In this document: positions 1 through 64,000 of the stretch, in pieces
How the letters are laid out: the number at the start of each line of letters is the position of its first letter
Numbering within the stretch: position 1 is the stretch's first letter
NCBI RefSeq assembly: GCF_001678905.1
Contig: NZ_CP012117.1
Coordinates: 1,302,001 to 1,366,000, forward strand
Source of the DNA: Dermabacter vaginalis
GTDB taxonomy: Bacteria; Actinomycetota; Actinomycetes; Actinomycetales; Dermabacteraceae
Length of the DNA stretch: 64,000 nt
Direction: 5' to 3'
Position numbers and translations under genes: made by a program
The notes under the pieces: model-generated
Database searches by the model: none
What the model was told of the DNA's origin: nothing
The model's input: only the letters and a program-made list of their open reading frames with translations

Positions 1-4
1 GTGA

Positions 5-19
5 GATCGCTAAGCGATC
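5..19 (-). terminator. Short palindrome just after rpsA
   Basis: Reading on the minus strand, a near-perfect palindrome (GATCGCT / AGCGATC around one base) starts 7 nt after the rpsA stop codon. It could be the base of a terminator, but the window ends before any U-tract can be seen, so this is weak. Confidence 0.3.
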
Positions 20-26
20 ACTTTGT

Positions 27-1490
27 TCAGTTGTTGCCCGTGAGCTTCTCGCGAAGCGCCGCGAGGGCCTCGTCGGAAGCGAGGGTGCCCTCGTCACTCG
101 AGGACGACTGGAACGAGGTCGGTGCGGCCTCGCTAGCCGCCGGAGCGGCTGCCTGAGCTTCGGCGTCGGCCTTCGCAGCCTCGGCAACCTGGGCCTTGTG
201 CTGGGTCCAGCGCTCGTAAGCACGGGCGTAGTCGGCCTCCCAGGCCTCGCGCTGTGCCTCGTAGCCCTCGAGCCACTCGTTGGTCTCGGGATCGAAGCCC
301 TCGGGGTACTTGTATTCGCCGTTTTCGTCGTACTCCGCGGCCATGCCGTAGAGAGCAGGATCGAAGGTCGAGTCGTCACCTTCGGGATCGACGCCTTCGT
401 TGGCCTGCTTGAGCGAGAGCGAAATGCGGCGGCGTTCGAGGTCGATGTCGATGACCTTGACGAAGACCTCCTGGTCAACGCTCACAACCTGCTCGGGCAG
501 GTCAACGTGGCGCTGGGCGAGCTCGGAGATGTGCACGAGGCCCTCGATGCCGTCCTCGACACGAACGAACGCGCCGAAGGGAACGAGCTTCGTGACCTTG
601 CCCGGCACAACCTGGCCGATGGCGTGGGTGCGGGCGAAGAGCTGCCACGGGTCTTCCTGGGTGGCCTTGAGCGAGAGCGACACGCGCTCGCGATCCATCT
701 CGACCGAGAGAACCTCAACCTTGACGGGCTGGCCAACCTCGACAACCTCGCTCGGGTGGTCGATGTGCTTCCAGGAAAGCTCGGAGACGTGGACGAGACC
801 GTCGACGCCACCGAGGTCCACGAACGCACCGAAGTTGACGATCGAGGACACGTGGCCCTCGCGGACCTGCCCCTTCTGCAGGGTCTGGAGGAAGTCGGTG
901 CGAACCGATGCCTGGGTCTCTTCGAGGTAGGCGCGGCGCGAAAGCACGACGTTGTTGCGGTTCTTGTCGAGCTCGATGATCTTCGCTTCGAGCTCCTGGC
1001 CGATGTACGGCTGGAGGTCGCGCACGCGGCGCATCTCAACGAGCGAAGCGGGGAGGAAGCCACGAAGGCCGATGTCAACGATGAGGCCGCCCTTGACAAC
1101 CTCGATGACGGTACCGGTGACGACACCCTCGTTTTCCTTGATGTCCTCGATCGAGCCCCACGCACGCTCGTACTGCGCGCGCTTCTTCGAGAGGATCAGG
1201 CGACCTTCCTTGTCCTCCTTCTGGAGAACGAGTGCCTCGACCTCGTCGCCAACCTCGACAACCTCATCGGGGTCGACATCGTGCTTGATCGAGAGTTCGC
1301 GGGAAGGAATGACACCTTCGGTCTTGTAGCCGATGTCAAGAAGAACCTCGTCCCGGTCAACCTTGACGACGGTGCCCTCGACGATGTCGCCATCGTTGAA
1401 GTACTTGATGGTCGAATCGATCGCGGCGAGGAGTTCCTCTTCGCTACCGATATCGTTGATGGCGATCTGAGGTGCGTTGTTCGTGGTCAT
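27..1490 (-). CDS. rpsA: 30S ribosomal protein S1
   Basis: Ribosomal protein S1 binds mRNA on the small subunit and helps initiate translation. The 487-residue product contains four consecutive S1/OB-fold repeats (about residues 30-105, 120-190, 205-280 and 290-370), each with the typical G-x-V and FGAFVD/FGAFV signatures, for example VNFGAFVDLGGVDGLVHVSEL. An acidic, Ala/Glu-rich tail of about 110 residues follows, as is usual in actinobacteria. I chose the ATG at 1490 (MTTNNAPQIA) because the longer reading has no S1 homology and runs into the promoter. A promoter-like -35/-10 pair lies about 75 nt upstream. In relatives polA is the next gene upstream; here two secreted-protein genes separate them. 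Confidence 0.97.
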   Translation of the reverse strand: MTTNNAPQIAINDIGSEEELLAAIDSTIKYFNDGDIVEGTVVKVDRDEVLLDIGYKTEGVIPSRELSIKHDVDPDEVVEVGDEVEALVLQKEDKEGRLILSKKRAQYERAWGSIEDIKENEGVVTGTVIEVVKGGLIVDIGLRGFLPASLVEMRRVRDLQPYIGQELEAKIIELDKNRNNVVLSRRAYLEETQASVRTDFLQTLQKGQVREGHVSSIVNFGAFVDLGGVDGLVHVSELSWKHIDHPSEVVEVGQPVKVEVLSVEMDRERVSLSLKATQEDPWQLFARTHAIGQVVPGKVTKLVPFGAFVRVEDGIEGLVHISELAQRHVDLPEQVVSVDQEVFVKVIDIDLERRRISLSLKQANEGVDPEGDDSTFDPALYGMAAEYDENGEYKYPEGFDPETNEWLEGYEAQREAWEADYARAYERWTQHKAQVAEAAKADAEAQAAAPAASEAAPTSFQSSSSDEGTLASDEALAALREKLTGNN

Positions 1491-1565
1491 GTAGTAAATG
1501 GCTCCGTCGGGACAGGTAGTAGTTGGTACAGAAACACGTGTGGGCATAGCGCACACACCCGGTCT

Positions 1566-1595
1566 AGCCTAGCGGTCTGCATACGCGGGGGTCAA
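1566..1595 (-). promoter_or_regulatory. Putative rpsA promoter
   Basis: On the minus strand TTGACC (1595-1590) and TAGGCT (1571-1566) are separated by 18 nt, a good housekeeping-sigma match. It would give a leader of about 70 nt before the rpsA ATG at 1490. Confidence 0.55.
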
Positions 1596-1887
1596 CGAAA
1601 TCCCCACTCATAAGCGCCCTCTGCGCCGCGAGGTGACTAATTCAACACTCACGCCCCCGCACTTCTGAATTGCAGAGGGGTTGTGGGGGTTTGAAACCAC
1701 AGGGTTTGGGGGATATTGGTCCCTAAGTCTGTGGGGCTTTGACTCTATAGAGCCCAGGAGTTGTGATCCCAGCGCACTTGCGCGACATAGGCCACCTCAT
1801 GAGGGTGGAGAAAAACGACGAGAGGATTTCCGAAACGGTGCCGCCTCATTTTCTCGCCGCTCGCCTTACCCCACGGGAGGCTAAAAT
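1596..1887. other. Intergenic spacer upstream of rpsA promoter
   Basis: About 290 bp without a convincing gene, between the rpsA promoter and the 3' end of the PKD-protein gene. It holds one copy of the G-rich repeat (1667-1693), further G-runs just after it, and a small inverted repeat GGGCT...AGCCC near 1736-1757. No homologous protein is recognisable in any frame. Confidence 0.5.
1667..1693 (+). repeat. G-rich intergenic repeat, copy A
   Basis: Matches the window consensus ATTGCATAG + GGGTTGTGGGGGTTTGG, with ATAG changed to AGAG and the end reading TTTGAA. It lies in the spacer after the PKD gene, in inverted orientation relative to copy B at 3826-3853. Additional G-runs (GGG, GGGGG) follow within 25 nt. 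Confidence 0.8.
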
Positions 1888-2913
1888 TTAGTTTTTCTTG
1901 CGCGGTTTCGTGAGCGTTTTCTTCTCCGCGTCCGGGTTCAACGGCCCGAGCGTTTCCTTACCCCGTTCTGGAATATCGAGATACTCCTCGGGGACCTCGT
2001 CCCCCACAAGGCGCGCCTGGCGAAGATCCGAATACATCCACTTCGGTTCAGACCTCAACTGGACAGTGCCATCAATCGGCTGCCACGCACCCCCACCAAC
2101 CGAAAACTCCCCACTAAAAACCGTCACCAACGACACCTCATACCATCCTTCGAATGCATACCCCATCGACACATCCTTATTCGGAAACGGCCTACCGGGA
2201 AACGAGGTCGTGAGCACCGTCCCATCACCAAAATCCCAGATATATTTCACCGGCGTCGCCCGCACACTCACAGCTTGACCGAGCATCTCCACTTCAAAAG
2301 TCTGCACCCGAGACTCCGCCCACACCACCATGTCCAACCCAATCGGGATCCACTCTCCCGGCGGCCCCAAATGCGCCACAAGCGGCTCCACACCAAGCGA
2401 CCGAAAATCCTCCTGCGACACCACCGGCATCACAGGACCACCACCACCCGAGCTCGAAGACGGCGACGAACACCCCGACACACGCTCCGTCCCCAAAATC
2501 GGCGCCCCCGTCGACACCTCCACCTCACGCCCCACCACCACTGACGCCCCCGGAAAAGCAACCGGACACGCTGCCCGCGCAACGCGACAAAACGACGTCA
2601 CAGCAAGCAACCGAAACACATCAGGCCCACCACTACGACAACCCAAATCCCGATCACTCGCCGACACCCACACCCGCCGCGGGCCATCCGTCACCGCATC
2701 ACGCTTCCCCGGCGACATATCCACAGGCCGCTCAACAGAATCACCACGACCACGGCCAGGCTTCGGATCCCGCCAGGCACGTATGTCAACTACCCCGGAA
2801 CCGGCCTCGCCGGAAAATTCATCAGTTTCTTCGTCCGCTAAGCTGGCATTAAATGGCACCACCAACAGGGCGAAAACTGCAATGAAGGCGCCTAGGAGTT
2901 TAGCTTTGGGCAT
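1888..2913 (-). CDS. Secreted PKD-domain protein of unknown function
   Basis: A 341-residue exported protein. Residues 1-26 are a signal peptide (Lys-containing n-region, hydrophobic LLGAFIAVFALLVVP core, ASLA cleavage site). The central region has four Cys residues, suggesting two disulfides. A PKD-like segment around residues 215-275 carries the hallmark WDFGDG followed by YAFEGWYEVSL. The tail is Lys-rich (KKTLTKPRKKN). The start codon overlaps the end of the upstream DUF6318 lipoprotein gene by 14 nt, so the two are probably co-translated and may act together at the cell surface. Codon use is visibly less GC-rich than in rpsA and polA, and the pair interrupts a usually adjacent rpsA-polA arrangement, which suggests acquisition. 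The substrate or partner is unknown. Confidence 0.8.
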   Translation of the reverse strand: MPKAKLLGAFIAVFALLVVPFNASLADEETDEFSGEAGSGVVDIRAWRDPKPGRGRGDSVERPVDMSPGKRDAVTDGPRRVWVSASDRDLGCRSGGPDVFRLLAVTSFCRVARAACPVAFPGASVVVGREVEVSTGAPILGTERVSGCSSPSSSSGGGGPVMPVVSQEDFRSLGVEPLVAHLGPPGEWIPIGLDMVVWAESRVQTFEVEMLGQAVSVRATPVKYIWDFGDGTVLTTSFPGRPFPNKDVSMGYAFEGWYEVSLVTVFSGEFSVGGGAWQPIDGTVQLRSEPKWMYSDLRQARLVGDEVPEEYLDIPERGKETLGPLNPDAEKKTLTKPRKKN

Positions 2914-3577
2914 TTTTATCGACCTTTTCCCAAGCGCAATCGACTACCGACCATTGCCCGTTAGCGAACTTCACCCGAAAAATCGCTCTATACCTGGTCT
3001 CTGGGTAACTACGTTCAACGTTTTCCCCGGAGACGACGTCGAGTGAACTCACAACGAACTCATATTGGACGTTGGCCCGACCATTCGTACGCTCAACGGT
3101 TTCGAGGCTCACCGCGGTCACTTCTGAAGGCGTAAGGAACTTCCCCTTCGCACTCCATTCGACAATTTGCTCTGACTTTTTTGCACAAGCCGGACATTCG
3201 GAAGACTTTGCGACGCGTTGGAAAGGTGAGATATCACCGGTGGCATACCCGTAATACATCGCATCGAAGAAGAACCGAACCGTCTCCTGGGCGCCCTGAT
3301 CGGTCTCGTAAGTAATCCCCGTATAGTCCTTAAAATCAGGAGCCTTGAGAGCCGCATTCTCCGCAGGAAGATTCGGCGTGCGGGCGGAAGGTTCACCACC
3401 GCCATCACTGCCACCAACCGAATCTGCACCGCCATCATCACTGCTCAGAGGAGAACTGGATGACTGCGCGGCAGGCGTCGGACCACCCGCAGACTCACCA
3501 CCACAGCCCACGAACCCAGCCGCCACCACAACCGCGACACCCAACGCACCAAAAACTCGTGCCCGCCTACTCCGCAT
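2900..3577 (-). CDS. DUF6318 family lipoprotein
   Basis: Predicted 225-residue lipoprotein. The N-terminus MRSRRARVFGALGVAVVVAAGFVGC is a lipoprotein-type signal peptide with the lipidated Cys at about residue 25. A Ser/Gly-rich linker to about residue 70 follows, then a globular domain with YTGITYETDQGAQETVRFFF and a CPAC pair (SSECPACAKKSEQ) typical of DUF6318 proteins, and a C-terminal part similar to NTF2-like folds (FRVKFANGQWSVVDCAW). I chose the ATG at 3577 because it puts the basic n-region at the start; an ATG at 3589 is the alternative. It overlaps the PKD-protein gene by 14 nt. Family function is not established; a cell-envelope role is inferred from lipidation and from the neighbour. 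Confidence 0.8.
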   Translation of the reverse strand: MRSRRARVFGALGVAVVVAAGFVGCGGESAGGPTPAAQSSSSPLSSDDGGADSVGGSDGGGEPSARTPNLPAENAALKAPDFKDYTGITYETDQGAQETVRFFFDAMYYGYATGDISPFQRVAKSSECPACAKKSEQIVEWSAKGKFLTPSEVTAVSLETVERTNGRANVQYEFVVSSLDVVSGENVERSYPETRYRAIFRVKFANGQWSVVDCAWEKVDKNAQS

Positions 3578-3825
3578 ACACTCCCCCATCCAGGTCACCG
3601 CCACCCCACTCCCCCGAGCGAGGCCCATGTCACATAGCCAACCAGAACGCTACGACCTGCGCAACAGGTGTTTGGACATTGTGGAAACTCTTCAGAGGCG
3701 AGAAGAATCTGGCGAGCCGGCATACGCTCGACCTAGCGATGCCTCGCCCAAGCCAGGCGCGTCAATGGCGATCGGACGGCGGCTCAGCATGGAAACGGGG
3801 GCCTGGGCGGGCCACATGCACCGCG

Positions 3826-3853
3826 CCAAACCCCCACAACCCCTATGCAATTC
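3826..3853 (-). repeat. G-rich intergenic repeat, copy B
   Basis: On the minus strand this reads GAATTGCATAG then GGGTTGTGGGGGTTTGG, and is identical to copy D (37716-37743) over 26 nt. It begins about 20 nt after the polA stop codon and faces copy A across the DUF6318/PKD block. Confidence 0.88.
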
Positions 3854-3873
3854 GGAAAGGGAGATGGGGGAAG

Positions 3874-6558
3874 CTAGTGCGCGGCCTCCAGCCAGGAGTG
3901 GCCCACGCCCACCGAAACGTCCATGGGCACGGAAAGCTCATAGGCACCTTCCATGCCTTCGCGCACGATGTCTCGCACGAGATCGATTTCGCCGGGGGCG
4001 ACATCGACGATGAGCTCGTCGTGAACCTGGAGCACGAGACGCGAGGCGGCGCCCGTCTTCTTCAGCGCATGGTCAACGCGCAGCATCGCGAGCTTGATGA
4101 TGTCGGCAGCACTCCCCTGAATCGGCGAGTTAAGGGCGACACGCTCGGCATTTTCTCGCCGCTGCCGGCTATCGCTCGTGAGTTCGGGAAGGTAGCGGCG
4201 GCGTCCGAGAAGAGTTTCCGTATAGCCGAGTGAACGCGCCTTCTCCACACTTTCGTTGAGATAGTGTTGCACCCCGCCAAAGCGCTCAAAATACTGTTCG
4301 CGCAGTGCCTTTGCTTCGGCCTGGGAGATGTGCAGCTGGCGGGAAAGACCGAAAGCGGAAAGTCCATAGGCGAGACCATAGCTGATCGCCTTCGTCTTCG
4401 AACGCTCTTCGCTCGTCACCTGATCGACCGGGGTGCCGAACACTTGCGAGGCGACGAAGCTGTGGAGGTCTTCGCCGTCACGGAAAGCTTGGATGAGCCC
4501 CTCGTCGCCGGACAGGTGCGCCATGATGCGCATCTCGATCTGGGAATAGTCGGCCGTGAGCAGCGACTCGAAGCCTTCGCTCGCGTGGAAGGCTCCGCGG
4601 ATCTGACGGCCGGCCTCGGTGCGCGCCGGAATGTTCTGCAAGTTCGGGTGAGACGAGGCAAGGCGTCCCGTCGCCGCGACGTTCTGCGAAAGAGTCGTGT
4701 GGATAAGCCCTTCCTCGGTCACGGATTTGCGCAGCGTTTCGATAATCTGACGCAATTTCGTGACGTCGCGGTGCTCGAGAAGCGCCTGAAGGAAAGGGTG
4801 CCCAGTCTTCGCGTAAAGGTCGGTGAGGGATTCGGCGTCAGTCGAATGACCCGTCTTGGTTTTGCGGGTCGGCGGCATCCCGAGCCGATCAAACAGCACG
4901 GTTTGAAGCTGCTTCGGTGAACCGAGGTTAATTTCCTCGCCACCGATTTCCGCGAAAGCGCGAGCGGCAACCTCAGACTGCCGTTCGGCATGCACCGCAT
5001 CGAGCCGGTCAAGCTCGCTCGCGTCCACGGCGATGCCCGATTCCTCCATCTGCGTCAGCACACGCGCAAGCGGCAGTTCGAGGTCATCGTGAATCGCGCG
5101 GGTCTCATGCGCATCCATGTCCTTCACGAGGAGGGGGGTCAGACGGTACTCCGCCCTCGCACGTCCCAAAAGATCCTCGTGTAGCGCCTGCGCGGAGGGC
5201 TTCTTGTCGAGTTTCGGGAATTCCTCGTGGAGGTGGCGCATCGCGAGACCGGCCACGTCCGCGGGGCGCTGCCCAGGCCTGCACAGGAACTCCGCGAGAG
5301 AGAGATCAACGTCGAGCCCGCGAATGGCGAAGCCCGCACCGCCAAGAATATGCGCGAGCTCCTTTGAGTCGAGCGTCCACTTCGGAATCACCGAATTACG
5401 CAGCCACCTCGCAAGCTCACGCCGGTCGTCGTCGTTCATCGACGACTCAGCAATATCCAGGCTCGCACTTCCCGTCGCAATGACAAGGCCGCGGAATTCA
5501 GCGGCGCCGTGGGCCCAGGTACCGTCGGCCTCAAGGGCGCCTCCCAAAGCGGCATACTCCGCAAGAAGCGCGCCAAGCTGCCCGGTTTCCGGTTGAATCA
5601 CGGGAAGGGTGGGGTTCGCAACGATCGGCTGGGTACCGGCATCCTCCGCGGCATCGGCGGGCAAAAGCCCCGCGGGAATATCCCGACGGATGCCCGGCCC
5701 AAAGGCGAGTTCATCAAAGCGCGCGTTGATGGCGACCCGGTCGCCGCGTCCAAGAAGATAAGCGTCGAAATCCTTCGGCAGATCCAGGTCACGCACGGCC
5801 TCGTTCATGCGGCGATTGCGCACCACATCCTCGACGTGATCGCGAAGCGACTGCCCCGCTTTGCCTTTGATCTCATCGCGGTGCTCAAGGATGCCGTCGA
5901 GTGAGCCGTAGAGCCCAAGCCATTTCGCGGCAGTTTTAGGTCCCACGCCGGGCACACCCGGAAGATTATCGGCGCTCTCCCCCACAAGCGCAGCGAGATC
6001 CGGGTAGAGCTTCGGCGGAACGAGGTACTTCTCTTCGACAGCCTCGGGGGTCATGCGGCGAAGCTCCGTGACGCCCTTCACCGGTTGCAAAAGCGTGATC
6101 CTCTCATCAACGAGCTGGATCGCATCGCGATCACTCGTGACAAGCAGAGGCTGTACCCCGGCATCCTTCGCATACGTGGCGATGGTGGCGACGATGTCAT
6201 CGGCCTCGTAGTCCTCGACGCTAAAATGCGCGATGCCCATGGCCTCAAGTACCTGCTGAATAAGGGCGACCTGCCCCTTGAACGCCTCGGGAGTGGCCTC
6301 ACGGCCGCCCTTGTACTCGCTGTAAATACGATCACGGAAGGTGCCGCCCGGCAGATCGAAGGCGACCGCCATGTGCGTGGGCTTCTCGTTCTTCACGATG
6401 TTGAAGATCATGCGGCAGAAACCGTACACCGAGTTCGTCGCCTGCCCCGCGCTGTTCACGAAGGACTCGGGTGGCAGGGCAAAGAACGCGCGGAAGGCCA
6501 TCGCATGGCCATCGATCACAACGATGCGCCTCTCAGGGGCGTTTTCGATCTCGCTCAT
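3874..6558 (-). CDS. polA: DNA polymerase I
   Basis: Replication and repair polymerase that removes RNA primers and fills gaps. The 894 residues are close to the usual actinobacterial length. Residues 10-300 form the 5'-3' exonuclease/FEN domain (VVIDGHAMAFRAFFALP, YEADDIVATIA, SDRDAIQLV, GVGPKTAAKWL). Residues about 310-490 correspond to the 3'-5' exonuclease fold but lack the acidic catalytic DxE motif, so proofreading is probably absent, as in other actinobacteria. Residues 500-894 are the polymerase domain with motif A (DYSQIEMR), motif B (RSKTKAISYGLAYG) and motif C (QVHDELIVDV). The start at 6558 gives MSEIENAPERR. Only 25 bp separate its start codon from that of the divergent thioesterase gene. 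Confidence 0.98.
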   Translation of the reverse strand: MSEIENAPERRIVVIDGHAMAFRAFFALPPESFVNSAGQATNSVYGFCRMIFNIVKNEKPTHMAVAFDLPGGTFRDRIYSEYKGGREATPEAFKGQVALIQQVLEAMGIAHFSVEDYEADDIVATIATYAKDAGVQPLLVTSDRDAIQLVDERITLLQPVKGVTELRRMTPEAVEEKYLVPPKLYPDLAALVGESADNLPGVPGVGPKTAAKWLGLYGSLDGILEHRDEIKGKAGQSLRDHVEDVVRNRRMNEAVRDLDLPKDFDAYLLGRGDRVAINARFDELAFGPGIRRDIPAGLLPADAAEDAGTQPIVANPTLPVIQPETGQLGALLAEYAALGGALEADGTWAHGAAEFRGLVIATGSASLDIAESSMNDDDRRELARWLRNSVIPKWTLDSKELAHILGGAGFAIRGLDVDLSLAEFLCRPGQRPADVAGLAMRHLHEEFPKLDKKPSAQALHEDLLGRARAEYRLTPLLVKDMDAHETRAIHDDLELPLARVLTQMEESGIAVDASELDRLDAVHAERQSEVAARAFAEIGGEEINLGSPKQLQTVLFDRLGMPPTRKTKTGHSTDAESLTDLYAKTGHPFLQALLEHRDVTKLRQIIETLRKSVTEEGLIHTTLSQNVAATGRLASSHPNLQNIPARTEAGRQIRGAFHASEGFESLLTADYSQIEMRIMAHLSGDEGLIQAFRDGEDLHSFVASQVFGTPVDQVTSEERSKTKAISYGLAYGLSAFGLSRQLHISQAEAKALREQYFERFGGVQHYLNESVEKARSLGYTETLLGRRRYLPELTSDSRQRRENAERVALNSPIQGSAADIIKLAMLRVDHALKKTGAASRLVLQVHDELIVDVAPGEIDLVRDIVREGMEGAYELSVPMDVSVGVGHSWLEAAH

Positions 6559-6583
6559 GCGTCAAGTGTGTCACGCTAGGCGA

Positions 6584-7048
6584 ATGGACACGAACGCACG
6601 CGCAACAACCGCGACCCAGGATACTCTCACACGCCTACGCGAGGAGCTCAAGGGAACACTGTGCGAGCGCATGGGAATGGACGTGCTCTCACTGACCGCG
6701 AGGGAAGCACACCTCAGTATGCCGGTTGCTCCAAATCGGCAGCCGCACGGTCTGCTTCACGGTGGCGCCACGATCGCGCTCGCCGAAACCGCTATATCAC
6801 TCGCCGCACAGCTCCATGCGGAAAGTCTCCACGGTGAAGGCGCAGCAGCCGTCGGAACCTCCTTCAGCGCAACCCACCACGCGCCCGCACGCGAGGGCTT
6901 CGTTCACGTGACCGCTCACGCACAGCACCTGGGCCGCACCCACGCGAGCTATCTCGCCGAGATACGACACGCGGACGGCACTCTCGTGAGTACCGTCCTC
7001 GGAGCCGCGCGTCTCTTCCCGCCGCGAGAAGAGATTTCTGCGCGCTAG
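6584..7048 (+). CDS. PaaI-type hotdog-fold thioesterase
   Basis: A 154-residue single hotdog domain with the PaaI/YdiI-type signature HGGATIALAETA (about residues 61-72) and NRQPHGLLHGG before it. Such enzymes hydrolyse acyl-CoA thioesters; the acyl group cannot be told from sequence. The ATG at 6584 was chosen because everything upstream in frame is antisense to polA. It has no obvious Shine-Dalgarno sequence and may be leaderless or nearly so. It sits between polA and pdtaR, as in other actinobacteria. Its TAG stop shares a CTAG with the stop of the convergent pdtaR gene (4-nt overlap). Confidence 0.9.
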   Translation: MDTNARATTATQDTLTRLREELKGTLCERMGMDVLSLTAREAHLSMPVAPNRQPHGLLHGGATIALAETAISLAAQLHAESLHGEGAAAVGTSFSATHHAPAREGFVHVTAHAQHLGRTHASYLAEIRHADGTLVSTVLGAARLFPPREEISAR

Positions 7049-7683
7049 TCCTTATGCGGGCCGAGCTGGTCGATCACCGCGTCGGCAACCTCGCGCATCG
7101 TCAGACGGCGATCCATCGACGTCTTCTGGATCCAGCGGAACGCATCCGGCTCGCTCAGATTCATGTTGGTCTGCAGAAGCCCCTTCGCGCGGTCCACGCG
7201 CTTACGAGTCTCGAAGCGCTCCTCAAGGTCACGAATCTCCTCATTAAGCGACGTAATCTGCTGATAGCGCGAAAGCGCGATCTCAATCGCGGGAAGCAGA
7301 TCGTTAGGGGTGAAGGGCTTGACCACGAACGCCATGGCGCCGGCATCTCGCGCACGCTCCACGAGTTCCTTTTGCGAGAACGCCGTCAGCATCACGACGG
7401 GAGCAAGGTGCTCCTTGCCGATAGCCTCAGCCGCGGACACGCCGTCCATCTGCGGCATTTTTACGTCCATCACGACGATGTCGGGGCGAAGCTCGCGCAC
7501 TTTCTCCACAGCGCTCGCGCCATCGCCCACAGCGGCGACGACCTCGTAGCCCGCTTCAGTGAGGGTCTCGACAATATCCATGCGAATGAGGCTCTCGTCC
7601 TCAGCCACAACAGCCGTGCGCGCCACGAGACCGGAATCCTGTTCGTTCTCGGCGATCTTTTCCACAGCTTCGTTCTCGTTCAT
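7045..7683 (-). CDS. pdtaR: ANTAR-domain response regulator, PdtaR type
   Basis: A 212-residue two-component response regulator. Residues about 25-140 are a receiver domain with acidic pocket AEDES, phospho-acceptor Asp in VVMDVKMPQMDG, Thr in MLTAFS and Lys in VVKPF. Residues 150-210 form an ANTAR RNA-binding domain (RVDRAKGLLQTNMNLSEPDAF, then RLTMREVADAVI). In mycobacteria the orthologue Rv1626 is phosphorylated by PdtaS and binds transcripts; by homology this acts as an antiterminator or RNA-level regulator. No PdtaS kinase gene lies in this window. I chose the ATG at 7683 (MNENEAVEK). Confidence 0.95.
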   Translation of the reverse strand: MNENEAVEKIAENEQDSGLVARTAVVAEDESLIRMDIVETLTEAGYEVVAAVGDGASAVEKVRELRPDIVVMDVKMPQMDGVSAAEAIGKEHLAPVVMLTAFSQKELVERARDAGAMAFVVKPFTPNDLLPAIEIALSRYQQITSLNEEIRDLEERFETRKRVDRAKGLLQTNMNLSEPDAFRWIQKTSMDRRLTMREVADAVIDQLGPHKD

Positions 7684-7889
7684 GGCATCCAATCTTTCGC
7701 CTGTGTCTTTGTGGTTGTGCGGCAAACGCACCCCACATCCATAGTGCAGCACATCGGCTACCAAAGCGGCATTTGTCGCTCCCCTGAACGATATTACTCA
7801 CGTACACCGGGCAAGGAACGGCTCGTGCCAGTTAGGCAAGCGCGAACTCGTTGGTTATTCTATAGGGCGTGCCTCAAGACGAGCACATG

Positions 7890-7971
7890 GCCGGGTTGGC
7901 GGAATTGGTAGACGCGGCGCACTCAAAATGCGTTGTCTTCGGACGTACGGGTTCGAGTCCCGTACCCGGTA
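7890..7971 (+). tRNA. tRNA-Leu (anticodon CAA)
   Basis: An 82-nt cloverleaf. The acceptor stem GCCGGGT / ACCCGGT has a G-U pair at position 1-72. The D-arm contains GGAATTGGTAGAC, the anticodon loop CTCAAAA gives CAA (reads UUG), a class II long variable arm follows, and the T-arm contains GGTTCGAGTCC. Discriminator base is A. The 3' CCA is not encoded. It is followed by a strong hairpin. Confidence 0.97.
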
Positions 7972-7977
7972 CAGAAC

Positions 7978-8008
7978 AAGGGTGGGGAGCAGCATGCTCC
8001 CCACCCTT
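7978..8008. terminator. Bidirectional terminator between tRNA-Leu and pyk
   Basis: Perfect 14-bp stem (AAGGGTGGGGAGCA / TGCTCCCCACCCTT) with a 3-nt loop, a short T run (TTTCT) on the plus side and an A-containing run on the other. It sits between the convergent tRNA and pyk. Confidence 0.85.
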
Positions 8009-8030
8009 TCTATGCGCAGCTACGTGAGGC

Positions 8031-9509
8031 TCAGGCCTCCGGAATAGCCTTGCCCTTTGCAATGCGGTCGGCTTCCACGCGCGCAGCCTCGGTGCCGTCA
8101 AGGTCACCGATGCGGTGGACGCGCAGCGTGTTGGTCGAGCCGTGAACACCCGGGGGCGAGCCTGCAGCGATGATCACGAGATCGCCGGGCTGCAGACCCT
8201 TCTTCTCACGCAGCAGCTCGTCGACTACCTTCACCATCTGATCGGTGTCGGTCTGCATGTCAACGAGGTGCGCCTCGATGCCCCAGCTAAGGGCGAGCTG
8301 ATGCTGGACCTTCTCGTACGGGGTCAGCGCAAGAAGAGGAATGGTGGGACGCAGTCGCGAAAGACGGCGAGCGGTGTCACCCGACTCGGTGAAGGTCACG
8401 AGATACTGCGCCGAGAGCTGATCGCCGATCTCGGCCGCCGCACGCGTGATCGCACCACCGCGAGTGTGCGGGATGGTGCCGAGCTCAGAGATGCGGTCCG
8501 CACCGTTTTCCTCGGTGTTCGTGACGATGCGCGCCATGGTGCGCACAGCCTCGAACGGGAACGCGCCGACGGAGGTCTCGCCCGAAAGCATGACGGCGTC
8601 TGCACCGTCGAGGATGGCGTTCGCACAGTCAGAGGCTTCGGCGCGAGTCGGGCGCGGGTTCGTAATCATCGACTCGAGCACCTGGGTCGCAACGATGACG
8701 GGCTTAGCGTTGCGGCGGGCGAGCTCGATCGTGCGCTTCTGCACGAGCGGGACCTGCTCGAGAGGAAGCTCCACACCGAGGTCGCCGCGGGCCACCATGA
8801 TGCCGTCGAAAGCGCCGACGATACCGCGCAAAGCACGCACGGCCTGCGGCTTCTCGATCTTGGCAACCACGGGGAGGCGAATGCCTTCCTCGTCCATCAC
8901 GCGGTGCACGTCTTCGATGTCGTGCGCATCGCGCACGAAGCTCAGGGCGATGAGATCCGCGCCGAGGTGGAGGCCCCAGCGAAGGTCAGCGATGTCCTTC
9001 TCGCTCATCGCGGGAACGGAAACGGCAACGCCAGGGAGGTTGATGCCCTTATTGTTCGAGACGGGACCGGGCACTTCGACGACGGTCTTGACGTCGGTGT
9101 CAGTCACCTCGACAACGCGGACGCCGACCTTGCCGTCGTCGATGAGGAGAGTATCGCCGGGGCGGCAGTCACCAGGCAGTCCCTTGAAGGTCGTGCTCAC
9201 ACGGTCTTTCGTGCCGAGAATGTCGTCGGTCGTGATCGTGAAAATATCGCCGACAGCGAGGTCGTGGGGGCCATCCTCGAACTTGCCAAGGCGGATCTTA
9301 GGGCCTTGAAGGTCCACGAGAACGGCAACGTTTTTACCGAGGTCCTCGGAAGCCTTACGAATGTTGGCGTACACAGCTTCGTGGTCCGCGTAGGTGCCGT
9401 GGCTGAGGTTCATACGGGCAACGTTCATGCCCGACTCGATAAGCGTGCGGATCTGCTCGTACGAGTTCGTTGCAGGTCCCAATGTGCACACAATTTTTGC
9501 TTTACGCAT
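8031..9509 (-). CDS. pyk: Pyruvate kinase
   Basis: Converts phosphoenolpyruvate and ADP to pyruvate and ATP, the last step of glycolysis. The 492-residue product starts MRKAKIVCTLGPA. It has the N-terminal barrel motif MNVARMNLSHG, the catalytic signature VAKIEKPQAVR around the active-site Lys, MVARGDLGVELP, and the C-terminal allosteric domain (ITFTESGDTARRLSRLRP type). The length matches actinobacterial enzymes. I chose the ATG at 9509; in-frame codons upstream encode no pyruvate kinase sequence. It lies downstream of lgt on the same strand with about 160 nt between them, so it may have its own promoter. Confidence 0.98.
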   Translation of the reverse strand: MRKAKIVCTLGPATNSYEQIRTLIESGMNVARMNLSHGTYADHEAVYANIRKASEDLGKNVAVLVDLQGPKIRLGKFEDGPHDLAVGDIFTITTDDILGTKDRVSTTFKGLPGDCRPGDTLLIDDGKVGVRVVEVTDTDVKTVVEVPGPVSNNKGINLPGVAVSVPAMSEKDIADLRWGLHLGADLIALSFVRDAHDIEDVHRVMDEEGIRLPVVAKIEKPQAVRALRGIVGAFDGIMVARGDLGVELPLEQVPLVQKRTIELARRNAKPVIVATQVLESMITNPRPTRAEASDCANAILDGADAVMLSGETSVGAFPFEAVRTMARIVTNTEENGADRISELGTIPHTRGGAITRAAAEIGDQLSAQYLVTFTESGDTARRLSRLRPTIPLLALTPYEKVQHQLALSWGIEAHLVDMQTDTDQMVKVVDELLREKKGLQPGDLVIIAAGSPPGVHGSTNTLRVHRIGDLDGTEAARVEADRIAKGKAIPEA

Positions 9510-9666
9510 GTCTACCCATCTGTAGCTATGAGAGGCGGGACCCACGCGCACCGTGTGCTCGGGAGCGAGCGCACGAGGGGCGCGGGTCGCATCGCCGAGA
9601 TCCACCTATCACCTTACAATTAAGTAATCGGCGCCACTCCCAGTTTGCCCCTTATCTCGTGGGGTT

Positions 9667-10593
9667 TTAAAGATTTTCTCCCTGCTCCGGGGCTTTTGCT
9701 TCCTCATGACCGGTGTGGCCGGCTTCGCGCTGCGCGAGCGGTTCGCCGTTAATAGTCTCGTACGCCCCGCGTGCTTCTCCCTTGGTCTTCGCTCGCCTGG
9801 TGAGCCACAGGAACACGCCGATCGCGATGAGCCCCGTCACGATGTAGATCACCATGTGGATGCGGAGCCCAAACACCATCGTCGAAGGTTCTGTTCGCAT
9901 GGTTTCCATGAGTGTGCGACCGGCAGAATAGGCGATGATGTACATCGCGAAGATGCGGCCGCCCGCAACTTTGAACCGTTTCGCGAGGAACAGAACGATC
10001 GCGCACGCCGCGAGATTCCAGAGCGCTTCGTAGAGGAAGGTCGGTTGATAGGTGCCGGGAACGCACCCGAGGATCGTTCTGCCGTTGGTTTCGCACGTAA
10101 TGTCGAGGGCCCACGGCAAAGTGCTCGGTTCGCCGTGAAGCTCCTGGTTCGCCCAGTTTCCAAGACGACCGATCGCCTGCGCAACGAAGAGAGTCGGGGC
10201 GATCGAGTCGGCCAGCGCGAGGAACTGCACGCCTTTGCGCCAGGTCATAAAGAACGCCGCGAGGCCGCCGACCGCGACCGCGCCCCAGATTCCAAGGCCA
10301 CCCTCCCACATGCGCAGCGCGCTGAGCGGATCTTTCCCGGGCCCAAAATAGTCCGGGATATTCACACCCACGTGATACATTCGCGCACCAATAATTCCCG
10401 CGATGATCGTCACGAAAGCGATGTCAAAGAAGTCGTCGCGGTCACCGCCACGCTCGCTCCAGCGCTTGAGCGACCACGAGTACGCGATGGCGATACCGGT
10501 GAGGATAAAGAGCGCGTAGAAGTGAATGGTGATAGGGCCGATGCTGAACGAGCTGACAGGCGGGCTAGGGATGGTCGCGGAAATCATGCGCAT
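9667..10593 (-). CDS. lgt: Prolipoprotein diacylglyceryl transferase
   Basis: Transfers diacylglycerol from phosphatidylglycerol to the lipobox Cys of prolipoproteins in the cytoplasmic membrane. The 308 residues carry about seven membrane segments and the Lgt signature GRLGNWANQELHG (about residues 138-150). Others are the early ITIHFYALFILTGI, GARMYHV and GRTLMETMR. A charged tail of about 45 residues (KTKGEARGAYETINGEPLAQ and on) follows the last membrane segment, common in actinobacteria. Its start overlaps the end of trpA by 10 nt, so it is the last gene of the trp transcript. The DUF6318 protein and the CAP-domain protein in this window are predicted substrates. Confidence 0.97.
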   Translation of the reverse strand: MRMISATIPSPPVSSFSIGPITIHFYALFILTGIAIAYSWSLKRWSERGGDRDDFFDIAFVTIIAGIIGARMYHVGVNIPDYFGPGKDPLSALRMWEGGLGIWGAVAVGGLAAFFMTWRKGVQFLALADSIAPTLFVAQAIGRLGNWANQELHGEPSTLPWALDITCETNGRTILGCVPGTYQPTFLYEALWNLAACAIVLFLAKRFKVAGGRIFAMYIIAYSAGRTLMETMRTEPSTMVFGLRIHMVIYIVTGLIAIGVFLWLTRRAKTKGEARGAYETINGEPLAQREAGHTGHEEAKAPEQGENL

Positions 10594-11390
10594 GCCTCCT
10601 CAATTCCGTTGCGCAATTCTGTTGCGAGCGTTTCAAGGGCACGGAGCCCTTCCGACGGTGTCTGTGCTTCGAGGAGTCTTCTCACAAAGGCGCTCCCCAC
10701 GATGACCCCATCGGCATAGGTTGCCACTTCCGCGGCCTGCGCGCCATTCGAAACACCGAGCCCCACGCACACCCGCTCGGCGCCCACGGCGCGCGTGCGT
10801 TCGACGAGGGTTTTCGCGGCATCGCCCACGTGTGTGCGAGGCCCCGTGACTCCCATGGTGGACGCGGCGTACACAAAACCAGTGCTTGATTCAGTCACGA
10901 GCCGCAACCGTTCTTCGGGAGAGCTCGGCGCGGCGAGGAAGATCCGTTCGACATCGTGCGTGCGCGACGCTTCGATCCACTCGCCCCCCGAGTCGGGCGT
11001 GAGATCCGGGGTGATCACACCGGCGCCACCTGCGGCAGCGAGGTCGCGTGCAAAGGCGTCGGGCCCGTATTTGAGGATCGGATTGTAGTAGCTCATGACG
11101 AGGAGCGCCGCATCGAGATCGCTCAGGGCGTCGAGTGCCCGCATCACATCGGCGGGGCGCGTGCCTTGGGAAAGCGCGAGATCCGCGGCCTCTTGGATCA
11201 CCGGGCCATCCATCACGGGATCCGTGTAGGGGATCCCGAACTCGATTGCATTGACGCCCGCGCCTACGAGGGCGCGTACTGCCTCCACACTCCCCGCAAA
11301 GCTTGGGAAGCCCACGGGAATATACGCGACGAGCGCAGCGCGCCCCTCCCCCTTGGCACGGTCAATAACCTCTGCTGAAAGATGCCTCAT
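10584..11390 (-). CDS. trpA: Tryptophan synthase alpha chain
   Basis: Cleaves indole-3-glycerol phosphate to indole and glyceraldehyde 3-phosphate in complex with TrpB. It has 268 residues. Visible motifs are AYIPVGFP near the N-terminus, catalytic Glu in NAIEFGIPYTDPVMDGPVIQ, SYYNPIL, TPDLTPDSG, and VCVGLGVSN with GVIVGSAFV for phosphate binding. I chose the ATG at 11390 (MRHLSAEV); the trpB stop lies one base upstream, so the pair is tightly coupled and should be made in equal amounts. Confidence 0.97.
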   Translation of the reverse strand: MRHLSAEVIDRAKGEGRAALVAYIPVGFPSFAGSVEAVRALVGAGVNAIEFGIPYTDPVMDGPVIQEAADLALSQGTRPADVMRALDALSDLDAALLVMSYYNPILKYGPDAFARDLAAAGGAGVITPDLTPDSGGEWIEASRTHDVERIFLAAPSSPEERLRLVTESSTGFVYAASTMGVTGPRTHVGDAAKTLVERTRAVGAERVCVGLGVSNGAQAAEVATYADGVIVGSAFVRRLLEAQTPSEGLRALETLATELRNGIEEACA

Positions 11391-11391
11391 G

Positions 11392-12669
11392 TCAGTTCTC
11401 TTCCTCGCTCGCAAGCACCGCGCGGATCCGATCTTTGATCTCTTCAAGATCTGCCTGCTTCTCGTCCCCGATGAGTCCGAACCAGGTCGATGCCGTCGTG
11501 ACGTCCTTATCGCCGCGCCCCGAAAGGTTCGCGACGATCACCGCGTCTTTGCCGAGTTCACGGCCGAGGGCGAGAGCTCCGGCAAGGGCGTGCGCGGATT
11601 CAAGCGCGGGCATGATGCCTTCCGTCATGGAGAGCAAGGCGAAGGCTTCCATGGCGTCGGTATCGGTAATTGCGCGGTATTCCGCGCGGCCCGTGTCGGC
11701 GAGGTAAGCATGCTCTGGGCCAACGCTCGGGTAGTCGAGGCCTGCACTCACGGAGTGGGATTCGATGGTTTGACCATCTTCATCTTGCATCACGTATGAG
11801 CGTGCCCCGTGTAGGACACCGGGGCTGCCTGCCCCGATCGTCGCGGAATGCTTGCCCGACTCGATGCCCGACCCTCCGGCCTCACAGCCAACGATCCGCA
11901 CCGAAGAATCTTCGAGGAACGCGTGGAAGAGCCCCATCGCGTTCGAGCCCCCGCCCACGCACGCGACGATCACGTCGGGAAGGCGACCCGCCTGGGCGAT
12001 GATCTGCTCGCGTGCCTCGCGCCCAATCATCGAGTGGAACTGCCGCACCATCGTGGGGTACGGATGCGGCCCCGTGACCGTTCCAAGAAGGTAGTGCGTT
12101 GTGTGAACATTCGTGACCCAATCGCGGAAGGCTTCGTTGATCGCGTCCTTGAGGGTTCGTGAACCGTGGGTCACGGGGATCACTTCCGCGCCGAGAAGTC
12201 TCATGCGGGCAACATTGAGGGCCTGGCGTTCCGTGTCGACTTCGCCCATGTAAATGCGGCATGCGAGGCCAAGGAGCGCTGCGGCCGTGGCGGTAGCGAC
12301 GCCGTGCTGGCCAGCACCTGTTTCGGCGATTACGCGGGTCTTGCCCATGCGCTTGGCGAGAAGGGCCTGCGCGAGCACATTGTTGATTTTGTGACTGCCC
12401 GTGTGGTTGAGATCTTCACGCTTGAGGAAAATCCGCGCACCGCCCGCGAGGGCGGAAAAGCGCGGGACCTCAGTGAGGAGCGACGGTCGCCCCGTGTACT
12501 CGCGATGAAGTCGTTCGAGCTCACGAGTGAAGGCCGGATCATCGTCGGCCGCGTGCCACGCCTTCGTGAGTTCATCGAGCGCGGGAATGAGAGCCTCGGG
12601 GAGAAACCTCCCGCCGAACTCACCGAAAAACGGTCCGTCCTCAGGGGTAAAAGTGTCGGTCAATGTCAC
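11392..12669 (-). CDS. trpB: Tryptophan synthase beta chain
   Basis: PLP enzyme that condenses indole with serine to make tryptophan. It has about 425 residues. PLP-lysine motif is [15 protein letters not shown], the ammonium-site Glu motif [13 protein letters not shown], and the phosphate-binding glycine loop [12 protein letters not shown]. The start is not ATG. On the minus strand GGAGGAG and AGGAG precede both a GTG (12669) and a TTG (12663), giving [12 protein letters not shown] or [11 protein letters not shown] annotate the GTG, and the TTG has slightly better spacing to AGGAG. It is followed one base later by trpA. Confidence 0.96.
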
Positions 12670-12693
12670 TTCTCCTATTCTCCTCCACACGCG

Positions 12694-13497
12694 TCAAATC
12701 CGTGCGCGTCCTTGTCGCTTGACACTACGAAAGTCGCGCGCGGCTTTGGTGGGCTCTGCGTGGCGCACGAGCGCTTCTCCCACGAGGACCGCGTCTGCGC
12801 CCGCGCGGGCATAGGCTTCCACGTCTGCGAGCGTTGCGACCGCCGATTCTCCCACGGCGAGGCGCTCCTCGGGGATCTCGCCCAGCAGAGAGCACGCGTA
12901 GTCCAGATCAACCTCAAGAGTCTTAAGGTTGCGAGCGTTCACCCCGATAAGTTCGGCCTTGCTTGCGAGCGCCCGGTCGACTTCCTCCGCCGTATGTGCT
13001 TCGACGAGCACACGCATGTCGAGGGAGCGTGCAAGGGCGTAAAGATGCTGAAGCTGGAGGTCGCTCAGGGCCGCGACAATCAGCAACACGATGTCGGCCC
13101 CGTGGGCACGTGCCTCGAAGATCTGGTAATCCTCGACCATGAAGTCCTTGCGCAGCACGGGAATCTCCACGCATGAGCGCACTGCGTCAAGGTCGGCGAG
13201 GGATCCGGCAAACCGGCGCTCCTCCGTGAGAACACTAATCGCCGTCGCCCCACCGCTTTCATAAGCATCGGCGAGCAGTGCGGGGTGAGGAATGTCGGCG
13301 AGCGCACCTTTTGACGGGGACGAGCGCTTCACTTCGGCGAAAAGCCCAAGTGTCGCATGCGAGCGTAGACGTTCGACCACGTCGATCGCGGGAGCCGCCT
13401 CGCGCGCACGGTGCTCAATATCGGCTGGGCAGACGTCGGACTTACGCCGCTCAAGATCCTCACGCACCCCCGTGATGATCTCGTCCAGAATGCTCAC
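12694..13497 (-). CDS. trpC: Indole-3-glycerol phosphate synthase
   Basis: Ring closure of carboxyphenylaminodeoxyribulose phosphate to indole-3-glycerol phosphate. The 267-residue (beta-alpha)8 barrel has the catalytic motif FAEVKRSSPSKG, the VLRKDFMVEDYQIFEARAHGAD segment, and IGVNARNLKTLEVD. I start it at the GTG at 13497, with GGAGGG 6 nt upstream, giving MSILDEIITGV. It lies 24 nt upstream of the trpB start. trpD, trpF and trpG are not in this cluster; in actinobacteria TrpF activity is usually supplied by PriA from the his operon. Confidence 0.97.
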   Translation of the reverse strand: MSILDEIITGVREDLERRKSDVCPADIEHRAREAAPAIDVVERLRSHATLGLFAEVKRSSPSKGALADIPHPALLADAYESGGATAISVLTEERRFAGSLADLDAVRSCVEIPVLRKDFMVEDYQIFEARAHGADIVLLIVAALSDLQLQHLYALARSLDMRVLVEAHTAEEVDRALASKAELIGVNARNLKTLEVDLDYACSLLGEIPEERLAVGESAVATLADVEAYARAGADAVLVGEALVRHAEPTKAARDFRSVKRQGRARI

Positions 13498-13590
13498 GTG
13501 GCACCCTCCTCGAGTGCTCGAACCCATCGTTGGTAGCAAAATGCCCTGCACGAAAAGACTCTCCTTCGCGCAGGGCGGTAAAAATTCAGG

Positions 13591-13818
13591 TTAGCGCTTG
13601 ACCTTTTGACCAAATCCCGCGGTGCGGAGAATGAACCCGACCACGATGGCGAGCACCACGGCCCCAATTCCGACGAGAAGAAGAACGCTCTGGCCGGTGA
13701 CCATGCCAAGCGCGAAGAGGATCGCGCCGAGCAGCACGAGAGCCGAGAAGGTCCATGCGGCAACGGTTTTGCCTTCATTCTGCGGCGGGGCGGGGGGAAC
13801 GAGATAGGTCTTCGGCAT
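13591..13818 (-). CDS. Small membrane protein, HGxxPAAW-like
   Basis: A 75-residue protein with two predicted membrane helices (about residues 20-40 and 45-66). Its position between the Trp-associated membrane protein and trpC is where actinobacteria carry a small protein with an HGxxPAAW motif. Here the equivalent stretch reads NEGKTVAAW, so the His and the Pro are replaced. Function is unknown. Its conserved place within the trp operon suggests a role tied to tryptophan synthesis or just co-expression. The ATG is at 13818. Confidence 0.75.
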   Translation of the reverse strand: MPKTYLVPPAPPQNEGKTVAAWTFSALVLLGAILFALGMVTGQSVLLLVGIGAVVLAIVVGFILRTAGFGQKVKR

Positions 13819-13920
13819 TCTTCACTCCGGTAAAAATTGACTCTGAGGCTTCTTGGCGAATTTTCGCGTCATTCCGCGAGAATCATTGTGCCACGTTTCC
13901 GCGGGGGATTGCGCGACCAC

Positions 13921-14544
13921 TCACCTCTCAAAACGCGCATCGCTCGGATCCTCACCAAGGCTTAGCATGTCCCAGGCCTCTGCGTCCGTGCGCTCACTCA
14001 GCTTCGCACTTCCTGCCTCATCAGTCGGTGCGTGTCGGGTATAGCGGGTCCGGGTTGCCCCGCCACCACCCGCCACGCGCGTGCGCGCCACGAGTAGTCC
14101 GCCCGCAATCGTCACGAGCACCCCGCACACGATCGTTGCCACTACGGGCCATGACGCCGATACGTCGACGGGCGCATTCACATTTCCCGTGGCCTCGAGT
14201 GCGGCACTTGAGGCAGCACGAGCCGGGTCAAGCAACACCAGTACGCCGCTCACTGCAATGCCGATCCCCGCAAGCAAAGACACGAATGCGCACGCGAGAG
14301 CCAAGCCGCGCCGAGAGAGGCTGAGGGCGCCCGCGGCTGCAAGAGCCACGAGCGCGCACGCAAGCGAGAGCGGTGACGCCTTCGCGCCCGCGATACTGAG
14401 TTCGGCAATGTTGCCCGCGAGCCCCACGGCTTCTCCCTTGACCCACGTCGGTTGCGTGAGCATAGCGGCCACTCCCCCGGCCACAACAAGCACGAGCAGG
14501 AGCGGGGTGCGGAAACCGGTTGATGCCGACGTTTGCCTTGCCAT
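13921..14544 (-). CDS. Trp biosynthesis-associated membrane protein
   Basis: A 207-residue integral membrane protein of the family found next to trpE in actinobacteria (Trp_oprn_chp). It has about four membrane helices: residues 12-30, 58-77, 82-105 and 132-152. QPTWVKGEAVG after helix 1 resembles the TWxxG segment of the family. A cytoplasmic-type tail of about 50 residues follows. The ATG overlaps the trpE stop in a TGATG junction; a GTG one codon earlier is the alternative start. The biochemical role is not known. Confidence 0.88.
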   Translation of the reverse strand: MARQTSASTGFRTPLLLVLVVAGGVAAMLTQPTWVKGEAVGLAGNIAELSIAGAKASPLSLACALVALAAAGALSLSRRGLALACAFVSLLAGIGIAVSGVLVLLDPARAASSAALEATGNVNAPVDVSASWPVVATIVCGVLVTIAGGLLVARTRVAGGGGATRTRYTRHAPTDEAGSAKLSERTDAEAWDMLSLGEDPSDARFER

Positions 14545-16112
14545 CACTGACTCCTGAGAGTTTCGGCACTCGCCACGGCCCGTTCGGCGGCCGCCGCTTT
14601 GGAAAGCGACTCCCGGTGCTCCATCGTGGGGGATGAATCCGCGACAACGCCGCCGCCAGCTTGAACATGTGCGCGGCCGTCCTTCATCACTGTCGTGCGA
14701 ATGGCGATGGCCATGTCAAGATCACCCGCGAAGTCGAGGTAGCCTACGGTGCCGCCGTAGATCCCTCGTGAGACGGGTTCGAGTTCGTCAATAATCTGCA
14801 TCGCCCGCGGTTTCGGCGCCCCCGTGAGTGTGCCCGCGGGGAAGGCCGCGGTGAGCGCATCGAAGGCGGTCATGCCGTCCTTGAGCGTGCCCGTCACCGA
14901 CGAAATCATGTGCATGACGTGCGAGTACTTCACGACGCTCATGAAGTCGCGCACAATCACGCTTCCCGCTTGGCACACCTTGTGCAGGTCGTTTCGGCCG
15001 AGATCCACGAGCATGAGGTGTTCAGAGCGATCTTTGGGATCGGCCAGCAGCTCATTCTTGAGGCGCTCATCATCCTCGGCATCCACTCCGCGCGGGCGTG
15101 AGCCCGCGATCGGGTGCGTGCTCGCCTGACGGTCTCGCACCGTGACGAGAGTCTCCGGGCTCGCCCCCACAATGTCGATCGGCTTCCCATCGCCGTCATG
15201 CGCTCGCACGAGGAACATATACGGCGAGGGATTGAGCCTGCGAAGAACGCGATACACCTCGAGGGGGTCGGCGTTCGTGACCTGCGTGTGACGCTGCGAG
15301 GGGACGACTTGAAAAATTTCGCCATCGATAATGTTCTCGATCGCAGTTTCGACCGATTTTTCGAATTCTGTTTGGCTTGTCCGCGCCGTACTCAACGGCG
15401 ACTCCACGCTCGAGTAGACGACGGGGGTCGTCTCGATCCTCGCCCGAAGCGCTTCTCGCATCGCCTCGATCCGTACGAGTGCCGCGTCGTAGGCCTCCTC
15501 CGCACCGCTTTGGTGGCCGTTGAGGTTGAGAGCGTTCACGACGAGAAGGACCGTGCTATCGGTGTGGTCAAAGACGGCAACGTCCTCAGCGAGGAGCATG
15601 CATAGTTCTGGCGTGCCAATCTCGTCAATGGGCTGATGCGGGAGCTTTTCGATCCTGCGCACCACGTCGTAGCTCACAAAACCCACGAGTCCGCCGGTGA
15701 ACGGCGGTAGGTGGTCGAAGCGCGCGGATTTAAACGCCGTTGCCGTGGCCCTGAGCGCCTCAAGGGGATTGCCCGAGGTGGGAACACTCGCGGGGACGTC
15801 CCCGTACCAACGTGCTTCGCCGTCCTTTTCGGTGAGGGAAGCACGAGCCTTGACTCCGATGATCGACCAACGCGAGTCCTCGCCCTGGCCGGCAGATTCG
15901 AGCAAGAAACTGCCCGCTGGGCCCGAGGGAGCCGTGAGCTTCCGGTAGAGGGAAATCGGCGTGTCTTGATCGGCGAGGAGCCGAATCACGACGGGAACGA
16001 TGCGCTGCGAGCGAGCGAGCTCGAGAAAGGTCTCGCGATCCGGCCATACTTCGCCGAGCTTTGCCCCCTCGAGGCCGCGCACCTTTTCGGGGTAAATAAC
16101 GCGCCTGGACAT
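14544..16112 (-). CDS. trpE: Anthranilate synthase component I
   Basis: Chorismate to anthranilate, the committed step of tryptophan synthesis, using ammonia from a TrpG partner not encoded here. It has 522 residues. The N-terminal half has the feedback-site type motif LLESAGQGEDSRWS. The chorismate-binding half has IENIIDGEIFQVVPSQR, NPSPYMF, PIAGSRPRG, HLMLVDLGRNDL, FPAGTLTGAPKPRAMQII and GGGVVADS. I chose the ATG at 16112, with AAAGGAG upstream. Only 48 nt separate it from the metK stop. I see no leader peptide with tandem Trp codons and no attenuator hairpin there. Confidence 0.97.
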   Translation of the reverse strand: MSRRVIYPEKVRGLEGAKLGEVWPDRETFLELARSQRIVPVVIRLLADQDTPISLYRKLTAPSGPAGSFLLESAGQGEDSRWSIIGVKARASLTEKDGEARWYGDVPASVPTSGNPLEALRATATAFKSARFDHLPPFTGGLVGFVSYDVVRRIEKLPHQPIDEIGTPELCMLLAEDVAVFDHTDSTVLLVVNALNLNGHQSGAEEAYDAALVRIEAMREALRARIETTPVVYSSVESPLSTARTSQTEFEKSVETAIENIIDGEIFQVVPSQRHTQVTNADPLEVYRVLRRLNPSPYMFLVRAHDGDGKPIDIVGASPETLVTVRDRQASTHPIAGSRPRGVDAEDDERLKNELLADPKDRSEHLMLVDLGRNDLHKVCQAGSVIVRDFMSVVKYSHVMHMISSVTGTLKDGMTAFDALTAAFPAGTLTGAPKPRAMQIIDELEPVSRGIYGGTVGYLDFAGDLDMAIAIRTTVMKDGRAHVQAGGGVVADSSPTMEHRESLSKAAAAERAVASAETLRSQ

Positions 16113-16160
16113 GCGCTCTCCTTTCCTCATCGCCCCCGAAAACTTCGTGGGCTCAGCCAG

Positions 16161-17366
<1,206 letters not shown>

Positions 17367-17418
17367 GTACTGCCTTTTCGACGATATCTAGTGGAGAGAA
17401 TGAGGGCGCACCACACGG

Positions 17419-18681
17419 CTAGCCGTGCTCACGTGTAAGGAGCGCAGCAACGTGATCGAGCATCGCGTGAGAGACCTCGTCTTTCGACCCTGACGCCGCG
17501 CCGAGAATCTCACCGCTGGAGCCGAGAAACGTGAGTTCGTTGTGATCGGATCCGAAACCGTTTTTACTCACGTCGTTAAAGGCAAGGAGGTCCGCGCCTT
17601 TCGCTTGAGCTTTGCGTTTCGCGTGCGCGAGGGCGCTCGAGTGCTCATCTCCGGTCTCGGCTGCGAAGCCGCAGATTGCACGCGGCCGGCGGCCTGGGAC
17701 TCGCCGCTCCGTCAGGCCACGCAGGATGTCTTCGGTTTCCGTCAGGTGCAGCGTGAGCCCCGATTCGCCCTCACGCTTCTTGATTTTGCTGCCTGAAGCC
17801 TCCGGGGTGAAGTCGGAGACGGCGGCGGCCATGATGAGTGCGTCAGCTTTTCCTTCGAGCTCGCGCACGGCCGAGGCCAGGTCAGCCGCGCTCACGGCTC
17901 GCACGACCTCAACCCCCGCGGGCGGCACGATATTCGAACCTGCGAGGACAAGCGTCACACGAGCCCCACGCACGCACGCGGCACGCGCGAGCGCAGCACC
18001 TTGCTTGCCGCTGGAACGATTGGTGAGCACTCGAACCGGATCGAGTGCCTCGCTCGTACCACCGGCGGTAATCACGATGTGCGAACCTTCAAGATCGCGC
18101 TCACGCTCCCCCGCCGCGAGAACCGATTGGGTGAACTGCACGATCGCCTCGGGCTCGGGAAGACGCCCCACACCGGTATCGGCACCCGTAAGGCGACCAC
18201 TCGCGGGCTCGATCACGTGCACGCCACGAGAACGGAGCACGTCAACGTTGTCGCGAGTCGCGGGGTGTTCCCACATTTCGGTATGCATCGCGGGAGCGAG
18301 AATCACCGGGGCTCGCGTGACGAGAAGCGACGCCGAGAGGAGGTCATCCGCTCTGCCCATGCGCACACTCGCCATAAAATCCGCCGTCGCAGGAACGACG
18401 AGGATAGCGTCGGCCTCCTGGCCGAGCCTCACGTGCGCCACCGAATCCACGTCCTCGAAAACCGAGGTGCGCACGGGATTGTGACTGAGCGCTTCCCACG
18501 TGGCCGCCCCCACAAACTCGAGTGAATTTTTCGTGGGAACTACGCGCACGTCAGCGCCGAGCTCGGTGAGAGCGCGCACCACATGCGCCGCCTTATATGC
18601 AGCGATGCCCGCACACACTCCCACGATGACGCGAAGGCCCTCAAGAGGACGCGGCGGCATTGAGGAAGGCGATGCGGGCAT
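17419..18681 (-). CDS. coaBC: Bifunctional phosphopantothenoylcysteine decarboxylase/ligase
   Basis: Two steps of coenzyme A synthesis. Residues about 10-185 are the flavin-dependent decarboxylase CoaC: GVCAGIAAYKA, active-site His in SVAHVRLG, and PAMHTEMWEHPAT. Residues about 190-420 are the CoaB ligase: ITAGGTSEALDPVRVLTNRSSGKQG, AAAVSDFTP and KIKKREG. I start it at the ATG at 18681 because GAGG lies 8 nt upstream; an internal ATG at 18660 is possible. The gene is 16 nt after rpoZ. Confidence 0.96.
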   Translation of the reverse strand: MPASPSSMPPRPLEGLRVIVGVCAGIAAYKAAHVVRALTELGADVRVVPTKNSLEFVGAATWEALSHNPVRTSVFEDVDSVAHVRLGQEADAILVVPATADFMASVRMGRADDLLSASLLVTRAPVILAPAMHTEMWEHPATRDNVDVLRSRGVHVIEPASGRLTGADTGVGRLPEPEAIVQFTQSVLAAGERERDLEGSHIVITAGGTSEALDPVRVLTNRSSGKQGAALARAACVRGARVTLVLAGSNIVPPAGVEVVRAVSAADLASAVRELEGKADALIMAAAVSDFTPEASGSKIKKREGESGLTLHLTETEDILRGLTERRVPGRRPRAICGFAAETGDEHSSALAHAKRKAQAKGADLLAFNDVSKNGFGSDHNELTFLGSSGEILGAASGSKDEVSHAMLDHVAALLTREHG

Positions 18682-18697
18682 CGTCAAAACCTCGTGC

Positions 18698-19039
18698 TTA
18701 GAGGTTAAAGTCGATCGGTACCTCGGGGGCGTCATCCCCGAGCGTGAGAGGTTCGCGCGCGGGAGGCTTCGGAGCGTTTTCATCGATCTCCTTCGCCTCA
18801 AGCAGACCTTCGTCGATCTCGCGAAGTGCGATCGAAAGCGGCTTCTCCTGAGGCTCGGTGTCCACGAGCGGACCGACGTGCTCGAGGAGGCCATCTTCGA
18901 CCTGCGAGTAGTAAGCGTTGATCTGACGCGCACGCTTCGCCGAGTAGAGCACGAGGGCGTACTTCGAATCGACGGTCTCGAGCAGACGATCGATCGGTGG
19001 GTTGGTGATGCCTTCGGGCTGGGCTACGGTTCCAGGCAC
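18698..19039 (-). CDS. rpoZ: RNA polymerase omega subunit
   Basis: Small subunit that helps assemble and stabilise RNA polymerase. The 113 residues include [31 protein letters not shown], the conserved omega core, and [15 protein letters not shown]. The C-terminal 25 residues are a Pro/Glu-rich extension. It lies between gmk and coaBC as in most actinobacteria, with 114 nt to gmk. Confidence 0.96.
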
Positions 19040-19153
19040 GAAACGTCCCTTCCTAGTGTGAAGTCAGATGTCGGCACTCGTCCATGACGAGCGCGCAAGG
19101 ACTCAGTTTACCCGAAACAGGCCCCTAGCGGCAGCGGCAAGCGGTGATGTCAT

Positions 19154-19738
19154 TCACGCGACGCCGAGCCCGGCCTCACGGGCGAGTGCATCGACAGCCT
19201 CATCGAGGTCGTCGTTCACGATCGTCACGTCGAATTCATTCTCCGCCGCCATTTCGACACGTGCGGTTTCGAGTCGGCGCTGCTGCTCCTCCGGAGTTTC
19301 CGTGCCGCGTCCCACGAGACGCTCCACGAGGACGTCCCAGCTCGGTGGGGCGAGAAACACGAAGCGCGCATCGGGCATCGTTCGGCGCACTTGGCGGGCG
19401 CCATCAAGGTCAATCTCGAGGATCACGGGCCGCCCCTCGGCGCACGCCTCTTCGACCGCGCTTCTGGGGGTGCCATAGCGATTTTGGCCGTGCACGAGCG
19501 CCCATTCGAGCATGTCGCCCCGCTCGATCGCGTCGTCGAACTTCTCAGGGCTCCAAAAGAAGTAGTGAACCCCATCAGCTTCACCGGGGCGTGGACTTCG
19601 CGTGGTTGCCGATACCGACAGGTACACGTCGGGGTAGCGCTCGAGAAATCTGCGCGTCACGGTCCCCTTACCCACGGCAGTGGGGCCAGCTACCACAACG
19701 ACCCGAGCGCGCTTCACCCCGGCCGGATCGGAGGGCAT
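19154..19738 (-). CDS. gmk: Guanylate kinase
   Basis: Phosphorylates GMP to GDP. The 194-residue product has the P-loop [10 protein letters not shown] (residues about 16-25), the GMP-binding [35 protein letters not shown], and [13 protein letters not shown]. The ATG overlaps the mihF stop in a TGATG junction; a GTG one codon upstream is an alternative. The coupling to mihF suggests a common transcript. Confidence 0.97.
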
Positions 19739-20064
19739 CACTCTGCGAAGTGCTGGATGAGCTTTTCCGCCTGGTGGCGGCCAAGGCCCCGCATCTTACG
19801 AGAAGGGGAAATGCCGATTTCCTCCATGATCTGGGCGGCCTTCACCTTGCCGATGCCCGGGAGCGATTCGAGCATCGCGGAAACTTTGAGCCTCGCGACG
19901 GCTTCGCTCGTCTTTGCTTCTTCGAGAAGCTTCGCGATTTCTTCGCCGCGGTTGCCGGTCGAATTCTTGAGGCGGTTCTTCACCTGTGCACGCTCCTGGC
20001 GGAGCTGTGCGGCCTTCTCGAGAGCGGCTTTGCGCGCTTCGGGGGTCAAAGTGGGGAGAGCCAC
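19738..20064 (-). CDS. mihF: Actinobacterial integration host factor
   Basis: Nucleoid-associated DNA-binding protein of the actinobacterial IHF type, unrelated to the alpha/beta IHF of enterobacteria. Of 108 residues, the N-terminal half is a long charged helix ([21 protein letters not shown]) and the C-terminal half an H2TH-like motif [21 protein letters not shown] followed by [10 protein letters not shown]. It starts at GTG (20064) with AGAGG upstream. It is normally preceded by pyrF; here about 260 bp without a gene separate it from pyrR. Confidence 0.95.
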
Positions 20065-20322
20065 GTGTTTACCTCTTCAATCTATCGGTGGGTTTTCACC
20101 CATTCTCGTGGGGTTCCATAAGAAACACCCAGCAAACCTTCGAGTGCCCCCCACCTAGCGGACTGCACTTAACTGGCAGACCGCCCGGCTCGGAGCTACG
20201 TATAGAGTTACCCACCAAGTTGATAAAGTCTTGAAGAACGCTGAATTATTGCAATTCCATGACCTAAATGCCACCTTGAGCAGCCCAATCGCCGATAATT
20301 CTCGGGCCCGCCATCACCTCGA

Positions 20323-20901
<579 letters not shown>

Positions 20902-21405
20902 TTATCCGAGCAGGTCCTTCGCGTCGGCCACGCGTTGAAGAAGCGCGTTGACGAACGAGGCCGAATCCTCGGTGGACAGTTCGGAGGCAACGCTCGTGTA
21001 TTCCTTGAGCAGCACGGGTGAATCGACGCCGACACCGTGAAGGATCTCAGCGGCCCCCATGCGCAGGATCGCACGGTCAACAGCCGGCATGCGTTCGAGC
21101 GTCCAGGCTTCCGAATGAGAGGCGATCGTGTCGTCAACATCGGCGGCGTGCGCGGCATACAGGAGCGCGAATTGCTTTGCGGCTTCCGGCAGCGGCGTCT
21201 GCGCAGTCGAGGTGACCGTGCGCTGCTCAGCGAGGTCCTCAACGCCGACCTGGCGAGCGTCGGCTTCAAAGAGCACGTCGATCGCGCGCACACGCGCCCT
21301 GGTCTTGGCCCCAAACTTCCCCGCCCGAGACGGGAGGGTCTTGACGAGTTCGAACTCGTCGCCCTCGCGCCCCGGGAGCGGCAGATCCAGCGGATCGAAC
21401 GGCAT
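20902..21405 (-). CDS. nusB: Transcription antitermination factor NusB
   Basis: Binds boxA RNA with NusE for antitermination of rRNA transcription. The 167 residues include TRARVRAIDVLFEADARQ (helix 1), LERMPAVDRAILRMGAAEIL and SPVLLKEYTSVASELSTEDSASFVNALL, all NusB signatures. About 28 residues before the core (MPFDPLDLPLPGREGDEFEL) form an N-terminal extension. The ATG at 21405 starts one base after the efp stop, indicating co-translation of efp-nusB-pyrR. Confidence 0.95.
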   Translation of the reverse strand: MPFDPLDLPLPGREGDEFELVKTLPSRAGKFGAKTRARVRAIDVLFEADARQVGVEDLAEQRTVTSTAQTPLPEAAKQFALLYAAHAADVDDTIASHSEAWTLERMPAVDRAILRMGAAEILHGVGVDSPVLLKEYTSVASELSTEDSASFVNALLQRVADAKDLLG

Positions 21406-21406
21406 C

Positions 21407-21964
21407 TCAGGCGCGCCCGAGGTAGTCGCCCGTGCGGGTGTCAACCTTGACCTTGGTGTTCTGCTCCAGGAAGAGCGGCACCTGAATTTCGAGTCCGGTT
21501 TCAAGCGTCGCGGGCTTCGTCCCACCCGAGCTGCGGTCGCCCTGGAGGCCCGGCTCGGTGTGGGTGATCTCAAGAACAACCGAGGCGGGAAGCTCAACGA
21601 AAAGCACGGTGCCCTCGTAGAACGCGACGACCGCATCCTGCCCTTCGAGCATGTAATCCGCGGCTTCACCAACGACCTCGGCGGTCACGTTGACCTGCTC
21701 CCAGGTTGTCGTGTCCATGAACACGAAGAGGTCGCCATCCTTGTACGAGTACTGCATGTCGCGGCGGTCGATCGTCGCCGTCTCAACCTTGACGCCCGCG
21801 TTGAAGGTCTTGTCCACGGTCTTGCCGGAGAGAACATTCTTGAGCTTGGTGCGCACGAACGCCGGCCCCTTACCGGGCTTGACGTGCTGGAATTCGACAA
21901 CGCTCCAGAGGTTGTTGTCGATCTTCAGAACCATTCCGTTCTTGAGGTCGTTAGTGCTTGCCAT
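21407..21964 (-). CDS. efp: Elongation factor P
   Basis: Rescues ribosomes stalled on polyproline. The 185-residue protein has the KOW-like N domain ([22 protein letters not shown]) and two OB domains, ending [10 protein letters not shown]. The tip loop reads VKPGKGPAF. The palindromic PGKGP loop is the form known from Corynebacterium glutamicum EF-P, which works without lysine modification; by that precedent no EpmA-type modification is expected. aroQ/aroB-type genes that often precede efp in actinobacteria are replaced here by an ABC-F gene. Confidence 0.97.
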
Positions 21965-22052
21965 GATTCTCCGTTCGAGGTTGCTGTTGCGCACGCGCCC
22001 CTTCGAGGGCGCGCACAATCCTTAATTTTAGCGCCCTTCGGGCGCGGAGTTT

Positions 22053-22065
22053 TCCGACGGTTGCC
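22053..22065 (+). repeat. TCCGACGGTTGCC motif, copy 1
   Basis: Exact 13-bp motif in the 120-bp spacer between the ABC-F stop and efp. On the minus strand, toward efp, it reads GGCAACCGTCGGA. Confidence 0.7.
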
Positions 22066-22084
22066 GGATTCCCCTTGATCCTTC

Positions 22085-23689
22085 TCACGCGAGCGCGATC
22101 AGTTCTTCGTATTCGGCGTTCCAGAGGTCCTCGACCGCATCGGGCATCATGAGCACGCGCTCGGGGTTGAGCGCGGCGACAGCGCCGGGATCGTGACTCA
22201 CGAGCACGATCGCTCCCTCGAAGGCACTGAGGGCGCCGAGGATTTCTTCGCGGCTCGCGGGGTCGAGGTTGTTCGTGGGCTCGTCGAGAAGCAAGACGTT
22301 CGCGCTCGAGACCACCAGGGTCGCGAGGGCGAGGCGAGTCTTTTCGCCACCGGAGAGCACCCCGGCGGGCTTATGCACGTCATCTCCCTGAAAGAGGAAG
22401 GAGCCGAGGATCTTACGGACCTCAACTTCGGGAAGATCGCCCGCGGCGCGCTGCATATTGTCGAGAACGGTGCGCTCGAGCTCGAGGGTGTCGTGCTCCT
22501 GCGCGAAATAGCCGAGCTTCAGCCCGTGCCCGGCGACCACCTCACCCGTGTCTGGTGTTTCGACGCCCGCGAGCAGACGCAAAAGCGTGGTTTTCCCCGC
22601 CCCGTTGAGGCCGAGAACAACAACGCGCGAGCCACGATCGATCGCGAGGTTCACGTCGGTGAAAATCTCGAGGCTCCCGTAGCTCTTCGAAAGCCCTTCG
22701 GCGCTCAGTGGCGTCTTTCCGCTCGGTGCGGGCTTCGGGAACCGGAGCTTTGCCACTCGCTCAACCTGGCGTTCGTCCTCGAGGGAATCGAGGAGTTTTT
22801 CAGCTCGACGCAACATCTGCTGAGCGGCAACGGCCTTCGTCGCTTTCGCGCGCATCTTCTCGCCTTGCGCCTGGAGGGTCGCGGCTTTCTTCTCGGCGTT
22901 CGCACGTTCGCGCTTACGGCGCTTCTCGTCGTCCTCACGCTGGCGCAGATAATTCTTCCAGCCCATGTTGTACACGTCGATGACCTGGCGGTTTGCATCA
23001 AGGTAGAACACCTTATTGACCACGTGTTCGACGAGTTGAATGTCGTGCCAAATGATGATCATGCCGCCCGGGTACTGCATGAGAAACTCGCGAAGCCACA
23101 CGATCGAGTCGGCATCGAGATGGTTCGTGGGCTCATCCAGAACGAGTGTCTCTGCTTGTGAGAACAGAATGCGCGCGAGTTCAACGCGGCGACGCTGCCC
23201 GCCTGAGAGGGTGCCAAGCTCAGCCTCGAGCAGCCGGTTATCAACCCCAAGGTTGGCCGCGAGTTGCTTGGCCTCTGCCTCGGCGGCGTAACCACCCTGG
23301 GCCTCGAGCTCGTTGTTGAACCGCACGTAGCGATCCATCGCTTTCTCACGCTTGCTTTCGCTGAGGCTCATGTCGGCCATGTCATGCTCGCTCTGCGCGA
23401 GTTTTTCGAAAATGCGCGCGAGGTTGCGGGCCTCGAGGATGCGCGCAAGCACCTTTTGCTTCGGATCCCCCTCAGTCGTGTCTTGAGGCAAGAAGCCGAT
23501 CTGCCCGCGAATATCGATCGATCCAGCCGCAGCCTCACGTTCGCCCGCGAGGGTACGCGTGAGCGTCGTCTTGCCCGCGCCGTTGCGCCCCACGAGACCT
23601 ACACGATCGCCTTTCACCACCTGAAAGTTCACGCCGCTCATCAGCATGCGTGCACCCACGCGAATCTCGAGGTCATGGACCGTGATCAT
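22085..23689 (-). CDS. ABC-F family ATPase
   Basis: Cytoplasmic twin-ATPase without membrane segments, of the ABC-F class that acts on the ribosome. The 534 residues contain Walker A GRNGAGKTTL and GLNGAGKTTL, signatures LSGGQRRR and LSGGEKTR, Walker B VLDEPTNHLD and LLDEPTNNLD, and a charged linker around residues 245-310. In the first half the switch region reads IIIWHD where homologues have SHD; the second half keeps VLVSHD. The specific role (EttA-like factor or ribosome protection) cannot be told. The ATG is at 23689, and the gene diverges from ald. Confidence 0.92.
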   Translation of the reverse strand: MITVHDLEIRVGARMLMSGVNFQVVKGDRVGLVGRNGAGKTTLTRTLAGEREAAAGSIDIRGQIGFLPQDTTEGDPKQKVLARILEARNLARIFEKLAQSEHDMADMSLSESKREKAMDRYVRFNNELEAQGGYAAEAEAKQLAANLGVDNRLLEAELGTLSGGQRRRVELARILFSQAETLVLDEPTNHLDADSIVWLREFLMQYPGGMIIIWHDIQLVEHVVNKVFYLDANRQVIDVYNMGWKNYLRQREDDEKRRKRERANAEKKAATLQAQGEKMRAKATKAVAAQQMLRRAEKLLDSLEDERQVERVAKLRFPKPAPSGKTPLSAEGLSKSYGSLEIFTDVNLAIDRGSRVVVLGLNGAGKTTLLRLLAGVETPDTGEVVAGHGLKLGYFAQEHDTLELERTVLDNMQRAAGDLPEVEVRKILGSFLFQGDDVHKPAGVLSGGEKTRLALATLVVSSANVLLLDEPTNNLDPASREEILGALSAFEGAIVLVSHDPGAVAALNPERVLMMPDAVEDLWNAEYEELIALA

Positions 23690-23774
23690 GGTGTCCTTTG
23701 CAAACAGATGGTGGTAGGGCTTGGCCGTTGTGAGCCGCGCACAAGTCTAATCAGGCGCGTGCGCTGAAGGCCGT

Positions 23775-23786
23775 GCAACCGTCGGA
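23775..23786 (-). repeat. TCCGACGGTTGCC motif, copy 2
   Basis: On the minus strand this reads TCCGACGGTTGC then A instead of C (12 of 13). It lies in the spacer between the divergent ABC-F and ald genes. Confidence 0.6.
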
Positions 23787-23936
23787 CTCTGCCTCACCGG
23801 GTAGCGGATTCCACATGCGCCCTCCGGAGCCTCAGACTTTTCCTCGTGTCCCTTGAGCGCGGGGCCCTCGTGCGTCACGATGGGTGTAGACAATTGGCGG
23901 CGCGACGGCGCGCTGCGGAACAGGTGATGAAGCGCC

Positions 23937-25049
23937 ATGAAGATCGGCATCGTCAGGGAAATTAAGAACAACGAATACCGCGTGTCCATGCACCACGCTG
24001 GCGTTGAAGAATTGATTCGCTCAGGCCACGAGGTCATCGTGGAAACGGATGCGGGCGTAAACGCGGGCTTTACGAACCGGGACTACGAGCAGGCAGGCGC
24101 CCGTATCGCGACCACGGCAAAGGAGGTGTGGGAAGAGGCCGAGTTGCTCCTCAAGGTGAAGGAACCGCTCGAGAGCGAGTACGGCTTCCTCCGCGAGGAT
24201 CAGCTCCTGTTCACGTACCTGCACCTCGCGGCCTCGCGCCCACTCACGGATGCCCTGCTCGAGGCCAAAACACCGGCGCTTGCGTACGAAATGGTGCGCG
24301 GATCCGACGGTTCCCTGCCTCTGCTCGCGCCCATGAGCATCATCGCCGGGCGGCTCGCCGCACAGGTCGCCGCGCACCAACTCATGTCGCCCTTTGGCGG
24401 AACCGGCGTGCTCATGGGTGGTGCGCCCGGAACGGCAAGAGCAAAGGTTCTCGTCGTGGGAGGAGGCATCGTCGGCGAACAGGCCGCGCTTGTGGCCGCA
24501 GGCATGGGCGCGAGCGTGACCGTGCTCGACATCAATTCCTCTCGCCTCGCCGATCTCGACCGCATCCACGGCACACGTATTTCGACGGGGTTCTCCAACG
24601 CGCAAGCGATCGATACCTTCGCTCGCGATGCCGATGTTGTGGTGGGCTCGGTTCTCCTACCTGGCCGTGCAGCCCCGAAACTCCTCAAACGAGAAACGAT
24701 CGAGGCGATGCGCCCCGGCTCGATCGTCATTGACGTTGCCATCGACCAGGGCGGCTGCACCGAGGTTTCTTCGCCCACGACCCACGATGATCCAACCTTC
24801 CGCGTGGGAAACGCCACCGTGTACGGTGTCGCGAATATGCCGGGCGCCGTGGCCCGTACCGCGAGCGTTGCCCTCGCAGGGGCGAGCCTCCCGTATGTCC
24901 GTGCTCTCGCGAACGGTGGAATCGCCGGCATTGCGGGCCACGCTGGGCTCCTCTCCGGCTTTTCGACGTACCGCGGAGAACTGCTGCACACGGAAGTCGC
25001 CGAGAGTCACGGACGTGAAAGCCGCGATGCACGCACCATGCTGAGTTAG
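23937..25049 (+). CDS. ald: Alanine dehydrogenase
   Basis: NAD-dependent interconversion of alanine with pyruvate and ammonia. The 370 residues are family-typical. Motifs are MKIGIVREIKNNEYRVS, the substrate Lys in LLKVKEP (about residue 74), catalytic His in YLHLAASR (about residue 96), the Rossmann loop VVGGGIVGEQAA, and VANMPGAVARTAS. SD-like AGGTGATGAAGC precedes the ATG. A DAACS transporter follows 105 nt downstream on the same strand, which suggests a link to amino-acid or C4-acid catabolism. Confidence 0.97.
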   Translation: MKIGIVREIKNNEYRVSMHHAGVEELIRSGHEVIVETDAGVNAGFTNRDYEQAGARIATTAKEVWEEAELLLKVKEPLESEYGFLREDQLLFTYLHLAASRPLTDALLEAKTPALAYEMVRGSDGSLPLLAPMSIIAGRLAAQVAAHQLMSPFGGTGVLMGGAPGTARAKVLVVGGGIVGEQAALVAAGMGASVTVLDINSSRLADLDRIHGTRISTGFSNAQAIDTFARDADVVVGSVLLPGRAAPKLLKRETIEAMRPGSIVIDVAIDQGGCTEVSSPTTHDDPTFRVGNATVYGVANMPGAVARTASVALAGASLPYVRALANGGIAGIAGHAGLLSGFSTYRGELLHTEVAESHGRESRDARTMLS

Positions 25050-25154
25050 CGTTCGGCTCGCGCGTCAAAGGTCGGGGGTGGGCTGTGCGGAACATCCCAG
25101 CCCACCACGCCCTCAATTCCGCTTGTAGCGGGCCAAAGCTGGGATAATGCACGC

Positions 25155-26432
25155 ATGCTGCGAAATTATCGATTCCCCCTCATTATTCTCACGTGCGTGA
25201 TCCTCGGCGCAATCGCCGGACTCGTCTTCGGCCCCGATGCCGCCGTGGTGAAACCCTTCGGGGTGGTGTTCGTGAACATGATGTTCACGCTCGTGGTGCC
25301 GCTCGTGTTTTTCTCCATTGCCTCTTCGGTTGCCGCCATGGAATCAGCAAAGCGCCTCGGGAAAATCATGGGTTCGATGATGCTCGTGTTTATCTCCACC
25401 GGCATCCTCGCGGCCATCATCATGCTCACCGTGCTGTGGCTGTTCCGCTCAAGCGAGCCGCTCAACATCACGCTTACGGATCCCGGCGCGGTGGAAAAAC
25501 CGGAATCGATCAGCGACCAGATCGTGCAGACCCTCACCGTGAGCGAATTCGGTGAGCTCCTCTCCCCCTCCAACATGCTCGCGCTCATCATCTTTGCCGT
25601 GCTCGTGGGCTTCGCGACGAGCGGAATTGGCAAGGCTGGTGACCCCTTCCGCGAATTTCTCAAGTCAGCGAGTGCCGTGTTCTTGAAGCTCGTCTCGCTC
25701 GTGATGTACTACGCGCCGATTGGCCTTGGTGCCTATTTCGCCGCTCTCATCGGTGAGCTCGGCCCGCAGCTCGTGGGCGGGTATGTGCGCGCATTCGTCA
25801 TCTACTTCCCCGTCACAATCGTGTATTTCTGCGTGGCCTTCACGCTATACGCTTACATCGCTGGTGGGACCAAGGGCATCAAGCGCTTTTGGAGCAACAT
25901 CCTCGAGCCCACCGCCATCGCGCTCGGCACCGGTTCCTCCGTTGCCTGCCTTCCGGCCAACCTCAAGGCTGCGCAGCGCGCCGGCGTTCCTCGCGATATT
26001 CGCGAAACGATCATTCCTATCGGCGCGACGATCCACATGGAAGGCTCCGTGCTTTCCGCGATCCTTAAAATTTCGTTTCTCTTCACGCTCTTCCAGCGAG
26101 ATCTCTTCACGGTCGAGAACATGCTCATCGCCGTGGGCATCGCTCTCCTCAGCGGAATGGTGATGAGTGGCATCCCTTCGGGTGGCTTCGTCGGTGAGCT
26201 CATGATCATCACGCTCTACGGGTTCCCCACCACGGCCCTGCCGGTCATTTCCATCATCGGCACCATCATCGATGCCCCCGCAACGACGATCAACGCCGTT
26301 GGCGACAACTCCTCCTCGATGCTCGTTGCCCGCATGATCGACGGCAAAGACTGGATGGACAAGGGAGATCGCGAGCGAGCTGAAGATGAGGCCCTCGCCG
26401 CAGCACCCCGCGCCGAAAGCCCAGCGCGGTAG
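25155..26432 (+). CDS. Dicarboxylate/amino acid:cation symporter (DAACS family)
   Basis: Membrane transporter of the GltP/DctA fold. It has 425 residues with about eight membrane helices and two hairpins. The family signatures are TGSSVACLPANLKAAQRAG (HP1 region, Ser-rich in relatives), IPIGATIHMEGSVLSAILKI, SGIPSGGFVGEL (HP2), and DAPATTINAVGDNSSSMLVARM. The last segment carries the Asp and Asn that bind cation and carboxylate in GltPh-type proteins. Substrate (glutamate, aspartate, serine or C4-dicarboxylate) is not resolved. It sits downstream of ald and ends before a strong terminator. Confidence 0.93.
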   Translation: MLRNYRFPLIILTCVILGAIAGLVFGPDAAVVKPFGVVFVNMMFTLVVPLVFFSIASSVAAMESAKRLGKIMGSMMLVFISTGILAAIIMLTVLWLFRSSEPLNITLTDPGAVEKPESISDQIVQTLTVSEFGELLSPSNMLALIIFAVLVGFATSGIGKAGDPFREFLKSASAVFLKLVSLVMYYAPIGLGAYFAALIGELGPQLVGGYVRAFVIYFPVTIVYFCVAFTLYAYIAGGTKGIKRFWSNILEPTAIALGTGSSVACLPANLKAAQRAGVPRDIRETIIPIGATIHMEGSVLSAILKISFLFTLFQRDLFTVENMLIAVGIALLSGMVMSGIPSGGFVGELMIITLYGFPTTALPVISIIGTIIDAPATTINAVGDNSSSMLVARMIDGKDWMDKGDRERAEDEALAAAPRAESPAR

Positions 26433-26456
26433 GTTCCGACGCCTCCCGCACACGAA

Positions 26457-26491
26457 AAGGGTGGCCAGCTCCACACGAGCTGGCCACCCTT
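26457..26491. terminator. Bidirectional terminator between symporter and suf operon
   Basis: Perfect 15-bp stem, AAGGGTGGCCAGCTC / GAGCTGGCCACCCTT, with loop CACAC, followed by TCTTTT on the plus strand and preceded by AAAA (a U-tract on the minus strand). It separates the convergent symporter and sufT. Confidence 0.9.
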
Positions 26492-26521
26492 CTTTTGAGT
26501 CGCGGCGCTGCCGCAACATTT

Positions 26522-26842
26522 TTAGATATTGAAACCGATCGCGCGAAGCTGATCCTTGCCGTCCTCGGTGATGCGCTCCATGCCCCACGGCGGCATCCAC
26601 ACCCAGTTAATGCGGTGCGTCTCCGTAATCGGGTCGAGTGCGGCGAAGGTTTGGTCTTCGAGCACGTCCTGAAGCGGGCACGCGGCGCTCGTGAGCGTCA
26701 TGTCGATCACGGCGTTGCCGTTCTCGACCGTGACCCCGTACACGAGGCCAAGGTCCACAACATTGATCCCGAGTTCGGGATCGATGACATCCTTGAGAGC
26801 TTCGGTGACGTCCTCAGCGGTCACATCCTTGGATTCGGACAT
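26522..26842 (-). CDS. sufT: Iron-sulfur assembly factor, SufT/DUF59 (MIP18) family
   Basis: A 106-residue DUF59-type protein that promotes Fe-S cluster maturation. Motifs are LKDVIDPELGINVVDLGLVYGV, the conserved Cys in TLTSAACPLQDVL, and a C-terminal VWMPPWGMERITEDG. It is the last gene of the suf operon, 40 nt after sufC. sufS and sufU, which normally precede it, are missing. Start ATG at 26842. Confidence 0.93.
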   Translation of the reverse strand: MSESKDVTAEDVTEALKDVIDPELGINVVDLGLVYGVTVENGNAVIDMTLTSAACPLQDVLEDQTFAALDPITETHRINWVWMPPWGMERITEDGKDQLRAIGFNI

Positions 26843-26882
26843 TGCTAAGCCGTCCTTTCAGGTAGTCGCAGTCGTGCGGCGC

Positions 26883-27635
<753 letters not shown>

Positions 27636-27650
27636 GATGTTCCTTTCGAG

Positions 27651-27986
27651 TCAGGAAAGTTCGATGGGGTCGAGCGAGACGCTGATCGCGCCGCTCGCCT
27701 GGTCGATCGTGACGGGATAAACGGGTGTTGCAACATGTGCGGGAAGTTGCCGAGGCACGCCGGTGCGAAGGTCGAACTGACTGCCGTGCTTCCAGCACTC
27801 AAGGGCGCCGTCTTCGACGTCGCCATCGGAGAGGTTGACACTGCGGTGGGTGCACAGATCGCCAAGCGCGTGGACAGTTCCATCTGTATCGCGCGCCAGA
27901 GCAATCTCGACCCCTTCGACCTCTATGCCCATGACCGTTCCAGGGGCAAGGTCTTCGAGGTGTGCAACCGTGTGTGTCATGGACAT
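27651..27986 (-). CDS. Rieske-type non-haem iron oxygenase ferredoxin
   Basis: A 111-residue Rieske [2Fe-2S] protein with the ligand pairs CTH (CTHRSVNLSDG) and CWKH (ECWKHGSQFD). Small Rieske ferredoxins are commonly found between sufD and sufC in actinobacterial suf operons; a role in electron supply to cluster assembly is inferred, not shown. The ATG at 27986 directly abuts the sufD stop; an ATG at 27980 is possible. Confidence 0.93.
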   Translation of the reverse strand: MSMTHTVAHLEDLAPGTVMGIEVEGVEIALARDTDGTVHALGDLCTHRSVNLSDGDVEDGALECWKHGSQFDLRTGVPRQLPAHVATPVYPVTIDQASGAISVSLDPIELS

Positions 27987-29180
27987 TTAGTTCATGCTCC
28001 GCTGCAGCTCGACCTCGATCTGCTCCGTGAGGTACTCACGCACCTCAGGAACCTCGATCCTCTGGATGAGCTCCTGGAAGAAACCGCGCACAACGAGACG
28101 GCGAGCCTCGATTTCGGAGATGCCGCGTGCCATGAGGTAGAACAACTGCTCATCGTCGAATCGACCCGTCGCGGCGGCGTGTCCTGCGCCTTCAATTTCG
28201 CCAGTCTCGATCTCGAGGTTCGGCACCGAATCGGCGCGCGCCCCTTCGGTGAGCACAAGGTTGCGGTTCATTTCGTAGGTCTCGGTGCCTTCGGCCTCCT
28301 TGCGGATGAGCACATCGCCCACCCAGACACTGCGCGCGCCGCGGCCCTGGAGTGCGCCCTTATAGAGCACGTTCGAGGTGCAGTTTGGCGCGGCGTGATC
28401 CACAAAAAGGCGGTGTTCGAGGTGCTGGCCTTCGTCGGAAAAGTACAGGCCGTCCTGTTCAACTTCGCCGCCGGGGCCCGCGAAGGTCGCGGTCGAGTTG
28501 ACGCGCACCGCCTTGCCGCCGAGCGTCACGACGATGTGCTTGAGGCGCGCGTCCTTACCGATCTTTGCGACGTGGGTCGAAACGTGTACGGCGTCATCGG
28601 TCCAGTCCTGGATGGCGATCACGGTCATCTCGGAGCCCTCGTCGAGAATCATCTCGACATTCTGGGCATAGAGCGCCGAGCCCGTGTGGTTGACGACGTA
28701 GGTCGCGCGGGCGTTCGCTTCGGTGTGCAACACGATCTCGCCGTGGCTCGCAACCGAGGCATCGTGTCCCCCGATCTCGACGCGCGCCGGCTCACTGATC
28801 TCGGCGTTCGAGGGAGCCTTGAGGTAGAGCGCGTTCGCGGTGAGCTCGGCGGCTGCCGCGGCGATCCGGTCCTCGGGGAGGATCGCCGTGTGCCGGGGGG
28901 CTTCCTTTTCGCCGAGCGAGTCGACGACGATGCCCTCGGGAGCCTCGACCTCGTAGCTCACGACGCTTTCTTCAACGTGGGTCTCGCGAGCTTCGAAAAG
29001 CGGGGCGAGCTGGCGGAGGCTCGCAAAGCGCCACTCTTCCTCGCGGCCGGTCGGAATCTCGTGATTCTCGATTCCGAATGCGGCGTGACGGGTCGCGCGC
29101 GAGAGGAGGCCGCTGCGCTCACCGGGAAGAGCGACGCCTTCGGATTCGAGCTGTGCTTTCGAATGATCCGTCGTGGTCAT
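27987..29180 (-). CDS. sufD: Fe-S cluster assembly protein SufD
   Basis: Scaffold subunit of the SufBC2D complex. It has 397 residues. The N-terminal helical part contains GREEEWRFASLRQL. The beta-helix core has typical GSEMTVIAIQDW and KDARLKHIVVTLGGKAVRVNSTATFAGPGGEVEQDGLYF, and the C-terminal part HAAATGRFDDEQLFYLMARGISEIEARRLVVRGFF. Start overlaps the sufB stop in a TAATG junction. Confidence 0.97.
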   Translation of the reverse strand: MTTTDHSKAQLESEGVALPGERSGLLSRATRHAAFGIENHEIPTGREEEWRFASLRQLAPLFEARETHVEESVVSYEVEAPEGIVVDSLGEKEAPRHTAILPEDRIAAAAAELTANALYLKAPSNAEISEPARVEIGGHDASVASHGEIVLHTEANARATYVVNHTGSALYAQNVEMILDEGSEMTVIAIQDWTDDAVHVSTHVAKIGKDARLKHIVVTLGGKAVRVNSTATFAGPGGEVEQDGLYFSDEGQHLEHRLFVDHAAPNCTSNVLYKGALQGRGARSVWVGDVLIRKEAEGTETYEMNRNLVLTEGARADSVPNLEIETGEIEGAGHAAATGRFDDEQLFYLMARGISEIEARRLVVRGFFQELIQRIEVPEVREYLTEQIEVELQRSMN

Positions 29181-30607
29181 TAACCCACGGCTCCTTCCAT
29201 CTGCAGTTCAATGAGGCGGTTGAGCTCGAGCGCGTACTCCATGGGGAGCTCACGCGCAATCGGCTCGATGAAGCCGCGCACGATCATGGCCATGGCTTCG
29301 GTCTCTTCGAGACCGCGGCTCATGAGGTAAAACAGCTGCTCTTCGCTGACCTTGGACACGGTAGCCTCGTGGCCCATCTGCACGTCATCGACACGAACAT
29401 CGACGTACGGGTAGGTATCGGTGCGAGAAATCTGGTCGACGAGGAGGGCGTCACACAGCACGTTGGAAGCCGCGTGGTGCGCGCCGTCATTGACCTGAAC
29501 GAGACCGCGGTAGGACGAGCGACCGCCACCGCGCGAGACCGACTTCGAGACGATCGAGCTCGAGGTGTGGGGGGCCATGTGCACCATCTTGGAGCCGGTG
29601 TCCTGGTGCTGACCTTCGCCCGCGAACGCAATCGAGAGGGTCTCGCCGCGCGCGTGCTCACCCTGGAGCCACACCGCGGGGTACTTCATGGTGACCTTCG
29701 AGCCGATGTTGCCATCGACCCATTCCATCGTGCCGCCCTCTTCAACGGTCGTGCGCTTCGTGACGAGGTTGTACACGTTGTTCGACCAGTTCTGGATGGT
29801 CGTGTAACGCACGCGGGCGTCCTTCTTCACGACAATCTCGACGACGGCCGAGTGCAGCGAATCCGACTTGTAGATCGGCGCCGTGCAGCCCTCGACGTAG
29901 TGCACGTACGAGCCTTCGTCGGCGATGATGAGCGTGCGCTCGAACTGGCCCATGTTCTCGGTGTTGATGCGGAAGTAGGCCTGGAGCGGAATCTCCACGT
30001 GGACGCCCTTCGGGACGTACACGAACGAGCCGCCCGACCATACGGCGGTGTTGAGGGCCGCAAACTTGTTGTCGCCCGCGGGGATGACCGTTCCGAAGTA
30101 CTCCTCGAAGATCTCGGGGTAGTCGCGAAGGCCCGTGTCGGTATCCACGAAGATGACGCCTTGCTTCTCGAGGTCCTCGCGGATCTGGTGGTACACAACC
30201 TCGGACTCGTACTGGGCGGCGACGCCCGCGACGAGGCGCTCCTTCTCGGCTTCGGGGATACCGAGGCGGTCGTAGGTCGCCTTGATGTCTTCGGGGAGGT
30301 CTTCCCAGCTCTTCGCCTGACCCTCGGTCGAGCGCACGAAGTATTTGATGTTGTCGAAATCGATGTCGCTCAGATCCGCACCCCACGTGGGAAGCGGCTT
30401 CTTTTCGAAGAGCGAGAGGGCGCGCAGTCGGCGCTTGAGCATCCATTCCGGCTCGTTCTTCAGGTGCGAGATGTTCCGAACGACGTCCTCGCTCAGCCCT
30501 CGCTGAGCGGCGGCGCCGGCGGTGTCCGTGTCGTGCCAGCCATATTCGTAGCTGCCAATCGACGCGATGATCTCGTCCTGACTGAGCTGCTCTGGTGCAG
30601 TCGTCAT
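29180..30607 (-). CDS. sufB: Fe-S cluster assembly protein SufB
   Basis: Main scaffold subunit of SufBC2D, where the nascent cluster forms. The 475 residues include [54 protein letters not shown], the conserved Cys in [21 protein letters not shown] (about residue 252), and [19 protein letters not shown]. No intein interrupts it, unlike some mycobacteria. The ATG overlaps the sufR stop (ATGA). Confidence 0.98.
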
Positions 30608-31410
30608 GGCTTCCTTCCTTCTGTGAGCAAATCTGTGGTGACGTCCGAGGCGAGTTCCCCTTCCGCCATGGACTCAGCAATCGCTGCGCTCATGGCGGGG
30701 GTCAAGTGGGTCGTGCATACGTGCGCGCCTGCCGCTCGGGTGGAGAGGCGCTGGACGGGGACGCCGAGCATACGCGAGAGCGCTGCGGTTTCCACCTCGC
30801 ACAGCTCCGGGTGCTTGGCCGCGATGTCCTGGACGGGGCAGCGCCCCTGGCACATTTGCACGGTTGTGAGGGTACGCGTCGAGGCGCCGCCTTTCCCGGG
30901 TGGGCCAACGGTCACCGTCACGGGCCTCAGTGACGCGGCGTACCCGAGTTCCTTGAGAAGGTCGATGACGAGGCGCACGCGCTTGGATGGGGGCACTTCT
31001 CCCCTCGCATTTTCGCGCTCGTACCGCCTCTCAAATTCGGCTTCCCACTCCGAAGTTCGTGCCTTTGCGAGCGTCACGAGTGCCTCGTGACCGCCTGCGC
31101 GCTCGAGTTCCCTCATCGCGAGAAGCGCGAGGCTTTCGCATTCGCGTGAGTTCGCATCGGTGTCGGGGGCTTTCGCGGCGAGCACGAACTCTTTGCGGGG
31201 CCGTCCACGACCACGGGGGCGATTAGGTGCTTCCTTTTCCTCAATAATGCCTTCGGCGTGTAATTGGGAGAGGTGCCGACGGATGGCCGCGCCCGTGAGG
31301 TGGAACCGTTCGGCAAGGTCGCCAGCGGCGATGGGGCCGTCGACGCTGATGGCCTCGATGAGACGTTCGCGCGTTGAATCCGATGCGTGCGCATCAGTGC
31401 GAGCATTCAC
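30604..31410 (-). CDS. sufR: Fe-S dependent repressor SufR
   Basis: DNA-binding regulator of the suf operon. The 268 residues start at GTG 31410, chosen because AGGAGG lies 5 nt upstream. Residues 10-75 form a winged helix ([26 protein letters not shown], then the wing [12 protein letters not shown]). The C-terminal part has four Cys spaced C-x3-C-x12-C-x27-C ([10 protein letters not shown]...PELC...HVC), the spacing known for actinobacterial SufR cluster ligands. It diverges from the ABC exporter and is followed by sufB with a 4-nt overlap, so it probably represses its own operon when holding a cluster. Confidence 0.95.
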
Positions 31411-31535
31411 GACATCCTCCTCTCGCCGAAACGGTGGACGCTCCGATTCTACAAACCGCAAGTTTCGAAAAGATAGGGAGGGTTACCTAAGTCCCGCGAA
31501 GGCGCGGTGTAAGTCACACCACGCATCGATCGCCG

Positions 31536-31547
31536 GGCAACCGTCGG
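31536..31547 (-). repeat. TCCGACGGTTGCC motif, copy 3
   Basis: On the minus strand this reads CCGACGGTTGCC (12 of 13; the leading T is G). It lies in the sufR/ABC exporter divergent spacer, about 50 nt before the exporter ATPase start. Confidence 0.6.
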
Positions 31548-31596
31548 CCCCGGGCCTCGCCGCCCGGAAGCGCGCGGAACAGTACGATGGAGAGCC

Positions 31597-32496
31597 ATGG
31601 GCAAGAACACCACCACAGTGAAGGGTTCACCGAAGGCGGCGCCAGCGTCGGCCCTCGAGATCGCGAACCTGAGGAAACAATTCGGAGACGTGACGGCGTG
31701 CGAAAACGTCAGCCTCACGGCAAATTTTGGTGAGATCACCGCCCTTCTTGGCCCCAATGGCGCGGGAAAATCGACGACCATTGCGTGCGCCACCGGGCTC
31801 CTCAACCCCGATGGCGGCGAAGTTCGACTCCTTGGAAGCAACCCCCGCACTCACGACGCCGAGACTCGCGCGCGCGTGGGCGTGATGCTTCAGGACGGCG
31901 GGCTCACCTCCGGTGCCACTGCGAAGCATCTTCTCGAATACGCTTCCTGCCTTTATTCGCACCCTCGAAACTGGCGAGTGCTCTCGAGCGAACTGGGCAT
32001 CGACGCGTTTGCCTCAACGCTCGTGCGTCGCCTTTCCGGCGGGCAACGCCAGCGCCTCAGCCTCGCGCTCGCACTGCTCGGAGAACCGGATGTCCTCTTC
32101 CTCGACGAGCCCACCGCGGGCATGGACGCGGCCGTCAAGCGCCGCACGCGTGAATTGATCCGCGCGGAAGCTGAGCGAGGGGCAGCAGTAATTCTCACCT
32201 CCCACGCGCTCGACGACATCGCCTCACTTGCCGATCGCATCATCGTGATCGCCGGTGGCGTCGTGCGGGCCGACGGCACCCTCGCCGACGTCGAAAATAC
32301 CCTCGGGAATGGCACAGCGCTCGCGCTCGACGTCTCGGCGACAGCCCCAGCACAAGAGAATCTCACGGGATTCGAGCGTGCCGTGCGCGAGGCCGCGACG
32401 GCGCACGGGGTTTCGCTCACGGTCAATCGTGGCCCCGCCTCGCTCGAGGACATCCTCGTCACGCTCTCCACGCACTCAACGAAGGAGCAAAAGTGA
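31597..32496 (+). CDS. ABC exporter, ATP-binding subunit
   Basis: ATPase of a DrrA-type two-component ABC exporter. The 299 residues contain Walker A LLGPNGAGKSTTIA, Q-loop LQDGGLTSG, signature RLSGGQRQRLSLAL, Walker B VLFLDEPTAGMD, and H-loop LTSHALDDI. A C-terminal region of about 80 residues follows, as in drug- or polymer-export ATPases. The gene couples to the permease gene through a GTGA overlap. The same trio (ATPase, permease, ctaA) beside sufR is found in mycobacteria (Rv1456c-Rv1458c), so it may serve haem or cytochrome biogenesis; substrate unknown. Confidence 0.92.
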   Translation: MGKNTTTVKGSPKAAPASALEIANLRKQFGDVTACENVSLTANFGEITALLGPNGAGKSTTIACATGLLNPDGGEVRLLGSNPRTHDAETRARVGVMLQDGGLTSGATAKHLLEYASCLYSHPRNWRVLSSELGIDAFASTLVRRLSGGQRQRLSLALALLGEPDVLFLDEPTAGMDAAVKRRTRELIRAEAERGAAVILTSHALDDIASLADRIIVIAGGVVRADGTLADVENTLGNGTALALDVSATAPAQENLTGFERAVREAATAHGVSLTVNRGPASLEDILVTLSTHSTKEQK

Positions 32497-33287
32497 GCAT
32501 CGCCGATCGTCATTCGCCCAGTGTGAGCGGTAGCCGCGCCGCACGAGCACCGCAGCGAATCGCCGCACACGCGAAACTCGAAGCCCGGGCACTCCTCACG
32601 AACGGCGAACAGCTCATGGTTTCGCTCATGCTGCCCGCCATGGTGCTCCTCGGTCTTCGGTTCATTCCCGTATCGCCCGCGCTTTTTGGTGGCCACACTC
32701 CTTCGATTTCCGACGCGGTTGCTGCGACGGCCGTCACGGCGATCATCGCGACTTCACTCACCTCCCAGGCGATCTCCACGGGTTTTGACCGCCGTAATGG
32801 TGTGCTGCGCTGGATTGCCACAACACCGCTCGGCCGGGGCGGGTACATGCTCGGCAAACTTGGCGCCCTCTCCCTCGTCCACATCCTGCAGATCGTCGTT
32901 CTCGGCGTGCTGTCACTCGCACTCGGATGGCGTCCCACAGCAAGCGAAATCCTGTGGTCGATCCCTGCATGGATTCTCGCGACGTGCGCATTCGGAGGCC
33001 TCGGCCTTTTGATCGCCGGTACGCTCCGTACGGAGGCTGTGCTCGCGCTTTCCAATATCTTCTTCCTCCTCTTCATTGCCGTGGGCGGTGTCGCTATTCC
33101 CGCGAAGAGTTTCCCGGCTCCCCTGGACGCCATCGTCGCGCTCTTACCGTCAGCGGCGGCCACGAATGCCCTCACCGCTGCGCTTTCGGGCCACGCGCCC
33201 TCCCTATGGTCACTCGCGCTCCTTGCGATTTGGGCCGCCCTCTTTGGCGGCCTGACGGTGAGATTCTTCCGCTGGACGAGCAGCTGA
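32493..33287 (+). CDS. ABC exporter, permease subunit
   Basis: A 264-residue ABC-2 type permease with about six membrane helices (first at residues 45-65). Start is the GTG at 32493, overlapping the ATPase stop. Motifs of the ABC-2 class are STGFDRRNGVLRWIATTPLGRGGYMLGKL and AVGGVAIPAKSFPAPLDAIVALLPSAAATNAL. It works with the upstream ATPase. ctaA begins 37 nt downstream. Confidence 0.9.
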   Translation: MSIADRHSPSVSGSRAARAPQRIAAHAKLEARALLTNGEQLMVSLMLPAMVLLGLRFIPVSPALFGGHTPSISDAVAATAVTAIIATSLTSQAISTGFDRRNGVLRWIATTPLGRGGYMLGKLGALSLVHILQIVVLGVLSLALGWRPTASEILWSIPAWILATCAFGGLGLLIAGTLRTEAVLALSNIFFLLFIAVGGVAIPAKSFPAPLDAIVALLPSAAATNALTAALSGHAPSLWSLALLAIWAALFGGLTVRFFRWTSS

Positions 33288-33324
33288 GCCGCGGGTCCCG
33301 GCCGGGGTTTCTTACACTTGGCGC

Positions 33325-34293
33325 ATGACCTCTCCGAAGAGCACACCACGCGCCGTTGCCGAGCGCCACAATCGCTGGATTTACGTCATTTTTTGGATCA
33401 ATCTCGCGTGCCAAATCGGCATCATCGTGACGGGCGGCATCGTGCGCTTGACGAAGTCGGGGCTCGGCTGCTCCTCGTGGCCGCACTGCGAACCGGGACA
33501 ATTCACGCCGCGGTATCACCCCGAATCGGGACTGCGCCCCTTCATCGAATTTGGCAACCGTGCGCTCACGCTCGTGTTGCTCATCTTCGCGATCCTCGTG
33601 CTCGTCGCCACCTATAAGCACCTTCGCGCCAAAGGCGCGGGATTCGTGCGCCTTTCGTGGGTGCCGCTCGCGCTGACGCTCTTCCAGGCGGTGTGGGGCA
33701 TGCTCGTCGTCTACCTCCACCTCCACCCCTTCTTCGTGTCGGTGCACTTCATCGTCTCGCCGATCCTCGTGGCGTCCTCCGCGGTTTTGGTCTACCGACT
33801 TTACGAGGGCAACGGTTCTGCAAGACTTGCCGTGAACCGCGGCGCTCAATTCGTTTTTTGGCCACTTGCTGCCGTCGGGTTTGCGGTGCTGATTCTTGGA
33901 ACTCTTACGACCGGCTCAGGCCCGCACTCCGGTGACGCCAACACCCCGCAACGCTTCCCGTTCAACCCGGCGAGAATCGCGTGGCTTCACGCCGATTTCG
34001 TATGGCTTTTCTGCGGGCTTCTGCTCGGTGTCGCCATCATCCTTATGATCACAAAGGCGCACACTCGGGCGAAGAATGCTCTCATTGCCCTCACGGTCGT
34101 GACGCTCCTCCAGGGCGCGATCGGGTACATCCAATATTTCACCGGCCTACCCGAGGCTCTCGTGGGGTTGCATATGTTTGGCGCGGCCCTGCTCTCCGCG
34201 GGCATCGCGTGGCTCGGCGCAAGCCTGTTCACGTGGTACCCGATCGGGGAAGGCACGGCACCGCACGACCACTCAAAGGAGGCGCAGCAATGA
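33325..34293 (+). CDS. ctaA: Haem A synthase (COX15/CtaA)
   Basis: Oxidises haem O to haem A for cytochrome c oxidase. It has 322 residues and about eight membrane helices. Haem-ligand regions with conserved His are seen in FIEFGNRALTLVL, VYLHLHPFFVSVHFIVSP, ARIAWLHADFVWLF and EALVGLHMFGAAL; GGIVRLTKSGLGCSSWPHCEPG is the N-terminal signature. The first two cytoplasm-exterior Cys of long forms are partly present (CSSWPHC). Its stop overlaps the map start (ATGA). Confidence 0.95.
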   Translation: MTSPKSTPRAVAERHNRWIYVIFWINLACQIGIIVTGGIVRLTKSGLGCSSWPHCEPGQFTPRYHPESGLRPFIEFGNRALTLVLLIFAILVLVATYKHLRAKGAGFVRLSWVPLALTLFQAVWGMLVVYLHLHPFFVSVHFIVSPILVASSAVLVYRLYEGNGSARLAVNRGAQFVFWPLAAVGFAVLILGTLTTGSGPHSGDANTPQRFPFNPARIAWLHADFVWLFCGLLLGVAIILMITKAHTRAKNALIALTVVTLLQGAIGYIQYFTGLPEALVGLHMFGAALLSAGIAWLGASLFTWYPIGEGTAPHDHSKEAQQ

Positions 34294-35087
34294 GCCTGTT
34301 CCGCACGAAACGTTACCCAACCCCCGAAGAAATCAAACCCGCGGGCGAGTTCGTGGCGGGCGTGCTCGCAGCGCTTGAGAAAACCGTCGCCGTGGGCGAC
34401 AACCTCCTGGAGATCGACGCCGAAGTTCACCGCATGATCCGCGAAGCCGGCGCGACCTCGTGCTACCTCGACTACCACCCGAGTTTCGGCGGCTCGCCCT
34501 TCGGCAAAGTCATATGTTTGAGCGTGAATAACGCGGTGCTCCACGGCCGCCCCTACGACCGCAACCTCGAGAGCGGAGACCTGCTATCCATGGACTTCGC
34601 TATCGAACTCGAGGGATGGGTTGCCGATTCTTCGCTCTCGATCGTTGTGGGTGAACAGCGCGAAGACCACCTGACACTCATTCGCGACACCGAGAGCGTG
34701 ATGTGGGCGGGAATCAACGCTGCCCGCGCCGGCAACACGGTTGGCGATATCGGTCACGCCGTTGAGACCCGGGCCGCGGAGTTGGGCTACACGATTAATC
34801 ATGAGTTTGGCGGCCACGGCGTTGGCCGCACAATGCACGAAGCTCCCTTCGTACCGAACTACGGCGCCCCGGGGTCCGGATCGCGGTTGCGCGAAGGTAT
34901 GGCACTGACCGTTGAACCGTTCCTTACCCCCACGACCGACGTTATGCGCATTACCGAGCGAGACGGCTGGACGGTTGAGTCGGGTGACGGCTCGACTGGC
35001 GCGCACGCAGAGCACACTCTCATCGTCACGAAGGACGAGCCCATCATCGTCACGGCTCGCACCCCTGACCTCCCCCGGATTGCATAG
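34290..35087 (+). CDS. map: Type I methionine aminopeptidase
   Basis: Removes initiator methionine. The 265-residue MetAP domain shows metal ligands in LSMDFAIELEGWVADSS (Asp, Asp), GHGVGRTMHEAPFVP (His), LTVEPFL (Glu), and AHAEHTLIV (Glu). The early His is in LDYHPSFGGSPF, where most type I enzymes have GYHGFP. ATG at 34290, with AAAGGAGG upstream. The TAG stop lies inside copy C of the G-rich repeat. Confidence 0.96.
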   Translation: MSLFRTKRYPTPEEIKPAGEFVAGVLAALEKTVAVGDNLLEIDAEVHRMIREAGATSCYLDYHPSFGGSPFGKVICLSVNNAVLHGRPYDRNLESGDLLSMDFAIELEGWVADSSLSIVVGEQREDHLTLIRDTESVMWAGINAARAGNTVGDIGHAVETRAAELGYTINHEFGGHGVGRTMHEAPFVPNYGAPGSGSRLREGMALTVEPFLTPTTDVMRITERDGWTVESGDGSTGAHAEHTLIVTKDEPIIVTARTPDLPRIA

Positions 35088-35101
35088 TCGTTGTGGGGGT
35101 T
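35078..35101 (+). repeat. G-rich intergenic repeat, copy C
   Basis: Reads GATTGCATAG then TCGTTGTGGGGGTT; two substitutions relative to copies B and D before the GTTGTGGGGG core, and the end differs. The last three codons of map (Ile, Ala, stop) are within it. Same orientation as copy D beyond the CAP gene. Confidence 0.75.
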
Positions 35102-35150
35102 ACCCCTGCCCTGCACCTGTCCGCGCTACGCGAGCCCGTGGGCGGTGAAT

Positions 35151-35163
35151 TCCGACGGTTGCC
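35151..35163 (+). repeat. TCCGACGGTTGCC motif, copy 4
   Basis: Exact motif in the map-CAP spacer, 73 nt upstream of the MtrA-like box. Confidence 0.7.
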
Positions 35164-35235
35164 AGCGCTCATTCGCGCCTCAAACCCCCAGGGACCCTCC
35201 CCTTCTAGCCCCCTCGCGCAAAAATTCACCGAAAT

Positions 35236-35251
35236 GTAACATTTTGGTAAC
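35236..35251 (+). promoter_or_regulatory. MtrA-like direct repeat (GTAAC-N6-GTAAC)
   Basis: GTAAC ATTTTG GTAAC: two identical pentamers with a 6-bp gap, matching the direct-repeat binding pattern described for actinobacterial MtrA at cell-wall genes. It lies about 40 nt before a -10-like TAGTAT (35294-35299), a sensible activator position. GlnR boxes have similar spacing but a GAAAC second half, so MtrA fits better. Confidence 0.45.
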
Positions 35252-35418
35252 GGCATGGTCGCTCCCCGCCTTCGTTCGAAACGGCGTAAGTAGTAGTATC
35301 CGTAGCGGCCCAGGCCAGATCCCGGTCCGAAAACACTGCCCACCGCCCTCTTTCCCTCAGTGGCGAACAGCGATGGCAACAGTGGCCGAGACACTCGAGC
35401 ACAGAAAAGAGACTCTCC

Positions 35419-37653
35419 ATGACCCTCACCCGTAAGAAGCTTGGGCCGGTCCTCGGCCTTGGACTCTCCTTGTCGCTCCTCGCTGCGTGCTCCGGCGGCA
35501 GTGCGTCCAACGACGCCGCGCAGTCGCCGTCTTCAAGTGTGACGGCCAGTGCGGATTCGTCTTCGAGCTCCTCCACGAGCACGGATGACACGGAGGACAG
35601 GCTTCCGGGTTCCGTGGATTCGTCCCCCGCGTCCTCGGAAGAGGAAGACCATTCTGGGGAGTCCCTCGCGCAGCAGTGGGCCCGGAAGAGGAACCGTGCT
35701 TCCGGCCAAGATTCCAATGTGAACGCCGAGAGCGATGCAAGCTCGGACAGCAGCGGGCGTCGACGTGCCCAGGGTGACTCCGAGTTGAGTGCTGGCCGTA
35801 CGCCCGAAAATACTCGCGAAAATGGCTCAGGCCAGCAAAGGCCGGCCTTTGAAGTCACGCCTGATACCGCACTTGCTCACGGAGAATCCGATGCGCCGAT
35901 TCCGCCCGCACAGGATCCCTCGAACGGCCCGGGTCCCTTCCCGGGCAACGTGGTGGCGCAACCGGCGGAGCCGAAGCCCGCGCAGCCGAAGCCACATCCC
36001 ACACCCGAAAAACCTGGCGACGGTACCGGTAAGCCAGCTCCGAAGCCGCACAAGCCGGGCAAACCGAGCAATCCCGCTCCGGAGCCCGGAAGCCCCAAGC
36101 CCGGAAAGCCGGGCAACTCGCACAACTCCGGCACCGTCACGATTGCGGCCTTTGATGAAGAGGGCTACAACTCCGCACTCGCAAGCTGGAAGCGCGACCG
36201 AGATGAGGCTCGCAGTGAGGCTGAGCGTTCGAACCGAGCCCTCGACGATGCGCGCCGCACTGTCGAGGCAGCACGTGACAAGGCTGATGCCTCGCAGCGC
36301 AGGTACGAAGAAGAAAAGGCGAAGCTCGATGAACTCGTCGCTGCCATGCCCGGTACGGGCGATCTCGCCCAGAAGCGCGACCTCGCGGCGAAGCTGAAGG
36401 TCGAAGCGCAGAAGGCCGCCGCCGACGTTGAGACCGCTGAGAAGAAGGTCACCGACGCTGAGAAGAAGAAGCAGGATGCCGATCGCAAGCTCGAGCAGGC
36501 CACCAAGCAGCTCGAGGTGCTTTCCGACAAGCGTGACAACATTGCGATTCAGAGCAACCTCGAGTTCGCACAGCTGAATTCGGAAGACCAGCTTCGTGCC
36601 CTCTCCGACGCCCTCGCGGAGCGTGTGAACAACTACCGCGTGAAGAACGGTCTGAACGAACTCGTGTACGCACCGGTGTTCAACGACAAGGCCGCAGACT
36701 GGTCCACGACTATGGCCACGAGCAAGGACTTCACGCACTCGAATAGGGACGAAGAAGGCTACAGCAGCGAGAACATCGTCGCCGCGACCTGCAGCACGGA
36801 GATGGAGACCGTCGACGAGTGCGCCGATGCTTTGTTCGAGCAGTGGCAAAAGTCGGATGACCAGAACAAGAACATGCTTGACGAGACCTTCTCGCATGCT
36901 GGTATGGGCCTTGCAAAGGGCGACGACGGCCAGGTGTACGGCACCAACATGTTCTTCATCAAAGATGACGTCCACGAGGCTAACTCCACCACCGTCGTCC
37001 CGAAGTCGAAGGGCATGCCCGAAAATCTTGACGGCGAATACGTGCCCGAGGGTGCAATCGCGGTCACGGGTGGCACGAAGCTCGCCCACACGGTTGACGA
37101 TCGCAACACCGCCGCGTACGACAAGTGGGAAGGCGGCAAGGACGGCCTCGACTACACGAAGGGCGTGCGCCGCGGTGTTGATAAGCGGATTTCTGAGCTT
37201 GAAGAAGCCCCGCGGGTCGATGAATTGAAGAACCTCGATTCGGACATCAGCGAAGCGCAGGCCAAGGTCGACGCGGCCCAGGCCGAAGCCGACCAGAGCA
37301 ATCAGGACCTCGAAGACGCCAAGAGGGCTAAGGGCGACGCAGACATTCGGAAGACCGAGAGCGAGGATGCCTCCTCTAAGGCTCAGGCTGACCTCGCCGA
37401 GGCCGAAGCTGCCGCGCCTGAGGCCGACACTGCACGCAAGCAGCAGCAGGCCAAGGTCGACAATCAAAGTAAGATCGTAGGCGAGGCAGAATCAAACGCC
37501 GCTCGCGACAACAAAGCGGCGTCGGATGCCGAGAACGAGCTGAATGAAGCGCAGGCGAAAGCTGACGACGCGAAAGCAGAGCAGCAGCGCGTTGAGGCTC
37601 AAGAGCCGACGAAGAAGGATTACACCACGACTATCGAGGTTCCCGCGGAGTGA
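35419..37653 (+). CDS. CAP-domain lipoprotein with two coiled coils
   Basis: A 744-residue surface lipoprotein. Residues 1-24 are a lipoprotein signal peptide ending LAAC (Cys 24). A Ser/Glu/Asp-rich stalk runs to about 150 and a Pro/Lys-rich linker (KPAQPKPHPTPEKPG type) covers 170-235. Coiled coil 1 spans about 250-385. A CAP/SCP domain lies at about 395-515 (NNYRVKNGLNELVY, FTHSNRDEEGYSSENIV, SHAGMGLAKGDDGQVYGTNMFF). Coiled coil 2 spans about 595-730, rich in Ala/Glu/Lys. No LPXTG or transmembrane anchor is seen at the C-terminus. CAP domains in bacteria have unclear roles. It is monocistronic, with its own promoter region and terminator, and flanked by direct copies of the G-rich repeat. 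Confidence 0.88.
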   Translation: MTLTRKKLGPVLGLGLSLSLLAACSGGSASNDAAQSPSSSVTASADSSSSSSTSTDDTEDRLPGSVDSSPASSEEEDHSGESLAQQWARKRNRASGQDSNVNAESDASSDSSGRRRAQGDSELSAGRTPENTRENGSGQQRPAFEVTPDTALAHGESDAPIPPAQDPSNGPGPFPGNVVAQPAEPKPAQPKPHPTPEKPGDGTGKPAPKPHKPGKPSNPAPEPGSPKPGKPGNSHNSGTVTIAAFDEEGYNSALASWKRDRDEARSEAERSNRALDDARRTVEAARDKADASQRRYEEEKAKLDELVAAMPGTGDLAQKRDLAAKLKVEAQKAAADVETAEKKVTDAEKKKQDADRKLEQATKQLEVLSDKRDNIAIQSNLEFAQLNSEDQLRALSDALAERVNNYRVKNGLNELVYAPVFNDKAADWSTTMATSKDFTHSNRDEEGYSSENIVAATCSTEMETVDECADALFEQWQKSDDQNKNMLDETFSHAGMGLAKGDDGQVYGTNMFFIKDDVHEANSTTVVPKSKGMPENLDGEYVPEGAIAVTGGTKLAHTVDDRNTAAYDKWEGGKDGLDYTKGVRRGVDKRISELEEAPRVDELKNLDSDISEAQAKVDAAQAEADQSNQDLEDAKRAKGDADIRKTESEDASSKAQADLAEAEAAAPEADTARKQQQAKVDNQSKIVGEAESNAARDNKAASDAENELNEAQAKADDAKAEQQRVEAQEPTKKDYTTTIEVPAE

Positions 37654-37674
37654 CCTCGCCGCTCCCGTAATCCC

Positions 37675-37711
37675 AAGGAGGGGCTGCCTCATCCCGAGGC
37701 AGCCCCTCCTT
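37675..37711 (+). terminator. Terminator after CAP lipoprotein
   Basis: Perfect 16-bp stem starting AAGGAGGGGCTGCCTC with loop ATCCC, 22 nt after the CAP stop. It lacks a long U-tract on the plus strand (TTCGTCG), so it may be bidirectional, also ending the convergent acn transcript. Confidence 0.8.
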
Positions 37712-37715
37712 CGTC

Positions 37716-37743
37716 GATTGCATAGGGGTTGTGGGGGTTTGGG
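37716..37743 (+). repeat. G-rich intergenic repeat, copy D
   Basis: Reads GATTGCATAG then GGGTTGTGGGGGTTTGGG, identical to copy B over 26 nt. It starts 5 nt after the CAP terminator and is in the same orientation as copy C, 2.6 kb away. Confidence 0.88.
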
Positions 37744-37863
37744 AAATCAGCAATGTGCCCGGGCCCGTGCGAAGCGGCATCACTTTCGAGCCATGCGACG
37801 CCACAAGCCCGCGCATCAGGCGATACGCGGGCTGCGGAACAGTGAAGCGGCTCCGGCTCTCCC

Positions 37864-40524
37864 CTACTCGGCGAGCGAGCGCAGGACGTACTGCAGGATA
37901 CCGCCGGCACGGAAGTAGTCGGCTTCGCCGGGGGTATCGATGCGCACGAGCGCCTCGAACTCGATGGGTTCTTCACCTTCGCGCGTTGCGCGTACGGAGA
38001 CGGTTTTCGGGGTGACGCCTTCGTTGAGAGCGCTCACGCCAGAAATGGAGAAGGTTTCTTCGCCCGTGAGTCCGAGGCTTTCAGCCGACTCGCCAGCGGG
38101 ATACTGCAGAGGCAGCACACCCATACCGATCAGGTTTGAACGGTGAATACGCTCGTAGCTCTCGGCGATAACCGCGCGCACGCCCAGCAGCTTCGTGCCC
38201 TTGGCTGCCCAGTCGCGAGAGGAGCCGGTGCCGTACTCCTTGCCGGCGAGGACGACGAGCGGAATTCCCGCTTCGGCGTAGTCCTGGGCGGCGTCGTAAA
38301 TAAAGCTCTGCTCACCGGTGAGGAAGTTCCTCGTGTCACCACCTTCGACGCCGTCGAGAAGAAGGTTCTTGAGGCGAATGTTCGCAAAGGTGCCACGGAT
38401 CATGACCTCGTGATTGCCACGGCGCGAGCCGTAGGAATTGAAGTCTTTACGGTCCACGCCGTGCTCGCGAAGGTACCGCCCGGCCGGCGAGTCGGCCTTG
38501 ATGGCACCCGCGGGCGAGATGTGGTCGGTTGTCGTCGAGTCGCCGACCTTCACGAGTACGCGCGCATCTTCGATGTCACGAATTGACTCAAGCTCCATGC
38601 TCATCCCCTCGAAATACGGGGGTTTGCGCACGTAGGTCGAATCTTCGCTCCACGAGAACGTGTCGCCGTCGGGAGTGTCGAGGCCGTGCCAACGCTCATC
38701 GCCGGCGAAGACATCGGAGTAGTCGTTTTCGAACATCTCTTGCGTGATGTTCTCGGCGATCGTGTGTTCGACTTCGGCGGGAGTCGGCCAAATGTCGCGA
38801 AGGAACACGGCGTTGCCCTCGGCATCGTGCCCGAGCGGGTCGGAGTCGAAGTCAAAGTTCATCGTGCCGGCAAGCGCGTAGGCGATGACGAGGGGCGGCG
38901 AGGCCAGGTAGTTCATTTTGACGTCGGGGTTAATGCGCCCCTCGAAATTGCGGTTGCCCGAAAGCACAGCGGTCACGGCAAGGTCGCCCTCGGCAATGGC
39001 TTCGGAGATTTCGGGGGCGAGAGGGCCGGAGTTGCCGATGCAGGTCGTGCAGCCGTACCCGACGAGGTGGAAGCCAAGCTTCTCGAGGAACGGCCACAGG
39101 CCGGCTTTCTCGTAGTAGTCGGTGACAACCTTCGAGCCAGGTGCCATCGACGTTTTCACCCAGGGCTTCACGTCGAGGCCACGTTCAGCCGCGTTCTTCG
39201 CCAGCAGCCCCGCGGCCATCATGACCGATGGGTTCGAGGTGTTGGTGCACGACGTGATGGACGCGATCGAGACGATGCCGTGGTCGATCGTGTAATCGGT
39301 TCCCTTGACCGCTGTGGGGTTCGAGGTGTTCTCGGCATAGGCCGGCAGGGATTTCGCGAAGCTTTCTTTCGCTTCGGTGAGCACGATGCGATCTTGCGGG
39401 CGTTTGGGCCCGGCGATCGAGGGGACGACGGTTGCCAGGTCTAGCTCGAGGTATTCGGAGTATTCCGCTTCCCTCTTAGGGTCATGCCAGAGCCCCTGAC
39501 GCTTGGCGTAAGCCTCGACAAGGGCCACTTGATCGTCGTCACGGCCCGTGAGGCGCAAGTAGTCGAGAGTGACATCATCGATCGGGAAGATCGCGGCGGT
39601 CGAGCCAAACTCGGGGCTCATATTGCCGATCGTGGCGCGGTTCGCAAGGGGGACCTGCGAAACGCCTTCGCCGTAGAACTCCACGAATTTGCCCACGACA
39701 CCGTGCTTGCGGAGCATCTCGGTGATCGTGAGGACAACGTCGGTAGCGGTTGCGGCGGGCGGGATTTCGCCAGTGAGCTTGAAGCCCACGACTCGCGGGA
39801 TGAGCATTGACACGGGCTGGCCGAGCATGGCCGCTTCCGCCTCGATCCCGCCAACGCCCCAGCCGAGCACGCCGAGACCGTTGACCATCGTCGTGTGCGA
39901 GTCGGTGCCGACGCACGAATCGGGATAGGCGCGCACAACGCCGTCAACCTCGCGAGTCATGACGGTGCGGGCGAGGTACTCGATATTGACCTGGTGGACA
40001 ATGCCCGTGCCCGGCGGGACTACCTTGAAGTCATCGAAGGCGCCCTGACCCCAACGAAGGAACTGGTAGCGTTCGCGGTTGCGCTCGAACTCGAGATCCA
40101 TATTGAGCTCGAGTGCGTCAACGCGGCCGGCGACATCGATCATGACGGAATGGTCGATCACCATTTCCGCAGGAGCAAGGGGGTTGATCTTGGAGGGATC
40201 GCCGCCGAGGTCGCTCATAGCTTCGCGCATCGTCGCAAGATCCACAATGCAGGGCACGCCGGTGAAGTCCTGCATGATGACGCGCGCTGGCGTGAACTGG
40301 ATTTCCTCACTCGGCTCGGCCTGGGGATCCCAGTTGGCGAGCGCCTGAACGTGGGCGGCGGTGATGTTTTCGCCGTCTTCAGTGCGCAGAAGGTTTTCAA
40401 GGAGCACTTTGAGGCTGTAGGGAAGCCGACGGTACCCCTCAACAGCGTCGAGTGCATAGATCTCGTATTCGCGCGAGTTGACACTCAGGGAGGTCTTCGC
40501 GCCGAAAGAATTCACCGTGCTCAT
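37864..40524 (-). CDS. acnA: Aconitate hydratase
   Basis: Citrate-isocitrate isomerisation in the TCA cycle, with a [4Fe-4S] cluster. The 886 residues match AcnA/IRP-type enzymes. Cluster Cys appear in [16 protein letters not shown] and [15 protein letters not shown]; other motifs are [22 protein letters not shown] and the swivel-domain [15 protein letters not shown]. Single-gene unit, convergent to the CAP gene. Beyond its start, on the same strand, lies a TrmA-type methyltransferase gene 40 nt upstream, the order also seen in Streptomyces. Confidence 0.98.
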
Positions 40525-40564
40525 CGAGGCTCCTATCGCAAGTGCGGTCGATCGTTGTCAGTAA

Positions 40565-41890
40565 TTATCGTGCGGCCCGTTCGAGCTTCACAACGCATTC
40601 CATGTGGTGGGTGTGGGGGTACAGGTCGAAGACTTGGAAATCGGTGATGGCCCAGCCCTCGTGCTCGGCAACTCGCAGGTCGCGCGCGAGAGTTGAGGGT
40701 TCGCACGAAACGTAGACCATGCGCTCGCGAGTGAGCTCGGCAAGGCGCGCCATGGCCTTTTCGCCAACGCCCGCGCGGGGCGGGTCCATAATGACGCGGT
40801 CAGGCCCTTCATTCGCTTCCGCGAGGAAGTCGCGGACATCCGCGGTGACGGCTTTGGCCTGGGGGTAGGCCGCGAGGTTCTCGGTGGCGTCGGCGCTCGC
40901 GCGTTCCGCTCCCTCGACGCTCACAAGTGCACCTGTGCCGCCGACTGCGCGGGCTGCGGGGACCGAAAAAAGGCCCGCCCCGCCGTACAGATCCCAAATC
41001 CGCTCACCTTCGTGCGCGTCAAGAGCGTGTCCGACGGCGGCGGTCAGAAGGCGCGGCGCATCAACGTGCACTTGCCAGAAACCGCCCGCGTAGAGAGTGA
41101 AAACGTCATCGCCGACGATTTCCCGCACCGAGTCGTCGCCGCGCAGAGCAGTGGTACTCGTGCGCGTGGCGAGCACGATGCTCGCATTGTCGCAGGCGGC
41201 AGGAAGATTGAGATCGTCGAGGGTCAAATCATTCTCGGAGCGCACGATGATCGCGGGCGCGCTCCCGCTTGGAGCGACGACATCGACTGCAACGACGCCG
41301 CTCGGGGCCTTCCACACGTCGATGCCGAGTGCTTGGATTGCGGGATGAGCGAGAGGATTTGACCCAACGGCGTGAATTTCGTGGGAGCGCCAGCCGTGCA
41401 TGCCAACCTTGCCATGATCGACGGCGAAGCGGACGCGCGAGCGCCAACCGAGCCCCGTGTGGTCGTCCCGAGCGGGCTCGATTTGGATGTTTTCAATCGG
41501 GTACGTGCCAATTCGGGCGCGCGTCATGAGCTCCTGAAGAACTTCGGTCTTGATACGACGTTGCGCTTCGATGCGAATATGGGCATAGTCGGCTCCACCG
41601 AGTCCCTCGTATCCGCATTCAGGCCACGCACTGGGGACGCGATCGGGCCCAGCCTCGATCACGTCGATCGTTTCGGCACGCCAAAAGCGCGCGTTCGCCT
41701 TCGAGTCGGGAAGCACTTCAGCAACGACGGTTTCTCCCGGGCACGCGCCACGCACGAAGACAACGCGACCTTCGTGACGCGCGACGAAGGTGCCTCCATG
41801 TGCCGGCTTATCGACGGTCAGGGTGATCAGCCGCCCTTCCCCTGCGAGCTCCTGCACTTCTTTTGGTCGCTCGGATGCGGGACGGGTCAT
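40565..41890 (-). CDS. TrmA/RlmD-family RNA (uracil-5) methyltransferase
   Basis: SAM-dependent RNA m5U methyltransferase. The 441 residues begin with a TRAM domain (about residues 15-70: LITLTVDKPAHGGTFVARHEGRVVFVRGACPGETV). A central region follows, then the Rossmann methyltransferase with WDLYGGAGLFSVPAA (SAM), IMDPPRAGV, and the catalytic Cys in MVYVSCEPSTLARDL. The four-Cys Fe-S motif of RlmD is not evident. Target (tRNA U54 or 23S rRNA) is unknown. The ATG at 41890 overlaps the stop of the KimA-like gene (ATGA). Confidence 0.93.
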   Translation of the reverse strand: MTRPASERPKEVQELAGEGRLITLTVDKPAHGGTFVARHEGRVVFVRGACPGETVVAEVLPDSKANARFWRAETIDVIEAGPDRVPSAWPECGYEGLGGADYAHIRIEAQRRIKTEVLQELMTRARIGTYPIENIQIEPARDDHTGLGWRSRVRFAVDHGKVGMHGWRSHEIHAVGSNPLAHPAIQALGIDVWKAPSGVVAVDVVAPSGSAPAIIVRSENDLTLDDLNLPAACDNASIVLATRTSTTALRGDDSVREIVGDDVFTLYAGGFWQVHVDAPRLLTAAVGHALDAHEGERIWDLYGGAGLFSVPAARAVGGTGALVSVEGAERASADATENLAAYPQAKAVTADVRDFLAEANEGPDRVIMDPPRAGVGEKAMARLAELTRERMVYVSCEPSTLARDLRVAEHEGWAITDFQVFDLYPHTHHMECVVKLERAAR

Positions 41891-43896
41891 GGGGCTAGCT
41901 CCTTGACAACGGGATTCGTGTACGACGCGATCGATGCTTCCTGCTCGGGACCATCGAGATCCCAAGGGACACGGCGGACCGTGACGCGCTCATACTTTTC
42001 GAGTCGGGTCGTGACTCGCCTCAGCACGTGGTTGTGCATGATCGACTCCCACCAGTGTCCCACGAGAAATTCAGGAATGTAGACAACCACGGCGTCACGG
42101 GGGTACGTGCGTGTAAAAGATCGCACGTAGTCGTCGAGCGGCGCGAGGAGGGCGCGATACGGCGAATTGATCACGCGTAGCGGGATGGGGATCTTGCGCC
42201 TGAGCCACTCCGTGCTAAGCGTGTCGATCGCGGAATCGTTGGTCTTCACGGCCACGGCTTGGAGGCTCAGGTGCGGTGACGCCATCGCTTCCTTGATCGC
42301 TCGAATGGCGGGTCGGTTCAGTTGCGTGAGCAGAACGATGCCCCGTGTGGGATCTTTACCGTCGAGGGGGGCGGGTGCAGCGATCGGCCAGCGGCCAAGA
42401 TCCTCGTCGTGGCCGAGGGCGAGTTTCGAGAAGATCCGAGAGTAGTAGCGGCTGATGATCGTCATCGCTGCCCACATAAGCGCCACGGCAGCGAGTGTCA
42501 CCCATGCGCCGAGGAGGAAGTTGGCGGTGGCCACGGTCAGAAGAACCAGGGCCAGGCACACGGTGGCAACGAGACTGACCGCGCGTTTGCGGGCAAAGCG
42601 CTGGCGTTCCTTGAGCCGCACTGCCACGCGGTGTTTTTTCGTGTAGTGGCGGAACATCCCCAGCTGCCCGATCGTGAAGGTCATAAAAACGCCCACGACA
42701 TACATGTGGATGAGCAGCGTAATGTTCGCGCCCGTCGCGAGAACCACGATTTCCGCAAGCCCCGCGAGGAGCAGAATGCCATTGGAGTACACGAGCCTGT
42801 CGCCCCGTGAGGCGAACACGCGGGGGATGTAACCGGTGCGGGCGAGCGCCGCCGTCAGTACCGGCAGTCCGGTGAAGGCGGTGTTCGCGGCAATGCACAG
42901 CACGAGAGTGGCCATGGCGAGCATTGCGAGCGACATGAGCGATCCGGCCCCGAAAATGGCCTCCGCAATCTGGCCGAGCACTGGTGTCGCTTCGCTCACG
43001 CGCGCGCCTTCCGCCTCGCGGGGCGAAAGGCTCACGCGCGTCGCGAGCGCGAGTAGCATGACCCCGAGGAAAAGCACCGCCGTCATCGCGCCCGAAATGA
43101 CCAGCGTGATGCACGCATTGCGGGCTTTCGGGGGCCGGAAAACAGGCACGGTATTCGTGATGGCCTTGACACCGGATACCACGGGAAGGCCGCTCGAAAA
43201 AGCTCGCGCAAGAACGAGCGCGCCGCCGAGCGCAGTGAGAGCCACAGGCTCCCCCTCCCCCGGTTCCGGATAGCTTCCCGCATGTGGGGATAGCCCGAGC
43301 GTCCCTCGCCATGCCTCAATTCCGCCCCACACGAGCGTGATGGTGATCAAAGCGATGAAGGTATACACGGGAAGGCTCACGAGCCGCGCAGATTCCCGCG
43401 CACCTCGAAGATTCACGAGTGCAAGGAGTGCAATAATCGCCATCGTCATGCCGATTTGAAACGGTGCAAGAGGGCTTATCGCACCCCCGATATAGGCGCC
43501 CGCTTGCGAGGAGGCGACCGCGACCGTAAGTACATAATCGGTCACCAGAGCCGCACCTGCGAGTCGGCCCGCGTTCGGACCAAGATTGGTTCGCGCGACA
43601 ACGAAGTCGCTTCCCCCGCCTGGATATTCCTCGATCACGTTCAGGTGGGCGGTCACGACGATCGCCATGACAAAGACGACGGCGATTCCTACCCACGGGC
43701 TCCATGCGAAAAGGCCGATTCCGGAAAGGCCGAGCGTGAGAATGATTTCATCGGGGGCATACGCGAGTGCACTCACCGTATCGGCCGCAAAGGAGGGAAT
43801 AGCGAAGCGCTTCGGGAGGCGCTGGCGCGCGAGGCGATCGGAGCTGAACGGACGCCCGATCACAATGCGTTTGACGGAAGCGAGGGGGCGGGACAC
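41887..43896 (-). CDS. APC-superfamily permease resembling potassium importer KimA
   Basis: A 669-residue permease with about 12 membrane helices in residues 30-480 and a cytosolic C-terminal domain (about 490-669). N-terminal motifs VKRIVIGRPF, SADTVSALAYAPDEIILTL (as AADTVSALAYAP) and EYPGGGSDFVVARTNLGPNAG resemble Bacillus KimA (K+/H+ symporter controlled by c-di-AMP) more than amino-acid carriers; this is from remembered similarity. The divergent trkA pair 145 bp away supports a potassium role. Many databases would call it an amino-acid permease. ATG at 43896. Confidence 0.85.
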   Translation of the reverse strand: MSRPLASVKRIVIGRPFSSDRLARQRLPKRFAIPSFAADTVSALAYAPDEIILTLGLSGIGLFAWSPWVGIAVVFVMAIVVTAHLNVIEEYPGGGSDFVVARTNLGPNAGRLAGAALVTDYVLTVAVASSQAGAYIGGAISPLAPFQIGMTMAIIALLALVNLRGARESARLVSLPVYTFIALITITLVWGGIEAWRGTLGLSPHAGSYPEPGEGEPVALTALGGALVLARAFSSGLPVVSGVKAITNTVPVFRPPKARNACITLVISGAMTAVLFLGVMLLALATRVSLSPREAEGARVSEATPVLGQIAEAIFGAGSLMSLAMLAMATLVLCIAANTAFTGLPVLTAALARTGYIPRVFASRGDRLVYSNGILLLAGLAEIVVLATGANITLLIHMYVVGVFMTFTIGQLGMFRHYTKKHRVAVRLKERQRFARKRAVSLVATVCLALVLLTVATANFLLGAWVTLAAVALMWAAMTIISRYYSRIFSKLALGHDEDLGRWPIAAPAPLDGKDPTRGIVLLTQLNRPAIRAIKEAMASPHLSLQAVAVKTNDSAIDTLSTEWLRRKIPIPLRVINSPYRALLAPLDDYVRSFTRTYPRDAVVVYIPEFLVGHWWESIMHNHVLRRVTTRLEKYERVTVRRVPWDLDGPEQEASIASYTNPVVKELAP

Positions 43897-44041
43897 ACGG
43901 ATAATCTACTCTCCGCCCGGGCACGGCGCACATCCTCATCCGCGCGCACGCTTCGCCGCGCCCCTCACACGTTAGGCTGGATTTATCGTCCGGGCCAGCT
44001 CCGGCGCGCACCACACCAACCGCATCAGGCGAGGATCAGCA

Positions 44042-44710
44042 ATGCACATCGTCATTATGGGCTGCGGCCGCGTAGGCGCAACGCTTGCCACAAAGCTCCA
44101 GACAAACGGACACTCGGTGGCGATTATCGATCGCGACGAGAAGGCGTTCCGCATACTCCCCGATGACTTCGAGGGGATCAAAGTCCACGGAATCGGCTTT
44201 GACCGCCGCTCGCTTGAGCGCGCTCGTTGCGACGAAGCCATCGCCTTTGCCGCGGTCGCCGGCGGCGATAACTCCAATATCATCGCGGCCCGCGCCGCGC
44301 GGCAGCTCTACGGCATCCGCAATGTCGTCGCGCGTATCTACGATCCGAAACGCGCCGAGGTGTATGAACGCCTTGGTATCGCAACCGTGCCCACGGCGCG
44401 GTGGACCACGAATCAGATGCTTACCCGCCTGATCCCGGGCCAGTCAGCTCGTGAGTTTCAGGATATTTCCGGCAACGTGTCGATGCTCGCCTGCGATTTC
44501 CACCCCAGTTGGGTGGGCACAACGCTCGCAGACCTCGAAAAACTCACCGCCTCGCGCGTCGCTTTCGTGACCCGCTACGGCGAAGGGTCGTTGCCGAGGC
44601 GCGACTACCGCATACAGGAAGAGGACATCGTGCACCTCACGCTCGAAACAGAGCGAGAGGCGGAGGTTTCCGCACTGCTCACCCACCATTTTGAGGAGGA
44701 CGCCGAATGA
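44042..44710 (+). CDS. TrkA/KtrA-type RCK potassium uptake regulator (first copy)
   Basis: Cytoplasmic regulatory subunit of K+ transport. The 222 residues carry an RCK-N Rossmann domain (MHIVIMGCGRVGATLATKL, nucleotide-binding Gly loop, and acidic IDRDEKAF) at 1-125 and an RCK-C domain at about 135-215. It matches mycobacterial CeoB. It overlaps the second RCK gene by 4 nt (ATGA). No TrkH/KtrB membrane subunit is in the window. Confidence 0.93.
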   Translation: MHIVIMGCGRVGATLATKLQTNGHSVAIIDRDEKAFRILPDDFEGIKVHGIGFDRRSLERARCDEAIAFAAVAGGDNSNIIAARAARQLYGIRNVVARIYDPKRAEVYERLGIATVPTARWTTNQMLTRLIPGQSAREFQDISGNVSMLACDFHPSWVGTTLADLEKLTASRVAFVTRYGEGSLPRRDYRIQEEDIVHLTLETEREAEVSALLTHHFEEDAE

Positions 44711-45417
44711 AGATCGTCATCGTGGGTGCAGGAAGTGTGGGGCGAAGCATCGCTCGGGAGCTTCTTGACAAGGGGCGCACGGTCACCCTGATCGACCGGG
44801 AGGGGGCACGTCCCGGTCTTGACGAAGTCACGTGGGTGCAGGGCGACGCCGCCGAACTCGATGTTCTCGAAAAGGCGAAGCTTGCCGAAGCCGACGTGGT
44901 CGTCGCCGCCACGGGCGATGACAAGGTGAATCTCGTCGTTTCCCTCCTCGCCAAAACCGAGTTCGGAGTTCCGCGAACCGTGGGCCGCGTCAACCACCCT
45001 CGCAACGAATGGATGTTCGACGATGCCTGGGGCGTCGACGTTGCGGTCTCGACCCCGCGGATTATGACTTCCCTCGTCGAAGAGGCCGTGAGCATCGGCA
45101 CTGTCGTCACGATGTTCTCTTTCGCGAAGTCCGAAACGAGCATGGTCGAGATCACCGTCCCGGAAACCTCGCCGATCGTTGGCAAAGACATCGGTGATGT
45201 GGCGTGGCCGAGGAGCGCGACCCTCGTTGGCGTCGTGCGCGAGGGGCATCCGCGCCCACCTGCCGAATCCGAGGCCCTCGAGCCGCGCGATGAGCTTTTG
45301 TTCCTCGCTCACCGCTCATGTTTGACGGCTCTTCAGCGCACGGTGGTGCCAAGGGGACTCGAGGAAACGACCGCAGCGCTGCCCGTTGTGCGGGTTAGTG
45401 ACGAGGACGAGGACTAA
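44707..45417 (+). CDS. TrkA/KtrA-type RCK potassium uptake regulator (second copy)
   Basis: A 236-residue RCK protein paralogous to the preceding one, matching mycobacterial CeoC. RCK-N: MKIVIVGAGSVGRSIARELLDKG and LIDRE; RCK-C around residues 140-220 (MVEITVPETSPIVGKDIGDVAWP). It probably forms a hetero-octameric ring or a regulatory partner with the first copy. It is convergent to the DUF3159 gene, with 18 nt between stops and no clear hairpin. Confidence 0.93.
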   Translation: MKIVIVGAGSVGRSIARELLDKGRTVTLIDREGARPGLDEVTWVQGDAAELDVLEKAKLAEADVVVAATGDDKVNLVVSLLAKTEFGVPRTVGRVNHPRNEWMFDDAWGVDVAVSTPRIMTSLVEEAVSIGTVVTMFSFAKSETSMVEITVPETSPIVGKDIGDVAWPRSATLVGVVREGHPRPPAESEALEPRDELLFLAHRSCLTALQRTVVPRGLEETTAALPVVRVSDEDED

Positions 45418-45435
45418 AAACCCTCCAATTTCGCC

Positions 45436-46149
45436 CTACGAACGCTTGGACTCCTTGAGGGACGTCGCATCTATGTGAGCGCTGGTGGCGTCGGAAAACC
45501 ACCGCTTCACAAGCGCGCGGTGCTGCAGAAAAACCACATACGTGACCGCCACGAATGCCGGGATCCCCATGAGGAGCTTGGCGATACCGAGCGCGTCTGT
45601 GAACCCCGCGAAATACAGGGGCGCTTGCACGGCGACCTTGAGCGCAAAGAGCCCTGCGTACCACAGCGTGGCATACGTGTAGGTGCGCCTGCCCTCGCGA
45701 GAGGTGCGCCAGGCTGAAACTCGCGGGTCGACGAGTGCGGCCACGTATCCCACTGCAGGGTGTTTCACAAGGATCGAGACGCTCAGTACCACGGCATAGA
45801 CGGCGTTGGTGATCAGACCGGGAAGGTAAAAGCCGCTGCCGTCGCCGCTTTTCACGGCGATGAACGCGCCGAGAGCAATCCCGATCGCACCGCTGATGGC
45901 GGGTGTGACCTGACTTTTCGTGGCGATGCGCCACACGAGTGCGAGAACGACGACGCCGAGCGAAGCGACACTCGCGAGCACGACGTTGCGCGTGAAGAGA
46001 AACAGCACAACGAACAGGAGTGTCGGGAGGACCGATTCGATGAGCCCCCTCACGCCACCGATCGCGTTCATGACGCTGTAGTCATCAGAGGTAAAGCTCG
46101 CTTTGAGCCCGGTTGCAGGTGGTTCGGGGGCTGACGAAGGTGAGGTCAC
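45436..46149 (-). CDS. DUF3159 membrane protein
   Basis: A 237-residue membrane protein with about five or six helices in residues 28-210. The DUF3159 pattern includes MNAIGGVRGLIESVLPTLLFVVLF and TPAISGAIGIALGAFIA, followed by GFYLPGLITNAVYAVVLSVSILVKHP. Start is GTG 46149, overlapping the OB-fold gene stop (GTGA). Function unknown; the position between trkA genes and the OB-fold/DUF3710/dut cluster is conserved in actinobacteria. Confidence 0.9.
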   Translation of the reverse strand: MTSPSSAPEPPATGLKASFTSDDYSVMNAIGGVRGLIESVLPTLLFVVLFLFTRNVVLASVASLGVVVLALVWRIATKSQVTPAISGAIGIALGAFIAVKSGDGSGFYLPGLITNAVYAVVLSVSILVKHPAVGYVAALVDPRVSAWRTSREGRRTYTYATLWYAGLFALKVAVQAPLYFAGFTDALGIAKLLMGIPAFVAVTYVVFLQHRALVKRWFSDATSAHIDATSLKESKRS

Positions 46150-46508
46150 TGGCCGTCGTCCTTCGCACCGTGGATCGCGTATCGGGGGTTGTACATGATG
46201 CGCTTACGGCCTCGCAGGCCTACGAATCCTTCGACCTCCAGGCGCGCACCAGGTTCGATACCGGCGATCGACTGACGCCCGAGCCACACGAGGGCAAGCC
46301 TGCCCGTACCATCGTGGAGATCAACGTCGAGCTTCGGATCCTGGCCTGCCGGCTGGACGACGATCGAGCTGACCGTGCCAAGGCAATGCGCCGGGCGGCG
46401 GGACGTGATGGACGCAATCTCGTCAAGATTCTCCACGCCGCTCTCGTCGTCGTCATTGGTCGACGCGGACGCAGTCAACAGATCCCTCGCCTTCGTGAGG
46501 ACGCTCAC
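46146..46508 (-). CDS. OB-fold nucleic-acid-binding protein
   Basis: A 120-residue protein with a single OB-fold (about residues 35-110: HCLGTVSSIVVQPAGQDPKLDVDLHDGTGRLALVWLGRQSIAGIEPGARLEVEG, a tRNA_anti-like pattern). Start is GTG 46508, three bases after the DUF3710 stop. Role unknown; the family is tied to the DUF3710-DUF3159 block in actinobacteria, and nucleic-acid binding is inferred from the fold only. Confidence 0.85.
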   Translation of the reverse strand: MSVLTKARDLLTASASTNDDDESGVENLDEIASITSRRPAHCLGTVSSIVVQPAGQDPKLDVDLHDGTGRLALVWLGRQSIAGIEPGARLEVEGFVGLRGRKRIMYNPRYAIHGAKDDGQ

Positions 46509-46511
46509 GGC

Positions 46512-47195
46512 CTACCTCACCTCGGCGATTGTGGGCCCCTGACCGAGCGGATCCGCGTCGTCCGGAAGCGGTGAAGCATTCCCCTCACCGGGAACCTTCA
46601 GTTCGAGAACCTCACGGGGGGCCTTCGCCATGGAGCCACGCACGACAACGATCGAGCGAATGATGTCTTCGACCTCTTCGCGCACCGTACCGGTTTGAAG
46701 CGCTGCTCCGGAGATCACGGCGCGCAGAAACCAACGGGGCCCGTCAATGCCAACGAACCGCATGGGCCTGTGAGCGCGCGCGTTCGATCCCTTAATGGCG
46801 AGCGGAATGCGCGCGTAGAGTTCGGTGCCAAACGCCCCTTCACGTGTTTCCGTCGTGCCGCCTTGCGACGCGACTGATTCGCGCAGCGACTTGCGGATGT
46901 CATCCCATAGCCCTTCGCTCTTCGGCGCAGCGAAGGCGTTGATCTGAATTTGCGACTCACCGTACGTGAGAGTGAGGCCCGTGACGGCCCTCGAGCGTTT
47001 TTCTACCTCGACGGCGATGCTCATGCCTTCGTGTGCGGGAATCTGAATCGATCCGAAATCGAGACGTTCGGTATCGGGGGCATCCTTGATATCGAAGGGG
47101 CCCTTGACTTCCTCTTCCTCCGGTGAAGGAGTGTGCGCGAGCGGCGCGCTGTCAGTAGCGGAAGCTTTCTTTTTCGAGCGTCCAAAAAGTCCCAT
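46512..47195 (-). CDS. DUF3710 protein
   Basis: A 227-residue soluble protein of the actinobacterial DUF3710 family. Family patterns are GPFDIKDAPDTERLDFGSIQIP near the N-terminus, LRESVASQGGTTETREGAFGTEL, and FVGIDGPRWFLRAVISGAAL. The first 30 residues are Lys/Ser/Glu-rich and likely disordered. The ATG at 47195 lies 2 nt after the dut stop. Function unknown. Confidence 0.92.
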   Translation of the reverse strand: MGLFGRSKKKASATDSAPLAHTPSPEEEEVKGPFDIKDAPDTERLDFGSIQIPAHEGMSIAVEVEKRSRAVTGLTLTYGESQIQINAFAAPKSEGLWDDIRKSLRESVASQGGTTETREGAFGTELYARIPLAIKGSNARAHRPMRFVGIDGPRWFLRAVISGAALQTGTVREEVEDIIRSIVVVRGSMAKAPREVLELKVPGEGNASPLPDDADPLGQGPTIAEVR

Positions 47196-47197
47196 GT

Positions 47198-47713
47198 TTA
47201 CCCCTCGTGTCCTTCGCCATTGGTCGTGGAAGAAAAACCGCCGCTTGAACCGAAACCAGCTTCGCCGCGCGCTGCCGGGTCGAGAGAGTCGACCTCCACA
47301 ATCGTGGGGCGCAGGATCGGCACGATCACGATCTGAGCGATGCGATCACCACGCGCAATGTGCAGAGTTTCGGTTGTGTCGGTGTTGAGCAGCGCAACCT
47401 TAAGTTCACCCCGGTAGCCCTCGTCTACCACTCCCGGTCCGTTCACGATCGTGATGCCGTGCTTTGCGGCGAGTCCGGAGCGTGGGCACACGAGCCCGAC
47501 GGTGGCCGGCGGAAGAGCGATCCTGACTCCCGTGGGAATGAGGGCTCGCTCACCGGGGGCGAGGTCAAAGTCAATGGCGCTCGTGAGGTCGAGTCCTGCG
47601 TCGTCAGCGTGCGCACGCGAGAGCGCAAGCTCGGGCGCCTCGCACACCGTTGGCAATTCGACGGGGCGCGGGGCGCCGGCGGACGGCGTGGGCGCGGTGG
47701 CGTTTTCACTCAT
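47198..47713 (-). CDS. dut: Deoxyuridine 5'-triphosphate nucleotidohydrolase
   Basis: Hydrolyses dUTP to dUMP, limiting uracil in DNA and feeding thymidylate synthesis. The 171 residues show the five dUTPase motifs: DAGLDL, CPRSGLA, GVVDEGYRGELKV, RGDRIAQIV and the C-terminal GEAGFGSSG. There are 24 extra residues at the N-terminus. It heads the dut-DUF3710-OB-DUF3159 run on the minus strand and diverges from the DUF3093 gene. Confidence 0.96.
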   Translation of the reverse strand: MSENATAPTPSAGAPRPVELPTVCEAPELALSRAHADDAGLDLTSAIDFDLAPGERALIPTGVRIALPPATVGLVCPRSGLAAKHGITIVNGPGVVDEGYRGELKVALLNTDTTETLHIARGDRIAQIVIVPILRPTIVEVDSLDPAARGEAGFGSSGGFSSTTNGEGHEG

Positions 47714-47827
47714 GGGCTCAGCCTATCGCCGCTTGAGCTCTTCGTGCGGATACTTGCACGGTTGCGCCCCTCGTGTGTGGGGGATCTTGCGCGAGTGCGG
47801 GCGCGGCTCGAAGTGCTGTGTGAGACG

Positions 47828-48316
47828 ATGGCAGCTATGTCTTCCCTGTTTCAGGAGCGCCTGCACCCGGGTCCCTTCGTCACACTCATTGCCGTTATCT
47901 TCGGTGTGCTGCTCGGGGCAATCCTCATGCCTCTTAGCGAAATCGTCAGCATCGTGACCGCGCTCGCCCTCGGAATCCTTTTTCCCGTTCTCCTTTTCGC
48001 GGCATCCCCGGTCGTCGAGGTTCGCGAAGATGTGGTCGCCGCGGGACCGGCACGGATTGAGGTGGATGTCCTCGGCGAGCCGCGAATCCTTGCGAAGTCC
48101 GATTTCGCCAAGATCCTCGGACCCGATATTCGCCCGCTGGATTTTCGTGTGGTGCGAGGGTGGATTTCGACCGGCGTTGAGGTGCCGATCCTCGACCCTG
48201 AAGATCCGACCCCCGCTCTCGTTCTCTCGCTTCGGCGCCCCGAGGATTTTGCTCTCGCACTCAAGGCGGCAAAGACAAAGCGGGTGCGCGAGGACGATTC
48301 CTCGCACACCCGCTAA
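47828..48316 (+). CDS. DUF3093 membrane protein
   Basis: A 162-residue protein with two adjacent membrane helices (about residues 18-37 and 42-60) and a soluble domain with the DUF3093 pattern (VVEVREDVVAAGPARIEVDVLG, FRVVRGWISTGVEVPILDPEDPTPALVLSLRRPEDF). Starts are ATG 47828 or ATG 47837 (MSSLF); I take the first. Function unknown. It is convergent to the DUF4193 gene, with 12 nt between stops. Confidence 0.9.
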   Translation: MAAMSSLFQERLHPGPFVTLIAVIFGVLLGAILMPLSEIVSIVTALALGILFPVLLFAASPVVEVREDVVAAGPARIEVDVLGEPRILAKSDFAKILGPDIRPLDFRVVRGWISTGVEVPILDPEDPTPALVLSLRRPEDFALALKAAKTKRVREDDSSHTR

Positions 48317-48328
48317 GGGTCGGGCGCG

Positions 48329-48631
48329 TCAGTCGCCCGAGCACTCCTTGCAGATAATGAGCTTTCCTTCAACGTGGTCAATTTGGCTGCGATGCTTCAC
48401 GAGGAAGCACGAACCGCACGTGAACTCGTCGACTTGGCGAGGCAAAACGGTGACCGACAGTTCCTCATTGGAGAGGTCGGCGCCGGGGAGCTCGAACCCC
48501 TCCGCGGCTTCGGCCTCGTCCTCATCGACGGAAGGTGAGGCGTTGTCGTTCCGGCGCCCCTTGAGTTCTTCAATCGAGTCTTCGCTCGAGTCGTCGTCCT
48601 TCTTGAATGGGGCGTCGTAATCGGTAGCCAT
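48329..48631 (-). CDS. DUF4193 protein
   Basis: A 100-residue acidic protein of a near-universal actinobacterial family (mycobacterial Rv2699c type). MATDYDAPFKKDDDSSEDS opens it. A zinc-ribbon-like Cys set, FTCGSCFLVKHRSQ and IICKECSGD, closes it. Function is not established; the Cys pairs suggest Zn binding. ATG at 48631. Confidence 0.93.
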   Translation of the reverse strand: MATDYDAPFKKDDDSSEDSIEELKGRRNDNASPSVDEDEAEAAEGFELPGADLSNEELSVTVLPRQVDEFTCGSCFLVKHRSQIDHVEGKLIICKECSGD

Positions 48632-48894
48632 GGTTCTCTTTCACGGGGATCTGGGGCGCTGGGGTCCGCGCCCGGTGCGGTGTTCAGCAACGGCGGGAAT
48701 TCTCGCAGTTTGCCTCGGACTTTGCAAGCTGTGCGAAGAAACTACCAGAGTTCGATACCTCGCGCCCGCATAACCCGCACGGGGGGTGGACGAGTGTTCC
48801 TCGAAGACTGTCCCGCCGTGTCAGCAGCGTTTTTCGAGTCTCGCGTTTTAGTATTGGCAGCACGCGAGACCTCGATAGAGAAAGAAGGCCGTTA

Positions 48895-50172
48895 ATGCGC
48901 GAGCTCACACTCGGCGGGTTGCACGAGAACTCCGATCACCTCATTTTGCTCGACGCTGAGGGCGAGCGATACACGGTGCGCATTGATGAAGCCCTGCGTG
49001 CAGCGGTACGCCGCGATGCGTCGTCCGTTGGACTCATCCAGCAAAATCACTCGTCGGCTCTCAAACCCAAGGACATCCAGGCGATGCTGAGGGGCGGATC
49101 GACCGTGGAGTCGATCGCGGAACTCGCGGGGATGGAAGTTGAGCACGTGAAGCGCTACGAGGGGCCCGTTCGTGCCGAACGTGACCACACTGCGCGCCGC
49201 GCACAAGACTTCCGCACCTCGAAGGGCGGGACCGAGAAGCTCATTGACGTCGTGGAGCCTCGCCTGCGCGCACGCGGGGTTGACGAGGATCTCGAGTGGG
49301 ATGCGTGGCGCCGCAGTGACGGCACGTGGACCCTCCAGCTCACCTTCGTCGCCGGTGGCCGTTCGCGCGTCGCCACGTGGCAGGCAGATCTTCCTAATCG
49401 CGTCGTGACGGCCGAGGATAACGAAGCACGCTGGCTTTCCGACTCCGAGACCCAACGCGAGGATTCTCCCGCGCGCACGCGCTTCAAAACGCAGCGAGCA
49501 AATGTGTTCAACATCGAGGAGAGTACGGCTAATCCCTCGAGCGAGCCGCCTGCCGCCTCCTCGCCAATCTCGGAACGAGAGCTCGACGAACTCAACGCAC
49601 GCCGTGGGACGCCGGTTTCTGCTTCGGCACCCGTAGAAACCGTTCCGGAGCCCTCGGCGGTGCAAGCTGAAACTCCGGCTCCGGCCTCGCCGTGGCAGAG
49701 CCTCGAAGAATACGAGCCTGAGGCACGCGACAACAACGAGAGCACCGAAGAAGAGGCGCTCGCGGCTCCGGGGGAAGAGCGCCCTGCTCCCGTGCGGATT
49801 GTCCCGATCAGCGCCCACCATCACAACCGCGAGGTTCGCGCCGATACCTTTGATACCGAAGAGGTCTCCTACATCGACGGCCCGGACGATCTGAGCGAAG
49901 CGCCCGACCCCGCTCACGATCCGTCAGCCTCTGAGGACGACACCCACGAGGGCACCTCGACCGACGCGGATATCGCCGCGAAAGAGGACCTCGAGGAATC
50001 CGCGCCCGCCAACGAGGGAGAAGACTCACCGGCAGCGGGCGAGGCTGAAGACGAGAACCTCACGCCTCTGCCCGGCTTTGACGCGGAGCCGAAAAAGCCT
50101 CAAAAGAAGACGAAGCGCCAGCGTGCGTCCATCCCGTCGTGGGATGACATCGTGTTCGGCCACAAAGATTGA
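48895..50172 (+). CDS. sepH: Septation protein SepH
   Basis: Actinobacterial cell-division protein that binds FtsZ and promotes its assembly. The 425 residues start with the conserved DUF3071 region (MRELTLGGLHENSDHLILLD, about residues 1-165), including a helix-turn-helix-like ELAGMEVEHVKRYEGPV. A long acidic, low-complexity linker follows. The C-terminus KRQRASIPSWDDIVFGHKD matches the conserved SepH end motif. It stands alone, divergent from DUF4193 and convergent with the phosphatase-fold gene. Confidence 0.95.
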   Translation: MRELTLGGLHENSDHLILLDAEGERYTVRIDEALRAAVRRDASSVGLIQQNHSSALKPKDIQAMLRGGSTVESIAELAGMEVEHVKRYEGPVRAERDHTARRAQDFRTSKGGTEKLIDVVEPRLRARGVDEDLEWDAWRRSDGTWTLQLTFVAGGRSRVATWQADLPNRVVTAEDNEARWLSDSETQREDSPARTRFKTQRANVFNIEESTANPSSEPPAASSPISERELDELNARRGTPVSASAPVETVPEPSAVQAETPAPASPWQSLEEYEPEARDNNESTEEEALAAPGEERPAPVRIVPISAHHHNREVRADTFDTEEVSYIDGPDDLSEAPDPAHDPSASEDDTHEGTSTDADIAAKEDLEESAPANEGEDSPAAGEAEDENLTPLPGFDAEPKKPQKKTKRQRASIPSWDDIVFGHKD

Positions 50173-50193
50173 TCGCAGCGAGGCCGCTGCCTT

Positions 50194-51288
50194 CTACACC
50201 GTGAACTGAAGAAACGGCACCACGAGTTCAGCATCGCTGAGCGAACCGTGAACTCCTCGTTGCGTGAGGGAGGCTGCGGTGACGAAGCCCGTATGGGTGA
50301 ACTGGTGGCGACCTCGAGCGAAGATGAGCGCGTCACCGAGCCGCTGCGCAACGATTGCTCGCTCCGACCCGCGCGCCTCTCCCAGAAGCCCGCTCGAAAG
50401 CATCTGGTCGGTATCGAGAACGTCCCCCCGCTCCCCTACCCACGACCGAAGCTCGGCGAGGGGCGGGTGGCCGTCGGCATCCCCGAACCGGACCATGAGT
50501 GCGCGCCCCTCACCCGCGACGGCACTGCATCGTGAGAGCATGCCGGGGGCGTGTGCGAGGTCCATGATCTGCTCAAAATCGGCTTCGACCATGCCGTGAT
50601 CCGCGGTGATGCTTACGCGCGTGCCTTCAGGGACGGAACGCATGAGTGTGTCAAGAAACCTGTCGGTGTCTTCAAGAGCGTCTAGCCACGCGGTCGAGCC
50701 AGGACCGTAGCGATGACCCGCTTTGTCGATATCCGGGACATGGAGGTAGCACGCGCCACCGGCACCGACGTGAGAGAGTGCCTTTCGCACGGCGCCAATT
50801 CTCCCGCCGGGCGAGGAGTAGCCGAAAAAATCCCAGCGTTCAGCGGGTTGAAGCATGCCCGTGAGGAAGCTATTGCGGTAGCGCGCCGGCCCCACGTGCG
50901 CGACGCAGCGCTCAGAGCCCTCGGCGTATCCGCGGGCGCGTATCCACTCGCGAGGGTCAAGGTTCTTTGCTCCCCTGAGGTTGTTCACGCGAGTGCCGTT
51001 CGACGTGAGCCCTTCGTAACCGAGAATCCCGTGCGCGAGTGGTGACACTCCCGTAAAGAGGGAGGCGAGCACGCTGGTCGTGGTGGCCGGCGCGATGGTC
51101 GTTTCTCGCTCGAGAGAGTTCGCGTGCGTGCGAAAAAACCGTGTGTGGCCTCGATAGCGTTCGAGGTCCTCAAGGCCCAGGCCATCGACGAGGATCAGGA
51201 GGTCGCGGCCGCTGCGCGCCTCGAGCGCGTCGCGCCATCGTCGCACGAGGCGTGGTTCGCCCTCGCGCCAATCAACGGGATCGGTCAC
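50194..51288 (-). CDS. Alkaline phosphatase superfamily protein (NPP-like)
   Basis: A 364-residue two-metal phosphatase-fold enzyme. Metal and nucleophile motifs are ILVDGLG (Asp), APATTTSVLASLFTG (Thr nucleophile), HVPDIDKAGHRYG (Asp, His) and ITADHGMVE (Asp, His); a final His lies in FTHTGF. It resembles nucleotide pyrophosphatase/phosphodiesterases, substrate unknown. Start is GTG 51288, overlapping the DUF5998 gene (GTGA). It is the last gene of the GNAT/ACS-DUF5998-phosphatase run. Confidence 0.9.
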   Translation of the reverse strand: MTDPVDWREGEPRLVRRWRDALEARSGRDLLILVDGLGLEDLERYRGHTRFFRTHANSLERETTIAPATTTSVLASLFTGVSPLAHGILGYEGLTSNGTRVNNLRGAKNLDPREWIRARGYAEGSERCVAHVGPARYRNSFLTGMLQPAERWDFFGYSSPGGRIGAVRKALSHVGAGGACYLHVPDIDKAGHRYGPGSTAWLDALEDTDRFLDTLMRSVPEGTRVSITADHGMVEADFEQIMDLAHAPGMLSRCSAVAGEGRALMVRFGDADGHPPLAELRSWVGERGDVLDTDQMLSSGLLGEARGSERAIVAQRLGDALIFARGRHQFTHTGFVTAASLTQRGVHGSLSDAELVVPFLQFTV

Positions 51289-51842
51289 TGCGTTGCGTCG
51301 TAAAGGGAATCGAAGAATGCGAGCGCGTCGGCGATGGCCTGTTCGCCGTCGGCGATGGCGCTCACCCGCAAAACGAGGTCCGCTTCGCGGCTCTCACCCG
51401 TATATCCGTGATCGGCGCTGCACTGCGGGTCGTCGCACCAGGCAGGTTGCACATCGAGTCGTCGGGTCGCACCCCAGTTCAGGCCGAGTGTCACTTCCGC
51501 CTCACGCGGCGCGATTGCGGCGCCATCGGCGTCGTACGCTTGCGCAAGCGCAAGATTGCCCACGCGCGCGAGCTTGACGCGTTCGGTGGAGACGATCACC
51601 TGGGTGGGGTTGAGCGCGTCCGCGCTTTCGTCGTCGAGGTGCACGATGACCAGGTGCTCGTCGGTGAGCACGAGAATCGTGAGGTGGCGGCGTACTTCCG
51701 GCCCATCGAAGGTTGTCTCGGGTCGCACCAGGTAGCTGCGAATTCGGCTTTCGCGCACGGCGCGCTCGAGGGCTGCGCGGGCCGTGTCGGGGAAATACCC
51801 GGCAAGCTCGAGTTCCGTGAGGAGTGTCGGTGGAAGGCTCAT
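51285..51842 (-). CDS. DUF5998 protein
   Basis: A 185-residue protein of the actinobacterial DUF5998 family. Recognisable are LPPTLLTELELAGYFPDTARAALERAV, VRRHLTILVLTDEHLVIVHLDDE, the Cys pair in AWCDDPQCSADHGYTG, and the C-terminal EQAIADALAFFDSLYDATQ. ATG at 51842 overlaps the stop of the upstream GNAT/ACS gene (ATGA). Function unknown. Confidence 0.9.
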   Translation of the reverse strand: MSLPPTLLTELELAGYFPDTARAALERAVRESRIRSYLVRPETTFDGPEVRRHLTILVLTDEHLVIVHLDDESADALNPTQVIVSTERVKLARVGNLALAQAYDADGAAIAPREAEVTLGLNWGATRRLDVQPAWCDDPQCSADHGYTGESREADLVLRVSAIADGEQAIADALAFFDSLYDATQ

Positions 51843-54286
51843 GGCTCCAGTGTAGTGAGGTCCGGTGAAGGGCCGTGAGGCGGTCCGACGGTTGCCTCGC
51901 ATCCGCCGATCTCGAGCCCTTTGGCGTGCACCCGCACGGGATTCAACGTGAGTGAGGTGAGAGAGTCAAGGTGCAAGAATGCAGCGGCGAGCGTGTCGAG
52001 TGCCTCGACGAGCCGGGCGCGGCCTTCGCAGTCGCGTGGGACGTGAGCGTCGAGAACAGGCGCCGCCTCGAGCTCCTCGAGCATGGCTTCCGCCGTTCCC
52101 TGCCGGAGTGGAAGGCGCGCATAGGAAGCGTCGGCGAATACTTCATAGGCAATTCCGGTGAGGGCGAGTGTGAACACTGGGCCGAGGGCATCGTCGCGTT
52201 CGAAGCGAAGGCGAAGCTCGCATTCGCTCTCGCGGGTGCGGCGGGAATCGTTGAAGGGAAGGCCGAGTGCGCCGAGGAGAGCCCCTTGCGCGGGCGTGGG
52301 GGAAAGCGCGGCGCGAGCGTGCTCGAGCTGGGTCTCGGTGAGGGCGCGAGTAGCCGGTACCGGGCGGGGTCTCCGAACACGCGAGTGTGCGGCGCGCAGG
52401 GAGGTCGCGAGTGCTTCGCTCGCGCGTGAGGCGGTCGCGAAGACCGGCGGGAGGCTCGGATCCTCGCGTAATGCTGACCGCAAAACACGTACGCGGGGTT
52501 CATCACTCACGACGACCATGAGGACCTGAACGGCAGAGCCTGACGCGAGGGTTGAAAGCGCCTGGGCAAGGTGTACGAGATCCACCCGTTGTGTGTCGAG
52601 GATCGCGGCGATCACACAGTCGACGCCGCCCGGGGCGGCCATCGCGGTGAAGGCGCGCGAGACGAAACGATCATCGCCGACGATCGGCACACGGAAATTC
52701 TCGCGTCGAACGTCGAGCCCCGCCTCGTGGGCGGCCGCCCTCAACGTGGCGCCTAGCGCACTCGAATTGGACAGAAGGCCCACTCGAGTGCCGTGAGCAC
52801 GACCCTCGCGAGAAAGGAGAGCAAGGGTATCGAGCAGGTGGTCGACGCTCTTGGTACGAAGCGCACCGGCGCGATCCAAAATCTGGTTGATGGCGCGATC
52901 AGGAAGAGGTGAGGCCTCACGCGCGGTGTCGGCGGGGCCACGTTCCGGCTCGTTGGGCGGGCGAACAATGAGAACGGGGACTCGTGCCGAAAGAGTCTCA
53001 ATGTGGGACACGAGTCTCGCCGGATCACCGAGGGATTCGAGAGAGAGCGCGACGAATTCGATGTCCTCGTCGCTGTGCCAACGCTCCAGTGCGCTCGTGA
53101 GGGAGAGATCCGCGCGATTACCTGCGGAGAGGAACTCCTTCACGCGAAGGCCGCGCGAGTCAGCTCCTGCGAGAATCATGGCACTGAGGGCCGTCGACTG
53201 ACCGGCCAGTGCGATCGTTCCCCGCTCGGACGTGCGCGGGGCGAGCGAAACGTTGAGAGGGTTCTCCCCCGTGCGGAAGAAGCCGAGCGAGGAGGGGCCA
53301 AGAATGCGAATGCCGTGTGCACGCGCAGCGGAAACGAGCGCTTCCTGCGCGGCGAGCCCCTCCTCGCCCGCGTCCGCGAAGCCCGCACTCACCACGACTA
53401 CGGCTTTCACGCCGCGCTCCGCGAGAGCTTCGAGCGCCGAGATACACCGATCGGGGCGAAGGGCGAGGACCGCGAGGTCCACGGGACCGGGGACATCGGC
53501 GATGCTTCCGAAGCTTTTAAGACCATTGATTTCATAGGCCTCGGGGTTCACGGGGAAGATCGCACCGCTAAAGCCACTCGCGATGAGCCCGCGAATGATC
53601 TGGGCTCCCACCTGGTCCCGGCGACGGCTCGCCCCCACGACCATGATCGATGCCGCGTCGAACAACAGCGCCATGGATGCGGCCTCAGCTCGACGCACAC
53701 GCTCGCGCTGCGCCGCGAGGGTGGCGGGCGTCGGAACTGTGCTCCAGGAAAGGGCCACGGCCCCTTCCTCGATTTTTCCTCGCTCAAGCTCGACGCCCGT
53801 GCGCTCAAGAACGCGGAACATCGCATCGTTATCGGCGAGCACATCCGCCGTGAACGTTTCAATACCCACCGAACGGGCGATAGCCGCCAGGCGTTCGATG
53901 AGGATGGTGCCGATTCCCTGCCCATGCAGACGATCCGAAACGACGCACGCGATGTCGGCAACACTCGGCGCTGTGCGGGTCAGGCGCGAAACCCCCACGA
54001 TGGCCCCGCCCCTCAACGCCACGAGGGCGATGCGGTCACGGGCGTCAACGCGTGAGAGACGCTTGAGCTCCTCACGCGAGAGAGTGCGCTTCGAGGTGAA
54101 GAAGCGTTGATACCGCGTGCGCTGTGAGAGGCCCGAGTAAAAAGCCTCGAGTGCCCGGGAATCCGAGGCTGCGAGGGGGCGCACGAGAACGCCCATGCCG
54201 TTTGCCGCGCACTCGTACGAGGACCACCACTCGGGGTAGTGACCATCGTGTGCGCGCCCTTTTGCGCCTCGCCGTCCTCGTGCCAT
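51839..54286 (-). CDS. GNAT acetyltransferase fused to acyl-CoA synthetase-like domains (Pat-type)
   Basis: An 815-residue fusion resembling protein lysine acetyltransferases of actinomycetes. A GNAT domain is at about residues 30-190 (LRGGAIVGVSRL, SDRLHGQGIGTILIERL). A CoA-binding Rossmann domain is at about 205-345 (LFDAASIMVVGASRRRDQVGAQIIRGL, IFPVNPE). Succinyl-CoA-ligase-like domains are at 345-625 (LGPSSLGFFRT, LAGQSTALSAMIL). The ATP-grasp end is short: after GALLGALGLPFND the usual Lys-containing ATP-binding segment is not recognisable. The enzymatic half may not be active; a regulatory ligand role is inferred. A TCCGACGGTTGCC motif lies in its 3' end. Confidence 0.85.
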   Translation of the reverse strand: MARGRRGAKGRAHDGHYPEWWSSYECAANGMGVLVRPLAASDSRALEAFYSGLSQRTRYQRFFTSKRTLSREELKRLSRVDARDRIALVALRGGAIVGVSRLTRTAPSVADIACVVSDRLHGQGIGTILIERLAAIARSVGIETFTADVLADNDAMFRVLERTGVELERGKIEEGAVALSWSTVPTPATLAAQRERVRRAEAASMALLFDAASIMVVGASRRRDQVGAQIIRGLIASGFSGAIFPVNPEAYEINGLKSFGSIADVPGPVDLAVLALRPDRCISALEALAERGVKAVVVVSAGFADAGEEGLAAQEALVSAARAHGIRILGPSSLGFFRTGENPLNVSLAPRTSERGTIALAGQSTALSAMILAGADSRGLRVKEFLSAGNRADLSLTSALERWHSDEDIEFVALSLESLGDPARLVSHIETLSARVPVLIVRPPNEPERGPADTAREASPLPDRAINQILDRAGALRTKSVDHLLDTLALLSREGRAHGTRVGLLSNSSALGATLRAAAHEAGLDVRRENFRVPIVGDDRFVSRAFTAMAAPGGVDCVIAAILDTQRVDLVHLAQALSTLASGSAVQVLMVVVSDEPRVRVLRSALREDPSLPPVFATASRASEALATSLRAAHSRVRRPRPVPATRALTETQLEHARAALSPTPAQGALLGALGLPFNDSRRTRESECELRLRFERDDALGPVFTLALTGIAYEVFADASYARLPLRQGTAEAMLEELEAAPVLDAHVPRDCEGRARLVEALDTLAAAFLHLDSLTSLTLNPVRVHAKGLEIGGCEATVGPPHGPSPDLTTLEP
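51884..51896 (+). repeat. TCCGACGGTTGCC motif, copy 5
   Basis: Exact motif, but inside the 3' end of the GNAT/ACS gene, where the minus strand encodes Ala-Thr-Val-Gly-Pro. It is the only coding copy. Confidence 0.6.
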
Positions 54287-54339
54287 GTGACGATTCTACG
54301 TTCGCCACCTCCCCCGTATATGGGATTGACGCTGGCACA

Positions 54340-56811
54340 ATGGTGCGCATGGCCTCACGTACATCCACGCCCGCACCGGAGCCGATTAAAGAAAACATCG
54401 TCGACATCGACGTCACGAGCGAGATGGAGACGTCCTTCCTTGAGTACGCGTATTCGGTGATCTACTCCCGCGCGCTCCCCGATGCGCGCGACGGGCTCAA
54501 ACCGGTCCAGCGCAGGATTCTCTACACGATGGACAACATGGGGCTCCGCCCAGACAAGGGGCACGTGAAGAGCCAACGCGTCGTTGGCGATGTCATGGGC
54601 AAACTCCATCCCCACGGTGACTCCGCGATTTATGACGCCCTCGTGCGTCTCGCCCAAGACTTCAACATGCGCCTGCCTCTCGTCGACGGCCACGGCAACT
54701 TTGGCTCGCTCGACAACGGGCCCGCGGCGGCACGCTACACCGAGGCGCGCATGGCGAAGGCCGCGCTTCTGATGACGGCCTCCCTCGACGAAGACGTCGT
54801 CGACATGGTGCCGAACTACGACAACCAGCTTCTCCAGCCGGAAGTTCTTCCTGTCCAGTACCCAAACCTGCTCGTCAACGGCGCCTCGGGTATCGCGGTG
54901 GGCATGGCCACCAACATGGCTCCCCACAACCTCGTAGAGGTCATCGCGGCAGCGCGGCACCTCCTCGATCACCCCGAGGCCACGCTCGAAGATCTCATGC
55001 GCTTCGTTCCTGGCCCGGACCTCCCAAGCGGCGGGCGCATCGTGGGGCTCGGGGGCATTCGCGATGCCTACGAGACCGGACGCGGTACCTTCAAGATTCG
55101 CGCAACCACGAAGGTCGAAAACGTCACGAGTCGCAAAAAAGCGATCGTCGTGACCGAACTTCCCTATCAGGTTGGCCCCGAGAAAATCGCGGAGAAACTT
55201 CGCGACGCCGTTCAGGCGAAGAAAGTCCAGGGCATTAGCGACTACCAGGATCTCTCCGACCGCAAGCACGGAATGCGGCTCGTGCTCACGCTCAAGAGCG
55301 GTTTCAACCCGGAGGCCGTTCTTCAGCAACTGTATAAGCACACGCCCATGGAGGATTCTTTCGGCATCAACAATGTCGCGCTCGTGAACGGGCAGCCCCG
55401 CACCCTCGGGCTCAAGCCGCTCCTTCGCGTGTTCCTCGACCACCGCATCGACGTTGTTCGTCGCCGCACCGAGTTCCGTCTTGGTAAGCGCCGAGACCGC
55501 CTCCACCTCGTTAAGGGCCTCCTCATCGCGATCGTCGACATTGACGAAGTTATTCAGATCATTCGCTCCTCCGACACCGTCGAGAGCGCACGCGAGCGTC
55601 TCATGACGGTCTTTGACCTCTCGAGTGCCCAGGCTGAGTACATTCTTGAGCTGCGCCTTCGCCGCCTCACCAAGTTCTCGCGCCTCGAGCTTGAGGCGGA
55701 GCGAGACGAACTCGAGCGCGACATCGCCGAACTTCTCGAAATCCTTTCCGAAGAGTCCGCACTGCACCGCGTCGTCAGCGCCGAATTGCAGCAAGTCGCA
55801 GAGGAACACGGCACGGCGCGCCGCACGATCCTCCTTGAGGCCGATGCCGCAAAGGCCAAAGCCACCCCCGCGAGTCTCGAGATCGAGGACTCACCGTGCG
55901 ACGTCCTCCTCTCCGGGACAGGCCTCGTGGCCCGCGTCCCCCAACGCACGCCCCTTGGCGCCGACGCCCACACACGCTCCCAGCACGACGTGATTCTCGC
56001 GCGCGTCAGCACGACGACGCGCTCGGTCATCGGGGCCGTTACCGACCTCGGCCGGCTCCACCACGTCGACGTCGTGGACCTCCCCGCGCTCGCTCCCTCG
56101 GCGGGCTCGTCTTCCATCGCGGGTGGCACGCGTCTCGCCGACCTCCTCTCTCTCGAGAAGGACGAGAAAGTCGTGGGCCTCGTGCGCCTCGAACTTCCCG
56201 AGGGCGAAACCGATAGAGGCGGCATCGCGCTCGGTACCGCGAACGGCGTCGTCAAGCGTGTCAACAGAGACTTCCCTAAGTCGGACGGTTTCGACATCGT
56301 GACGCTCAAGGGCGGCGACCGCGTCGTGGGCGTCGTCGACATGCTCGACGATGCCGACATGGATCTGGCCTTTATCACCTCTCACGCGCATCTCTTGCAC
56401 TTCCCCGCCTCGGGTGTACGCGCCCAGGGCCGTGGAGGTTCCGGCGTGGCAGGCATCAAGCTCGGCGAGGGCGATAGGGTCATTGGCTTTGGTGCTTTCG
56501 ATGTCACGAAGCCCGGCGAGGTCGTGACCGTCGCCGGTTCGTCGAGTGCGCTCGACGGTGTGCAATCGGGCTCCCTCAAGGTCTCCGCCGCATCGGAATA
56601 CCCCGCAAAAGGACGCGCGACGGGCGGTGTTCGCTGTCATCGCTTCCTGCGCGGGGAAGACACGCTTATCTCCGCGTGGATCGTCAATGCGCCCGCACTC
56701 GCCTGTTCCGATGCCGGCGCACCGATCGACCTCCCCTCCCCGATCGCACGGCGAGACGGCTCCGGTTCGCCTCTCACGCTTCCCATCGCGGCGGTTGGTT
56801 CACTCTCATGA
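54340..56811 (+). CDS. parC: DNA topoisomerase IV / gyrase-like subunit A
   Basis: Type IIA topoisomerase subunit that breaks and rejoins DNA for chromosome decatenation. The 823 residues have the GyrA/ParC breakage-reunion domain with [60 protein letters not shown] (catalytic Tyr), and [20 protein letters not shown] six-bladed C-terminal domain starts at about residue 510; its GyrA box is not obvious, favouring ParC over GyrA. The location near sigA and a separate ParE gene supports this. ATG 54340 (MVRMASRT) was chosen; ATG 54349 is equally possible and no SD is clear. Confidence 0.95.
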
Positions 56812-57680
56812 CGGCCCCCATGCACCTCCCCGAGGGAGTCTCGCTACACGAGCGCGAAGGCGCCCGAGTGCTGAAGGCTCACACCCCCGCATGCGAACTC
56901 GAGATTTCTCTTTCGGGCGCACACGTGACGAGTTGGATACCCAAAGGGCACAGCGAGACCATGTGGCTTTCCCCGCTCGCCACCTTCACCCCCTCCTCTC
57001 ATATCCGCGGCGGAGTACCCCTCATTGGCCCGTGGTTCGGCCACGGTCGCTCAGGCAACGAAGAGCCACAACACGGCTGGTTCAGGCGGGCACAATGGGC
57101 ACTCACAAGCCTTCATGTCGATCCGAACGGAGTCGTGACCGCAGCTTTCGACCTTGAGGAGCGACGCCACTACCCCGGTTTCGAGATCGGCGCGGCTCGC
57201 CTCCACGTGCGGGCGAGCGCGACCCTCGAACTGAGCCTCACCGTGACCGCTGGCGAACTGCCCCTCGAACTCGAAGCGGCATTCCACACGTATTTTCTTG
57301 TGCATGACGTACGCGAGGCTCGCCTCGAAGGGCTCGCGGGTGTGCCCTTTACGGATGCGGCGCGGGGTCGCGCGGCAGGCGTCGGAACCGAAAACCAGAC
57401 CTTCGCCGCACACACGGACCTCGTGTTCGAGGCGGCTCCACCGCTCGTTCTTGCTGATCCCCGCGCTAATCGGCGCATCGAAATCGCACAGAGCGGGGCG
57501 AACCGCACGGTCGTGTGGACGCCGTGGCGCGAAGACGTCGCCTCCACGGCGGACATTCCCGATGAGGAGTGGACCCGCTTCGTGTGTGTTGAAACCGCAG
57601 TCAGCGAAGGCGGTGCGGTGCCTCTTGCCCCCGGTGAAGCGCACACGCTCACGGCGCACTACAGCCTCACGCACGGCTGA
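56808..57680 (+). CDS. D-hexose-6-phosphate mutarotase
   Basis: Aldose 1-epimerase-like protein (YeaD type) that interconverts alpha and beta glucose 6-phosphate. The 290-residue beta-sandwich has ARVLKAHTPACELEISLSGAHVTSWIP, RGGVPLIGPWFG, EEPQHGWFRRAQW (His), and LEAAFHTYFLVHDV (catalytic His). A late Glu lies in FVCVETAVSEGGAVPLAPGEAHTL. Start overlaps the parC stop (ATGA). It is convergent to parE, with 27 nt between stops. Confidence 0.92.
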   Translation: MTAPMHLPEGVSLHEREGARVLKAHTPACELEISLSGAHVTSWIPKGHSETMWLSPLATFTPSSHIRGGVPLIGPWFGHGRSGNEEPQHGWFRRAQWALTSLHVDPNGVVTAAFDLEERRHYPGFEIGAARLHVRASATLELSLTVTAGELPLELEAAFHTYFLVHDVREARLEGLAGVPFTDAARGRAAGVGTENQTFAAHTDLVFEAAPPLVLADPRANRRIEIAQSGANRTVVWTPWREDVASTADIPDEEWTRFVCVETAVSEGGAVPLAPGEAHTLTAHYSLTHG

Positions 57681-57707
57681 CGCATTCGCTCTTCTTGAGG
57701 CAGGCCC

Positions 57708-59825
57708 CTACGCGTCGATCCTCTCGACGTCGAGCTCTTCGGCTCCCTCGACGATGAACTGCTTGCGCGGCGCTACTTCGGACCCCATGAGCAGCTCGAA
57801 CACGCGGTCCGCCGACTCGGCATCCTGAATGGTCACTCGGCGAAGCAAACGCTGTGAAGGGTCCATGGTCGTGTCCGCGAGCTGATCGGCGTCCATCTCG
57901 CCAAGACCCTTATAGCGCTGGATCGGCTCCTTATAACGTTTCTTTGAACGCTCGAGCTTCTTCAGAAGCTGATGCAGTTCCTTCTCCGAATACGTGTACA
58001 CGAACTCGTTCTTCTTCGCTCCACCGTGGATGATTTCCACCCGGTGCAGCGGCGGTACGGCGGCATAGATACGCCCCTCTTCGATGAGTGGACGCATATA
58101 GCGGTGAAAAAGCGTGAGCAAAAGCGTACGGATATGGGCTCCGTCAACATCGGCGTCGGTCATCATGACGATCTTGCCGTAGCGCGCCTGCTCGATATCG
58201 AACGTGCGTCCCGATCCGGCGCCGATCACCTGGATGATGTTCGCGCATTCGGCGTTCTTCAGCATGTCCGTGATCGAGGCTTTTTGGACGTTGAGGATTT
58301 TTCCGCGGATCGGCAAGAGCGCCTGGAACTCCGAATCGCGGGCACTCTTTGCCGTGCCGAGCGCTGAGTCGCCCTCGACGATGAAAAGCTCGGAGCGGTC
58401 GATCCCCGTGTGGCGACAATCCGCAAGTTTCGTAGGCATCGTCGAGGATTCGAGCGCGTTCTTACGACGCGAAACCTCCTTGTGCATGCGGGCGGCGACA
58501 CGTGCACGCATCTCGCTCACGACCTTGTCGACGACGAGCGCGGCCTGCTCTTTTTCACCCTTTTTGGTCGAGCTGAGGAAGGCGCCGAGTTCGCGCTCGA
58601 CGACCTTGGCGACGATCTGCCGGGCGGCGGGGGTGCCGAGCACCTCTTTCGTCTGGCCCTCGAACTGCGGTTCATCAACGCGTACGGTCACGACGGCAGT
58701 AAGGCCAGCAAGCGTGTCGTCCTTCTCGATCTTGTCCTTCTTCGAGTTGAACTTCACCCGGCGCGACTGCGCCTCGACCGCCTTGCGGATAACCTTCGCG
58801 AGAGCCTGCTCGAAGCCTGCGACGTGCGTTCCGCCCTTCGGCGTCGAAACAATGTTCACGAAGCTACGCACGGTCGTGTCGTAGTCCGCGCCCCAGCGCA
58901 GGGCGATATCAACCTCGCATGTACGCTCGACGTCCTTGGAGACCATGCGCCCGCTCTTATCGAGAACGGGAACGGTCTCGGTGTACTCCCCCGAGCCGCT
59001 CAAACGGATCACGTCGGTGATCTTCTGATCCTTCGCCAGATACTCGACGAACTCCGAAATACCGCCTTCGTAGTGGAAGACGGTGCGTTCACTTTGCTCG
59101 GGGGTGCGTTCCTCGCGCTTGTCAAGCAGCACAATCTTGAGCCCCGGGACGAGGAACGCGGTCTGGCGTGCGCGACGTTGGATCTCATCGAGAACCACGT
59201 GCGCACCCTTGATAAAGATCTGAGGGTCCACCCAGTAGCGCACGCGTGTACCCGTGACGCCCCGCTTGACCTTGCCTATCTCACGCAGCTCGCCGGCTCC
59301 CGTGAACTGCGTAAACGGCGCGTTGGGATCCGGGGCGTCGGCATCGTCGAACGTGCCCGGGATACCGCGCTGGAAGCTCATCGCATACGTTTTCCCGCCG
59401 CGATCAACTTCGACATCCATGCGAGAGGAAAGGGCGTTGACGACGGAGGCGCCAACGCCGTGAAGGCCGCCCGAGTTAGAGTACGAGCCGCCGCCGAATT
59501 TTCCACCGGCGTGGAGCTTCGTGTAGACGACTTCAACGCCCGTGAGGCCGGTGCGCGGTTCCTTATCGATCGGCACGCCGCGCGCCTTGTCGCGCACTTC
59601 GATCGAGCCGTCGGGGTGGAGGATCACCGTGATCTCGTCGCCGAAACCGCCGAGGGCCTCATCAACCGCGTTATCGAGGATCTCCCACAGGCAGTGCATG
59701 AGGCCGCGCGAATCGGTCGAGCCGATGTACATACCTGGGCGTTTACGGACGGCTTCGAGCCCTTCGAGAACCTGGAGGTTCGCTGCGTCGTAGGCAGCCG
59801 TTTGGGAGTTTGTCTTTTGTGCCAC
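57708..59825 (-). CDS. parE: DNA topoisomerase IV subunit B
   Basis: ATPase subunit partnering ParC. The 705 residues contain the GHKL ATP site (EILDNAVDEALGG, VRDKARGVPID, SGGLHGVGASVVNALS), the transducer domain with a Lys-rich QTK-like loop, and the TOPRIM domain with EGDSALGTAKSARDSEFQALLPIRGKILNV and MMTDADVDGAHIRTLLLTLFHRYM. GyrB-type enzymes read EGDSAGGSAK; the SALGTAK form is the actinobacterial ParE/GyrB2 variant. It ends EGAEELDVERIDA. ATG at 59825. Confidence 0.96.
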   Translation of the reverse strand: MAQKTNSQTAAYDAANLQVLEGLEAVRKRPGMYIGSTDSRGLMHCLWEILDNAVDEALGGFGDEITVILHPDGSIEVRDKARGVPIDKEPRTGLTGVEVVYTKLHAGGKFGGGSYSNSGGLHGVGASVVNALSSRMDVEVDRGGKTYAMSFQRGIPGTFDDADAPDPNAPFTQFTGAGELREIGKVKRGVTGTRVRYWVDPQIFIKGAHVVLDEIQRRARQTAFLVPGLKIVLLDKREERTPEQSERTVFHYEGGISEFVEYLAKDQKITDVIRLSGSGEYTETVPVLDKSGRMVSKDVERTCEVDIALRWGADYDTTVRSFVNIVSTPKGGTHVAGFEQALAKVIRKAVEAQSRRVKFNSKKDKIEKDDTLAGLTAVVTVRVDEPQFEGQTKEVLGTPAARQIVAKVVERELGAFLSSTKKGEKEQAALVVDKVVSEMRARVAARMHKEVSRRKNALESSTMPTKLADCRHTGIDRSELFIVEGDSALGTAKSARDSEFQALLPIRGKILNVQKASITDMLKNAECANIIQVIGAGSGRTFDIEQARYGKIVMMTDADVDGAHIRTLLLTLFHRYMRPLIEEGRIYAAVPPLHRVEIIHGGAKKNEFVYTYSEKELHQLLKKLERSKKRYKEPIQRYKGLGEMDADQLADTTMDPSQRLLRRVTIQDAESADRVFELLMGSEVAPRKQFIVEGAEELDVERIDA

Positions 59826-59871
59826 GCCCCGATTTTAGGCGGGAGAACTCCCCTTTCGGTGGATTTGAGAT

Positions 59872-59884
59872 TCCGACGATTGCC
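59872..59884 (+). repeat. TCCGACGGTTGCC motif, copy 6 (one mismatch)
   Basis: TCCGACGATTGCC in the divergent spacer between parE and the DUF7455 gene. Confidence 0.5.
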
Positions 59885-59975
59885 CCGCGTTAGGCGTGCC
59901 ACAGGTGATTGCGCTGCGAGCGAACCACGGTGGGCACTGCTCGCTTCACGCGCGCGTAACGGCCACAATGGGGGC

Positions 59976-60179
59976 ATGGAAACGATGCTAGAAGAACGCA
60001 CTTTGACCGCGCACGATCGCTGCGATCGCTGTGGCGCGCAGGCTTACGTGAAGTTCGAACTCGAGGTGGGCGGCGAGCTTCTCTTTTGCGCCCACCACGC
60101 ACGTGCCAACGCCGCGGCCCTCGAGGGGATCGCGACCCGAGTCGTCGATGAGACCGAGCGCCTGACTTCCGCGCAGTAG
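59976..60179 (+). CDS. DUF7455 small zinc-ribbon-like protein
   Basis: A 67-residue protein. It has CDRCGAQAYVKFELEVGGELLFCAHHARAN, a CxxC...CxxH zinc-binding arrangement conserved in the actinobacterial DUF7455 family, next to sigA in many genomes. ATG 59976 (METMLEERTL). No function is assigned. Confidence 0.88.
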   Translation: METMLEERTLTAHDRCDRCGAQAYVKFELEVGGELLFCAHHARANAAALEGIATRVVDETERLTSAQ

Positions 60180-60224
60180 CGCGGGTGAGCTACGGGGAGC
60201 GCCCGTAGCTCCTTACAGCACGAA

Positions 60225-60258
60225 AAAGTGGCCGCGCCCTCCGGGGCGCGGCCACTTT
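60225..60258. terminator. Terminator after DUF7455
   Basis: 15-bp stem AAAGTGGCCGCGCCC / GGGCGCGGCCACTTT with loop TCCG. The preceding GAAAA gives U residues on the minus strand. It serves the convergent DUF7455 and sigA. Confidence 0.85.
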
Positions 60259-60278
60259 ATGCTCACCTCAAAGCGAGT

Positions 60279-60312
60279 GCTGCTCGCGTCCACGTGGAGG
60301 GACGCGAGCAGC
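60279..60312 (-). terminator. Hairpin after sigA
   Basis: 13-bp stem GCTGCTCGCGTCC / GGACGCGAGCAGC with an 8-nt loop, 20 nt after the sigA stop. It has no U-tract and may act with the neighbouring terminator. Confidence 0.6.
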
Positions 60313-60331
60313 GCTTAGATAACCATACGGT

Positions 60332-61852
60332 TTAGTCGAGGTAGTCGCGGAGCACCTGCGAGCGCGAGGGATGGCGCAGCTTGCTCATGGTCTTCGACTC
60401 AATCTGGCGAATACGCTCGCGCGTGACACCGTAAACCTTGCCGATTTCGTCGAGCGTCTTGGGCTGGCCGTCCTCGAGGCCAAAACGCATGGCCACAACC
60501 CCCGACTCGCGCTCACTGAGCGTGTCGAGAACGGAGTGGAGCTGCTCCTGCAGGAGGGTGAAGCTCACCGCATCGGCGGGCACGACTGCTTCGGAGTCCT
60601 CGATGAGGTCGCCGAATTCGCTGTCGCCATCTTCGCCGAGCGGGGTGTGGAGCGAGATTGGTTCGCGACCGTACTTCTGCACCTCGACGACCTTTTCCGG
60701 GGTCATGTCGAGTTCCTTCGCCAGTTCCTCGGGGAGCGGCTCGCGGCCGAGATCCTGGAGCATCTGGCGCTGCACGCGCGCGAGCTTATTGATGACCTCC
60801 ACCATGTGAACCGGGATGCGGATCGTGCGCGCCTGATCAGCCATCGCGCGCGTAATCGCCTGACGAATCCACCAGGTCGCGTAGGTCGAGAATTTGTAGC
60901 CCTTCGCGTAGTCGAACTTCTCCACCGCGCGGATGAGGCCGAGGTTACCTTCCTGGATGAGGTCAAGGAAGAGCATGCCGCGGCCCGTGTAGCGCTTGGC
61001 GAGCGACACGACGAGGCGCAGGTTAGCTTCGAGGAGGTGATCCTTTGCTGCTCGGCCATCGGCAACAATGAGTTCGAGATCTCGCCCTTCGATTCCCTTC
61101 TTGAGCGAGGGATCCTGCTTGAGCTTGTGTTCGGCGTACAGGCCTGCTTCAATGCGCTCGGCAAGCTCGACTTCCTGAACCGCATTGAGCAGCGCAACCT
61201 TGCCGATCTGCTTGAGGTAGTCCTTGACGGGATCGGCGGTAGCTCCGGCAGTGACGACCTGCTGAGCGGGCGAGTCGTCCTCGTCGTTGGTAAGAGCAAA
61301 CCCCTTGCTCGGATCGTCGTCGTCAGAGGAGTCCTCGCCTTTGGCGTCTCCCGCCTCTTCCGCGGCGGATTCTTCTTTCTTAGTGCCGCGCTTACCGGCC
61401 TTCTTGGCGGAGGAAGCCTTAGCGGCTTTCTTGCGTGAAGCCTTCGATTCTACGGTCTCAGTGCTTTCAGCTTCGTGCGAGGAATCTTCCGCCTCCGAGG
61501 GAGCCTCAGCGCTCTTGTCAGTCGAGGTGCTCTTCTTCGCGCTGCTCCTCTTTGCCGAAGAGGTCGCGGCTTTCTTAGACGAGTCGCTCGCCTCGGCGGA
61601 GTCGTTGCTGCGCGCTTCGGCGCTCTTCGCACTCGACTTCTTCTTGCGAGAGCCGCTCGGGCGATCGAGAATCTCGATGCCGCCTTCCTCGAGCTTCTTC
61701 GAGAGCGAGGCAACCTTGTAGGGAGAAATGCCAAGATTCTTGGCGGCGGCTTTGAGTGCCTCGTAGCTCACCGAGGTTTCACCGTCGAGTGCCTTCGTGA
61801 GCGACTCAAGGTTCTCGGCGACTTCTTCTTTCTTAGACGTGCTCGTCGACAC
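60332..61852 (-). CDS. sigA: Principal RNA polymerase sigma factor (SigA/HrdB)
   Basis: Housekeeping sigma-70. Of 506 residues, the first 200 are an Ala/Ser/Lys/Glu-rich, low-complexity extension. Region 1.2 ([28 protein letters not shown]), 2.1-2.4 ([55 protein letters not shown] with the RpoD box), 3 and 4.2 ([35 protein letters not shown]) are complete. Start is GTG 61852 with AAGGAA upstream. A universal stress protein gene lies next downstream in coordinate order, on the same strand. Confidence 0.98.
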
Positions 61853-61980
61853 AGGCTTCCTTCAGTTGGGATCCGAGGGTGGCGTGCGGGCTCAGCTCTC
61901 GCACCAGGTGACTGGCGGGCGAATTGCGCACGGACCATACAATTATAACGGCCCTTGCCCCTCATCTATTCCAACTGAGG

Positions 61981-62406
61981 CTAGTCCTTCGTCACGAGAA
62001 CTGGGCAGGGCGACTCGAGTAGCAGCCGCTTGACGGTTTGGCCAAGCATGAGCCGACCTACCGGCGCGCTGTGTCGAAGGCCAATCACGATGAGGCTCGC
62101 CTTTTCTTCCCGCACGACGCGCAAGAGAAAATCACCGATATCGCGCGAGCTTTCCAACCCAGCCTCACGCACGCGAACCTCGAGAGTCTCAAGGTAGGCC
62201 CGCTCTTCATGGCTCATGTCCGCGGACACGCGCTTGATCGCTTCGTTGACTTCCTCTGCATCGGCGGATCGGGAGCCCTCAAGCGGATCGGAATAGGGGA
62301 AGGACGCAACGAGCAGCTCGCGGTCGGTCATGGCAACATCGCGAATGGCCGCAGCGAGCGCGGCATCTCCCTGCGAGGTCGAGGCGTAGGCGGCAACGAC
62401 AACCAT
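61981..62406 (-). CDS. Universal stress protein (UspA family)
   Basis: A 141-residue single-domain Usp with MVVVAAYASTSQGDAALAAAI at the N-terminus and the ATP-binding-type motif LIVIGLRHSAPVGRLMLGQTVKRLLLESPCPVLVTKD at the C-terminus (G-2x-G-9x-G-S/T variant). ATG 62406 was chosen; codons upstream lack Usp homology. Role: stress or energy sensing, unspecified. Confidence 0.92.
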   Translation of the reverse strand: MVVVAAYASTSQGDAALAAAIRDVAMTDRELLVASFPYSDPLEGSRSADAEEVNEAIKRVSADMSHEERAYLETLEVRVREAGLESSRDIGDFLLRVVREEKASLIVIGLRHSAPVGRLMLGQTVKRLLLESPCPVLVTKD

Positions 62407-62563
62407 GACGGTCCTTTCGACGGGCAGCGTGTGCTGCGCAGACGGTGCGCGTGTGGCGCTCAACGATCGTGCGTTCAAGTCTAATCGCTGCGCCCGTGCA
62501 GCGTCACGTGCCCCTTTCCTACCCCACGTGTGCGTGTGCCTGTCCGTCGCACGGCGCCCTCCT

Positions 62564-63796
62564 TCACCTGCTCGGGGGAGCGTATGCCTCCTCAAGCCAC
62601 AGTGGGCTCACTCCACCGGCCCCGAGACCGACGACGAGCTCGGCCATTTCGGACGAGTCCTCCACCGCGATAATGTCGCTCGCAAGCTGATGGGCCTCCC
62701 CCATGCGCCCGCTGAACCACAGGAGAAATGCGGCAATCGCCGCCAGGTTGGCGAAGGCAGCACGATAGCGGGCCGAGCAGTCCCACCCGTTCGAGCGCCG
62801 CCAAATCTCTGCCAGGGCGTTGATGAGACGGTCGCCCTCTCCACCGGGCATCAGATGTGCTGCGGGGAAAAACTCCGGATCTTCGAAGACGCGTTCGATG
62901 GCGTCGGACGGGCTGAGCGGCTCCTCTTCGTCAAGGCCAATCACGCTCGCGATGATGTGGTCGCGGCCCGGTCCTAGCACGGCGAGCGACGCGAGCGTGA
63001 GGACAGCCTCGCGGTAGCGTTCCGCGATGCCGGGGTCCAGCTTCTGCTCTCCCTGGCCGGCGAAGGCATGTGGTGTGAGCAGATCCGCGAGGGCCTCGCG
63101 GCTTTCATACTCGAGGCACCTGAGCGAAGGAAAATCCACGTCGCTATCGCACAGTGGTTTCACCGCAGCAATGAGCGCGTCATGGGAGCTAGGCTTTTCG
63201 ATCTTCGAGCGGAACGGAATTCCGCTCGCCACCACACTCGCCGCAAAGGCGCTCTCTTCGAGCTCCCCGAGATGGGAGACGCGCCAGTACTCGGCATCAA
63301 CGGTTGAGCTGAACGCCCACAGCCCTTCGTAAGCGTGAAGAGCACACGGGATTGTGACCCCGCTCATGAGACACGCCTCGGCAACGAGGTCGCAGAGTGT
63401 AATCAGCTGGCTCGTCTCGGCCATGTCACGCCAGTGACCATCGAAGCACTCGACCCGCGCCCCCGAACACTCGCCACACTCACCGGGGGTTGGGGTGCCC
63501 GTTGCGAGGAGCGCAAGGTGCGTGGCGCCGAGCTCCTGCAGGTTGCGCGCGAGGCGACCAATCTCGCGGGCAAGAAGTTCTGCCTCCGCGCATTCCTCAA
63601 GGCGCATGCGGCTAAGGATCACACCAGAATCGCCGTGAAGGCTCGCCCCGCACCCGAAAATGATGAAAGAAGAGTTGAGGTCGAGGTGGGCGAATTGCAT
63701 GGCGACTGCCGCGAAAACCTCTCGTGCATCGAGGAGATTGACGGTGGGAGCAAGCTCCGTGGATCCTGGCGAAAACTGCTGTGTGTTGTGTGTCAT
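62564..63796 (-). CDS. DUF4192 protein
   Basis: A 410-residue protein of the actinobacterial DUF4192 family. Family features are the N-terminal LLDAREVFAAVAMQFAHLDLNSSFIIFGCG, ALLATGTPTPGECGECSG (Cys pair), the region DALIAAVKPL, and WDCSARYRAAFANLAAIAAFLLWFSGRMGEAHQLASDII, a helical end. Start is ATG 63796 (MTHNTQQF). Function unknown. It diverges from the partial gene at the window end. Confidence 0.85.
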   Translation of the reverse strand: MTHNTQQFSPGSTELAPTVNLLDAREVFAAVAMQFAHLDLNSSFIIFGCGASLHGDSGVILSRMRLEECAEAELLAREIGRLARNLQELGATHLALLATGTPTPGECGECSGARVECFDGHWRDMAETSQLITLCDLVAEACLMSGVTIPCALHAYEGLWAFSSTVDAEYWRVSHLGELEESAFAASVVASGIPFRSKIEKPSSHDALIAAVKPLCDSDVDFPSLRCLEYESREALADLLTPHAFAGQGEQKLDPGIAERYREAVLTLASLAVLGPGRDHIIASVIGLDEEEPLSPSDAIERVFEDPEFFPAAHLMPGGEGDRLINALAEIWRRSNGWDCSARYRAAFANLAAIAAFLLWFSGRMGEAHQLASDIIAVEDSSEMAELVVGLGAGGVSPLWLEEAYAPPSR

Positions 63797-63960
63797 GCCT
63801 CCACGATCACCTGCGCAGTCCCCGCATGCGAGCCGCGCTGTCGGATATGGGGAGGCGCCACAGCTGTGGAGCGCGAGCCGCCACGAGTTTTGCTGTGGCA
63901 CGATGGAAAAGCACAGCAGAACGACGAGAAAACAACGCCCCCGCGCCAAGGAGGATCCGC

Positions 63961-64000
63961 GTGCAACACCCCCCTTTCGACGACGTCCGCGAAAGCGTGA
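63961..64000 (+). CDS. 5' end of an unidentified gene (cut by window)
   Basis: GTG at 63961 is preceded by a strong SD (AAGGAGG, 6 nt spacing). The frame MQHPPFDDVRESV stays open to the end. Too short to assign; it is a start rather than a whole gene. Confidence 0.5.
   Translation, partial: MQHPPFDDVRESV

Follow-up and report, generated by a model that had tools for sequence, protein, structure and literature searches.

What does a CAP domain do when it is held between two coiled coils on a lipid-anchored stalk? The question is raised by a gene of Dermabacter vaginalis located at 35419–37653 (+) of the window, the whole stretch of 64,000 nucleotides analyzed here. CAP domains are widespread in bacteria, yet their roles are rarely understood, and in the host genome, a single contig of 2.39 Mb, PF00188 matches this protein alone. 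A few literature queries by the genus name Dermabacter found no description of it.

Order and composition of the parts

The gene encodes a CAP-domain lipoprotein of 744 amino acids (aa), recognized by its open reading frame, translation, and Pfam match, and the lipobox, acidic stalk, Pro-rich linker, coil, CAP domain, and second coil of the original prediction are all present in that order. The protein begins with a signal peptide and the lipobox LAAC with Cys24 (35419–35490, +), a stretch that is 100% and 92% identical in two orthologs; the lipobox itself (L21-A-A-C24) is conserved in the three Dermabacter orthologs. A signal peptide with a lipobox cysteine makes the protein a predicted bacterial lipoprotein. 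It is followed by an acidic, Ser-rich low-complexity stalk (aa 25–176; 35491–35946, +) with a net charge of −14 and 28% Ser/Thr, delimited by composition and having nine and 14 gap columns against the two orthologs, and by a Pro/Lys-rich linker (aa 177–238; 35947–36132, +), likewise delimited by composition, with 31% Pro, 15% Lys/Arg, a net charge of +5, and 71% and 40% identity to the same orthologs. We infer from composition, rather than from a model, that the stalk and linker (aa 25–238) are disordered; the charge–hydropathy index comes out negative throughout, for the coils and the CAP domain as well, and therefore does not single out the stalk.

Coil 1 extends over about aa 245–396 and coil 2 over about aa 600–728, after which there is a short tail. 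Heptad-like periodicity exceeds that of shuffled sequences in coil 1 (p 0.001; first half 0.006, second half alone 0.056) and coil 2 (p 0.0015), while the stalk has none beyond shuffling (p 0.57). Matches to NCBIfam SMC models (E ~1e-5, 23 bits vs. cut-offs of 567 and 729) were attributed to coiled-coil similarity, and an SMC-like protein was rejected. The Pfam search of the protein found no domain besides CAP. The C terminus, EPTKKDYTTTIEVPAE, ends in EVPAE; as predicted for a second coil that lacks an anchor, there is no C-terminal anchor or LPXTG in the sequence and no anchor-family match at E ≤ 0.01. The LPXTG anchor family has four matches elsewhere in the host genome, and lipid anchoring is therefore not for want of sortase-type anchors.

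The CAP domain and its site

The CAP domain comprises aa 394–516 (36598–36966, +), as delimited by Pfam, AlphaFold2, structure comparison, and CAP alignments. Its membership in the CAP superfamily is given by a profile match above the curated cut-off (PF00188, aa 401–506, E 2.3e-12, 48.2 bits vs. 21.1) together with the CAP fold, and the core aligns with the CAP structures 4ifa (Z 17.9, 120 residues, 2.0 Å) and GAPR-1 (Z 15.6).

The typical CAP tetrad consists of two His and two Glu in eukaryotic CAPs and is not a defining feature of the superfamily. In the Dermabacter protein, the tetrad is incomplete: all three orthologs retain His440 and Glu451, the His of the GHR motif is replaced by Gln, Gln, and Asp in the three proteins (Gln482 in the window protein), and the second Glu site, assigned by hand, is Ser479 in the window protein. 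The GHR-motif His is present in all 25 non-Dermabacter CAP segments that were not picked by motif, a count that derives from 29 distinct segments including the three Dermabacter proteins and one truncated copy of the window protein, which was dropped; in a smaller fair comparison it is present in 5/5 other CAPs. In an alignment with 20 other CAPs, the Ser, GHR His, and Arg columns could not vary in 19 of them, since a DNA pattern for SPGHR had been used to select those loci. With the GHR-motif His gone, a binding head is favored over an enzyme, and the CAP domain is accordingly best taken as a putative binding, not catalytic, head. Cys458 and Cys468, present in all three orthologs, could form a disulfide.

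Predicted fold of the coils

AlphaFold2 was run on aa 240–744 with an alignment of one ortholog and 20 CAP fragments, so constituted that the coils are backed by only two near-identical sequences, and gave a mean pLDDT of 71.9 and a pTM of 0.40. Ten-residue mean pLDDT values are 61–84 in coil 1, 47–85 in coil 2 (lowest at its break), and 78–97 in the CAP core. Disorder in place of coiled coils is not what the model predicts, as both coils are helical; the claim of two coils stands as regards long helices, but each "coil" is in fact two helices with a conserved break. Coil 1 is composed of a first helix (aa 247–309; 36157–36345, +), the break MPGTGD (aa 310–315; 36346–36363, +), seen in both the ortholog alignment and the model, and a second helix (aa 316–384; 36364–36570, +). 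Coil 2 has a first helix (aa 600–662; 37216–37404, +) and, past a break at aa 663–667, a second helix (aa 668–727; 37420–37599, +). The breaks are conserved as MPGxGDL at aa 310–316 and AAAPEA at aa 664–669. Between the CAP domain and coil 2, a segment of low model confidence (aa 523–579; 36985–37155, +) is conserved across the three species in the alignment.

Coil 1 (model residues 4–143) matches chains that are helical hairpins along its whole length in many of the structure-comparison rows shown, for example 3k29 (Z 13.3 over 132 residues), although helical models often produce hairpin matches of this Z. For coil 2 (model residues 361–488), a hairpin alignment appears in one of the 50 rows shown (8dcx_B, Z 11.8, 128 residues), with a comparison method barely tested for that part. 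These end-to-end alignments imply that each coil folds on itself in the model: coil 1 is folded back at MPGTGD and coil 2 probably at AAAPEA. The structure prediction thus returned the helices and the CAP fold, with self-hairpins in the model and no fold-back of coil on coil, and it does not support the proposal that the two coils pair mutually and hold the CAP domain at the tip. Such a paired-coil presentation is nonetheless possible. In a register test, the share of registers correlating as well as the expected one was 4% for the first hairpin and 17% for the second, and 9% and 17% for the two pairings of the N- and C-terminal coils.

The paired arrangement is part of a PrgA-like function proper, in which the N- and C-terminal coils would form one long stalk with the CAP domain at its tip and limit unwanted cell contact or DNA uptake, as in surface exclusion. 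The order coil–CAP–coil is identical to that of PrgA, and, counted from the CAP side, the break comes after 69 helical residues in coil 1 and after 63 in coil 2, a near equality that would suit the matched hinge of a PrgA-like N/C stalk; the folding of coil 1 on itself in the model argues the other way, and we consider this function quite unlikely.

The hairpins also bear on a role inside the wall resembling that of DalA (RSP_1200) of Rhodobacter sphaeroides, a lipoprotein reported to bind to peptidoglycan and to become part of the division machinery (PMC10470522). The CAP domain would here bind peptidoglycan non-covalently, and the hairpins would dock on division or wall-hydrolysis proteins. 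RSP1200 is described as a CAP-domain protein in the accessible text of another study (PMC5442454), and the coil 1 model aligns with a chain of the SteB–RipA complex (Z 11.8 over 146 residues), a score again within the range common for helical models. Foldseek gives E values of 0.43 for the RipA row and 0.31 for the Cg1735 row, and the NCBIfam DalA model (NF052539) has no match to the window protein at E ≤ 1. We rate this role as rather unlikely.

Orthologs, constraint, and distribution

The gene is found in three of four Dermabacter genomes (G000, G039, and G040), a distribution that speaks against a core division function and hence against the DalA-like role. In the fourth genome, G041, the match to aconitase stops at C1:48768 and the convergent map frame at ~C1:48865; the two ends nearly adjoin and the slot is therefore empty. 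In G039, the gene adjoins map, and a contig break lies between it and the aconitase gene. A different small lipoprotein-like gene follows the aconitase gene at L016:595–1272 of G039, close to the contig end.

The orthologs are 87% and 61% identical to the window protein. Their alignments have no indels in the coils, the CAP domain, or the segment after it, and 14 and 32 gap columns in the stalk and linker together. Whole-gene dN/dS is 0.28 and 0.26 against the two orthologs, and the gene is under purifying selection across its whole length. Coil 1 alone has a dN/dS of 0.23 against the other species and of 0.95 against the nearest, where the high ratio comes from a dS of only 0.04. The gene is real: its copies are intact in all three species, the coils and the CAP domain carry no indels, and with these dN/dS values a pseudogene or chance open reading frame was ruled out, and relatives of the same architecture exist without pseudogene signs.

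PF00188 matches were found in seven of 47 Dermabacteraceae genomes, and the five CAP proteins of four other Dermabacteraceae genomes have different layouts. With a profile of the CAP domain plus the following segment (204 positions) as the query, the order gave matches at E ≤ 1e-10 in 12 of 396 genomes, including two of Dermabacter, and the class gave matches at E ≤ 1e-6 in eight of 394 genomes, one being the window's own; among the matches listed, none outside Dermabacter extends past position 140 of 204, that is, past the CAP part. A CAP domain with coil-like stretches both before and after it was detected in 11 of 84 frames, made up of eight Dermabacter frames from three species and three of the five g74 proteins of another family of the order; the detector was home-made, duplicates and truncated copies are counted among the 84, and 50 of the frames had been selected by motif.

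Mosaic divergence between species

Compared in 200-base bins across 31400–42599, the window and the Dermabacter locus L001 differ by 10%–33% DNA mismatch, apart from low tracts at 35000–35599 (2%–5%) and 36200–37399 (2.5%–6%). The stalk and linker between these tracts show 18%–30% mismatch, and late coil 2 (37400–37599) shows 12%. A further bin of 5% mismatch lies at 42000–42199 in a transporter gene region.

Fourfold differences amount to 8/178 over aa 251–650 vs. 334/788 in the sum of acnA, map, and ctaA (Fisher p 1.9e-26), and to 3/38 over aa 1–60 vs. the same neighbors (Fisher p 5.8e-6). The stalk and linker (aa 61–250) are at background with 34/87 (p 0.57), and aa 651–744 fall in between with 8/41 (p 3e-3); rlmD (107/246) and the ABC gene (74/163) were kept outside the neighbor sum. 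Selection on the protein would not lower divergence at fourfold sites. Against G039, there is no mosaic and fourfold divergence is 0.55–0.69 throughout; constraint on codons or RNA is disfavored because it should show there too.

The simplest reading of the two tracts is recent homologous recombination between species, either as one exchange with later replacement of the stalk or as two exchanges. Coil 1, the CAP domain, and the start of coil 2 appear to have been swapped between two Dermabacter species, while the stalk kept its own history. Another candidate role is that of an adhesin by which a skin colonizer binds its host or matrix, and which would owe its exchange between species to that role; it would fit a pattern in which most of the outer part was exchanged and the stalk has a separate history, and the published description of Dermabacter hominis is that of a skin colonizer. 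Exchange by itself is no proof of host contact, however, and Pfam's finding of CAP as the sole domain also weighs against an adhesin, which we hold to be highly unlikely.

Neighborhood and flanking elements

The gene stands alone and is convergent with acnA. Nine neighbors at 29.2–43.9 kb were compared with NCBIfam: SufB, Map, and AcnA match above cut-off; a SufR-like protein, two ABC transporter parts, and an RlmD-like protein match below it; and two are without a match. No conjugation gene is found among the nine, which counts against a PrgA-like function. A mobile-element origin was considered and set aside, there being no sign of one among these neighbors and the G+C content of the window being 0.59–0.66. 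Seven plasmid records contain similar CAP regions alone, 25%–30% identical, and viral contigs gave no match to query A2. A Lactococcus plasmid protein (L034:1375–3381) has six GA-module matches ahead of its CAP domain.

Upstream of the gene, a direct repeat GTAAC-N6-GTAAC (35236–35251, +) is kept in place in three species, the most distant ortholog having GTTAC-N6-GTAAC at the same position. Genome-wide, the pattern has six matches vs. three for a control; three of the six are one identical sequence known from 16S rRNA, one precedes a TetR-like gene, and one, an exact copy of the pattern, precedes the gene of a long surface protein (L094). Regulation by the repeat was considered, and, conserved as it is, the genome-wide counts led to no conclusion. 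Between the convergent CAP and aconitase genes, a hairpin with a 16-bp stem and a 5-nt loop (37675–37711) is very stable (z −6.2 for 37651–37730) and is probably terminator-like, although a consensus scan did not list it.

Proposed role

The protein is tentatively proposed, at a little short of even confidence, to be a chromosomal, wall-spanning surface-display lipoprotein with a non-enzymatic CAP head. Cys24 would be lipidated and tether the protein to the membrane, the stalk and linker, a low-complexity stretch of 214 residues (aa 25–238), would cross the peptidoglycan, and a helical module of ~10–20 nm would carry the CAP domain outside or in the outer wall. This module would be made of two self-hairpins, as the model favors, or of a PrgA-like antiparallel N/C stalk with breaks matched half-way. 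Lacking the full tetrad, the head would have as its ligand a polymer of the wall, a lipid, or a protein partner on a neighboring cell and would not act as a metal-dependent enzyme. DalA, also a CAP-domain lipoprotein, acts within the envelope at division, and display beyond the wall is therefore not compelled.

With the putative recent exchange of coil 1, the CAP domain, and the start of coil 2, the recombination pattern points to separate histories of head and tether. A more specific version, which we consider unlikely as a whole, would make the protein a Dermabacter-restricted, lipid-anchored, wall-spanning contact protein whose degenerate-CAP coil–CAP–coil head is exchanged independently of a variable tether, a chromosomal display device that became PrgA-like by convergence.

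Comparison with known systems

The CAP proteins L004, L005, and L007 belong to other Dermabacteraceae and share the CAP domain and the taxonomic family; they differ in having repeats before the CAP domain, presumably SLH-like as read by eye, and in that the home-made detector found coil-like stretches on neither side of it. The g74 CAP proteins (L026–L030) resemble the window protein in the coil-like stretches that flank CAP in three of five, judged by composition, but have a C-terminal end that looks LAxTG-like by eye, shorter coils, and the GH-motif His in 5/5. DalA is likewise a CAP/YkwD-type envelope lipoprotein, but one of the outer membrane of a Gram-negative bacterium.

A further likeness is to PrgA/Sea1, the SEC10/PgrA surface exclusion protein of the Enterococcus plasmid pCF10, and it corrects the remark of the original prediction that it knew of no described function for this layout: PrgA has the same order, solved structures (6z9l and 6z9k), and a reported role in surface exclusion. 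A paper on PrgB describes it as a likely protease domain that a stalk of ~40 nm carries well away from the wall, which gives surface exclusion (PMC10588982). In sequence, the CAP domain of PrgA lies between two coil-rich halves, with an SMC-type coil match at aa 41–311 and the PgrA domain at 280–636. In both proteins, a Gram-positive cell would present a CAP domain flanked by long coil-rich halves, and both have Pro-marked breaks inside the coils, those of PrgA being read by eye. PrgA differs in its C-terminal LPXTG, in lacking a lipobox and an N-terminal Pro linker, in coils about twice as long by eye, and in its location in a conjugation operon.

Among the features of SEC10/PgrA, the window protein has the CAP domain between two coils and lacks the model match, LPXTG, and conjugation operon. 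The SEC10/PgrA model TIGR04320, which scores 237.6 on PrgA itself vs. a cut-off of 70, has no match to the window protein at E ≤ 1 or E ≤ 0.1, and it exceeds its cut-off in none of 394 Actinomycetia genomes, 145 of which have matches below it. With hhalign, the comparison to PrgA gave E values of 0.11 and 0.089 from thin profiles, nothing significant; these results tell against a PrgA-like function, while the E 0.11 alignment, insignificant as it is, falls on the start of both CAP domains and is in its favor. Foldseek aligned 6z9l (E 1.4e-3, 612 columns) and 6z9k (E 2.0e-3), the former at an rmsd of 73.7 Å, and the overall shape is therefore no match; PrgA is absent from the 50 structure-comparison rows shown, an absence on which no weight is placed. 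By analogy, then, the Dermabacter protein may work like PrgA, with membership in SEC10/PgrA not established. If it is a chromosomal, lipid-anchored counterpart of PrgA, this would suggest that the CAP domain held between coils is a surface device of general use, not one peculiar to plasmids.
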